Shown here: positions 1 through 34,815 of the stretch, one piece after another | Numbering within the stretch: the stretch's first letter is position 1 | Layout: each line of letters begins with the position of its first letter | DNA from: Anaerolineae bacterium | Lineage (GTDB): Bacteria > Chloroflexota > Anaerolineae > S016-19 | Assembly: GCA_027016315.1 (NCBI GenBank) | Contig: JALWAP010000102.1 | Coordinates: forward strand, 1-34,815 | Length of the DNA: 34,815 nt | Direction: 5' to 3' | Translations under genes and position numbers: made by a program | Notes under the pieces: model-generated | Seen by the model: the letters and a program-made list of their open reading frames with translations, nothing else | Database searches by the model: none | What the model was told of the DNA's origin: nothing

Positions 1-355
1 GCTTGAAGGGTCCCCAGCCTTTCGTTGGCTCGGAGCCCAGGAAGAAATTGCGGGAGATGCTCATCAGCGGGATCATGGCCAGGTTCTGGTACACCGTGGC
101 GATGCCGTACGCGCGGGCGTCCCTGGGTGAGTTGAACTCGACCGGCTTCCCTTCAACGAAAATCTGGCCTTCGTCCGGCTTGTGGACGCCGGAAAGGATC
201 TTGATCAGCGTGGACTTCCCGGCGCCGTTGTCTCCCAGGAGACACATCACCTCGCCGGGGTAAACGCTTATGGACACGTCCTTGAGGGCAACCACGTTCC
301 CGAAATACTTGGAGACGTTTCTCGCTTCAATAAGAGGTACTCTGTTCACACTCAT
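1..355 (-). CDS. Sugar ABC transporter ATP-binding protein, N-terminal part (cut by window edge)
   Basis: Energy-coupling ATPase of a sugar/polyol importer of the RbsA/MglA type, acting on the inner face of the membrane. About 118 codons are visible. The Walker A motif GDNGAGKST lies near residue 40 and the Q-loop VYQNLAMIP near residue 95; the signature motif, Walker B and any second ATPase half lie beyond position 1. The ATG at 355-353 overlaps the TGA of the permease gene (ATGA), so the two are translationally coupled. The start [19 protein letters not shown] is typical of the family. The substrate is inferred from the neighbours (myo-inositol-like polyol), not from this protein. Confidence 0.9.
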
Positions 356-1395
356 CTCTTCATCTCCGCAGCTTTTTCCCTGACGTAGTTGTTCACCAGA
401 ACAGCCACGACCAGCATGACCCCAAGGAAAACCTGGAACCAATCGGCATCGACTCCGGCGAACACGATGCCCTGCCTGACCATCCCGAAGATCAGCGCTC
501 CTAACACAGTTCCGGCTGCCGAGCCGTAACCTCCTGTCAGGAGTGTGCCGCCGATGACCGCAGCGATGATGGCAAAGAACTCCAGCCCCGTGCCCCTGAG
601 CACGTCAGACCCGGTGAACGAAATCGCCTGTATCACCGATAGAAGCCAGGCAGACCCGGCGGTCAGCATGAAGAGCGTTATCTTGACCCTGTGCACCGGC
701 ACGCCGACCATCCTCGAGGCAGTTGCGTCGCCGCCCACGCCGAAGATCCAGTTGCCGAACTGCGTCCGGTTGAGCAGCCATGTGGCAGCAGCCGTCACCA
801 CTATCCACCACAGAATCGAAATCGGGAACCTCGTCCCTTTGACCATCACGTCGCTGGCGAAAATCAGCTTGCCCAGGTGGTATCCATGGACTTTGGCGAG
901 CCCTCCAAGCTGCGTTCGGCCCGTTGCGACCCTGGTCAGCCCGATGGTGGCGCCGCGGACGATGTAAAGCGTGCCCAAAGTGATGATGAATGAGGAAAGC
1001 CCGGTCTTCACCACCAGGTAGCCGTTCGCAAAGCCGATGGCGAGCGCCACGAGCAGCGCCACCGCCATTGCAGCCCATATGTTCCAGCCGAATTTCACCG
1101 GGAGGATCGTGACGATCATGCCGGACGCCCCGACGATTGACCCGACGGAGAGGTCGAATTCACCGCCGATCATCAGGAGCGATATCGGCACGGCGACGAT
1201 GCCAAGCTCAGCGGCCACGTCCAGGTAAGTCGAGGTGCCTTTCAGGCTGAGGAATCCCTGCTTCCCGGCCACGATCGCGAAGAACACCCAGACAACGACG
1301 AGTCCCCCGGCGGCACCCAACTCCGGGCGGTTCAACAGTCGCCGCAGGAAGCTGGTTTCCAGCAATCTTTCTTCTTGAGAGAACTTCGTTTCCAT
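352..1395 (-). CDS. Sugar/polyol ABC transporter permease (RbsC/FrcC type)
   Basis: Transmembrane channel subunit of a carbohydrate ABC importer of the BPD_transp_2 family, 347 residues, with many hydrophobic segments. The family-type stretch [17 protein letters not shown] and the C-terminal glycine-rich [15 protein letters not shown] are visible. I place the start at the ATG at 1395, because AGGGAG sits 9 bases upstream; a GTG at 1416 would add 7 residues but would place that ribosome site inside the gene. The gene lies 64 bases after the binding-protein gene and overlaps the ATPase start by 4 bases. It is part of the same leftward operon as the IolM- and IolO-like enzymes, so myo-inositol or a related polyol is the likely cargo (inference). 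Confidence 0.93.
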
Positions 1396-1459
1396 GAACA
1401 GGCGCTCCCTTTTCACTGGGTCTGGCCGGGCGTACGGGCCCGGCCAGACCTGATCCGAA

Positions 1460-3463
1460 TTACCTGGTGCCTTTCTTCGTCAATTCCATGACTTTGTCGA
1501 CGTTGTCCTTGGTGACGAAACCAGGGCCGGTCATGATGACTTTGTTGGTGACCATGTGACCGGTCGTCGCGTACAGCTTCAGGAAGACGATCGGCAGGTA
1601 GCCCTGCAGGTACTGCTGCTGATCGATGGCGAAGAGCATGTTGCCGTCCTTGATGGCCTGCAGAACTTCAGGCGAGAGGTCGAAGGTAGCCAGCTTGACC
1701 TTGCCGATATAGCCTTCTTCCTTCAGCGCCTGGATGGTGGGGATTGCACCAGCAGGCCCCAGCGTCAGGATGCTGTCGATGGAAGGATCGGACTTCAGCT
1801 TGGCGATCACACGCTGCTTCGTCTCGGTCGGGTTGGAGACGTCCACCGCCAGCACGTCTACCTTGCCGCCAGCTTTCTTCATCGCATCGGCGAAGCCTTT
1901 GCATCGCTGATCCAGCGCCGTGTTGCCGACCTCGTGGTTCACGCACAAGCCATGCTTGGCTCCTGCAGCAGCCAGCTTCTCGCCCCCGCCGTAGCCAGCT
2001 TCGTACTCCGTCTGGCCGACATGGGTCATCACGCCGAGCTTTGGCGCTGCTTCGTAGCCGGAGTTGATGGAGATCACCGGGATGCCAGCCTCGACAGCGG
2101 CTTTGATCGACTTGCCGAGGGCGTCTGGATCGGGGATGGACACTACAAGGCCATCGGGCTTGGAGGCGACCGCAGCATCGATCAGGTGGGACATGGCAAC
2201 CATGTCGAAGGTGTCCGGGGCCTGATATTCGGCGGTCACTTTCATGTCCTTGGCTGCAGCATCGACGCCCCTCTTGACCACCGACCAGAATGGATCGGCT
2301 GCCTGCCCGTGGGTCACCACGACGAACCGAAGCCCGCTCTTCTTGAAGCCTTTGGCCTCTTTCGCAAGAGATTCCTTGGTGACGAAGCCAGGGCCGGTCA
2401 TGATGACTTTGTTGGCGACCGTGTTGCCGTTTGTGTTGTAGAGGTAGAGCAGAACGATCGGCAGATAGCCCTGCAGGTACTGCTGCTGATCGATGGCGAA
2501 GAGCATCTCGCCGTTCTTGATGGCGTCCTTGATCTCAGGCGAAACGTCGAAGGTAGCCATCTTGATCTTGCCGATGTAGCCTTCCTCCTTCAGCGCCTGC
2601 AGCGTAGGAATGGCTCCTGCAGGCCCCAGCGTCAGGATGCTGTCGATAGAAGGATCGGACTTCAGCTTGGCGATCACACGCTGCTTCGTCTCGGTCGGGT
2701 TGGAGACGTCCACCGCCAGCACGTCCACCTTGCCGCCAGCTTTCTTCATCGCATCGGCGAAGCCCTTGCAGCGTTGATCCAGCGCCGTGTTGCCGACCTC
2801 GTGGTTCACGCACAAGCCATGCTTGGCTCCTGCAGCAGCCAGCTTCTCACCGCCGCCGTAGCCAGCCTCGTACTCCGTCTGGCCGACGTGGGTCATCACG
2901 CCGAGCTTTGGCGCTGCTTCGTAGCCGGAATTGATGGAGATCACCGGAATTCCGGCGGCCACAGCGGCTTTGATCGACTTACCGAGGGCGTCCGGATCCG
3001 GGATGGACACCACAAGGCCATCGGGCTTGGAAGCGACCGCAGCATCGATCAGGTGGGACATGGCGACCATGTCGAAAGTGTCTGGGGCCTGATACTGCGC
3101 CGTGACGCCCAGGTCTTTGGCCGCATCGTCCACCCCTTTCTTCACAACCGACCAGAATGGATCAGCCGCCTGCCCGTGGGTCACCACGACGAACCGAAGC
3201 TTCTTGGCGGCCGGAGCCTTGGTCGGCTTGGGTGCCGGGGTGGCCGTGGGTTTGGGCGGTTTGGTCGGGGCCTTGGTGGGCTTGGGCGCCTTGGTTGGTG
3301 CAGGCGCTTTAGTCGGAGCTGGCGCTTTCGTGGCCGGAGCCTGCGTTGGTGCAGGCGCCTTGGTCGGAGCAGACGTCGGGGTCGCCTTAGGGCCACAAGC
3401 GGCAAGCACCATGGAGACGACGAGCAACAATGCGAACAACGTGTAGTACTTCTTTGACATCAT
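1460..3463 (-). CDS. Lipoprotein sugar-binding protein with two tandem type-1 binding domains
   Basis: Extracellular lipoprotein that captures the substrate for the ABC importer. Residues 1-23 are a lipoprotein signal ending in LAAC (lipidated Cys23). Residues 24-86 are an Ala/Pro/Thr/Lys-rich stalk. Two periplasmic-binding-protein domains of the Peripla_BP_4 type follow at about 88-376 and 377-667, repeating every 289 residues (867 bp). In the central 164 residues the two copies differ at one position, while both flanks are clearly diverged. Usual family members have one domain of roughly 300 residues. AGGAGGG lies just upstream; a second ATG at 3460 is slightly better spaced. Ligand identity is inferred from the operon. 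A long open frame on the opposite strand follows from codon bias. Confidence 0.93.
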
Positions 3464-3806
3464 ACCCTCCTCTTTTCCTCCAAAGGATTTCAGAAGTCTC
3501 TTGGATGCACATCATCGAAGTGAAAGAACGAATTTCGGATCGTGTCTGCGACAACCACCTCCTTTCATGGCTCGTCGAGCACCGGAAAGCTACCCTCGGT
3601 GCAACATCGCTGGCCTTTCTGGAGTACGGCCCCCCAGGCGTTCCCCATCCAGGGGTCCGACGACCTGGAACCAAAAGGCTTTCCTGCTCGACGGTTGGCC
3701 GGGCATCCGGCCGCACAATAGTAACATCTATTCTCTCTCCGCTCAAGGAGCGGCATTGGAGACGGATTTTCGGCCCTCCCGTCTCGGCGGGAGGGCCAGG
3801 ATCGGT
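3464..3806. other. Spacer between IolM-like and binding-protein genes
   Basis: This 343-base stretch holds the ribosome site of the binding-protein gene, a perfect stem-loop at 3772-3797 and a small 6-bp hairpin (CCGCTC/GAGCGG) near 3739-3753. I see no clear promoter and no copy of the CACACGTGTG operator. Short frames here lack ribosome sites and family resemblance. Confidence 0.6.
3772..3797 (-). terminator. Perfect 10-bp stem-loop downstream of the IolM-like gene
   Basis: GGCCCTCCCG and CGGGAGGGCC pair perfectly around a 6-base loop, 9 bases after the iolM-like stop. No U-run follows in the transcribed direction, so it may be a partial terminator or an RNA-stabilising hairpin that sets binding-protein mRNA above enzyme mRNA, as is common in ABC operons. 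Confidence 0.6.
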
Positions 3807-4964
3807 TCAGGGTTTGATGATGATCTTGCCGTCTTCGCGCTTGGTGGCGCGTTCCAGCGCCTCCAGAGCATCGTCCAGGCTGTACTTTGCGGTTATGATG
3901 GGAGAGAGATCGAGCCGTCCAGCAGCTACCGTTCGAATGACGTTGGGGAAAGTGCCATGGCCGGAATGCCCCTGGGCTCCGAATACCTGCGACCTGCGAA
4001 CCTGGAGGGTCTCCAGGAACATCGGGACACGCTTCGCTGCCCGGCCGATCTGGACGATTCGGGCATTGATGGCGAGCGCTTTCTCCATCTCCGGGATCGT
4101 CTTGTCCGGGGCGCCAGCGGCTTCCACGTGGAAGTCGAATCCCTCGCCCTTGGAAAGCTCCATCATCACTTCGCTGGGCTTGACTTCCAGCGGATTGAAG
4201 ACGTAATCCGCACCCACTTTCTTGGCGAGCTCGCGCCTCTTTTCGGAAACCTCGAACGCCACGATCATCCCGGCGCCGGCAGCTTTCGACAGACCAACTG
4301 CCGCCAGCCCGATAGGGCCAGTGCCGAACACGCTGACGTATGCTCCAGGCCGGAATCCACCGCCGCGCTCGAAGATGCCGTTGTACGCTACGCTGGTTGG
4401 CTCGGTCAAAGCGCCAACTTCGTAGGCCTTCTCTTCGTCGCCGAATCGCTCAGCGATGGCATCGATCTTCCACACGTACTTGAATCCAACGACGATGTAC
4501 TTCGCCATGGCCCCGTCCACGGTGAACCCGATCTCCTCCAGGTTCTCGCAATGGTTCGGGAACCCGTTGCGGCAGGCGGTGCAGTGCCCGCACCAGAGCA
4601 TCTCCTCCACCGTCACCATATCCCCAACCTTCACGCCTTCGACCTCCGGACCTGCCTCCACGATCTTCCCGGAGAACTCGTGGCCGATGATCGCAGGGAA
4701 CTTGGTGAGCCCGGGGTAGAGTATGTAGCCCTGGTCGTCGGTTTCGTAGAAGTGGATGTCGGAACCGCAGATGCCGCATGCCTTCACCTCGATCAGCACC
4801 TCGTCCGGCTTCGTGATCTTCGGATCGGGCACTTCTTTGACTTCCAGGCGCGGGTTGTACCAGATGCTGTTCCCGCTGATGGCCTTTCCGGTGCTCTTCT
4901 CCCACTCGGAAACCTGGTAACCAGGCTTGGGACGCCATTCGGCGTCGAGAACCAAAGCTTTCAT
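3807..4964 (-). CDS. iolM: Zinc-dependent dehydrogenase, scyllo-inosose 3-dehydrogenase-like (IolM type)
   Basis: Medium-chain NAD(P)-dependent alcohol dehydrogenase, 385 residues. Catalytic zinc residues are C63 in KACGICGSD and H95-E96 in IIGHEFSG; the structural zinc cluster is C125, C128, C131 and C139; the Rossmann motif GTGPIG is at 214-219. The opening MKALVLDAEWRPKPGYQVSE, the EEMLWCGHC stretch, and FQ/LQVRRSQ followed by GAQGHSGHGTFP closely resemble, from memory, Thermotoga maritima TM0412, which oxidises 2-keto-myo-inositol at C3. The start is the ATG with GGAGGT 6 bases upstream, not the longer frame reaching 5048. It follows the IolO-like gene with a CACACGTGTG palindrome in the spacer. 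Another polyol dehydrogenase of the sorbitol/threonine family is the main alternative. Confidence 0.88.
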   Translation of the reverse strand: MKALVLDAEWRPKPGYQVSEWEKSTGKAISGNSIWYNPRLEVKEVPDPKITKPDEVLIEVKACGICGSDIHFYETDDQGYILYPGLTKFPAIIGHEFSGKIVEAGPEVEGVKVGDMVTVEEMLWCGHCTACRNGFPNHCENLEEIGFTVDGAMAKYIVVGFKYVWKIDAIAERFGDEEKAYEVGALTEPTSVAYNGIFERGGGFRPGAYVSVFGTGPIGLAAVGLSKAAGAGMIVAFEVSEKRRELAKKVGADYVFNPLEVKPSEVMMELSKGEGFDFHVEAAGAPDKTIPEMEKALAINARIVQIGRAAKRVPMFLETLQVRRSQVFGAQGHSGHGTFPNVIRTVAAGRLDLSPIITAKYSLDDALEALERATKREDGKIIIKP

Positions 4965-5031
4965 CTCATTACCTCCACGTTTCCAAACATGCCGACCGCA
5001 CTCCGCGGCCGGTATTGCTCCATCTCGTCTA

Positions 5032-5045
5032 CGCACACGTGTGCG
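5032..5045. promoter_or_regulatory. Palindromic operator 2, between iolO-like and iolM-like genes
   Basis: CGCACACGTGTGCG is a perfect 14-bp palindrome. It shares the 12-bp core GCACACGTGTGC with the palindrome at 5928-5943 and has the central CG typical of LacI-family operators. It lies 68 bases upstream of the iolM-like start. Repressor identity is inferred; no regulator gene is in the window. Confidence 0.75.
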
Positions 5046-5064
5046 CACGCAAAAGAACGAAGCC

Positions 5065-5898
5065 TCACTCCGTCACAAAAATGGACGCTTCCACCGATTT
5101 GAGATACTCTATTCCCTTCATGGCGGCAGTCCTGGCATCCGGCAAGGGCAAGAACTCGCCTGAGACGTAGCCCTGATACCCCGTATCCGCCAACGCCCGC
5201 AGGATAGCCCCAAAATCGAGGTGCCCGGCACCGGGGTACCAGCGGTTTGAATCCGCCACGTGGAAATGGAAGATGCGGTCGCCCGCAGTCCGGATGCTGT
5301 CTTCGATGGATGGCTCTTCGATGTTCATGTGGAACGTATCAAGCAGAAGCCCGAAACTTTCCGAGCCTACTTTGTCCACCAGCTCCAACCCCTGGGCCAC
5401 GTTGTTGACGAGGGTGGTTTCGTATCGGTTGATCGGCTCGAGGGCGAAGCGAACGCCGAGCCTCGAGGCTTCCTCGGCGCATTCCCGCAGCGCGCCAACC
5501 AGCCATGATTCCGCCTGTTCCTGGGAGACGCCGGGGCGCACGATCCCGCGCAAAAGCCCGATGATCACCACGGCGCCCAGTTCCTTAGCCAGCGGCAGGT
5601 GAGATTTCACACGCTCGACCGCCCTGTGCCGAATATCTGGATCTGGATCGGTGAAAGAGAGTCTTTCTTCGACCCACGCCTGCCCCGTGCCGATGGCCGG
5701 TACGCCAAGGCCGTGGGCGCCGACCACCCGCTGGATCGCGTCAGCATTCACCAGCCGCGGGTCTCTGATGGCAAGCTCGACGCCGTCGTAGCCCATCTGT
5801 GCAATGTCGGCCACGTTTGCCTCGAAATCGCCGGTGAAAGCGACGGCATCGAAACTGGAAACCTGCGTGGAGAGCACGACGCTGTACCGAAAGCCCAT
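5065..5898 (-). CDS. iolO: Sugar epimerase/isomerase, 5-keto-L-gluconate epimerase-like (IolO type)
   Basis: TIM-barrel protein of the AP-endonuclease-2/xylose-isomerase-like family, 277 residues, cytoplasmic. Likely metal ligands are E154 in ALEPINRYE, D187 and H190 in DTFHMNIEE, H213 and E248. The strings AIGTGQA, VIIGLLRG, LEPINRYE, DTFHMNIEE and FHVADSNRW match my memory of Thermotoga TM0416, which epimerises 5-keto-L-gluconate to D-tagaturonate in inositol breakdown. I choose the ATG at 5898 (AGGTG 5 bases upstream); the longer frame to 6018 would run through the operator and promoter. It is the first gene of the operon. A hydroxypyruvate isomerase-like or tagatose 3-epimerase-like role is the alternative. 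Confidence 0.88.
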   Translation of the reverse strand: MGFRYSVVLSTQVSSFDAVAFTGDFEANVADIAQMGYDGVELAIRDPRLVNADAIQRVVGAHGLGVPAIGTGQAWVEERLSFTDPDPDIRHRAVERVKSHLPLAKELGAVVIIGLLRGIVRPGVSQEQAESWLVGALRECAEEASRLGVRFALEPINRYETTLVNNVAQGLELVDKVGSESFGLLLDTFHMNIEEPSIEDSIRTAGDRIFHFHVADSNRWYPGAGHLDFGAILRALADTGYQGYVSGEFLPLPDARTAAMKGIEYLKSVEASIFVTE

Positions 5899-5927
5899 GT
5901 TGCACCTGCCTTTTACCGCCCTTTTGT

Positions 5928-5943
5928 GTGCACACGTGTGCAC
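5928..5943. promoter_or_regulatory. Palindromic operator 1, over the iolO-operon transcription start
   Basis: GTGCACACGTGTGCAC is a perfect 16-bp palindrome placed 10 bases downstream of the TATAAG -10 box, so a bound protein would block initiation or early elongation. The core is shared with the site at 5032-5045. Its form (even-length, central CG) fits a LacI-family repressor. Confidence 0.8.
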
Positions 5944-5952
5944 CACCTTGAT

Positions 5953-5981
5953 CTTATACCACCAGATTCCCCAGGTGTCAA
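5953..5981 (-). promoter_or_regulatory. Promoter of the iolO-iolM-ABC operon
   Basis: Reading leftwards, TTGACA (5981-5976), a 17-base spacer and TATAAG (5958-5953) form a near-consensus housekeeping promoter. The predicted start near 5946 falls at the edge of operator 1. Confidence 0.82.
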
Positions 5982-5989
5982 ATCGCCAA

Positions 5990-6574
5990 AGGATGGGTGC
6001 CATTCTGAGCGGAGGCAAGCGTTAGCGAACCGAAGTGAAGAATCTTGCCACCCTCTGGTCGCTGGCGTTCCCGCTAGGCAAACGCTCGTAGGGAGGGCGT
6101 TATGTCAACGCAAAGACGCGAAGACAAACGAGACGCGAAGACTTTTTGAAATTCTTTGCGCCTTATGCAGCCCTTGCGTCTTGGCGTTCCTTTTCAGTCT
6201 CGCCTGACGGGTTTTCTTCCTGTTTGAGCAGCGCATTGCGCCGTGGAGTTACTCAGAATGACGAGCGAATGTTCGAACACCCTGGCGTGTCATTTGAAAA
6301 CGTTTGCGTCTTTGTAATCTTGGCGTCTCCGCGTTGTTGAAGTGGGTACAGGAGCGGAGAAGATGCTTCGTCGCTGGTGTTTCTACCAAGAAAACACTCA
6401 TTGGGCGTTATGTCAACGCATCGACGCAAAGAATTTTTTAAAATCTTTGCGCCTTACGCAGCTTTTGCGTCTTGGCGTTCCTTTCAGTCTCTCCCGACAG
6501 GTTTTCTTCCCGTTTGAGTAGCGCCACGCACTGTAAGGGTCACTCAGAATGACGTGGCAGCTCGGCGTGTATGT
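5990..6574. repeat. Gene-free repeat zone with ACGCAAAGACGC and CATTCTGAG elements
   Basis: No gene is supported here. Two copies of one unit (6095-6264 and 6403-6553) share GGGCGTTATGTCAACGCA, CTTTGCGCCTTA, GCGTCTTGGCGTTCCTTT and ACTCAGAATGACG. A CATTCTGAG end at 6001-6009 faces CTCAGAATG at 6252-6260, giving an element with inverted ends. The sequence AAGTGAAGAATCTTGC near 6035 belongs to the same family as 7583-7706. Such dispersed repeats are seen in several bacterial phyla. Confidence 0.7.
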
Positions 6575-6760
6575 GGTTCGCACGAAGCACAACGCCGGGA
6601 CGCAAGAGGCGAATGATGCAAACACTTGTTAATGCTTTGCGTCTTCGCAACCTTGGCGTCTTCGCGTTCTTGAAGTAGGAGCGCGAGCGGATAAGAATCT
6701 CCTCTCAGGGGCCAGATGCCAACTTGACATCTGAAAATAGGGAGAATTACCCATAGACAA
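6542..6760. repeat. Promoter-bearing duplicated block, copy 1
   Basis: This block aligns over its whole length with 7696-7915. Both begin CTCAGAATGACG, continue with GAAGCACAACGCC, GGCGAATGATGCAAA, TTTGCGTCTTCGCAACC and CAGGGGCC, and end in TTGACATCT followed by ACCCATAGACAA, which is the -35 side of the promoter at 6754-6782. The copies differ by scattered substitutions and small indels. Confidence 0.8.
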
Positions 6761-6782
6761 GCTACTCGGTACTCGTTATAAT
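6754..6782 (+). promoter_or_regulatory. Promoter of the 168-residue membrane protein gene
   Basis: TAGACA (6754-6759), 17 bases, TATAAT (6777-6782). The -35 region and 30 bases upstream, including another TTGACA at 6724, are nearly identical to those at 7879-7914. The conserved upstream part may be a second -35 or a regulator site. Confidence 0.8.
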
Positions 6783-6857
6783 GGAAGTGATACCGAAGGT
6801 GCAAGGCCATCCCCAGCTTTGGATCGAGCCCTGGCACGCAGATAGGAGGGGACGAAA

Positions 6858-7364
6858 ATGCTCCACAGCAAGGAATGCCGAAATATGGTGATAGCGACGC
6901 TGGTGCTTCTCGCTCTTGTCCAGCCCGGGGCGATCATGGTGGCAACCACGGACGCCCCCTACAATCTCGCGAGAACCCTTGCCACTTGGGGAGAAGCGTT
7001 CCTGGGTGGGTCTCCGTTTTTGTTGGCATACGCCGCCTGGGTATCTTTCAGGGGGAAGAAAGGACGATTTGCAACCTGCGCTGGTGGTCTCCTCGTGTTT
7101 GTGGCGCTTGTTGCAATTATTACGTTCCATTTCGAAAAAGCATCGCAGATTCCTTACGGTGGAGTCCTCTGGATGTTGGAGCTTAGCGCTGCTGCGTTCT
7201 TGTTCGCGGTAATTCTCATCCCGGTGAGCCTGATAAACATCAGTGTGATTACAGCACTTCCCGGCTTGTACGGGGATTTCGAATTTACCAAGCCTCTGGG
7301 GATGGTCGAGGTTTTCCTGATAGCGTTCATCGTCTTGCTGATACTGAAATGGAAGGTGGATTGA
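6858..7364 (+). CDS. Unrecognised membrane protein (about five membrane segments)
   Basis: I do not recognise a family. The 168 residues contain hydrophobic stretches near 10-28, 48-64, 72-91, 105-130 and 147-164, separated by short loops, with a Lys-rich loop (FRGKKGR) near 65 and a charged end (KWKVD). The start is well supported by AGGAGGGG 6 bases before the ATG, and by its own promoter at 6754-6782. The next gene downstream, 645 bases away, is again a membrane protein behind a copy of the same promoter block, so the genes are probably co-regulated. No catalytic motif or Cys pair is evident; function unknown. Confidence 0.82.
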   Translation: MLHSKECRNMVIATLVLLALVQPGAIMVATTDAPYNLARTLATWGEAFLGGSPFLLAYAAWVSFRGKKGRFATCAGGLLVFVALVAIITFHFEKASQIPYGGVLWMLELSAAAFLFAVILIPVSLINISVITALPGLYGDFEFTKPLGMVEVFLIAFIVLLILKWKVD

Positions 7365-7582
7365 CGTTCGGTTTCTGGCGAAGAGCTCGCGCGAATTCCA
7401 TTTTCACGTCCTGGTAAAGCAGTGAGCGATTATGGCTTGCGTGAAGCACAACGCCAGGACGCAATGAGGCGAAAGACACGAAGCTTACCGAAAAGCTCTG
7501 CGCCTCTGCACCCTCGGCGTCTCCGCGTTGGTGAAAAGGGTACACAAACGGAGAGGTTTCTTCCTTGAAGTTGATGCCCGGT

Positions 7583-7706
7583 GTCATTCTGAACGGAGGC
7601 GAGCGCAGCGAGCCGGAGTGAAGAATCTTGCAACCCTACGGATGCAGCAAAACCCTGTGCAGGAGAGCCTTGAAGATTCTTCGTCGCTGGCGCTCCTCAG
7701 AATGAC
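7583..7706. repeat. 124-bp element with perfect 10-bp inverted ends
   Basis: GTCATTCTGA (7583-7592) and TCAGAATGAC (7697-7706) are perfect inverted ends. Inside, GGAGGCGAGCG and CGCTGGCGCTCC are imperfect inverted partners and GAAGAATCTT mirrors AAGATTCTTC. There is no coding capacity, so it looks like a MITE- or REP-like element. Related ends occur at 6001, 6252 and 6542. Confidence 0.75.
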
Positions 7707-7915
7707 GGGGAGGCTTGGCACGCGCATGGTTCGCATGAAGCACAACGCCAGGACGCAGGGAGGCGAATGATGCAAAACGCTTCTTAATGCTTTGCGTCTT
7801 CGCAACCTTGGCGTCTTAGCGTTGTTGAAGTAGGTGCGCGAGCGGAGAAGAATCCCTTATCAGGGGCCGGATAGCAACTTGACATCTAAAAATAGGAAGA
7901 AATACCCATAGACAA
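7696..7915. repeat. Promoter-bearing duplicated block, copy 2
   Basis: Counterpart of 6542-6760; see there for the shared landmarks. It starts inside the right inverted end of the 7583-7706 element and ends in the -35 region of the promoter at 7909-7937. Confidence 0.8.
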
Positions 7916-7937
7916 CGGGCTTTCCGCGCGCTATACT
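7909..7937 (+). promoter_or_regulatory. Promoter of the second and third membrane protein genes
   Basis: TAGACA (7909-7914), 17 bases, TATACT (7932-7937). The spacing equals that of the promoter at 6754-6782 and the upstream 30 bases are nearly identical; the spacers themselves differ. Confidence 0.8.
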
Positions 7938-8009
7938 GGATTTGAGAATTATATGGCGGTCCTGGCATTTTCCCGTCCGACCATCGAGGAATCTTGAGAG
8001 GAGCAATCC

Positions 8010-8666
8010 ATGAGAACTCTTGCACAAAACCTGTTGCAGCCGATCGTGCTGTTTTCCCTGCTGTGGTACGTCGTGCCTTTGGTCGCGCTCGTGGAGGCAA
8101 TCAGAAGGTGGCTTACCCACAAGCCAAATTTGCGCCCCTATGCTTACCTGTTTCTGGCAAGCATCGATCTATGGGCGTTCATGCTTGCGAATACCATCCC
8201 AGGAAAAGTCCTGGCCCTCGTTGGAACGGTGGCCATACTGCCGACGGTTGCGATAGATGATCATGGGTGTCCAGTCGACGGGACGTTGTACGGTTACGGC
8301 CTTTTGCTGATCGACCGCTCGTTTGGCATTGTGCCGTTCGTTTGGATGAACAGGCTGTTTTTGGGGTTTACGGTGTTGGTAATCCTGTGGGTGCTGTGGC
8401 AGGTACGTTCCGATTTGCGCCAGGGCAACCGCATAGGGACGTACTACGTGGTCGCGCTCGCAGGGCTGCTCGGTGCCACCGTGCTATGGATGGCAGGCAA
8501 CGACACCGCGGGTGTGGGAACTCTCGTCGTCGGAGTGATAGCAATGCTGGTTGCGGTGGCCGCGTTTCTGTGGTCCGGCGACGACAGGGACGCCAAGGCC
8601 GTGTCGGCGTTGATATTTCTGAGCGATTTTTTGATGCTTTTGTCCTGGATGAACCCTCATAGCTGA
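8010..8666 (+). CDS. Unrecognised membrane protein (about six membrane segments)
   Basis: 218 residues with hydrophobic segments near 10-30, 44-62, 65-80, 110-132, 145-160 and 167-187, plus a hydrophobic C-terminus. I recognise no domain. GAGAGGAG lies 6 bases before the ATG. It is preceded by the duplicated promoter block and followed after 53 bases by another membrane protein gene, so the two probably form one transcript. There is one conspicuous loop (DDHGCPVDGTLYGYG, about 83-97) between segments. Sequence similarity to the 168-residue protein is not obvious by eye. Confidence 0.82.
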   Translation: MRTLAQNLLQPIVLFSLLWYVVPLVALVEAIRRWLTHKPNLRPYAYLFLASIDLWAFMLANTIPGKVLALVGTVAILPTVAIDDHGCPVDGTLYGYGLLLIDRSFGIVPFVWMNRLFLGFTVLVILWVLWQVRSDLRQGNRIGTYYVVALAGLLGATVLWMAGNDTAGVGTLVVGVIAMLVAVAAFLWSGDDRDAKAVSALIFLSDFLMLLSWMNPHS

Positions 8667-8719
8667 GGAACCGTCGGAGACGGCCATACGCTGCTGAATC
8701 ATGTAGAGGAGGTATTGTG

Positions 8720-9832
8720 ATGAAAGAACAGAGATTTGCCGCATTGCTGGCAGCCATTCCGGGGCTGTTGGTGCTTTTCTCCATGCGCCCGGAGTTCGGG
8801 GTGATGCCATGGGCGGTGTACGTTGCTGCCGTGGCCTGGTTTGCCCTGGTGGCGTCGATTTCCTACCGGAGGAAGAGGGTCCCGGACTGGGGCGTGCCAG
8901 CGTTCGGGCTGGCGTTTCCGGTTCTGGCCGTACTCTGGTGGCTGGTCGTAAAAGCCGTTTCTCTGCTCTACCCGGAGGCGGCGGGCGAGATATTTTCGAT
9001 CGCGATCCAGGGCACGTTAGTGGCGCTGGGCGTGGCTGCCGTGGTGCTTTGGGGAAAGCGGCTTGCCGAAAGGAAAGTCCTGCTGCGCGCTGTCTACACC
9101 TCTTTGGGAATGCTCGTGGTTTCCGTCGGCCTCGAGATCGCGTCAGTCTGGATGCTATCTTCACAGAGGATGGCGATCCGATCCATCTCCTATTCCCTCT
9201 GGCTGATGGTGGCGCTTGCGAGCATTGAGTTGCTCTTCGTGCTGGTGGCGTGGCTCCTCGCCCCCGATCGACCTCACCTGACCATCGGGCTGGTAGGCGT
9301 GGCCGGGTTCTTCTTGTGGACGTTCTGGCTCGAGTTCGATTACGGCGTGGTCGGAACGGGGTACGCATACCTGATTGGTGTGTGGTTCGCCTTCTGGTCG
9401 ATGGTGGTATTGCCCGCCATGAGCGTTACCGGCACAGCGAGGCGGCACCCTCTGCCCCTGATGGCTGGTTTGCTGTTGATCGCTTTTGGCGGAGACGCCG
9501 TGATGGAGGCGCTCGTCCGCGTGCGCCCCGACATGCTGAGCGGCATCCTCTCTTTGGCACACCTCCCCGCTGGCGGGAACGGAGGCCTGATGGCCGGTGT
9601 GGGGAGTTGGGCGGGAAGGCCGTTGCTCCGGGTGATGCTGGGGTTCCTGGCCGAGTACTTTGCGGTGGTCGCCAGCACGATGGCGGCATACGTCTTTGCC
9701 ACTGGCGGCAGGTTCGAGGGGCTGGGGGAGGGCTTGCTGCCGAACGGCTCTGACGCGTGGGCGAGTTCCTTGCCGCTGATCCACGGGAGGAATAGGGACG
9801 ACCTCCTGGCTTCCGGAAGCCGCAGTGCGTAG
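8720..9832 (+). CDS. Unrecognised polytopic membrane protein (about nine to ten segments)
   Basis: 370 residues, hydrophobic almost throughout, with the last 45 residues (after about 325) polar and probably cytoplasmic. Arg-rich short loops (YRRKR, WGKRLAERK, TARRHP) suggest a cytoplasmic face. No transporter or enzyme motif is recognised. The ribosome site GGAGGT (8708-8713) is 6 bases from the ATG at 8720; a GTG at 8717 is too close. It follows the 218-residue membrane protein gene at 53 bases, and a stem-loop at 9914-9934 lies downstream. The three adjacent membrane genes could encode one complex (inference only). Confidence 0.82.
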   Translation: MKEQRFAALLAAIPGLLVLFSMRPEFGVMPWAVYVAAVAWFALVASISYRRKRVPDWGVPAFGLAFPVLAVLWWLVVKAVSLLYPEAAGEIFSIAIQGTLVALGVAAVVLWGKRLAERKVLLRAVYTSLGMLVVSVGLEIASVWMLSSQRMAIRSISYSLWLMVALASIELLFVLVAWLLAPDRPHLTIGLVGVAGFFLWTFWLEFDYGVVGTGYAYLIGVWFAFWSMVVLPAMSVTGTARRHPLPLMAGLLLIAFGGDAVMEALVRVRPDMLSGILSLAHLPAGGNGGLMAGVGSWAGRPLLRVMLGFLAEYFAVVASTMAAYVFATGGRFEGLGEGLLPNGSDAWASSLPLIHGRNRDDLLASGSRSA

Positions 9833-9865
9833 ATTCTCCCTGGCGCCATGGCATCCGCCGTGATT

Positions 9866-9895
9866 TTGACACTGATACGCAAATAGCTGTAGAAT
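9866..9895 (+). promoter_or_regulatory. Promoter directed into the cassette array (Pc-like)
   Basis: TTGACA (9866-9871), 18 bases, TAGAAT (9890-9895). It has the same form as the efp promoter (TTGACG-N18-TAGAAT). It points toward the first cassette, about 180 bases ahead of the cassette boundary, as a cassette promoter would. The stem-loop at 9914-9934 lies between them and could attenuate it. Confidence 0.72.
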
Positions 9896-9913
9896 TAGAG
9901 CAAATCGAAAAAT

Positions 9914-9934
9914 CCCCGCCGGTGGAAGGCGGGG
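9914..9934. terminator. Stem-loop after the membrane-protein cluster
   Basis: CCCCGCC and GGCGGGG pair around a 7-base loop. A short A-run precedes it (GAAAAAT) and TTCGAT follows. It is a plausible weak terminator for the upstream genes, or an attenuator in the leader of the promoter at 9866-9895. Confidence 0.5.
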
Positions 9935-10024
9935 TTCGATCAGGGTGAAATCGATACCCCGGAAAGGGGCAAGAGTACACATGAACTTAGGATCAAGTTA
10001 GCTCGGCTTTATTTCGGATCGGTA

Positions 10025-10072
10025 CCGGATAACGCACCGATGGGGGATGTTATCCGGACTCTCTCCGGATAA
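10025..10072. promoter_or_regulatory. Three CCGGATAA half-sites forming two mutually exclusive hairpins
   Basis: CCGGATAAC (10025-10033) pairs with GTTATCCGG (10049-10057) over 9 bp. The same central copy can instead pair with CCGGATAA (10065-10072) over 8 bp with a 7-base loop. It lies 7 bases before the first cassette boundary. It may be an operator, an attenuator, or part of an attI-like site. Confidence 0.6.
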
Positions 10073-10078
10073 GTAATG

Positions 10079-10085
10079 GTTGGGC
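10079..10085 (+). other. First cassette boundary (GTTGGGC core; attI-like side)
   Basis: GTTGGGC is the exact reverse complement of GCCCAAC, which opens attC1 at 11042. The sequence before it (CTCTCCGGATAAGTAATG) does not resemble the attC right arms, so this looks like an attI-type or other non-attC junction. That is inference. Confidence 0.65.
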
Positions 10086-10128
10086 AATCTCTTTTGTTTC
10101 GCGTTTGAGACCAGTAGAAGGAGTAGCG

Positions 10129-11109
10129 ATGGTTGAGGTAAAAGAAAGTGGAAAGAGAATCAGGCAATTTTTTAACGCAGAAGCAAATGCTTTATTGAAC
10201 GCATATTTGCACATTCAAACACTGTTGCCTGCCCAGCACACGGGAGGTTCTTCCCACCATCCTGAGGAAGGCCGTCATATTGAGAGCTTATTGCGTTCTT
10301 TCTTGAATCGCCATCTTCCGCGACAACTGCGGGCATTCTCAGGATTTATCTTGCGACCAGCGACAAAAACGAATCTCCATAACAGAAGGCGATTGAGGGA
10401 AGGAGATTTGCACTCATCTCAGTTAGATATAATTGTATTTGATGTGATAAATTATCCTATATATGAGCATTTTGAAGAATTCGTAATCGTTCCCCCTGAG
10501 GGGGCTATCGCTATAGTTTCTGTGAAAAAGAAATTGTATAGAAGCCACATAAGTCAGGAAATAAAGCAATTAGCATCAGCCGCTGCTTTGTGTGGACATA
10601 CCAAAAGCGGAAAACCAAATGTGTGGGTACGAGGGCCGAGCTTGGTGTTATGGGCGTTCTCGTCAGGCGATCTACCAAAGGCAGATGACGATGTTGTTTC
10701 ATATTTTATGAAAGAGTTAGAAAGTTACGCTAGTTGTCCTTTTGACCAATTGATCAACCAAATTACCATTTTAGATAGACTTACCTTATTTAAAGCGCGC
10801 CCTTCTCCTCCTACAGAAAAGGTAACAACCGCAAAATATGTTTGGGGTAAGCATCCTGTAGATAGCGATAGCATCAACCGTGGCTTGCAAACGCTTTTAA
10901 CTAACATCTTGAGTGTTTTTTATGATGAGACACGTTCAACAAAATCACGGCCAGGATTTACAAGCTTCCCGCCACGGGAATCGCTCTCATCAGCTGGTGA
11001 AATATCTGTTAAGGGTTTGCGAGTGACTCACCCCAAGTTGTGCCCAACCCAGCGTGCAGCGGACACGGCTTCGCCGTGGGGCAACGTTGGCGGTTTGAAG
11101 GCGGAGTAG
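10129..11109 (+). CDS. Cassette 1: DUF6602-like protein, possible PD-(D/E)XK nuclease fold
   Basis: 326 residues. The order E52 (HIESLLRSFL), the SGFI strand, SQLDIIVFD with D100, then EGAIAIVSVKKKL with K133 resembles DUF6602 proteins, which I believe share a restriction-endonuclease-like core. The usual Glu before V-K appears to be Ser131 here, so catalysis is doubtful. I choose the ATG at 10129 because AGAAGGAG lies 5 bases upstream; a TTG at 10105 is the longer alternative. The frame runs through the attC core at 11042, so the last 20 or so residues are encoded by the recombination site. Codon use is more A+T-rich than in the flanking genes, fitting acquisition. A defence role is only suggested. 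Confidence 0.8.
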   Translation: MVEVKESGKRIRQFFNAEANALLNAYLHIQTLLPAQHTGGSSHHPEEGRHIESLLRSFLNRHLPRQLRAFSGFILRPATKTNLHNRRRLREGDLHSSQLDIIVFDVINYPIYEHFEEFVIVPPEGAIAIVSVKKKLYRSHISQEIKQLASAAALCGHTKSGKPNVWVRGPSLVLWAFSSGDLPKADDDVVSYFMKELESYASCPFDQLINQITILDRLTLFKARPSPPTEKVTTAKYVWGKHPVDSDSINRGLQTLLTNILSVFYDETRSTKSRPGFTSFPPRESLSSAGEISVKGLRVTHPKLCPTQRAADTASPWGNVGGLKAE

Positions 11110-11165
11110 CGTCGCCAACAATGCTTCTGGGAAAACACGCCGTGCCGCTGACGCTATCGTTAGCC
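11042..11165 (+). other. attC1 recombination site
   Basis: 124 bp from GCCCAAC to GTTAGCC. The left arm AGCGTGCAGCGGACAC pairs with the right arm GTGCCGCTGACGCT (reverse complement AGCGTCAGCGGCAC), leaving two unpaired extra bases (G and A) on one arm. This matches the extrahelical bases of folded attC sites. The inner part can also pair (GTTGGCG with CGCCAAC). Confidence 0.82.
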
Positions 11166-11190
11166 CAGGAAGCTTTTGGGGGTTAGCACT

Positions 11191-12762
11191 ATGGGAGACC
11201 ATCAAGTTTTTACTTTCGCTAAAAAAATAAAGGGGGATCAGGTCACGTCCAAAACTCTGAGTGATATCCGTGATATCAACAAACTTTACGAGATTGTTGA
11301 TAAATTGGAGCATTTACCCAGAGTGGCAACAGTGCCATTGCAGGATCTGGGATTGCGGAGAAACCCTCGCAAATGGGTAGAAAAGCTATTGTCAGATTAC
11401 CCCCATATCTTAAACTCGGATATGGAGAATCTTCTCTTCGATTTTACGGATAGCATGAGAACAAGAATGAGGGAAGATACCAAATACGTATTAGGTGTAC
11501 TGTTTGAAGATAAGTTACTATTATGCCATAGTATTTATGGAGAAGAGACTGTCACTCCAGAATGGAAAATTATTCCGCGAATGCTCGATGCTGACAATAT
11601 ACTGCGTTTCGTGTGTTTTGAAAAAATACAAGGGGATTACCAAGTGAAGTACTGGGAGAGAGATGCAACAAGTTCTTTTGTAGAATGGCTTGGTCTTCCT
11701 CAAAAGCAGGCTTTTTTGTTTGGGGGACGCTATAGAATGTTAAGCGAAATCGAAGGGGTAGTCGCTGAATTTCAGCTAACTGAGGAAGAGGTAAATGAGT
11801 GGTTGGAAAAGCATCCGGAGATAGAAAAAGGCTATCTCAATCTAAGCACTCCTGTTCAAATGTTGACCATCAAAGAGGTGAGAGTTGCAGGCAAACGATA
11901 TGACGCTGTGGTAGATTTTATTCAAGACTTTCAGGCTGCAAAACATGGTCTTCCTTTTTATCAGAAGAGGTATGCCCAGCTAAAGAAAGAGCAACTTCCT
12001 CTCTTTGTGCGTTTTTATGATGAGAAGACGCAGGTTGTAAGGTGGGAAGGAGAGGACGAAGTTGTGGAACTGTATAAGGAACAGGTTAGTTTTGATATAC
12101 TTTTCGCTGATGATGTAATTGAAATGAGAGGGAGCTACCTTCAAGACGTTACGCGAAGATGTATTAATGGTGAGCCAGTGAAAATAGTACATGTGGGTGA
12201 GAAGTTTAGAATGCATCCGATAAAATTAGGAAGCATAGAAATCTATAACGAAATCCGGAAGCCACAAATTATAGAGTATCTCGCTCATTATTTTGAAGGA
12301 GAGTCCTTGCGAGATAGGAAAATAGCTTTACTGGTCAAATTGCTTTTTCTTGAAGTCTTGGTAAAAGCGAATACTGAAAGTCCGTTGTCCTTTGCTCTTC
12401 GCAGGATTGCGAACAACCTTCGCAAGGAAATATCTTTAGATGGTCGGTTTATGCAAACAGAAGATCATTTTGTAGAATACAAATCGCGAGATTACTTTGC
12501 GGGTCGCGATAGCGAGATAGTGGAGCGTTTGATTGAAGATATCGAGCACAAAGTTAAAGAAACTTCTTATAAGCTTTATCTGATTGGTGTGGAAGATAAT
12601 GGAAGCGTTAAGCCTCTTTCTGCATCTCGACTAAAGAGCGATCGAGTAGAAAGTATTCGAAAAAGAGTCGCTGAGGCGTTGCCCCACTTGAGTTTTGCCT
12701 TTTTCCCCATTGTTGCTGATGGGGAGGGGATCCTTTTACTCACTGTGGAACCAAAGAGGTAG
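11191..12762 (+). CDS. Cassette 2: AlbA/Schlafen-like putative nucleic-acid-binding protein
   Basis: 523 residues. The C-terminal 100 residues look like a divergent AlbA_2 (Schlafen-type) domain: E429-Y-K431 in FVEYKSRDYF, then LYLIGVEDNGSVKPL and a terminal GILLLTVEPKR. The first 400 residues are not recognised; they are charged, without membrane segments, and read like several mixed alpha/beta domains. I use the ATG at 11191, with GGGGGT 7 bases upstream; a TTG at 11176 is possible. The stop codon falls one base before the attC2 core, the usual tight cassette packing. The gene is A+T-rich compared with ligA or manC. Schlafen-type domains occur in regulators and in phage-defence proteins, but the role here is unknown. 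Confidence 0.8.
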   Translation: MGDHQVFTFAKKIKGDQVTSKTLSDIRDINKLYEIVDKLEHLPRVATVPLQDLGLRRNPRKWVEKLLSDYPHILNSDMENLLFDFTDSMRTRMREDTKYVLGVLFEDKLLLCHSIYGEETVTPEWKIIPRMLDADNILRFVCFEKIQGDYQVKYWERDATSSFVEWLGLPQKQAFLFGGRYRMLSEIEGVVAEFQLTEEEVNEWLEKHPEIEKGYLNLSTPVQMLTIKEVRVAGKRYDAVVDFIQDFQAAKHGLPFYQKRYAQLKKEQLPLFVRFYDEKTQVVRWEGEDEVVELYKEQVSFDILFADDVIEMRGSYLQDVTRRCINGEPVKIVHVGEKFRMHPIKLGSIEIYNEIRKPQIIEYLAHYFEGESLRDRKIALLVKLLFLEVLVKANTESPLSFALRRIANNLRKEISLDGRFMQTEDHFVEYKSRDYFAGRDSEIVERLIEDIEHKVKETSYKLYLIGVEDNGSVKPLSASRLKSDRVESIRKRVAEALPHLSFAFFPIVADGEGILLLTVEPKR

Positions 12763-12763
12763 G

Positions 12764-12887
12764 GGCTAACCCTGCGTGCAGCGGACGCCGTCTCACCGTC
12801 GGGCAACGTTGGTGGTTTAAAGGCAGAGTAGCGTCGCCAGCGGTGGTTCTGGACAAACACGCCGTGTCGCGGACGCCCTCGTTGGGC
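12764..12887 (+). other. attC2 recombination site
   Basis: 124 bp from GGCTAAC to GTTGGGC. GGCTAAC is the exact reverse complement of the cassette-2 starting core GTTAGCC at 11159. Left arm CCTGCGTGCAGCGG and right arm GTGTCGCGGACGCCCTC retain the GCGT pairing, while the inner box has diverged. Confidence 0.82.
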
Positions 12888-13019
12888 GACTTGCTTTTGA
12901 AATTGTAGTGCCGCACTTACGCGTTTGGGATAGTCTTGGAGCAGACGCGACTTTGGGATGAACTTGTGCGTTGTGATCGAGTAAGTAGGTTCCCGATATT
13001 ATCCTGGGAAGCGATGGGA

Positions 13020-13571
13020 ATGAGCATAGACAGAGAAACTCTTTTAGTTTTGTATGGGTATGTTCTTGATGAAGAACGTTTTTTCGCTAAAGAGCATCAG
13101 GATCGCGTTTCCTTCTATTCGGGTTTTATTACCACAATCATAGCAGCCATAGTAGTTGGATCTTTGCAAGCTTCAACCTGGTATCATTTCGCCATCTTGT
13201 GTGTGGGGCCGCTGGTTCTGTTTCTTATTGCTCAAAATGCAGTTGAAGGATGCTATCGTTCGTACGTGCGCTTTCTTGAAGCAATTACTTATCGAGCAAA
13301 GATTGAGCAGAACTTAGGCTTGACTCGAGAGCCCTTGAAAAAAGAAGAGGCTAAAAGAGGAGGCGAACCGTATTGGGAAAATGAGCCACTAGTTCCTTCC
13401 CGTCATCTTCTAAATCGGAGAAAATATGCTACCTCAGAAGAATTTATTCGGCGAGCCTCACAAGGTGGTTATCATAGAGTAGTCGTACGATTATTCCGTA
13501 CTGTTCAGGGATTGAGTGTGTTGATGTTTGTTGGGCTTGCGGGAATGGCAGTGTGGCTGGCGTTGCAGTAA
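13020..13571 (+). CDS. Cassette 3: small membrane protein (SLATT-like layout)
   Basis: 183 residues from the chosen ATG. A charged N-terminus (YVLDEERFFAKEHQDR) precedes two adjacent membrane segments (FITTIIAAIVVGSL and FAILCVGPLVLFLIA), then an acidic/basic cytoplasmic stretch of about 90 residues, then a final segment (GLSVLMFVGLAGMAVWLAL). The paired segments followed by a helical cytoplasmic part recall SLATT-type effectors, but this is by layout only. Start choice is uncertain: GGGAAG lies 8 bases before 13020; an ATG at 13014 and a TTG at 12936 (27 codons longer) are alternatives. It lies between attC2 and attC3 and is A+T-rich. Confidence 0.72.
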   Translation: MSIDRETLLVLYGYVLDEERFFAKEHQDRVSFYSGFITTIIAAIVVGSLQASTWYHFAILCVGPLVLFLIAQNAVEGCYRSYVRFLEAITYRAKIEQNLGLTREPLKKEEAKRGGEPYWENEPLVPSRHLLNRRKYATSEEFIRRASQGGYHRVVVRLFRTVQGLSVLMFVGLAGMAVWLALQ

Positions 13572-13593
13572 TTACGTGGTAAGAATAGGGTGT

Positions 13594-13724
13594 GACCAAT
13601 CCTGCGTGCAGCGGCCACGGCTCGCCCAAGAAGAGCCGTTGGGGATGGTTAGGCAAAAAATCCTTTGCCTGCTGTGGTCGTAGACGTGGACAGCGACACC
13701 GTGCCGCTGATGCCATCGTTGGGC
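13594..13724 (+). other. attC3 recombination site
   Basis: 131 bp from GACCAAT (degenerate core, two mismatches to the expected GCCCAAC) to GTTGGGC. Left arm GCGTGCAGCGGCCAC pairs with right arm GTGCCGCTGATGC (reverse complement GCATCAGCGGCAC), with two extra bases on the left arm. Confidence 0.78.
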
Positions 13725-13753
13725 GGGGTCTCGGGGCATGCTAAAACGAAGTC

Positions 13754-14197
13754 ATGAAGATCTATCTGGACGTTTGTGCAATTCAAAGGCCGTTGGATAC
13801 GCCAAGTCATTTGCGTATTGCCATCGAGGCTGAAGCGATTTTGGGCATCCTTGCGCTATGCGAGCGCGGCCAAATAGAAATTGTGTCGTCGGATGCGTTG
13901 GTTTATGAAGTGAGGCGCAATCCTCATCCTGTTCGTCGGGAATACGCTTTGGCTGTGCTGGCCTTGGCTAAAGAGCATCTGGTAATCTCGAAAGATGTGG
14001 AGGATCGAGCAAACTCTCTGGTAGAACGGGAGGGATTCAAGCCCCTGGATGCCTTGCATTTAGCGTTTGCGGAGAAAGGGAAGGTGGAGTATTTTTGCAG
14101 TAGCGATGATAAACTTTTGAAAAGAGCAAGGCGTACAAAGGATTTAGCGGTCAAAGTGGTGACGCCAGTGGAGCTGGCGGAGGAGTTGGAAAGATGA
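13754..14197 (+). CDS. Cassette 4: PIN-domain toxin (VapC-like ribonuclease)
   Basis: 147-residue PIN domain, a probable metal-dependent endoribonuclease. The acidic positions expected of the fold are present: D6 in KIYLDVCAIQRPLD, E52 in LVYEVRRN, D99 in KPLDALHLAFAE and D118/D119 in FCSSDDKLL. It lies 30 bases after the attC3 core and overlaps the following small gene by ATGA. Toxin first, partner second, is an order found in some PIN modules. The ribosome site is weak (AACGAAG). Toxin-antitoxin cassettes are frequent in chromosomal integrons, where they are thought to stabilise the array. Confidence 0.87.
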   Translation: MKIYLDVCAIQRPLDTPSHLRIAIEAEAILGILALCERGQIEIVSSDALVYEVRRNPHPVRREYALAVLALAKEHLVISKDVEDRANSLVEREGFKPLDALHLAFAEKGKVEYFCSSDDKLLKRARRTKDLAVKVVTPVELAEELER

Positions 14198-14415
14198 GTG
14201 TTTACGCTGAACCATTAGTAGAGATCAATCGTAAAGCCTTTTTGGTGCTTTATCGGGAGTTAGGGGTTGTGGATGCAGTGCGCTTTTTGCGGCAGTTTAC
14301 TACGGGATTCGGAGAATACGCCGAAGAGCGCGAGGCTTTGTTCGGTGGAAAGAGCTTGGCGGAAATCGTGGATGAAATAAAGCGAGAAAGCGATAGCGGC
14401 AGCGAAAGTCGATGA
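14194..14415 (+). CDS. Cassette 4: small partner of the PIN toxin, likely antitoxin
   Basis: 73 residues, overlapping the toxin stop by four bases (ATGA). The sequence contains FLVLYRELGVVDAVRFLRQF and EEREALFGGKSLAEIVDEI, a helical pattern that I associate with small proteins encoded next to PIN genes. No classic AbrB, MetJ/Arc or Phd domain is evident. The antitoxin role is inferred from size, charge and coupling. The ORF ends 28 bases before the attC4 core. Confidence 0.78.
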   Translation: MSVYAEPLVEINRKAFLVLYRELGVVDAVRFLRQFTTGFGEYAEEREALFGGKSLAEIVDEIKRESDSGSESR

Positions 14416-14443
14416 GAAGCGCCTAAGATGCATGGCATACCCC

Positions 14444-14546
14444 TCCCAGCCCCGCGTGCAAAGGACATGGCTTCATCCTGGGGCGCCGGTGGTGGTTTTG
14501 AGGCGAGGGAGCGTCGCCAGCCGTGCCGCTAGTACAATCGTTAGCT
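14444..14546 (+). other. attC4 recombination site (degenerate)
   Basis: 103 bp from TCCCAGC (two mismatches to the expected GCCCAAC) to GTTAGCT. The right arm GTGCCGCTAGTACAATC still resembles the others; the left arm CCGCGTGCAAAGGAC has lost part of its pairing. GCGTCGCCAGCCGTG inside matches the internal part of attC1 and attC2. Confidence 0.7.
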
Positions 14547-14589
14547 CCGTGAGGTCCGTGCACTACATTGAAAACTGTGGTGAGCGAAA

Positions 14590-15213
14590 GTGTCGAAAGT
14601 TAAATACCAGGCTGCAATGTTCGACCTGTTGACAGCTCTCCTGGATTCCTGGTCCCTTTGGAGCAAGGTGGCAGGATCTGAGCAGGCTGGCCTAAACTGG
14701 AGAATTGCGTACCTGAAGTTGACTTATCAGGCAGGGCAATACCGCCCCTATGAAGAGATCATCAGGGAAGCCGCGGAAGATGCAGGGATACCTGCTGAAC
14801 TGGCAGACGAACTCATACGGCGTTGGAATGAGGTCGAACCGTGGCCTGAAACGAAACGAGTTTTACAGGAACTGATCGAGAGAGTACCGGTTGCGGTGGT
14901 GACCAATTCGTCGATTGCGTTAGCCGAGGTTGCGGTTTCACGCATCGGAATACCGATCCCTATAGTCATAACGGCGGAAGAGGCTGGATACTACAAGCCA
15001 GATCCGCGGCCATACCGAATGGCTTTGGAAAGGCTTCGGTGTAAGGCGGAGCACGTTCTCTATGTTGCAGGCTCTCCCTCAGATATTCCCGGAGCATCGG
15101 GGGTTGGCATGCCTGTCTTCTGGCACAATCGAATGAATCTGAAGCCTTTGCCTTCGAGTGCTAAGCCCAGGTACGTATCAGACACTTTATTGCCATTACT
15201 CGATATCGTGTAG
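14590..15213 (+). CDS. Cassette 5: HAD-superfamily hydrolase-like protein
   Basis: 207 residues. The probable nucleophile D12 is in AMFDLLTALLDSW; motif II is VVTNSS; the motif III lysine is in YYKPDPRPYRMAL; the motif IV region is VAGSPSDIPGASGVGM. The second Asp of the DxD phosphatase motif is Leu14, so this is closer to the 2-haloacid-dehalogenase layout, and phosphatase activity is uncertain. The end WHNR resembles small-cap HAD proteins. The GTG start at 14590 lies 44 bases after the attC4 core. Base composition is closer to the chromosome than that of cassettes 1-3. Confidence 0.82.
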   Translation: MSKVKYQAAMFDLLTALLDSWSLWSKVAGSEQAGLNWRIAYLKLTYQAGQYRPYEEIIREAAEDAGIPAELADELIRRWNEVEPWPETKRVLQELIERVPVAVVTNSSIALAEVAVSRIGIPIPIVITAEEAGYYKPDPRPYRMALERLRCKAEHVLYVAGSPSDIPGASGVGMPVFWHNRMNLKPLPSSAKPRYVSDTLLPLLDIV

Positions 15214-15248
15214 GAGGCGTGGAAAGGCTCTGTGAGGAAGGGAGAACG

Positions 15249-15395
15249 ATGATACGAAAGAAATACAGCGAAGGCCAGGTAGCCCAGATTTTGGAGGCAG
15301 TGTAATCTGGAGTGCCTGTGACATAGCTATCTCGGACGTGTGGATTCAGCCAGAGTGCATTTTACCGATGGAGAGCGAAGTACAGCGGGGTGGAT
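15249..15395 (+). pseudogene. Relic of an IS3-type transposase orfA (HTH_Tnp_1)
   Basis: Reading from the ATG, the frame gives MIRKKYSEGQVAQILEAV, a TAA, SGVPVT, a TAG, then LSRTCGFSQSAFYRWRAKYS. Without the two stops this is the helix-turn-helix start of an IS3-family OrfA (compare the family pattern SGVPV..LCRKYGIS..TFYRWRAKYGG). No orfB and no clear inverted ends are visible. It sits in cassette 5 and appears to have replaced the left half of attC5. Confidence 0.72.
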
Positions 15396-15420
15396 GGTGG
15401 ATGTGGTGGATGTGCAGTCA

Positions 15421-15444
15421 CTGTCGCTGACGCCCTCGTTGGGG
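15421..15444 (+). other. attC5 right half-site
   Basis: CTGTCGCTGACGCCCTC followed by GTTGGGG. The 17-mer aligns with the right arms at 11142, 12864, 13701 and 14523. A left half in the expected form is missing; AGCTATC at 15325 is one mismatch from the expected AGCTAAC, but it lies inside the IS3 relic and may be chance. A further core, GTTAGGT, occurs at 15448-15454. Confidence 0.6.
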
Positions 15445-15461
15445 CTGGTTAGGTGCATCGT

Positions 15462-16118
15462 ATGCAAGGACTTTACAGCGTTTCACCTGCTTTGCTAGCG
15501 GACGTGAAGAGCATTGGAGAGAAAGTCCGTGGGGAGCTTCAGGGCGGGGTGTCTTTGGTGGAATACATCACCTTACCCGAAGCGGGGCAACACGTTGTGT
15601 TGCGTTTTGAAGTCCGGAAGGAAATCTCCAGCCTGGACGAAATAGATGCGCTCGAGAACAGGCTGAGCCGGTTGGCGGGCGAATGGTTCTGGGTCGTGCT
15701 CGTGGGCGAGACATACAGCCGGGTGAATCCGCAGTTGCCTTTGGCAGAGATGCCGATACGGCTGGAGAAATTCGCACAAGTCGTCATGCACGAACCTGTG
15801 CCGCTTGCGTCGACGCCGTTTGCTTCAGAGATCGGGAAAGATGGGCAAACCATCCGTGCGCACATCCCGCTGTCCCCTGGGGATTGGGTCTGGGAAGTGG
15901 AAGTTCCTCTGTCGGCGGGGGAAGTTTTGCCGATTATCCGGGTAGTCTCGGGAGAAGAGCGTGGCGAGTGGGTGGTGACCATCGGTGAACGAGAGTTCGC
16001 GGTGGAGTACGTCCCTCACAGCGCCGGTTACGAGGGCCTCGTGAAGGCCTATCCGCTGGCACGCAAAGCGGGAATGGCGCTCATTCGGTATGTTTTTGAA
16101 CACACCGGCGACGTGTGA
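15462..16118 (+). CDS. Unrecognised soluble protein
   Basis: 218 residues with no membrane segment or signal; the composition suggests alternating beta strands (HVVLRFEVRKEI, WFWVVLVGETYSRV, WVWEVEVPLSAGEVLPIIRVVSGEERGEWVVTIG) and a helical end. I recognise no family. The ATG at 15462 has AGGTG 6 bases upstream; a GTG at 15453 is the alternative. It starts directly after the last half attC site, so it is either a sixth cassette lacking its attC or the first chromosomal gene at the right edge. Its higher G+C favours the second. Confidence 0.72.
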   Translation: MQGLYSVSPALLADVKSIGEKVRGELQGGVSLVEYITLPEAGQHVVLRFEVRKEISSLDEIDALENRLSRLAGEWFWVVLVGETYSRVNPQLPLAEMPIRLEKFAQVVMHEPVPLASTPFASEIGKDGQTIRAHIPLSPGDWVWEVEVPLSAGEVLPIIRVVSGEERGEWVVTIGEREFAVEYVPHSAGYEGLVKAYPLARKAGMALIRYVFEHTGDV

Positions 16119-16254
16119 GGCCATCCCGTGCCCAATGCTGGCAGCAGCAGGCGGTGGCTGCGCCGATGGCGGGGCGGAAGGCATCGAGGGTAAAGCAAAA
16201 AGAAGTACACCGCCAACGAGGATTTTGCATTTTGATCAGGGGGTATCTTTTGAA

Positions 16255-17835
16255 ATGAGACACTTTGGTACGCTGAAGGCACTCTACGCCGTCTTGGGGG
16301 CTTTGTTGGCCGCAATGGTGATCACTATTGCGGCAGGAGCATCCCCATCAGAGCAACCGTTCTCCGCAGGGGACGTCTTCTTCGCTTCCCGCTATGATTG
16401 CTATGCTCCGGGGGAAACCATCGTGCTGGACTTCCGGGGCCTGCCGGGGAACCCGAACGACTGGGTCGGCATCTACCCCAAGGCTGCTTCCAACGACTGG
16501 GACAACGTGCTCGTCTGGTCGTTCACCAACGGCTCCCAGGCGCTCGATGCCGCCCCCGGCCCCACCGAAGGGAGCGTCAGCCTGCCCGGCTTGCCGGAAG
16601 GTGACTATGAAGCGAGACTATTTTACGATAACTCTTTCGACCTGGAAGCGATGGACGCCATAAGGGTGTCCTACTCCTGCGCTTCTGTCTGGCCAAACAA
16701 GGATGTGTATGCGCCTTACGAGCCAATCGTCGTTAACTTTGCCCACTTGCCCGGCAACAGCAACGATTGGGTAGGCGTCTACCCCGAAGGTGCTTCCAAT
16801 GATTGGGAGAACGTCCTCGCGTGGTCGTTCACTAACGGTTCACAGGCTCTGGACGCCATGCCCGGCCCGATCAACGGGAGTGTGACGCTGGACGGGTTGC
16901 CAGCCGGAAGATACGATGTCCGCCTGTTCTTCGACAACGGCTTCGATCTCCAGGCCGAAGCGGAGATCGAGGTGGCCGAGGGTCAGCGCACTTACGGCCA
17001 GTCGCTGGGAAAGCCTGTCTCGGTGGAGACTTACACGGACGGCGCATTCTATTATCCTTCCGACATCTCCACGGAGAACCCGACGCCGGTGGTGCTTTTC
17101 GTCCCGGGATGGGGATCGCAGAACGCCTCGGACTACGAAAGCCTGCTTCGTTTCGTGGCGAGCCAGGGGTACACGGCCGTGTACGTGCGCGACCCGGCGC
17201 AGTATAGCGCGGCTACGTTGATCGAACGATTCGAGAACCTTGTGCTGCGGGACGATGTCCTGCCTTATCTGGATACGACCCGATTCGGGGTCGTGGGGCA
17301 TTCGTCCGGCGGTGGCATGGCTTTCACCGTGGCTCGTCATTTTCTCCAGAGAGGGTGGGGAAGCCAGGGGAAGTTCGTGTTTGCCATGGCGCCGTGGTTT
17401 GCGTTCGACATGACGGAAAGCGCTTTTGGAAGTCTGCCGGGCAGCCTCGATGTGGTGATTCTGCAATTTGGTGACGACATGACCACCGACCCGAGGATTC
17501 CGCTGACGATTTACGGGTTGCTTTCCAGCGTGCCTGCGGAGAACAAGGACTACGCCGTCGTTCCTGGTGTGGAACATTCCTACCCGACCGGAGACAAGCC
17601 TTTCGAGCAGATTCAGGGCGTACTCAGGCCGCTCGACGCCCTCATGGACTGGGCGTTCAACGGTCGGGAGGAGGCGTACAGCGTTGCCCTGGAGAATGGC
17701 AGTGACGACCCCGTGGGCGCGGGCATTCAGGAAGTACAGCCTTCCTCCGCGTACGAATACAAGTGCTACGCTGAGGGCAACGACGCTCTGGCCGAGGCTT
17801 TGAGTCGTGATGGAATAGATTACTGTCACCCGTGA
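16255..17835 (+). CDS. Secreted alpha/beta hydrolase with two N-terminal WVG(I/V)YP repeats
   Basis: 526 residues. Residues 1-28 are a signal peptide. Two homologous domains of about 90 residues follow (about 38-125 and 126-217), each with LPGN.NDWVG(I/V)YP, A.SWSFTNGSQALDA-type and YD.RLFFDN-type strands, resembling SKICH-like beta-sandwich modules. The catalytic domain (about 225-480) has a G-H-S-S-G nucleophile elbow with Ser350, an acid candidate in LQFGDDMTTD, and His441 in GVEHSYPTG. It probably cleaves an ester or similar bond outside the cell; the substrate is unknown. The ATG at 16255 is chosen because the signal peptide begins there, with AGGGGG about 11 bases upstream. The longer frame to 16090 overlaps the preceding gene. 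Confidence 0.85.
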   Translation: MRHFGTLKALYAVLGALLAAMVITIAAGASPSEQPFSAGDVFFASRYDCYAPGETIVLDFRGLPGNPNDWVGIYPKAASNDWDNVLVWSFTNGSQALDAAPGPTEGSVSLPGLPEGDYEARLFYDNSFDLEAMDAIRVSYSCASVWPNKDVYAPYEPIVVNFAHLPGNSNDWVGVYPEGASNDWENVLAWSFTNGSQALDAMPGPINGSVTLDGLPAGRYDVRLFFDNGFDLQAEAEIEVAEGQRTYGQSLGKPVSVETYTDGAFYYPSDISTENPTPVVLFVPGWGSQNASDYESLLRFVASQGYTAVYVRDPAQYSAATLIERFENLVLRDDVLPYLDTTRFGVVGHSSGGGMAFTVARHFLQRGWGSQGKFVFAMAPWFAFDMTESAFGSLPGSLDVVILQFGDDMTTDPRIPLTIYGLLSSVPAENKDYAVVPGVEHSYPTGDKPFEQIQGVLRPLDALMDWAFNGREEAYSVALENGSDDPVGAGIQEVQPSSAYEYKCYAEGNDALAEALSRDGIDYCHP

Positions 17836-17973
17836 AGGCAACGGGGAAATGCCGATGCTAAACTTACGCGTTCCAGGAGGCTATTCGGGCTTTGATGTTT
17901 AGCCGCCGGTTTTTCTGTTGGGGGGGTCAGGTGCGGTAGTATTAAACCACAAACATTTTACAAGGAGGTACAA

Positions 17974-18852
17974 ATGTTTTTTGGGGGAGGCGACAAAGTT
18001 GCCATCGAGATCGATCCTGGTCAGGGGCCATTTTATCCCGGCAGTCCGTTGAACGTCTCCATCACCTTGCGATCGAAGAAAAAAGTCAAAGTAAGCGAGG
18101 TCAGGGCGGTGTTGCTCTTTCACGAGCAGTATCGGTACAAGGCCGTGGAGGAGGACGATGACGGCGATCGACAGACCAGGGTCTACACAGCGCACAAGGA
18201 TTGGGAGGTTCACAAGGACTTGTTGATGGGCGGGGAGACCATTCCGGGAGGCTTCGAACAGACCTACCAGTTGGATTGGAAAATCCCGGAAGACGCTCAG
18301 CCCCCGTATTCTGGAAAGGTGATCCAGGCCAAGTGGCTGATAAAGGTCACGCTCGATCGCAAACTGCGCAAGGATATCAACAAAGAGATCGAGCTTCCTA
18401 TCATCGTGCCGCCGCCGGGAACGCACGGCGGAGCGGGAGAATACGGCCATGCCAGCCATTCCGACAAAGCCGATATGCAATTGTGGCTCCCGAGGGTGGA
18501 GTGGGTGGAAGGCGAGACGATAGAAGGCAAGCTGAAGATCTACGCACACGACAACATATCTTGCAACCATGTACGCATCGAGCTGACCCGGAAGGAAGAA
18601 GTTTTCCGCGAAAACGGCAACGTTTTTACCGTCACCGAGTTCAAGGAACGCATTTCGGGCGGTGTGAAGCTCAGGTCCGGAGAGACCAGCGAGATACCTT
18701 TCTCCATTGCCATCCCCAAGAAAGGATGCCCAACCCTTGATACGCCCGTCGGACGGGTGACCTGGACGCTCAAGGGGATCATGAGCAGGCGGCTACGGAA
18801 GGACTTCACGGTTACCCAGGAAATCTTCGTTTACAACGGCTCAAAGGCATGA
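17974..18852 (+). CDS. Arrestin-fold protein (Spo0M/arrestin-like)
   Basis: 292 residues without signal or membrane segments. Two beta-sandwich halves are visible: about 5-150 (VAIEIDPGQGPFYPGS, VSEVRAVLLFHEQYRYK, IQAKWLIKVTLDR) and about 165-292 (WVEGETIEGKLKIYA, HVRIELTRKEEVF, FSIAIPKKGCPTLD, VTWTLKGI). This is the layout of arrestin N- and C-domains, as in bacterial Spo0M. It is probably an adaptor or scaffold rather than an enzyme. The start is firm: AAGGAGGT 4 bases before the ATG. It is followed by the bidirectional terminator at 18905. Confidence 0.8.
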   Translation: MFFGGGDKVAIEIDPGQGPFYPGSPLNVSITLRSKKKVKVSEVRAVLLFHEQYRYKAVEEDDDGDRQTRVYTAHKDWEVHKDLLMGGETIPGGFEQTYQLDWKIPEDAQPPYSGKVIQAKWLIKVTLDRKLRKDINKEIELPIIVPPPGTHGGAGEYGHASHSDKADMQLWLPRVEWVEGETIEGKLKIYAHDNISCNHVRIELTRKEEVFRENGNVFTVTEFKERISGGVKLRSGETSEIPFSIAIPKKGCPTLDTPVGRVTWTLKGIMSRRLRKDFTVTQEIFVYNGSKA

Positions 18853-18904
18853 TCGGATCGCTGGAACCCATTTATGTAAATGAGGTAAGCGCAGGGCGAA
18901 ACAA

Positions 18905-18934
18905 AAAGAGCTGGACGGATTAGTCCAGCTCTTT
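18905..18934. terminator. Bidirectional terminator between arrestin-like gene and tRNA-Arg
   Basis: AAAGAGCTGGAC and GTCCAGCTCTTT form a perfect 12-bp stem with a 6-base loop. A-rich and T-rich edges serve both the rightward gene and the leftward tRNA. Confidence 0.85.
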
Positions 18935-18953
18935 AACGTTTATGCTCTCCAGG

Positions 18954-19026
18954 CGCCCCTGGCAGGACTCGAACCTGCGGCACGCGGTTTAGGAAACCGC
19001 TGCTCTGTCCTCTGAGCTACAGGGGC
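18954..19026 (-). tRNA. tRNA-Arg (anticodon CCT)
   Basis: A 73-base cloverleaf: acceptor GCCCCTG/CAGGGGC, D-loop AGCTCAGAGGACAGAGC, anticodon arm GCGGTTTCCTAAACCGC with CCT, and T arm GCAGGTTCGAGTCCTGC. The CCA end is not encoded. It reads AGG codons. Confidence 0.95.
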
Positions 19027-19041
19027 TCTCTTTGCACCCAA

Positions 19042-19070
19042 ATTCTACACATACCACACTAACAACGCAA
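19042..19070 (-). promoter_or_regulatory. Promoter of tRNA-Arg
   Basis: Leftward TTGCGT (19070-19065), 17 bases, TAGAAT (19047-19042), ending 15 bases before the tRNA. Confidence 0.7.
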
Positions 19071-19101
19071 AAATCGCATGCGCGAAAGGCTTGATCAATA
19101 C

Positions 19102-19136
19102 ACAAAGCGGGCATATGAGGCATATGCCCGCTTTGT
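19102..19136 (-). terminator. Terminator of ssrA
   Basis: ACAAAGCGGGCATATG and CATATGCCCGCTTTGT form a perfect 16-bp stem with a 3-base loop, starting 5 bases after the tmRNA 3' end. Leftward transcripts end in UUUGUGUAUUG. Confidence 0.88.
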
Positions 19137-19140
19137 TAGG

Positions 19141-19542
19141 TGGAGATGGCGGGAATCGAACCCGCGTCCGGAGAGTTCGGCCTTGGACGTCTACAAGCTT
19201 AGCCACCGCTTTCACTCTCGCCCGGGGTCCCCCGGTGGCAAGGTACCGTCCGGGCAAAGCCGATTTAGCTCCACAGTCCTATCGGCGTCAGGCTGCTGCC
19301 CCCTGCAGTCTCTGACGGCACTCCCGGGAGCTGCAGGGCACCTCCCGAGGTACCGAGACCGCCTTCAGGCGGTCGTTTTTCTCCCCTACTTACGCAGCCA
19401 GCGAAGCAGGCTGAGCCGCGAAGCGGGGGAAAGTAAAAGCGTTAGCTTTGGCACTTATTTGGTTGCCCCTGTTTTACGAGGTAGAGGCACCTCGGCTTGC
19501 AGTCCTCAGCCTCAACGCTCCCCGTCGAAGCCTGTCATCCCC
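19141..19542 (-). ncRNA. ssrA: tmRNA (ssrA)
   Basis: One-piece tmRNA of about 402 bases that rescues stalled ribosomes and tags their products. The 5' end GGGGATGACAGGCTTCGACG and the 3' tRNA-like end GACGCGGGTTCGATTCCCGC followed by CATCTCCA are diagnostic; GGGGATG pairs with CATCTCC with one G-U. The reading frame (19452-19390) encodes a 20-residue tag beginning AKANAFTF and ending PASLAA, then TAA. Many tags are nearer 10-15 residues. CCA is not encoded. It has its own consensus promoter and terminator. Confidence 0.95.
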
Positions 19543-19553
19543 ATGCATTATCA

Positions 19554-19581
19554 ATTATACAAATTTGTTCGCCCATGTCAA
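19554..19581 (-). promoter_or_regulatory. Promoter of ssrA
   Basis: Leftward TTGACA (19581-19576), 16 bases, TATAAT (19559-19554): full consensus boxes, with the tmRNA starting 12 bases beyond. Confidence 0.88.
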
Positions 19582-19588
19582 GGGACAG

Positions 19589-19617
19589 TTGCAGTAATTT
19601 TGTCCAAACGTTATACT
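19589..19617 (+). promoter_or_regulatory. Promoter of the ligA operon
   Basis: TTGCAG (19589-19594), 17 bases, TATACT (19612-19617), 100 bases before ligA and divergent from the ssrA promoter. Confidence 0.72.
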
Positions 19618-19662
19618 GTTCCCAGAAGCGAAATGTGTTACCTGAACCCAGAGAAACTGTGA

Positions 19663-21768
<2,106 letters not shown>

Positions 21769-21813
21769 TCACGCCGGGCCGGATAGCGACAATTCATCAT
21801 CGCGGAGGTACAG

Positions 21814-22863
21814 ATGGCATGGCCTGAGAAGGAAAAGATCGTCTTCGGGGTCGAAAACATGTTGAAAGTGAACATGGGCCTCAAACCGGGCGAGCAACTG
21901 CTCGTCGTAACCGATATTCCAACGACCAAGCAGTGGAACGTCGAACCAGGCCCGTGGATCATCGACGTATCGGAACGGGCGCTGCTCGCCAAGCTCGTGG
22001 CGGAAATCGCTGCAGAACGGTTTCCGGAAAACCCGGTGACTTTCCATCCATTCCACGCAACCGGGAGCCACGGCAAGGAACCGGACGGCAGCACCGCAGC
22101 GCTGATGCGGAAGCCGCAGGTAATCCTGGCGATAACCACCTACTCCCTTTCCCACACCAACGCCCGCATGAACGCCACGAAAGCCGGAGCCAGGATAGCG
22201 AGCATGCCGGGGTTCGAAGCGCAGATGCTGGAGGAAGGCGGCCCGATGGCAGTGGACTACCTGCAAGTCTCCAGGGATTGCCACCTCTTTGCGTCCAGGC
22301 TCACCGCAGCAAGCCGGGTGGAAGTGAAAACACCAGCTGGCACAGACCTCCGATTCAGCATCGCGGGGAGGACCGGGCATGTGGACGATGGACTCTACAA
22401 CACCGACGCCCGGTTCGGGAACCTCCCGGCGGGCGAAGCCTACATCGTGCCGGTAGAAGGCACCGGAGAAGGCGTGCTGGTAGTGCAACCGGGATGGTAC
22501 CCCAACCTCACGGAGGAAATGGTTCTCGTATTCGAGCACGGGGAAGTGGTCGAGCTAAGGGGCGGGGGAGCCGTCGGCGATCACTTCAGGGCGCTTTTGC
22601 GGGTCGGCAACCGGGAGGAGCCCTACAAATCCCGTCGGAACCTCGCCGAACTCGGCATTGGCACCAACCCGAACGCTAAAAGGCCTAACAACGTGCTCGA
22701 GGCCGAGAAAATCAAAGGCACCATCCACATCGCCATCGGAGACGACATCCATATGGGAGGCGCCGTAGAAGCAGACATGCACGAGGACTTCGTCCAACCA
22801 ACGCCAACCCTCTCCCTCGACGGGGAAGTGGTGATAAAAGACGGCATCTGGCAGATCGAGTAG
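21814..22863 (+). CDS. M29-like metallo-aminopeptidase family protein
   Basis: 349 residues, cytoplasmic. The C-terminal pattern LAELGIGTNPNA, TIHIAIGDDIHMGG and DMHEDFVQPTPTLSLDGE carries the Glu, His and H-x-D metal ligands of the M29 aminopeptidase T family and the related NicX-type ring-cleaving enzymes. The N-terminal half (LKPGEQLLVVTDI, HTNARMNATKAGARIASMPG) also fits. A peptidase is the usual annotation, but substrate and even reaction class are uncertain in this superfamily. Start: GCGGAGGTACAG before the ATG. It lies 45 bases after ligA and 46 before hpt. Confidence 0.85.
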   Translation: MAWPEKEKIVFGVENMLKVNMGLKPGEQLLVVTDIPTTKQWNVEPGPWIIDVSERALLAKLVAEIAAERFPENPVTFHPFHATGSHGKEPDGSTAALMRKPQVILAITTYSLSHTNARMNATKAGARIASMPGFEAQMLEEGGPMAVDYLQVSRDCHLFASRLTAASRVEVKTPAGTDLRFSIAGRTGHVDDGLYNTDARFGNLPAGEAYIVPVEGTGEGVLVVQPGWYPNLTEEMVLVFEHGEVVELRGGGAVGDHFRALLRVGNREEPYKSRRNLAELGIGTNPNAKRPNNVLEAEKIKGTIHIAIGDDIHMGGAVEADMHEDFVQPTPTLSLDGEVVIKDGIWQIE

Positions 22864-22909
22864 CATGGCAGTGACACAACCATCCGAAGAAAGGAAGGCC
22901 GATTAGACC

Positions 22910-23470
22910 ATGAACACCATCGAAAAAGACGTCGCAGAAATTCTCATCGACCAGGAATCCATTGCAAAACGCGTGGAAGAAATGGGGGCGCAGATCAGCG
23001 CCGATTACGAAGGCACTGAGTTGATGCTGGTCGCAGTGCTCAAGGGAAGCGTAGTCTTCCTCAGCGACCTGATGAGGCACATAACGATCCCACACACGAT
23101 CGATTTCATGGCTACCTCCAGCTACGGTCACGTCACGGAAAGCACCGGCGTGGTCAAAATATTGAAGGATTTGGACATGCCGGTCACCGACAAACACGTT
23201 CTCATCGTAGAAGACATCATAGATACGGGCAACACGCTCGCCTATCTGCTCAGGATACTGCAAGAGCGAAATCCCAAATCGATCAGGGTTGCGACATTGT
23301 TGGACAAAAAAGAAAGGCGGACCGTGCCCGTGGTGGTGGATTACGTTGGGTTCGAAATACCAAACAAATTCGTAGTCGGGTATGGCCTGGACTTCGGCGA
23401 GATATACAGGAATCTCCCCTACATCGGGGTGCTCAAGCCCGAGATTTACGCCTCCGGCTTGAGCGGATGA
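22910..23470 (+). CDS. hpt: Hypoxanthine phosphoribosyltransferase
   Basis: 186 residues; salvages hypoxanthine/guanine to IMP/GMP with PRPP. The PRPP-binding loop is VLIVEDIIDTGNTLAYLL, the flexible loop region is MATSSYGHVTESTG, and VGYGLDFGEIYRNLPYIGV is the family C-terminus. The start ATG has AAAGGAAGG upstream with a rather long spacer. It is the third gene of the ligA operon; GMP supply would suit the adjacent GDP-sugar-type enzyme, though this may be coincidence. Confidence 0.95.
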   Translation: MNTIEKDVAEILIDQESIAKRVEEMGAQISADYEGTELMLVAVLKGSVVFLSDLMRHITIPHTIDFMATSSYGHVTESTGVVKILKDLDMPVTDKHVLIVEDIIDTGNTLAYLLRILQERNPKSIRVATLLDKKERRTVPVVVDYVGFEIPNKFVVGYGLDFGEIYRNLPYIGVLKPEIYASGLSG

Positions 23471-23511
23471 TGAGCGAATTGGCCTGGCTTGCGCCGTAAA
23501 GGGAGTGCATC

Positions 23512-26013
23512 ATGGAGGCTGTGATCATGGCGGGAGGGGCCGGAACGAGGCTCCGGCCTCTGACCGTGAACCGCCCGAAACCTATGGTGCCCATCGTGCA
23601 CAAGCCGGTGCTCGCGCACATAATCGAACTCCTCAAAAGAAACGACTTCGAAGATGCCATAATCACCCTTCACTACTTTCCGGAGCGGGTGCGGGAGTAC
23701 TTCGGGGACGGGGAGAACACCGGAATCTCGATCAGATACTCCGTGGAAGATCGCCCCATGGGCACGGCTGGCAGCGTGAAGCTGGCCGAACCCAATATCG
23801 AAAACGACCAGTTCCTGGTCATCAGCGGAGACGCGCTTACCGATTTCGACCTCAAACAGGCGGTGGAGTTCCATCACGAAAAAGGGGCTCTGGTAACGAT
23901 CGTCCTCTACAGAGTGCCGGTTCCGCTGGACTACGGCGTGGTGGTGCTCGACAACGAGAATCGGGTCGTCAGGTTCCAGGAAAAGCCAGAATGGGGCAGC
24001 GTTCTTTCCGACACAGTCAACACCGGGATTTACGTCCTCTCGACGGAAGTCCTGGAAGAAATCCACGCCGAGACGCCTTCCGATTTCAGCGCCGACATCT
24101 TCCCGAAGCTCCTGGAGAAAGGAGCGCCGGTTTTCGGATACGTGGCCGACGGATACTGGTGCGATGTCGGTAACCTACGGGAGTACCTGAGGGCCAACAC
24201 GGACTACCTCTACGGGAAGCCTAACCTCCCCGAGCCCGGGAAACGCCTGGGGGATGGGATATGGACCGGTGAGAACGTGGAGATAGCACCGGACGCCCGG
24301 CTGTACGGCCCGATTTACCTTGGAAACGACGTGAAAATCAAAGCCGGAGTGGAGATTCATGGTCCTGCGGTCATACGGGACGGCGTGATCATAGACAACT
24401 ACGCCAGCATCGAGCGAAGCATCATCTGGAGGATGGCATACATCGGAGAAGGTGCGCACCTCCACGGAACGATCATCGGGCGACAGGTGGTCGTGAAGCC
24501 CAACGCCCACCTGATGGACGCATCGGTCGTCGGGGATGGCACCGTCATCGGGGACGGCGCTATCATTTACTCCGGCGTGAAAATCTGGCCCAAGAAAGAG
24601 ATCGAGAACGGCGCAGAGGTACACGAAAGCATAGTCTGGAGCCAGAGGCGCAAGAAAGGGCTGTTTGGCAGGTTCGGCGTCACCGGGATGGTAAACGTAG
24701 ACCTGACCCCGGAAGTGGCAGCAAAGCTCGGGGCGGCGTTTGCATCCATCCTGCCCAGAGGCAGCGTGGTAACCATCAACCGTGATCCGCACCCCAGTTC
24801 CAGAATGCTGAAGCGCGCCGTGATCTCCGGGTTGCCATCCGGCGGGGTAAACGTCCTCGATCTGAAATCTACGCCCATACCGGTCGCGAGGTATTACACC
24901 AGCGTCAGCACGGCCAACGGAGGCGTTCACGTGCGACTTTCACCGTTCGACCAGCGGGTGGTGGACATCAAATTCTTCGACGAAAATGGCCTCGACCTGG
25001 GGCTTTCGGACCGCAGGCAGATGGAACGTATTTTCTCCAGGGAGGACTTCCGGCGCGCGTACCTGGATGACATCGGGCTGATCTCCTACGCGCCTGACGT
25101 CATTGAGACTTATCAGGATGGTTTCCTCAGCCAGGTGGATTTCGCCGCCGTGAAAGGCTCGAATCGAAAACTCGTGGTCGACTACGCCCATTCGGTTGTC
25201 GCCCTGGTGATGCCGCAGATTCTGGACAAGATGGGCGTGGAGAACATCACGCTGAACGCTTATGTCGACCCGAACAGAATAGCAATCCTGGAGCACGTCT
25301 TCAATACCGAGCTCCAGCAGATGGGCAAGATCGTGCAGGCGATCGAAAACGCCATCGGCATCCGGTTCGACGTGGGAGGGGAAAAGCTCTTCATGTCGGA
25401 CGAAACCGGCCGTATCGTCCCGAACCTGCTCCTGGCCGCAACTGTCGCCATGCTCGCACTCCGAAGATCGCCCGGCAGCACGGTGGTAGTTCCCGTGAGC
25501 CTCCCCTCGATCTTCGAGGAGATGGCACGGGAATACGGCGGATACGTGGTCCGGACGCCGCAGGAGATCAGATCGCTGGTGCTCGAAGTCAACGAGCGAG
25601 AAGGGTCCCTGGGAATCGACGGCGAAGGGAGCTTCGTGTGCGGTTGTTTTCAGCCTGCCCCGGACGCGCTGTTCATGAGCGTGAAGCTGCTGGAGTTGAT
25701 TTCAGAAGAGCAGCTTCCCCTGAGCGAGCTTGTAAAGCAGGTTCCTCCATTCTACATGGCCTCGAGAGCCATCCATTGCCCCTGGGAGCTGAAGGGAAAG
25801 GTAATGCTGCAGATACGGCGCTTCACAGAGCAGTACCCCAGGTCGGAGATAGATGGCATAAAAGTGTTCTTAGGGGAAAAGGATTGGGTTCTCATCAGAC
25901 CCGATCCAGACAACCCCGACATCCACGTGAAAGCAGAAGGAAGCAATCAGGAACGGGCGGAAGAAATCGCCGAAGAATACGCGTCCATGGTCAGAGGCAT
26001 TCTGGAAGCGTGA
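23512..26013 (+). CDS. Sugar nucleotidyltransferase fused to a phosphohexomutase-like domain
   Basis: 833 residues. Residues 1-235 are a nucleotidyltransferase with GGAGTRLRPLTVNRPKPM; about 250-370 are left-handed beta-helix hexapeptide repeats; about 385-833 resemble phosphomannomutase/phosphoglucomutase. The layout is that of mannose-1-phosphate guanylyltransferase fusions making GDP-mannose. In the mutase-like part the expected phosphoserine loop TASHNP is replaced by a stretch with TANGGVHVRLSP, and the metal loop DPDxDR by DGEGSFVCG, so that domain is probably inactive or altered. The ATG at 23512 follows AAAGGGAGTGCATC. Last gene of the operon, followed by the stem-loop at 26041. Confidence 0.88.
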   Translation: MEAVIMAGGAGTRLRPLTVNRPKPMVPIVHKPVLAHIIELLKRNDFEDAIITLHYFPERVREYFGDGENTGISIRYSVEDRPMGTAGSVKLAEPNIENDQFLVISGDALTDFDLKQAVEFHHEKGALVTIVLYRVPVPLDYGVVVLDNENRVVRFQEKPEWGSVLSDTVNTGIYVLSTEVLEEIHAETPSDFSADIFPKLLEKGAPVFGYVADGYWCDVGNLREYLRANTDYLYGKPNLPEPGKRLGDGIWTGENVEIAPDARLYGPIYLGNDVKIKAGVEIHGPAVIRDGVIIDNYASIERSIIWRMAYIGEGAHLHGTIIGRQVVVKPNAHLMDASVVGDGTVIGDGAIIYSGVKIWPKKEIENGAEVHESIVWSQRRKKGLFGRFGVTGMVNVDLTPEVAAKLGAAFASILPRGSVVTINRDPHPSSRMLKRAVISGLPSGGVNVLDLKSTPIPVARYYTSVSTANGGVHVRLSPFDQRVVDIKFFDENGLDLGLSDRRQMERIFSREDFRRAYLDDIGLISYAPDVIETYQDGFLSQVDFAAVKGSNRKLVVDYAHSVVALVMPQILDKMGVENITLNAYVDPNRIAILEHVFNTELQQMGKIVQAIENAIGIRFDVGGEKLFMSDETGRIVPNLLLAATVAMLALRRSPGSTVVVPVSLPSIFEEMAREYGGYVVRTPQEIRSLVLEVNEREGSLGIDGEGSFVCGCFQPAPDALFMSVKLLELISEEQLPLSELVKQVPPFYMASRAIHCPWELKGKVMLQIRRFTEQYPRSEIDGIKVFLGEKDWVLIRPDPDNPDIHVKAEGSNQERAEEIAEEYASMVRGILEA

Positions 26014-26040
26014 CTTCGGTACGCTATTCTGAAACCGAAC

Positions 26041-26064
26041 AGAGGCGACCAGAAGGCCGCCTCT
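26041..26064. terminator. Convergent terminator between manC-like and pfk genes
   Basis: AGAGGCG and CGCCTCT pair, with further CC/GG pairing inside across one mismatch. No long U-run on either side, so strength is uncertain. It lies between two convergent genes. Confidence 0.6.
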
Positions 26065-26084
26065 GCCGTTATCTTCGGATTCGT

Positions 26085-27116
26085 TTAGAAGAAGACCTTA
26101 GCCATCTCGTAGAGTTCGACGTCCACTGGCCTCGAATTCGACAGCACTTCGGAGATCGGGAAAGGAACCACGGAATTACCCTGCAGCGCTGCAATGTTCC
26201 CGGAGAGCCCTTCCTTCAGCATATCGACGGCGAAGACGCCGAACCTGGTAGCGAGAACCCGATCGAACGCAGTGGGAGAACCGCCCCTCTGGAGATGCCC
26301 CAAGACCACACTTCTGGCTTCGAACCCCGTCCGGCGCTCGATTTCGGTGTTGAGGGTATATGCCAGCCCCCGCCGGTCGAGCCTGACGTGACCGAACTCG
26401 TCCTTCTCGCCCAGTTCCTCCTCCGAGTAGGTGACCTCCCTGACCTTCGCTCCCTCGGCAACCACGACTATGCTGAAATTCTTACCGCGCGCCCACCGGC
26501 TCCTTACGTGATCGCACACTTCGTCGATGGAAGTTTCTACCTCTGGGATCATGATGTAGTCGGCGCCTCCAGCCATTCCGCCGACCACAGCAACCCAGCC
26601 AGCGTGCCTCCCCATGACTTCCACGACGATGACCCGGTGGTGGGAGCTTGCGGTTGTGTGTAGCCGGTCGAGGGCTTCGGCCACGAAACTCACCGCCGTA
26701 TCGAAGCCAATGCAATAATCGGTGCCGTAGACATCGTTGTCGATCGTTTTGGGCACACCGACGACTTTCACACCTTTCTGGCTGAACCTCGCACCCACGC
26801 CGAGGGTGTCGTCACCTCCGATCACCACCAGCGCGTCCAGGCCAAACTTGTCGATGTTCCCGAGGCTCTTCTCGACGTCCTCCTCACGCTTGAACGGGTT
26901 CGTGCGGGACGACCCAAGGATCGTCCCGCCTATCGGGAGGATGCCGGACACAGCCCGGATGCTCATCGGCTCTATGTTCCCGAGGACGAGCCCTTCCCAA
27001 CCGTTTCTTATGGCAAGAACTTCGAAATTGTATTCGTAGGCCCTGCGCACCACCGCCCTGATAGCCGCATTGAGGCCGGGTACGTCTCCGCCTCCGGTCA
27101 GCACACCTATCCTCAT
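26085..27116 (-). CDS. pfkA: 6-phosphofructokinase, probably pyrophosphate-dependent
   Basis: 343 residues; phosphorylates fructose 6-phosphate in glycolysis. GGGDVPGLNAAIR (8-20), GGDDTLG (100-106), PKTIDNDV (122-129) and MGRHAGW are visible. ATP-dependent enzymes have GGDGS and GTIDND at these places; Asp103 and Lys123 are the classical marks of PPi use, so the phosphoryl donor is likely pyrophosphate and the reaction reversible. Start: GGAGGG 4 bases before the ATG. It is a single gene on the minus strand, convergent with the ligA operon. Confidence 0.93.
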   Translation of the reverse strand: MRIGVLTGGGDVPGLNAAIRAVVRRAYEYNFEVLAIRNGWEGLVLGNIEPMSIRAVSGILPIGGTILGSSRTNPFKREEDVEKSLGNIDKFGLDALVVIGGDDTLGVGARFSQKGVKVVGVPKTIDNDVYGTDYCIGFDTAVSFVAEALDRLHTTASSHHRVIVVEVMGRHAGWVAVVGGMAGGADYIMIPEVETSIDEVCDHVRSRWARGKNFSIVVVAEGAKVREVTYSEEELGEKDEFGHVRLDRRGLAYTLNTEIERRTGFEARSVVLGHLQRGGSPTAFDRVLATRFGVFAVDMLKEGLSGNIAALQGNSVVPFPISEVLSNSRPVDVELYEMAKVFF

Positions 27117-27173
27117 GATTCCCTCCTATGAATGAAATGTCTGAAAATAAAATCTAACCTTAAGGACGAAAAG

Positions 27174-27207
27174 ACGGGGACAAAGAAGCAGACTCCTTTG
27201 TCCCCGT
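27174..27207 (-). terminator. Terminator 2 of the cNMP-domain gene
   Basis: ACGGGGACAAAG pairs with CTTTGTCCCCGT (12 bp, 10-base loop). Leftward RNA continues with CUUUUCG. It could also shape the pfk leader. Confidence 0.78.
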
Positions 27208-27225
27208 TCATCGGCCCTACGCGAA

Positions 27226-27250
27226 CCGTGAGAGCGTTACACTCTCACGG
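27226..27250 (-). terminator. Stem-loop 1 after the cNMP-domain gene
   Basis: CCGTGAGAG and CTCTCACGG form a perfect 9-bp stem with a 7-base loop, 22 bases after the stop codon; no U-run follows directly. Confidence 0.6.
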
Positions 27251-27272
27251 CGAATTCCGATCCGCAGAACAC

Positions 27273-29825
27273 TCAATACATCTTCTTGAATACGATCTTG
27301 AAGGAATTGTGGAACAGCGTATTCCCGCCGCCTCCCTGAGGGCACATGGCCTCGTCGGTGAAGCCAGATGTAAGCCCCGTAGCGATCTGCCCTATCGGAT
27401 GGACGCCATCGAGGGAGACGAACACGTCATAAGTAGCACCTTTCCACATGATAAAATCGAGCTTACCCGGCCCCTTGGCGCCAGTCCTCTTCTTATCCAG
27501 TATCCTCCAGAGCTGCCCGTGAGGCGTCTGGATCACCCAAATTCCGTTGATCGGGTTGCCGTTAGCGTCTTCCACGGTGACGTAGATGTTGTGCTTGCCC
27601 CTGTTCTCGCAGGGGGTCAGCCTGCGCTTTTCGACAACCACCACCTGCTGCGCCGGAGTAGGCGTCGGCTTTGGTGTAGGAGTAGCCTTCGGTGCCCTCC
27701 TGACGGCCACCGGGCGCGGAGTAGGCGTGCTGGTGGGCGTCGGCGTAGGCGTGGACGTTGGAGTCGGCGTAGGTGTGGGCGTATTGGTAGGCACGGGGGT
27801 GTCCGTCGGCAACGGCGTGAACGTTGGCGTGGGAGAAGCCGCTTTTGCGACATACTCGCTTGCCGGAACGACCGCTCCGTTTCTGGTATGGCCGGATTTA
27901 GCTGCAAACACCGTGGACTTCAGTCCAAATGGCAAGGCCACCCCAAGCAACCAAAGCAGCAGCAATGTGGTTGCGGCCAGTTCGACCTTCGTAATTGGCT
28001 TCAAAGAGCCGAACCAGCGGGAGAGCTCCTCCAGCTTCTCTTTCGCACCTGCCATCGCTCCAGGCCCGGCAGCAGGTGCTTTCCTGACAGCGGGCGCAGG
28101 AGTAACGGCAGGAGCAGCAGCTCGCGCAGCCGCGGGAGCAGCAGCCGGTACCGCAGCCGCCGCCCTGGTGCGCCTCGCAGCTGGCGCGGCCGCCATAGAT
28201 GAGCCTGCAAGGACGGAACTGGCTAAAGCCACCCTATCCGCCATAGCCCGGCTAAGTGTGAAAGCAAGCAACGGATGTCTCAAGGCAAGAGCCTCGAGTG
28301 TTTCGGCGTAAATCGACCACCCCTCGATGTCGTCCAGCGCTTTTGCAGAGAAGCTGCGTATAGGCATTCGCCGCAGCGCCGATTCACCGAGGAATTCCCC
28401 AGGGCGAACGGTGTAGAAAAGCTTCTCCTGGCCTTTGATGTTCTTGAGCAAGGCCACGCGCCCCTTCCCAAGGAAATAAACTATGTCGGCCGGCTCGTTC
28501 TCCCTGAACAGATACTCCCCGGAGACAAACCGCACTGGCGTGAGCTCATCGGCTATGTCCTGCAACTCTTCTTTCGGGAGAGATCGGAATATGGAAAGGT
28601 TCTTTATCTGGCCTTCTATGTGCCACTCCTTGACACCCTTGGCCTGCTCCTGAATCCGCCTGAGGATGTCGACCGCCAGTTCTGGACGCTCTTCCAGAAC
28701 CTTATCGAGCTTCTCACGCGTCAGCACGAACAGTGTGGCATTTTCGTCCACGACCGCTGTCGACGCGTAGCCACCACCGGAGAAGACCTGAGCGCTTCCA
28801 AGGAATCCGCCGGGCCCAACGGTGGCGACCACATTACCATCCGCGGAAAGCAAGTTCACACTTCCACTGGAAACGTAATAAAGCGCGTTGCCAAGCTCCC
28901 CTTCCTTGAACAACTCTGTGCCCTTAGTGTACAGCTTCGCCACCATCGCACCGGCCAGGGCTTCCAGGTCGTCATCGGAAGCCCCTGCAAGGACAGGAAG
29001 ATCACCCAATGCTTCCTTTACATCGGCGATTTCGTCTTCAGAAAGAGGAAGCTCCATGGTTTGCGCCAAGGCGTCTTTGATGGAAGGATAGGAATCCATC
29101 AGGCTTTGGAGCTTCTCACCAGGCATCTTCCAGAGCGTGGAGTCTTCCCTTGCGACAACGCTTCCACGGCAAGGCTTGTTGGTGAGAAACGATTCGACCC
29201 CGACCAACGCACCTTCAGAAAGAGTGCTCAAGCTTCTCCCGTCGGGCGACTTCAGTTCTAACTCACCCTCGGCCACCACGTAGACCCCACCGGAGAACTT
29301 GCCTTCGCGCACGATAGCTTCACCGGCTTTGAGTTCCTCCGGCTCCAGTGCGCCTACTATGGCTTTCAAAGTCTCTTCCGGAAGCGAGGAGAACGCCTTC
29401 ACCCCTTTCAACACCTTCAGAAGATATCCCGTCAGGGGCGAAATGGCCTTGCCGTAAGCTTTGCTGAGCTTGATCCCAATCGAAGGGTTTTCATCTACCA
29501 GCTTTTCAACTCCTTCCACCGTCAGAGAAAGGGCTTCCACATCGGAGCCAGCTACAGCACCGGTGGTGTACTTCCGATTCTTAAATACCGAAGATTCCCC
29601 CAACAGGCTCCCTGCGCCCAGGCTCGCAAGTACGTTGCCTTCTGCCCCAACGATGTGAACCCAGCCGCGCAGAATCACGTACATCGCGCGCGGGTCCTCC
29701 CCTTGTTGGAACAGACTCGACCCTTTCTCGAATTTCTCTTCGCTCATGCTGGCAGCGATTTTCTCAAGCTCTTCATCGCTCATGCTGGAGAAAATCGGGA
29801 CCTGCCTCAATTTCTCGATGTCCAT
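27273..29825 (-). CDS. Membrane protein with four cyclic-nucleotide-binding-like domains and an exported C-terminal domain
   Basis: 850 residues. Four cNMP-fold domains lie at about 1-130, 140-260, 270-400 and 410-537, each preceded by a P.F.S(L/M)-type helix. An Ala/Pro-rich linker, one membrane segment (about 610-632), a Thr-Pro linker of about 60 residues and a C-terminal domain (about 738-850, starting C.NRGKHNIYVTVEDANGNPI) follow. Phosphate-binding Glu and Arg are kept best in domain 4 (FLGES...IRSFSA) and are missing in domain 3. It likely senses a small nucleotide or acts as a scaffold inside, with the last domain outside. GGAGGT lies upstream of the ATG. The preceding lipoprotein gene encodes a related C-terminal domain, so the two probably work together. 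Confidence 0.88.
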   Translation of the reverse strand: MDIEKLRQVPIFSSMSDEELEKIAASMSEEKFEKGSSLFQQGEDPRAMYVILRGWVHIVGAEGNVLASLGAGSLLGESSVFKNRKYTTGAVAGSDVEALSLTVEGVEKLVDENPSIGIKLSKAYGKAISPLTGYLLKVLKGVKAFSSLPEETLKAIVGALEPEELKAGEAIVREGKFSGGVYVVAEGELELKSPDGRSLSTLSEGALVGVESFLTNKPCRGSVVAREDSTLWKMPGEKLQSLMDSYPSIKDALAQTMELPLSEDEIADVKEALGDLPVLAGASDDDLEALAGAMVAKLYTKGTELFKEGELGNALYYVSSGSVNLLSADGNVVATVGPGGFLGSAQVFSGGGYASTAVVDENATLFVLTREKLDKVLEERPELAVDILRRIQEQAKGVKEWHIEGQIKNLSIFRSLPKEELQDIADELTPVRFVSGEYLFRENEPADIVYFLGKGRVALLKNIKGQEKLFYTVRPGEFLGESALRRMPIRSFSAKALDDIEGWSIYAETLEALALRHPLLAFTLSRAMADRVALASSVLAGSSMAAAPAARRTRAAAAVPAAAPAAARAAAPAVTPAPAVRKAPAAGPGAMAGAKEKLEELSRWFGSLKPITKVELAATTLLLLWLLGVALPFGLKSTVFAAKSGHTRNGAVVPASEYVAKAASPTPTFTPLPTDTPVPTNTPTPTPTPTSTPTPTPTSTPTPRPVAVRRAPKATPTPKPTPTPAQQVVVVEKRRLTPCENRGKHNIYVTVEDANGNPINGIWVIQTPHGQLWRILDKKRTGAKGPGKLDFIMWKGATYDVFVSLDGVHPIGQIATGLTSGFTDEAMCPQGGGGNTLFHNSFKIVFKKMY

Positions 29826-29871
29826 ATTTCGACCTCCATTTGAAATAGCAGTCTCTCTTGCACTTTACGCT

Positions 29872-31101
29872 TTACCACTGACGCTGAAACACCACGCTCC
29901 AAGAATAATGCCCTCTACAAAGATGATTCGTGTCAATTAAGTGCTGACATGTCACCGGATCAGTGCAATAATGAGCTGCTATCAGGTCCTGGATCGGGAT
30001 TCGATCGTCTCTCACGTCCAGATTTCTAGTTACCTGACTGGTAAAGGTATGACCGCTTACATCCCCCACTACCCTCAGCTTGTCACCGTGGCTAAACAAA
30101 GAAAACACCAGCCTACCAGGCCCTTTGGTGCCCGAAACCCCTCTGGTCTTGGCGTAAACACGCTCCACAACGACTCCGTTGAGTGGGTTGCCGTTCCTGT
30201 CGACCACCGTAACATAAATCTGGTGCTTGTACCCACATCTGACCGAACCATTATCCACACTGCCCCCATTCTCTTCAACCGTCCACAACCTTTGTTCGGT
30301 AACCACGAAATCCACAGATGGGGTAGGAGTGGCCGCAGGGGTTGGGGTGAACGTGGGCTCAGGAGTAGGCGGAATCTCCGATACTTTCGCCACGCTATCC
30401 ACCGGGCCTTGCGTGCCAACCACTCCCTCGAACACCCAACCGGTTTCCCCGCTGGCAGTACGGATTCGTAGCCACTTTCCGCCAGGCCCGCGTCCCGTGA
30501 CCAAAGCCTGCTCGCCCGGCTTGAGATGCCCTACCGGTGGGTACACTGTGCCTGGCCCCATCCGCACGTTAGTCCAGTCCTTCGCTACTACGACCGGCTC
30601 CTCCGGGGTCGGAGTCCATGTAGGCGAAGGAGTCAATGTAGGCGTATCCGTGGGGGCCGGCGCGAGCGTTGGAGTGGCAGGTTCCACAGTGGGAACCGGC
30701 GTGGGAGTTTCGTACACAAGGGCAACGAGATCATCGCCATGATAACCCAGGTCGACGGCCAACCGTGCCAGTGCTTGCGTGTTCTCTGAAGACGCCCCTT
30801 CGCGCCTCTCGTATTCTACAGCCAACTCGGCTACGTAACTGGAAGGATCGGAAATCCCGAGAGCTTTGAGCTCCTGACGCGCTTTCTCCAGGTTGCCTTC
30901 CGATTGGTACTCGGAGGCGATCCGGAGGACACCGGCTTTCGTATCAGGCGTGGGAGTGTCAGGGGCCCTCCGCCCTCCAGCACAGCCACTCAACGCCAGC
31001 GCCACAGAAAGCAAAAGCGCCAGCCACAACGCACCCCTTTCCAAAATCCTTCCGTCACCAACCTTATGTATCCCGGCCCCAGTCTCTTCGGAAAGAGTCA
31101 C
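29872..31101 (-). CDS. Lipoprotein with SH3b domain and a C-terminal domain shared with the cNMP protein
   Basis: 409 residues from the chosen GTG (31101; GAGAGG just upstream). The longer frame to 31233 runs into tRNA-Leu and is rejected. The lipobox is LALSGC. A helical, TPR-like part follows (LRIASEYQSEGNLEKARQEL), then a Thr-Pro linker, a bacterial SH3 domain (WTNVRMGPGTVYPPVG ... WLRIRTASGETGWV), a second Thr-Pro linker, and a last domain with C-GYKHQIYVTVVDRNGNPLNG that matches the end of the next gene's product. Probably an envelope protein binding cell-wall or surface polymer. It is the first gene of a two-gene operon, 46 bases from the cNMP gene. TATACT at 31176-31171 may be its -10 box. 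Confidence 0.82.
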   Translation of the reverse strand: MTLSEETGAGIHKVGDGRILERGALWLALLLSVALALSGCAGGRRAPDTPTPDTKAGVLRIASEYQSEGNLEKARQELKALGISDPSSYVAELAVEYERREGASSENTQALARLAVDLGYHGDDLVALVYETPTPVPTVEPATPTLAPAPTDTPTLTPSPTWTPTPEEPVVVAKDWTNVRMGPGTVYPPVGHLKPGEQALVTGRGPGGKWLRIRTASGETGWVFEGVVGTQGPVDSVAKVSEIPPTPEPTFTPTPAATPTPSVDFVVTEQRLWTVEENGGSVDNGSVRCGYKHQIYVTVVDRNGNPLNGVVVERVYAKTRGVSGTKGPGRLVFSLFSHGDKLRVVGDVSGHTFTSQVTRNLDVRDDRIPIQDLIAAHYCTDPVTCQHLIDTNHLCRGHYSWSVVFQRQW

Positions 31102-31190
31102 TTGGTCCTCTCGCTTTTGACGCGTGACACGGAAACCGTTTTCTCCTCCTGGACAACCTTGCTGACACAAAGTATAATCCTTGCGATAGA

Positions 31191-31276
31191 TGCCGAAGGT
31201 GGGACTCGAACCCACACGGGCCTTAATGCCCAACGGTTTTTGAGACCGTCGCGTCTACCTGTTCCGCCACTTCGGC
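31191..31276 (-). tRNA. tRNA-Leu (anticodon CAA)
   Basis: 86 bases, class II with a long variable arm: acceptor GCCGAAG/CTTCGGC, anticodon arm ACGGTCTCAAAAACCGT with CAA, variable arm TGGGCATTAAGGCCC, T arm GTGGGTTCGAGTCCCAC. Discriminator A; CCA not encoded. Reads UUG codons. Confidence 0.95.
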
Positions 31277-31289
31277 AAAGCCAGGGCAA

Positions 31290-31318
31290 ATTATAACCAA
31301 GAAGAAGTCCAGAGTCAA
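31290..31318 (-). promoter_or_regulatory. Promoter of tRNA-Leu
   Basis: Leftward TTGACT (31318-31313), 17 bases, TATAAT (31295-31290), 13 bases before the tRNA. Confidence 0.82.
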
Positions 31319-31398
31319 ATCATGGCTCTGGGAGGGGTTGAAGATCCCCCGTCGGATGCAATCGTTCACAGAACGGACGACGAACAGAGCAGGTCTCC

Positions 31399-31986
31399 GT
31401 GCGCAGAGGTGCAGACTTGGAAGATCAGGCCTGGGTCGATGAGGCGCTAAAGGGCAACGTACAGTCGTTCAATAGGCTCGTCCTGAAGTACCAGGACACA
31501 GCCTATAACGTCGCGTACAGGATACTCTCCGATCCAGACGAGGCGGCCGATGCCGTGCAGGATAGCTTCATCAAAGCGTTCAAGCGACTTGGACAACTGC
31601 ACGGAGGGAGCTTCAAAGCCTGGCTTCTTAGAATCGTAACCAACAGCTGCTATGACAGACTCCGAAAGAAAAAGCGGCATCCAACCGTATCGATGGATGC
31701 CTCCCAGGAAGACGGTGAACCATTCCACCAGTGGCCTTCACACGCTCCAAGCCCGGAGGAAATGGCACTCCGGCACGAAACGGAACAAATCATTCAGAGG
31801 GGCATCTCCCAGCTCCCCCCGGAACAAAGGACCGTGCTCGTGCTGTCGGACATTGAAGGCCTGTCATACAAGGAAATTGCCGAAGTGACGCAGGTGCCGA
31901 TAGGCACCGTTCGCTCGAGGCTGGCGAGAGCCAGGGCCAGGATGAGAAAGTATCTGCAAGAGGAGGGGATTTTCCCAGGAAAGTGA
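31399..31986 (+). CDS. ECF-type RNA polymerase sigma factor
   Basis: 195 residues. Region 2 is at about 20-90 (FNRLVLKYQDTAYNVAYRIL, DAVQDSFIKAFKRL, WLLRIVTNSCYDRLRKKKR) and region 4 at about 135-190 (LPPEQRTVLVLSDIEGLSYK, IAEVTQVPIGTVRSRLARAR). This is the standard two-domain ECF layout. It directs RNA polymerase to a stress or envelope regulon. The GTG at 31399 is used; a TTG at 31417 with AGAGGTG upstream is an alternative. It is followed directly by a membrane protein gene of anti-sigma type, which would hold it inactive until a signal arrives. Confidence 0.93.
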   Translation: MRRGADLEDQAWVDEALKGNVQSFNRLVLKYQDTAYNVAYRILSDPDEAADAVQDSFIKAFKRLGQLHGGSFKAWLLRIVTNSCYDRLRKKKRHPTVSMDASQEDGEPFHQWPSHAPSPEEMALRHETEQIIQRGISQLPPEQRTVLVLSDIEGLSYKEIAEVTQVPIGTVRSRLARARARMRKYLQEEGIFPGK

Positions 31987-32038
31987 TGGAACTTTGCCGA
32001 GGCGCCGGCGTTTAAATAGTAGGGAGGAATTGAAAAGG

Positions 32039-32692
32039 GTGACGGATATCAGGAAAGAGCACGAAGACACATCGATAGAGGAACTGCTATCGGCGTATAT
32101 AGATGGCGAACTCGCTCCGCAGGAGAGAGGGCTCGTAGAAAGCCTGCTGCAGAGCGATGAAAGCGCGCCTGTCGTGCTCGAGGAGATCAAGCACACGAAG
32201 GAATTGCTGGCTTCACTCCCGAGGAAGCGTGCGCCACGGCCGTTCACTCTTTCGGAGGAAGAAAAGAAGCCAGGATTCTTCAAAAAGATATCGTGGAAAC
32301 TGGTGTTTTCGGCCGTCGCAGCCATCATCGTAGCCGTGATAGGCCTCGGGGTGTTTATGTCGATGAACGGCGGCATGTCGGCCTCACCAGCACCAACTCA
32401 GCTCGCGGCAAAGCCGACACACCCGCCCGCGCCCCTGCCCACTCGAGAGGCCAGGGCGCTTGCGGCGCCCGCCCCAGCAGGCAAAGGCCCTCTGCGCCTT
32501 TCGCCAAAAGGGACGGCGGAGAAACCGTCTCCTGGCATAGAAGTCAACCTTGCAGCCTCCCCGACGCCGACCTTCCACGAGGAAAGCCCTCAGGGAAAAA
32601 GAAAAACCATCCCCTACTGGATACCGGGGATGGCTGCGCTCGCGGTGGCTGCAGCAGCCATCGCTGTGTGGATGAAACGACGAAACAGCTAA
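32039..32692 (+). CDS. Putative anti-sigma factor, membrane protein
   Basis: 217 residues from the GTG at 32039; a TTG at 32030 or 31994 would lengthen it. The N-terminal part (IEELLSAYIDGELAPQERGL, VESLLQSDESAPVVLEEI) is the usual anti-sigma helical domain but lacks the HxxxCxxC zinc motif. A membrane segment (about 93-115) is followed by a Pro/Ala/Thr stalk and a second hydrophobic segment near the C-terminus (about 190-208). It starts within 60 bases of the sigma gene, which supports the pairing. The start is uncertain because GGGAGG is 11 bases from the GTG and 2 from the TTG. Confidence 0.75.
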   Translation: MTDIRKEHEDTSIEELLSAYIDGELAPQERGLVESLLQSDESAPVVLEEIKHTKELLASLPRKRAPRPFTLSEEEKKPGFFKKISWKLVFSAVAAIIVAVIGLGVFMSMNGGMSASPAPTQLAAKPTHPPAPLPTREARALAAPAPAGKGPLRLSPKGTAEKPSPGIEVNLAASPTPTFHEESPQGKRKTIPYWIPGMAALAVAAAAIAVWMKRRNS

Positions 32693-32901
32693 GACGCGCT
32701 TTCCCTCACAGGGGCACGCAGCCGCGCCTCCATCTGCCGCCTCCGTTCCTCGGCGGCTCGCTTCCCCTCTTCGATCGCCTCTTGCAGGATCGAGCGGGCT
32801 TCGGCTTGCAATTCTGAATCCTCAGGGGCCATCAACGAGCCAACGAAAAGCCCCACAGCCGCCCCCATGGCAAAACCGACCAAAAACTTGAACGTCCCCA
32901 T
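32689..32901 (-). CDS. Small YtxH-like membrane protein
   Basis: 70 residues: a glycine-rich membrane segment (FLVGFAMGAAVGLFVGSLMA) followed by PEDSE and a charged coiled-coil-like tail (LQEAIEEGKRAAEERRRQME), the pattern of YtxH-family proteins. GGAGGT lies 6 bases before the ATG at 32901. The longer frame to 32964 overlaps the promoter. Its stop overlaps the anti-sigma gene stop by 4 bases on the opposite strand. Function unknown; in other bacteria these proteins are linked to stress. Confidence 0.83.
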   Translation of the reverse strand: MGTFKFLVGFAMGAAVGLFVGSLMAPEDSELQAEARSILQEAIEEGKRAAEERRRQMEARLRAPVRESAS

Positions 32902-32935
32902 CAGCGTAACCTCCAAAGAGTGTCTTACTTTGCCA

Positions 32936-32964
32936 ATTATACCAGTCAGGCTTGCCACTGACAA
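32936..32964 (-). promoter_or_regulatory. Promoter of the YtxH-like gene
   Basis: Leftward TTGTCA (32964-32959), 17 bases, TATAAT (32941-32936), 35 bases before the start codon. Confidence 0.82.
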
Positions 32965-33064
32965 GAAACCAAAAGCTGGCCGCCAGGGAAGACCTCAACA
33001 CGGGCCCCTGCAGGTCACCACCCGAAGGGCTGATCAACGCCAAAGTACCCACGGGGGTCACTCT

Positions 33065-33094
33065 TTGACGCCTGTTAAGGACGAATGGTAGAAT
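33065..33094 (+). promoter_or_regulatory. Promoter of efp
   Basis: TTGACG (33065-33070), 18 bases, TAGAAT (33089-33094), 33 bases before the start codon. Confidence 0.8.
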
Positions 33095-33126
33095 GAGAAC
33101 AGAAATCTTTGTTTAGGAGAAGCGAC

Positions 33127-33696
33127 ATGATCGATGTAAACGAACTGAGGAAAGGAGTAACTTTCATCCTGGACGGCAACATCTACCAGGTACTCGACTA
33201 TCATCACCACAAGCCGGGCAGGGGAAACGCAATCATCCGCACGAAACTGAGGAACCTTCGCACGGGAGCTACCATTGACAAAACCTTTATCTCCGGTGAC
33301 CGGGTGCAGGACGTACGGCTCGACCATTCTACGGTACAGTACCTGTACAACGAAGGGGACCTTTACTACTTCATGGACATGGAAACCTTCGAACAACCAG
33401 CTTTGCCGAAGGAAATGCTCGGCGATGCGGTGAAATACCTGACAGAAGGGCTCACTTTGCAGTTGGAAAGCTACGAAGGCGAACCGTTGACCATCGAGTT
33501 GCCCACCACCGTGGATCTTGAAGTGGTTGAGACAGCGCCCGACGTCAGGGGAGATACCGCCCAGGGAGGCGGCAAACCGGCGACGCTATCTACCGGGCTC
33601 GTCGTCACCGTACCATTCTTCATCAACGTCGGCGATGTGATCAGGGTGGACACAAGAACCGGAGAATACGTCACCCGGGTGAAAACGAGCAAATAG
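33127..33696 (+). CDS. efp: Translation elongation factor P
   Basis: 189 residues, three beta-barrel domains; relieves ribosome stalling at polyproline, relevant in a genome full of Pro-rich linkers. The KOW-like N-domain, the middle OB domain (TVQYLYNEGDLYYFMDMETF) and the C-domain (GDTAQGGGKPATLSTG) are complete. The tip loop reads HHKPGRGNA: Arg32 stands where E. coli has the modified Lys34 (KPGKG). The start ATG at 33127 has TTAGGAGA upstream. Followed by a clear terminator at 33721. Confidence 0.95.
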   Translation: MIDVNELRKGVTFILDGNIYQVLDYHHHKPGRGNAIIRTKLRNLRTGATIDKTFISGDRVQDVRLDHSTVQYLYNEGDLYYFMDMETFEQPALPKEMLGDAVKYLTEGLTLQLESYEGEPLTIELPTTVDLEVVETAPDVRGDTAQGGGKPATLSTGLVVTVPFFINVGDVIRVDTRTGEYVTRVKTSK

Positions 33697-33720
33697 GCGG
33701 CGCTTCCCCGCTGGTGATAC

Positions 33721-33746
33721 AGGGTAGGCTCTGAAGAGCCTGCCCT
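33721..33746 (+). terminator. Terminator of efp
   Basis: AGGGTAGGCTC and GAGCCTGCCCT pair over 11 bp with one T-G wobble and a TGAA loop, followed by TTGC. Confidence 0.78.
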
Positions 33747-33782
33747 TTGCTTATCCGCCGAAATCATCCTTTGGAGAATGCC

Positions 33783-34682
33783 ATGCGCCGGAGTTCAGCG
33801 GTAAAATATTTTCCTGTGATCTTTTCCGCTTTCCTGTGGTCTTTCCTCGGACCAACGTACACGGTACTGTTCAAGTTCTACCACCTTCCCCTCATCAGCA
33901 TAATCATCATGCGCTCGGCTGTGGCTGGCGCCATCCTCGCCGTGGCTGGTTCGTGCTGCTACAGGGACTGGTTTTCTGTAAAGCGCCACCACATACCGTT
34001 CTTCCTTTTCTACGGGGTAATTTGCACTGGCACGTTTTTCATCGTGTACCTGAAAGCCGTGCAGGAGATCGGGATAGCATTGGGAGCCGTGCTGCTCTAC
34101 ACCGCTCCCGCCTGGGTGGCGCTCATCTCGTGGAAATTCCTTTCCGAATCCCTGAACACACGCCTCGTGCTGGCGGTAGTGCTATCTTTCGTTGGTGCAG
34201 CGCTCGTATCAGGGGTCTACAAAGCAGGTCACGTGCCGCTGAACTGGTTCGGGATCGCCATGGGACTGGGGTCGGGATTCCTGTACGCTTTGTGGAGCAT
34301 TTCGAACCGAATCGGGGTGAAATTCTACGGTTACTCCTCATGGTCGCTGCAGATGTACGGCTTCCTGATCGGCGCTGTGTTCCTTGGGCTCGTCCAATCG
34401 CCAGGGACATGGTTCGACAAAACTTTGATGCTCCATGCAATGCCCGTACTGCTCTTCCTCGGCGCTGGGCCGGGACTGTTCGCCGCGGTGGCTTACGGGA
34501 TCGGGGTGAAACTCGTGCCGGTAAGCCGGGCGAGCGTCATCGCCACGCTGGAGCCGGTGCTCGCGACTGTCTGGGCTGTCCTGTTCTTCCACGAACGCCT
34601 GGATCTGCTCCAAACCATCGGTGGGGTGTTGATCATCATAAGCGTGATCATCATAACATCTTCGGGTCAGGAGGATTCCTGA
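33783..34682 (+). CDS. EamA/DMT-family transporter
   Basis: 299 residues with about ten membrane segments in two homologous halves, each an EamA domain (first half from VIFSAFLWSFLGPTYTVLFK, second from WFGIAMGLGSGFLYALWSIS). The family exports or exchanges small metabolites; the substrate is unknown. The ATG at 33783 has GGAGAA upstream; a TTG at 33747 lies inside the efp terminator and is rejected. The second-half motif ASVIATLEPVLATVWAVLFFHE is characteristic. Confidence 0.92.
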   Translation: MRRSSAVKYFPVIFSAFLWSFLGPTYTVLFKFYHLPLISIIIMRSAVAGAILAVAGSCCYRDWFSVKRHHIPFFLFYGVICTGTFFIVYLKAVQEIGIALGAVLLYTAPAWVALISWKFLSESLNTRLVLAVVLSFVGAALVSGVYKAGHVPLNWFGIAMGLGSGFLYALWSISNRIGVKFYGYSSWSLQMYGFLIGAVFLGLVQSPGTWFDKTLMLHAMPVLLFLGAGPGLFAAVAYGIGVKLVPVSRASVIATLEPVLATVWAVLFFHERLDLLQTIGGVLIIISVIIITSSGQEDS

Positions 34683-34815
34683 ACGAGCCGCCGCGGTCTA
34701 CCGGACACCCGATCTGAGGATCGAGAAGTTGCTTGCAGGAACCAGACCACGGTCAGGTAGCCTAAAAGCACTACGATGCCCCTTACCATAGACGAACGAA
34801 CCCCGAGAGCGCTCG
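34667..34815 (-). CDS. Possible C-terminal end of a membrane protein gene cut by the window edge
   Basis: An open frame runs leftward from the window edge to a TGA at 34669-34667. It contains a hydrophobic segment (MVRGIVVLLGYLTVVWFLQA) and a basic tail (SGRPRRLVQESS). It would overlap the convergent EamA gene by 16 bases. Only about 48 codons are visible, so coding status is uncertain. No other gene is seen in 34683-34815. Confidence 0.3.
   Translation of the reverse strand, partial: SALGVRSSMVRGIVVLLGYLTVVWFLQATSRSSDRVSGRPRRLVQESS

Follow-up and report, generated by a model that had tools for sequence, protein, structure and literature searches.

The region at positions 9866-10085 probably constitutes a Pc promoter with its attI site, belonging to an integron whose integrase gene was lost, a reading to which we assign a probability of approximately 0.8 on the basis of sequence comparison. 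The region lies in a stretch of 34,815 nucleotides, referred to here as the window, which is a whole contig of the 2.45-Mb MAG G000 (contig C102; 306 contigs in total, 92% complete). According to this reading, a pair of IntI molecules would have bound the double-stranded core, in which CCGGATAA serves as the L box together with the R box. The element TTATCCGG-N7-CCGGATAA and the half-sites upstream of it would have provided additional IntI sites, with a role resembling that of DR1 and DR2 of attI1 but in inverted orientation and in steps of approximately 41 bases. The now-missing IntI would have cut at the core and inserted cassettes there, Pc would transcribe the first cassettes, and the array would now be fixed unless an integrase arrives from elsewhere.

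Layout of the leader

The first-pass annotation had proposed a TTGACA-N18-TAGAAT promoter facing the array and a GC stem-loop between this promoter and the first core. Both elements were present (Table 1), and the -35 start of the promoter is located 213 bases from the core. The results support a sigma-70-type promoter facing the array and a Pc assignment for it. The GC stem had no counterpart in the other five aligned leaders. The proposed half-sites and their two mutually exclusive pairings were confirmed, with inverted 9-nt arms matching exactly in both pairings (10025/10049 and 10050/10064), whereas the spacing had to be corrected, the last CCGGATAA ending 6 bases before GTTGGGC and not 7. 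A fourth half-site, the degenerate TATTTCGG, was missing from the original list and is situated N7 before the site at 10025.

Table 1. Coordinates of the leader elements and gene cassettes in the window.
Feature	Position	Strand	Remarks
Candidate Pc promoter	9866-9895	+	TTGACA 9866-9871, N18, TAGAAT 9890-9895; 11/12 consensus bases; directed into the array
GC stem-loop	9914-9934	.	CCCCGCC (9914-9920)-ggtggaa-GGCGGGG (9928-9934); terminator-like on the minus strand only
Accessory inverted pair	10010-10032	+	Degenerate left half-site TATTTCGG 10010-10017, N7, CCGGATAA 10025-10032; putative binding site
Inverted half-site TTATCCGG	10050-10057	+	N7 upstream of the L box; putative binding site
Putative attI L box CCGGATAA	10065-10072	+	Class-wide core-anchored motif; register partly common with attC L' arms
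attI/cassette 1 core GTTGGGC	10079-10085	+	Expected cut 10079/10080; GTTRRRY consensus; complement GCCCAAC at 11042
Cassette 1	10080-11159	+	DUF6602/PD-DExK nuclease-like gene, ORF 10105-11109, ATG 10129 after GAAGGAG; attC1 11042-11165
Cassette 2	11160-12881	+	528-aa ORF 11176-12762 without Pfam match; attC2 12764-12887
Cassette 3	12882-13718	+	211-aa ORF 12936-13571; attC3, R'' imperfect
Cassette 4	13719-14540	+	PIN-domain gene 13754-14197 and small ORF 14194-14415; attC4, R'' imperfect
Cassette 5	14541-15438	+	HAD-hydrolase gene 14590-15213; attC recognizable by right arm alone, approximately 15407-15445

Promoter and attI motif upstream of intI genes

We analyzed the regions flanking 90 intI loci of the class, comprising 30 examined loci and 60 further listed matches, with partial and end-of-contig matches mostly left out. 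The promoter count used 87 of these loci, three with less than 110 bp upstream having been dropped. An array-directed promoter matching the consensus at no fewer than 10 of 12 positions was identified upstream of 40 of the 87 intI genes (1.4 expected from dinucleotide shuffles; 15 on the opposite strand), and 47 of the 87 had none at 10/12. At 11/12 or better, 22 array-directed promoters were counted, versus 3 on the opposite strand.

The motif count began with 85 loci, after the removal of five with less than 150 bp, and was reduced to 84 by one locus without a candidate core. A core-anchored motif was seeded from ten window-like sites and then run on the intI-flanking regions. The motif, (T)CCGnnTAA-N6-G^TTRRRY, scored at least 15 bits in 49 of the 84 regions, whereas eight shuffled sets gave 0-6 each and the reverse strand gave 0; 35 regions lacked it at 15 bits. 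At 20 bits or more it was found in 38 of 84, and the shuffled sets and the reverse strand yielded none. The conserved pre-core positions among the 49 sites were C-14 (40), G-12 (37), T-9 (35), A-8 (45), A-7 (39), T-2 (38), and A-1 (39), at which the window carries C, G, T, A, A, T, and G, respectively. Because 49 of the 84 intI regions have a common core-anchored motif, CCGGATAA is best read as an attI L box. This finding supports CCGGATAA as the box that an IntI monomer would contact.

Part of this register is also found in attC sites. The attC L' arms at eight cassette ends of G000 and its relative G001 carried C-14 (6), C-13 (8), G-12 (8), A-8 (7), and T-2 (8), but at positions -9, -7, and -1 they did not follow the attI motif. 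The earlier description of the pre-core sequence as unlike the attC right arms was thus correct for positions -9, -7, and -1, but not for -14, -12, -8, and -2, which are mostly common with the local attC L' arms. With an R box at the start of cassette 1, an L box, and homology to intI-adjacent sites, the site in the window appears to be an attI site.

Homologous leaders and remnants of intI

Of 60 genomes searched with the leader DNA, three gave matches, namely G000 itself, G001 (two places), and G017; G001 was the sole same-genus relative of G000 among the 60. The matches outside the window were confined to the last 70 or so bases of the leader, and the window leader was 47%-53% identical overall to other leaders, from which it departs except in Pc and in the final 75 bases. 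The related leaders carried a promoter in the same position as the window Pc. By sequence similarity, the segment 10010-10085 has homologues among the leaders of the same genus and of other genera of the class, and at a second place in G000.

Comparison with regions next to intI genes, which the first-pass annotation had suggested, revealed homologous leaders beside intI or its stubs. The leader on contig C156 of G017 adjoins an integron-integrase ORF (model positions 1-279 of 315; 363 bits) that is divergent from the array. This ORF (L030:918-2132) passes into other sequence after model position 279/315, and its C-terminal part is missing. The leader on contig C110 of G001 adjoins a 240-nt 5' intI remnant (89% identical) and is itself followed by a cassette with attC, and 5' intI remnants also stand beside the leaders of G057 and G064. 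In the stubs of G001 C110 (L031), G057 C424 (L044), and G064 C203 (L036), only the N-terminal 40-80 residues are left, adjoining attI. It is as if erosion spared the Pc-attI side of intI in different lineages, although the cases are few. No intI remnant was recognizable beside the leader of the window itself. Together with the Pc-type promoter found at the same place across the class, the homology to sites beside an integrase gene or 5' stub supports the earlier assignment of the region as Pc and attI.

A search with the C110 leader matched 8 of 396 genomes of the class and revealed a second leader in G000, on contig C143. This second Pc-attI platform (C143:26568-26769; L027:6568-6769) has cassettes and directly follows ileS, with approximately 35 nt of intI left (83%). 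The C110 leader likewise follows the 3' end of ileS, as judged by flanking-sequence similarity. Because both leaders follow ileS, the ileS integron is probably older than the split of the G000 and G001 species, and both species appear to have lost most of its intI (35 nt left in G000, 240 nt in G001). The window leader is one of two platforms in G000.

The first-pass annotation had regarded conservation of the leader at places lacking cassettes as evidence against its assignment. No such case was seen. In six leaders (window, C143, C110, C335, C136 of G017, and G264), we identified a first cassette with a matching R'' or attC; for leaders beyond these six, the contig was short or the check gave no result.

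Cassette array

Five cassettes follow the leader, each terminated by a core at the end position listed in Table 1. Cassette 1 opens with GTTGGGC and attC1 with its complement; cassette 2 opens with GTTAGCC and attC2 with GGCTAAC. The R'' arms of cassettes 3-5 were imperfect or unrecognizable. Because the boundary of cassette 1 was confirmed by R'/R'' complementarity, the insertion point was placed at 10079/10080. The bottom-strand fold of attC1 displayed R''/R' and L''/L' pairing with extrahelical bases (z = -2.0). In three other attC sites, the arms were recognizable, although the minimum-energy fold did not take the form with R''/R' and L''/L' pairing. The array is a CALIN, that is, at least two attC sites with no nearby integron integrase: five cores with right arms were found (11159-15438), and attC1 and attC2 have matching R''/R' arms.

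The product of the cassette 1 gene matched PD-DExK and NucC nuclease profiles weakly, and a defence-system scan of the cassette proteins yielded weak nuclease and PIN matches and nothing more. The PIN gene overlaps the small ORF of the same cassette (13754-14415), possibly forming a toxin-antitoxin cassette. Directly before the truncated last attC, at 15240-15400, is a broken transposase-like frame, which by eye we take to be of the IS3 type. Matches to the attC right arm were also observed on other contigs (G000:C139:9708-9728 and G001:C417). Elsewhere in the window, at 1460-3463, a predicted 667-aa lipoprotein-like ORF consists of two near-identical halves that by eye resemble sugar-binding proteins.

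Distribution and constraint of the inverted half-sites

Leaders of the window's clade carry an inverted partner of the L box at N7, and the resulting pairs recur every 41 bases or so. The C110 and C156 leaders contain three inverted pairs each, and the G064 leader contains four, with a different half-site (TTAGACGG/CCGTCTAA). The palindrome TTAKMCGG-N7-CCGKMTAA occurred at 20 places in 11 genomes that had been picked for having leaders; all 20 were in attI-like leaders, the one in G117, with an irregular core, being the least sure, and the control yielded 0. The longer pattern TTAKMCGG-N7-CCGKMTAA-N6-GTTRRRY, which was built from such sites, occurred at 7 places distributed over 6 of the 396 class genomes, including the window (reversed-pattern control, 0); two of the seven, both in G057, are identical on two small contigs and may represent one locus.

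A scan for the palindrome plus core at the first 30 intI loci returned three weak matches, and the palindrome is therefore not a class-wide feature. Among 57 sites scoring at least 12 with enough sequence, five had at least 7 of 8 pairs at N7. Pairing of arms from one site hardly exceeded that of arms from different sites (z = 1.4 at N7 and 2.9 at N8), and G-U pairs were not enriched. Because class-wide arm pairing is weak, inverted partners are considered clade-limited, and an RNA hairpin receives little support. Inverted partners are restricted to some clades and are not a universal accessory site.

Over the last 75 columns of the alignment, the window matches the consensus of the five other leaders in 29 of the 32 half-site columns but in 22 of the 40 remaining ones (Fisher p = 0.0008), a comparison of few columns among six related leaders. 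Such retention would be expected if integrase binding is, or once was, under selection. The inverted partners are best regarded as additional sites for the integrase and not as hairpins in RNA.

Loss of the integrase versus action in trans

The first-pass annotation had noted that the integrase was absent from its usual place and suggested that it was lost or acts in trans. The absence was borne out: no integron integrase exceeded the TIGR02249 cut-off in G000, window included (best match, 41 bits), or in G001 (97% estimated completeness), although MAG incompleteness could hide intI. No intI stands next to the window attI, as it would in a complete integron. G143 likewise had no integron integrase over the cut-off, and in the G017 copy the C-terminal portion of the model has no match.

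Of the two suggestions, loss is favoured. The other would have the lineage keep several integrase-less Pc-attI docking sites as live platforms, on which an integrase located elsewhere, on a plasmid or an unbinned contig, acts in trans. The half-sites were kept while the surrounding sequence diverged, four related MAGs (G000, G001, G017, and G143) have two leaders each and no full-length integron integrase, and integrase-less arrays are described as mobilizable in trans (PMC12444791). Nevertheless, the congener at 97% estimated completeness is also without an integrase, and the constraint on the half-sites could predate the loss of the gene; we thus regard action in trans as unlikely but worth retaining. 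Equally tentative is the notion that inverted half-site arrays load an in-trans integrase onto the docking site, such that the integron would be a distributed system and not one locus.

Other interpretations of the leader

The palindromes might instead be operators bound by a general regulator, for instance LexA, for which a palindromic target at the promoter of the integrase gene is described in many integrons (PMC8876359). However, the confinement of all 20 palindromes to attI-like leaders, with none near other genes in the 11 leader-chosen genomes, and the fixed distance of the last palindrome from the recombination core make this explanation improbable.

The first-pass annotation had interpreted the half-sites as alternative hairpins, and it is conceivable that they form mutually exclusive structures in the Pc transcript and control the first cassette in the manner of an attenuator or riboswitch. 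The two exact 9-nt pairings agree with such a leader, and the fold of the C143 leader is far more stable than those of its shuffles (z = -7.3). By contrast, z was -1.7 for the window at 10015-10100 and -2.1 for the C110 leader; the fold of 9902-10045, which holds the GC stem, was modest (z = -2.5). Moreover, the arm-pairing and G-U results given above argue against RNA pairing, no Rfam family covered the leader, the window yielding a tmRNA and two tRNAs only when scanned at gathering scores, and a riboswitch proposed for class 1 attI has since been rejected, as described in PMC8876359 and PMC9410878. A riboswitch or attenuator, as defined by conserved alternative RNA pairing, was not borne out by the pairing, G-U, fold, and Rfam tests. 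We consider RNA control highly improbable and prefer to interpret the elements as half-sites that an integrase would bind in double-stranded DNA.

It is hardly tenable that cassettes were inserted by chance at a non-classical genomic site (attG) that happened to follow an unrelated promoter: such insertions have been described (PMC12444791, PMC12901181), and the homologue of the left-flank gene in G001 stands in another context, followed by other genes and without leader or cassettes, but promoter, half-sites, and core are conserved jointly in other leaders, some of them beside intI or its remnants. No homologue of the right-flank gene (17974-18849) was found in G001, hence no empty site was demonstrated.

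Comparison with known integrons

The putative attI site in the window resembles attI1 of class 1 integrons in having an L box ahead of the R box GTTRRRY, upstream accessory sites for the integrase, and an upstream Pc that reads into the array, as described in PMC8946536, PMC12901181, and PMC8876359. The L box is CCGGATAA here but CCCTAAA in attI1 (PMC12901181, PMC4792948). The accessory half-sites form inverted pairs in steps of approximately 41 bases, whereas those of attI1 are the direct repeats DR1 and DR2 (PMC8946536). Pc is positioned here at the start of intI or just outside it, compared with inside the gene for attI1, and in the window no intI is present. The attIA site of the Vibrio cholerae chromosomal integron is, like the site in the window, that of a sedentary chromosomal integron, but it is described as having no repeated accessory sites (PMC8946536).

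Loss of intI and CALINs are well known (PMC2426708, PMC3607928, PMC12444791). The window is similar to a CALIN in possessing an attC array without intI, and intI loss is described for Xanthomonas and Treponema phagedenis (PMC12444791, PMC3607928). In contrast to a CALIN, the window keeps a recognizable Pc and attI. The Treponema study did not follow attI because of its lower conservation (PMC3607928). In the open-access literature, mostly judged by title or the start of the abstract, we found no description of attI structure in this class. The attI motif for the class, the inverted accessory half-sites within an attI, and the presence of several integrase-less Pc-attI platforms per genome, each predicted here by comparative analysis, therefore appear to be new.

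These findings show how a docking site is constructed in a large and little-studied bacterial group. A measurable attI motif for the class would render attI detectable without intI, and some CALINs would thereby become recognizable platforms. The clade with inverted half-sites may supply natural variants for binding and recombination tests.

Follow-up and report, generated by a model that had tools for sequence, protein, structure and literature searches.

The window analysed here is a stretch of 34,815 nucleotides, contig C102 of an Anaerolineae MAG (G000; 2.45 Mb in 306 contigs, 92% complete, 5.9% contamination). It carries an array of five gene cassettes that is preceded by an attI-like leader with a promoter-like sequence (Table 1). 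Six core sites, all on the + strand, mark the cassette boundaries, one at each (10079, 11159, 12881, 13718, 14540 and 15438). The initial annotation had described six regularly placed GTTRRRY cores. The cores are indeed present at the boundaries, but only three fit the motif strictly (GTTGGGC in each case), the remainder reading GTTAGCC, GTTAGCT and GTTGGGG, and the core-to-core spacing of ~0.8-1.7 kb is irregular. Two further properties proposed there were borne out: the cargo ORFs lie on the + strand without exception, and in cassettes 1 and 2 the start core is the exact reverse complement of the R'' box that opens the cassette's own attC (7 of 7 positions each). This correspondence falls to 5 of 7 positions in cassette 3 and is lost in cassette 4.

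Table 1. Features of the cassette array, and group II introns found in attC sites of the same genus (positions refer to the window unless another locus is named).
Feature	Position	Strand	Description
Pc-like promoter	9866..9895	+	TTGACA-18-TAGAAT, pointing into the array; 11/12 consensus positions; consensus match only
attI-like site	10015..10085	+	insertion point G10079^T10080; homology to other leaders
Cassette 1	10080..11159	+	ORF 10129-11109; DUF6602, PD-(D/E)xK / NucC-like nuclease-related
attC1	11042-11165	+	R2 50.6 bits, E 1e-11; R'' GCCCAAC, L'' GCGTGCAGCGG, L' CCGCTGACGC, R' GTTAGCC
Cassette 2	11160..12881	+	ORF 11191-12762, 523 aa, no known family
attC2	12764-12887	+	R2 21.7 bits, E 5e-4; R'' GGCTAAC, R' GTTGGGC; L box partly decayed
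Cassette 3	12882..13718	+	ORF 12936-13571, 211 aa, predicted membrane protein
attC3	13594-13724	+	R2 18.9 bits, E 2.5e-3; R'' GACCAAT, R' GTTGGGC
Cassette 4	13719..14540	+	PIN-domain ORF 13754-14197 and overlapping 73-aa ORF 14194-14415
attC4	14443-14546	+	degenerate: short, R'' decayed; R2 7.5 bits
Cassette 5	14541..15438	+	ORF 14590-15213, HAD-family hydrolase
attC5 right arm	15423-15444	+	2 mismatches to right-arm pattern; 0.01 matches expected window-wide
Group II intron	L110 (G032:C335) 50-456	-	RF02012 and domains V-VI, RF00029
Group II intron	L099 2486-2594	+	RF02012
Group II intron	L098 1261-1369	-	RF02012
Group II intron	L098 2330-2438	-	RF02012
Group II intron	L036 (G000:C143) 7714-7821	+	RF02012

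The cassette 1 protein matched Pfam PF20247 (E 2e-14) and the PADLOC families PD_DExK (1e-15) and NucC (2e-5), and the final 22 codons of its ORF lie inside attC1. The cassette 2 protein gave no Pfam match above cut-off and none in NCBIfam or PADLOC. For cassette 3, a weak match to 8xMP remained below cut-off, and the translation contains hydrophobic stretches. In cassette 4, the PIN domain was recognised by PF01850 (E 8e-7), and its two ORFs are probably a toxin-antitoxin pair. The cassette 5 protein matched HAD_2 (E 4e-15), with HAD type II as the best NCBIfam match, below its cut-off. Sedentary integrons are known for defence and toxin-antitoxin cargo, which the cargo of this array fits. 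A search at E 1e-10 through the rest of the 396-genome class sample yielded no relative of cassettes 1 and 2, and a scan of the genome contigs gave no relative of the cassette 1 protein. The cassette 4 pair recurs with 82% DNA identity in another array (contig C417 of G032), where it stands behind a DUF4160/DUF2442 cassette and has neighbours other than those in the window. G032 is 97% complete and is the sole other member of the genus among the genomes examined. The array thus combines a single cassette orientation with variable content, and the fixed gene order in relatives that the initial annotation had named as counter-evidence was not encountered.

To describe the attC sites, we trained a covariance model, R2, on 18 attC sites that lie close to integrase genes in other families of the class; it contains no sequence from the window. 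It is distinct from the model of IntegronFinder. A motif-and-duplex finder served well enough to collect native sites but did not recover attC1 and attC3 at full length, and the covariance model was therefore used instead. R2 was run with filters off. The E-values given by the tool are rough, but the gap in bit scores is clear: attC1, attC2 and attC3 were matched, and the next scores were 8.4 bits for attC1 read on the reverse strand, 7.9 bits for an unrelated place and that of attC4. A lack of model hits at sites 1-3, which the initial annotation had named as refuting evidence, was therefore not observed. Outside the array, no R2 score in the window exceeded 8 bits. R2 was thus passed by three of the five attC sites, with modest scores for attC2 and attC3. 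attC2 is 83% identical to attC1, attC4 can be aligned along its length with attC1-3, and attC5 was not found by R2 as a whole site, its left arm being unrecognisable. The right-arm pattern GCCGCTGACGCNATCGTTRGS had four matches in the window, all at array boundaries, compared with 0.01 expected from shuffling, and the only match to the full-length left-arm pattern was attC1. In attC1, comparison of L'' with L' leaves a single G of the left arm unpaired, and the initial annotation had likewise noted extra left-arm bases at this site; the expected hairpin is formed by its bottom strand. Sites 1-3 thus have the R''-L''...L'-R' structure of attC by R2, with the unpaired left-arm base seen in attC1. 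In a genus-wide attC alignment the stem is kept, and at 6 of the 17 pairs both sides have changed in a compensatory manner. Paired cells make up 85.8% of the alignment, compared with 18-44% when it is slid; these figures are to be read in light of the alignment having been fitted to the model. A second model, R1, was derived from 12 attCs of class 1 cassettes whose loops had been trimmed. It missed the attC sites of the window and returned nothing useful, probably owing to the length of these sites (124-131 bp); R1 thus provided no independent confirmation. Another well-preserved attC lies at a contig end elsewhere in the genome (G000:C139 9708-9832, - strand, 39.8 bits).

These results bear on the possibility that the array is a run of fixed chromosomal genes in an ordinary operon, with GTT cores and hairpins arising by chance. 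The + strand of the window has 21 GTTRRRY matches, and attC4 and attC5 are weak, as a chance origin would allow. However, this explanation is already refuted by the hits of a model free of window sequence at sites 1-3, and the excess of right-arm matches, the presence of cassette 4 in another array, the unshared cassettes 1 and 2 and the recurrence of the attI-like leader all make it extremely improbable. The identification of an integron cassette array in the initial annotation was thereby confirmed.

The first core had been read as an ordinary cassette core. The core is real, but homology of the leader indicates that it is an attI-like insertion point. The window leader shares 79% identity with G032:C110:1381-1447 across 67 bp, and it was also matched at G000:C143 and G032:C335. 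Counting both genomes, the leader thus has four copies, with a different cassette after each. One extra base near the cut in the C143 leader makes ungapped identity figures too low. The leaders are conserved to the left of G^TT and divergent to its right, and this similarity up to the junction followed by different cassettes is the pattern expected of attI after insertions. We therefore refer to the window leader as attI-like, a designation that follows from homology and position only; together, the four-leader homology and the junction pattern point to insertion at G^TT. At the place equivalent to the Pc-like promoter, the C110 and C143 leaders carry TTGACA-17/18-TATTAT or TATTGT (C335 was read by eye). 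Every leader read has TTGACA-17/18-TANNNT ~160-210 bp upstream.

The array is flanked on both sides by chromosomal genes typical of the genus. The left flanking gene is 63% identical to its homologue in G032, where a different gene follows the orthologue directly and no array is present. On the right, tmRNA and tRNA genes lie between the array and ligA at 19717, which is 79% identical to that of an Anaerolineae MAG and supports the assignment to a Chloroflexota chromosome made from the window alone. A 221-aa ORF at 15453-16118 starts 9 bp past the last core and has no family match in Pfam, NCBIfam or PADLOC. When tried as a flank marker, its protein had no relative in 40 related genomes, so that no clean empty site could be demonstrated; the ORF may be a sixth cassette with a decayed attC. 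Elsewhere in the window, the bacterial protein encoded at 17974-18852 has arrestin N and C domains (E 1e-17), and one - strand ORF (1460-3463) contains two tandem, near-identical copies of a sugar-binding-protein-like domain, which may reflect a fusion, a duplication or an assembly error.

Given this setting, we considered whether another mobile element or a plasmid integron had delivered the array in one piece, so that it did not grow in place. Its GC content is 47%, compared with 57-58% in the surroundings, the leader stands away from ileS, and the neighbouring gene at 15453-16118 is absent from the 40 relatives, all of which would be compatible with import. However, the leader and the attC type are native to the genus, and no transposase or other recombinase was identified adjacent to the array (direct repeats and element ends were not systematically screened), which makes block import unlikely.

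No remnant of an integrase gene was found in the window. In G000 as a whole, no TIGR02249 match exceeded the cut-off and the best matches were Xer-type recombinases, consistent with the lack of an integrase reported from the window. In G032, a divergent 88-aa ORF lies beside the leader (C110 995-1261, - strand), residues 13-79 of which match TIGR02249 positions 1-67; it also matches NF011946 (E 2e-22). The rest of this intI is gone, and the ileS terminator region comes next. Apart from this 5' remnant, G032 gave only partial Xer-like matches far below cut-off. The ileS platform of G000 (C143 26390-26769) comprises the ileS end, the leader and cassettes, and lacks the intI remnant. A T-box leader (L036:2164-2415) lies on this ileS contig as well. 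Thus the integrase of a complete integron was found in neither genome, G032 retaining only a remnant. At the level of sequence, it is established that cassettes are present and that the examined sequence lacks an integrase, and loss of the integrase in the genus is well supported within the bounds set by incomplete genomes. Under laboratory conditions, losing intI is known to be advantageous: a class 1 integrase imposes a cost while active and becomes inactivated during serial transfer (PMC3510236).

Alternatively, the genome could have an intact intI that was not assembled or not binned and that still moves the cassettes in trans. The fragmentation and 92% completeness of the G000 MAG leave room for such a gene, intI is present in 98 of 396 class genomes, and both attC1 and the C139 attC are well preserved. 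Yet the more complete G032 likewise offers no intact gene, the ileS-platform integrase is truncated in one genome and gone in the other, and attC3-5 are decayed. Taken together, this makes a trans-acting integrase quite unlikely.

Some attC sites of the genus contain ORF-less group II introns (Rfam RF02012), which are oriented like the cassettes (Table 1). The shorter copies (L099, L098 and L036) gave no match to domains V-VI. Classic IIC-attC introns have the opposite orientation (PMC7923331), unlike those of the genus. With several attI-like platforms per genome, no working integrase and these introns in attCs, one could imagine that cassettes and attCs of the genus now spread without IntI, assisted by introns or through recombination between platforms; we regard this as very improbable.

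The array shares features with several known systems. Like other CALINs, it has two or more attC sites separated by less than 4 kb, cassettes that point one way and no intI nearby; its sites are 0.8-1.7 kb apart and intI is absent from window and genome. It differs in retaining a recognisable attI-like leader and promoter-like sequence, which makes it more clearly a beheaded integron. With the sedentary superintegrons of the Vibrio type it has in common attC similarity within a genome, toxin-antitoxin cassettes and cassettes of unknown function, and a chromosomal location; in contrast, it is short (5 cassettes), there are several attI-like platforms per genome and both genomes examined have lost the integrase. 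Class 1 integrons of proteobacterial plasmids show the same order of promoter, attI and cassettes with attC, but their attCs are mostly ~60 bp rather than 124-131 bp, and the array has no integrase and the window no resistance cargo. Compared with the Chloroflexota integrons already described (PMC2426708, PMC9668308), the phylum and the parts are the same, whereas the genus studied here has a truncated intI or none.

With a probability of roughly 0.9, we conclude that the array is a CALIN, namely the attI-led part of a sedentary chromosomal integron of this Anaerolineae genus that has lost its integrase. The cassettes would have been added singly at G10079^T10080 by IntI acting on folded attC bottom strands, and would now be transcribed from the leader promoter. 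After loss of IntI, they are likely to have become frozen and to be decaying, as suggested by attC4, attC5 and the R'' of attC3, and they would be movable only by IntI from outside.

The initial annotation had considered such arrays rare in this phylum, which proved incorrect. TIGR02249 matched above cut-off in those 98 of 396 class genomes, compared with none of 14 control genomes, and R2 was positive in 30 of 41 class genomes. Several of the intI-bearing genomes have two or more intI. Chloroflexi were listed among integron-bearing divisions as early as 2008 (PMC2426708), and Chloroflexota were again named among integron carriers (PMC9668308). CALINs outnumber complete integrons, and fragmented assemblies can give spurious CALINs (PMC9668308, PMC9024848). 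The array is therefore a decayed, well-documented example of a kind already known, in a class where integrons are common, and nothing new. Its interest lies in the route of decay of a chromosomal integron outside Proteobacteria, in which the integrase is the first to go and the attI-promoter leader and cassettes remain, a route visible in native sequence at related platforms of two congeneric genomes. With integrons in about one quarter of the sampled Anaerolineae genomes, the class represents a large and little-used cassette reservoir that includes probable defence and toxin-antitoxin genes.

Follow-up and report, generated by a model that had tools for sequence, protein, structure and literature searches.

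Cyclic nucleotide-type membrane proteins of Anaerolineae form a conserved pair with anchored proteins that carry the same predicted outer domain

Introduction

Cyclic nucleotide-binding domains of bacteria are known mainly from transcription regulators, enzymes, channels and defence effectors. The PF00027 superfamily includes CRP, the regulatory subunits of PKA and PKG, and SthK. Control of an outer process by an intracellular nucleotide is known from the LapD-LapG system, an example of c-di-GMP inside-out signalling (PMC3032553, PMC3032545).

A locus of an Anaerolineae bacterium (contig JALWAP010000102.1, GCA_027016315.1; genome of 2.45 Mb, 92% complete) invites comparison with these systems. 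The window, i.e. the whole stretch of DNA analysed (34,815 nt), contains adjacent genes for a protein with four cNMP-type domains (P1) and a predicted lipoprotein (P2). P1 belongs to the same superfamily as CRP, the PKA and PKG regulatory subunits and SthK, but no helix-turn-helix, kinase or channel domain was detected and its four tandem copies are combined with an outer domain. If a signalling reading is right, P1 would resemble LapD in that one membrane protein senses a nucleotide through a cytoplasmic receptor module and acts on a partner outside through its outer output domain. LapD differs in having c-di-GMP modules of another fold and in recruiting a protease, whereas P1 has tandem cNMP folds and a beta-sandwich in common with its partner; the likeness is functional and no homology is claimed. 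The fold predicted for the outer domain suggests the transthyretin-like, CarboxypepD_reg and Big_1 sandwiches, from which the domain is set apart by scores below the Pfam cut-offs, an extra helical insert and conserved Cys residues. P2 has SH3_3 and a lipobox in common with SH3b envelope lipoproteins, although SH3b is absent from some partner proteins in other genomes. We propose, with a probability of about 0.5, that P1 and P2 form one membrane assembly of Anaerolineae with an extension to nucleotide control.

Results and Discussion

Architecture of P1 and P2

The features of the locus are listed in Table 1. PF00027 matched four stretches of P1 (whole-protein E 6e-72, 238 bits, cut-off 27.5), which places the protein in the cNMP-binding superfamily by the curated cut-off. 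A single hydrophobic segment was found. No Pfam match to a helix-turn-helix following the cNMP fold was observed in P1, and NCBIfam CRP models scored far under their cut-off.

Table 1. Features of the P1-P2 locus, in positions of the window
Feature	Position	Strand	Remarks
Terminator-like hairpin 3' of P1	27174..27207	-	15-pair stem, T-rich tail
P1	27273..29825	-	850 aa: cNMP-binding domains 1-4, then a single transmembrane helix, a Thr-Pro linker and the outer beta-sandwich (C1)
P1 outer domain C1	27276..27647	-	Two Cys invariant in six relatives
P1 Thr-Pro linker	27654..27842	-	Residues 662-724
P1 hydrophobic segment	27903..27995	-	Residues 611-641; Kyte-Doolittle scan; Lys at N-terminal (inner) side
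P1 cNMP-binding domain 4	28278..28535	-	Glu and Arg retained in window copy: GESALRRMPIRS
P1 cNMP-binding domain 3	28689..28934	-	Arg lost in window copy, present in 28/33 proteins
P1 cNMP-binding domain 2	29088..29339	-	Ligand Arg in none of the aligned relatives
P1 cNMP-binding domain 1	29487..29738	-	PF00027 place, motif table; Tyr at ligand Arg position
P2, predicted lipoprotein	29872..31101	-	409 aa (GTG start) or 390 aa (TTG 31044 start); helical domain, SH3b, outer domain C2
P2 outer domain C2	29875..30336	-	Beta-sandwich, four largely conserved Cys
P2 SH3b domain (SH3_3)	30424..30570	-	Pfam match
P2 helical (TPR-like) domain	30712..30948	-	AlphaFold2 model, helices 33-111, pLDDT mostly >90
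P2 lipobox Cys (LSGC)	30982..30984	-	By eye and hydropathy
tRNA-Leu(CAA)	31189..31277	-	Directly upstream of P2, same strand; syntenic marker
Sigma-70-like promoter before tRNA-Leu	31290..31318	-	TTGACT-17-TATAAT; consensus scan
ECF sigma factor	31399..31986	+	Divergent; conserved neighbour, occurs without the pair too
Probable membrane anti-sigma factor	31994..32692	+	Divergent neighbour

P2 is placed 46 bases upstream of P1 on the same strand and has two candidate starts, GTG 31101 and TTG 31044. The latter is the more likely, as it is preceded by a purine-rich stretch and yields a more usual lipoprotein signal (predicted as MERGALWLALLLSVALALSGC, ending LSGC). A longer TTG open reading frame overlaps the tRNA-Leu gene and was rejected as the true start. 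The SH3_3 match (E 1.6e-9, 38.3 bits, cut-off 27) and the lipobox signal together predict a lipoprotein with an SH3b domain. A phage origin of P2 was rejected since no phage match was present. Across the partner proteins, of which up to three are encoded in tandem per locus, the constant parts are the anchor, the helical domain and the sandwich. Many have a membrane helix instead of lipidation, so that a lipid-anchored SH3b partner, as initially described, holds for P2 of the window but not for all of its relatives.

The shared outer domain

A preliminary description of this DNA had noticed that the two neighbouring products end in a related domain. The reading frames are as placed there, and the homology of C1 and C2 was borne out by blastp on a stretch lacking the linkers (E 5e-9) and by profile-profile comparison (E 6.6e-26, probability 99.7). 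AlphaFold2, run with 20 relatives, confidently predicted a beta-sandwich into which a helical segment is inserted (pLDDT 95). The nearest PDB folds in Foldseek were dioxygenase and carboxypeptidase-regulatory (i.e. transthyretin-like) sandwiches, with no match at E <= 1e-3, and a PDB sequence search produced nothing of note; assignment of the domain to a known family was rejected on these grounds. All Pfam scores were below their cut-offs, the best being to Big_1 (20.5 bits for C1 and 15.6 bits for C2, cut-off 34.9) with a weak match to CarboxypepD_reg. In the P2-type domains two Cys are invariant and a further two are frequent; the six aligned P1-type domains have two invariant Cys. This conservation is compatible with an oxidised outer location, and the analysis supports a predicted outer position of the domain in both proteins. 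P1 proteins of other families bear a second variant of the sandwich, and all three variants are homologous.

The domain is not a common, unpaired module of the window's genome: a whole-genome profile search found two copies, those of P1 and P2. Its restriction to the pair does not extend to all other genomes, where stand-alone lipoproteins and some large proteins contain relatives of the domain. The stand-alone proteins (L060, L062, L084, L087, L088 and L089) consist of an anchor, a Thr-Pro linker and the sandwich, and are not encoded near any cNMP gene. The large proteins (L179:1830-5554 and L180:3-2981), of ~1000 aa, contain CarboxypepD_reg repeats and a distant sandwich copy, preceded by a large N-terminal region without a Pfam match.

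A proposed membrane assembly

In the proposed explanation, P1 and P2 would be two subunits of a single membrane assembly. P1 would place its four cNMP-type domains in the cytoplasm and, by way of one membrane helix and the Thr-Pro linker, its sandwich outside. The one to three P2-type proteins of each locus would be anchored outside by lipid or an N-terminal helix and present the same sandwich at their ends. Binding of the sandwiches to each other, or to a common outer ligand, would enable P1 to tie surface proteins to the cytoplasm. With less confidence, we suggest that in most relatives a cyclic nucleotide binds mainly in domain 3 (and also in domains 1 and 4), altering the cytoplasmic array and thereby the outer assembly; in the window's genome, this control looks decayed, with a ligand signature left only in domain 4. 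Assembly of P1 with P2 is moderately well supported, and the predicted shared outer domain is the likely point of contact. A class-wide inside-out switch, in which tandem cNMP domains would control a surface complex by sandwich-sandwich pairing with anchored partners, is put forward tentatively, with the odds against it. If true, cyclic-nucleotide domains would also directly link the cytoplasm to the cell surface. Anaerolineae are abundant and almost uncultured. Little is known about the biology of their envelope, to which the pair offers a defined and testable entry point.

Nucleotide-binding signatures

The ligand signature of the phosphate-binding cassette, a Glu followed nine residues on by an Arg, was scored on a profile alignment of 33 proteins. 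The ligand Arg was retained by 28, 19 and 18 proteins in domains 3, 1 and 4, respectively, and by none in domain 2; both residues were present in 27, 19, 18 and 0 proteins for the same domains. This selective retention speaks for genuine ligand sites among P1 proteins. Both the window copy and its same-genus relative (L034) have the canonical signature in domain 4 only. No match to a class III cyclase (PF00211) was found in the window's genome, which is 92% complete, and the enzyme was missing from L034 too. Among 60 genomes of the class Anaerolineae (30 P1-positive and 30 P1-negative), class III cyclases were present in 21 of 30 with P1 and 21 of 30 without (P = 1). This result counts against signalling, and cAMP sensing as a general function of P1 was rejected because of it. 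GGDEF proteins are present, which makes c-di-GMP a possible candidate ligand. Nucleotide control appears plausible, even likely, in relatives and doubtful in the window copy. The four sensors of the preliminary description stand as folds; their function was overstated for the window's genome, in which three ligand Arg residues are lost and a class III cyclase was not detected.

These observations also bear on the possibility that the pair is a ligand-free scaffold, with the cNMP folds serving as protein-docking modules and the pair merely tethering a cytoplasmic complex to the envelope. Such a scaffold would fit the degenerate state of three of the four pockets in the window copy, the absence of class III cyclases from this genome and its same-genus relative, and their lack of association with P1 across the 60 genomes. 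A pure scaffold, however, has no need of the asymmetry between domain 3, with Glu and Arg in most proteins, and domain 2, where the Arg never occurs, and other cyclases or cyclic dinucleotides are possible; GGDEF genes are present. We consider the scaffold conceivable but rather doubtful.

Co-occurrence and linked loss

Profiling of the shared domain across genomes, proposed in the preliminary description as a check, gave strong hits in P1-positive genomes only. In the 60-genome sample, a strong P2-type domain (i.e. C2 at E<1e-15) was present in 23 of 30 P1-positive and 0 of 30 P1-negative genomes, with a Fisher value of 1.7e-10 that overstates the number of independent events because the sampled genomes are related. 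These 23 genomes, all P1-positive, span 17 families. P2-type genes stood immediately before P1 on the same strand, as one to three tandem copies, in 23 of the 28 P1-positive genomes that were assessable (i.e. with both flanks of P1 readable). A scan of 84,980 species genomes for a single motif of the domain, a search that may overlook distant relatives, yielded 51 loci, whose titles all name Anaerolineae, Anaerolineales, Caldilineae or Chloroflexota. At E <= 1e-40, at least two genomes of a phylum-wide sample matched (five candidates scored per genome). Architecture, outer-domain homology, co-occurrence and gene order are shown by computation, supporting P1 and P2 as a conserved pair. Pfam, NCBIfam and the literature searched yielded no account of the membrane pair; it is apparently undescribed and belongs to one bacterial class. 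Of the inside-outside signalling or scaffold pair first envisaged, the conserved and undescribed pairing survives, but signalling is weakened for the window's genome by the same sensor and cyclase findings. Counting against the assembly reading, P1 and P2-type genes lie at separate places in two genomes (G006 and G015), and two loci (L066 and L074) have P2-type genes without P1 adjoining.

The same-genus relative L034 (684-3496) carries both genes in the corresponding position, with tRNA-Leu on one side and phosphofructokinase on the other. Its P2 stops after SH3b and its P1 after the membrane helix, such that both outer domains are missing and the rest is retained; a hidden C2 remnant was excluded as the gap between the two genes is only ~70 bases. 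Three further genomes (G017, G038 and G052) have a P1 lacking C1 and no adjoining partner gene, whereas in G033 a P1 lacking C1 is found with retained C2 partners, counting against the assembly reading. Joint loss, drawn from few independent events in MAG-like assemblies of many contigs, is the best evidence for mutual dependence of the outer domains.

An alternative without any need for contact is that a class-wide surface sandwich, perhaps glycan-binding, was copied from an older P2-type gene onto P1, leaving duplicates as neighbours. This agrees with the P2-type genes found at the tRNA-Leu site without P1 and with the sandwiches of stand-alone lipoproteins and, distantly, of the CarboxypepD_reg-repeat proteins. 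Simple duplication is nevertheless unlikely in view of the confinement of strong C2 domains to P1-positive genomes among the 60 tested, the lack of both outer domains in L034 and the usual lack of a C2 partner beside C1-less P1 genes.

Gene neighbourhood

No terminator-like site was found between tRNA-Leu and P2 in a consensus scan. Together with the promoter-like site before the tRNA gene and the hairpin after P1, all of them consensus matches, this suggests that tRNA-Leu, P2 and P1 can be co-transcribed in the window's genome. tRNA-Leu(CAA) lay immediately upstream of P2 in nearly all loci scanned, with the flanking sigma factor in 29 of 32 loci and the anti-sigma factor in 28 of 32. P1-negative genomes mostly retain the sigma and tRNA-Leu neighbours, an arrangement that is class-wide with or without the pair and that indicates an old fixed site rather than proof of regulation. 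The neighbourhood was accordingly rejected as proof of control of the pair by the ECF sigma factor, and the link is probably positional.

A locus that stays at tRNA-Leu in different families does not resemble a mobile defence island, and a Pycsar-like anti-phage effector (i.e. a membrane nucleotide-binder triggered by a neighbouring cyclase) is highly improbable for P1 despite matches to PADLOC Pycsar models (best E 3e-26), as these are confined to the cNMP-binding domains, no cyclase (PF00211) was found in the 92% complete genome, and the TIR or pore effectors of Pycsar differ from a single helix with an outer domain.

Returning to the membrane assembly of P1 and P2, the tRNA-Leu site of some P1-negative genomes carries genes for P2-type proteins whose sandwich is divergent, which counts against it. 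The simplest history would be that the anchored sandwich protein is the older, and that P1 came about when the sandwich was acquired by a cNMP array already joined to a membrane helix.

Five loci (L153, L155, L157, L159 and L167) have, at the tRNA-Leu site, P2-type membrane proteins whose sandwich is divergent and no adjoining cNMP gene. Elsewhere in the window, a tmRNA (19138-19542) and a tRNA-Arg(CCT) (18952-19026) are both encoded on the minus strand.
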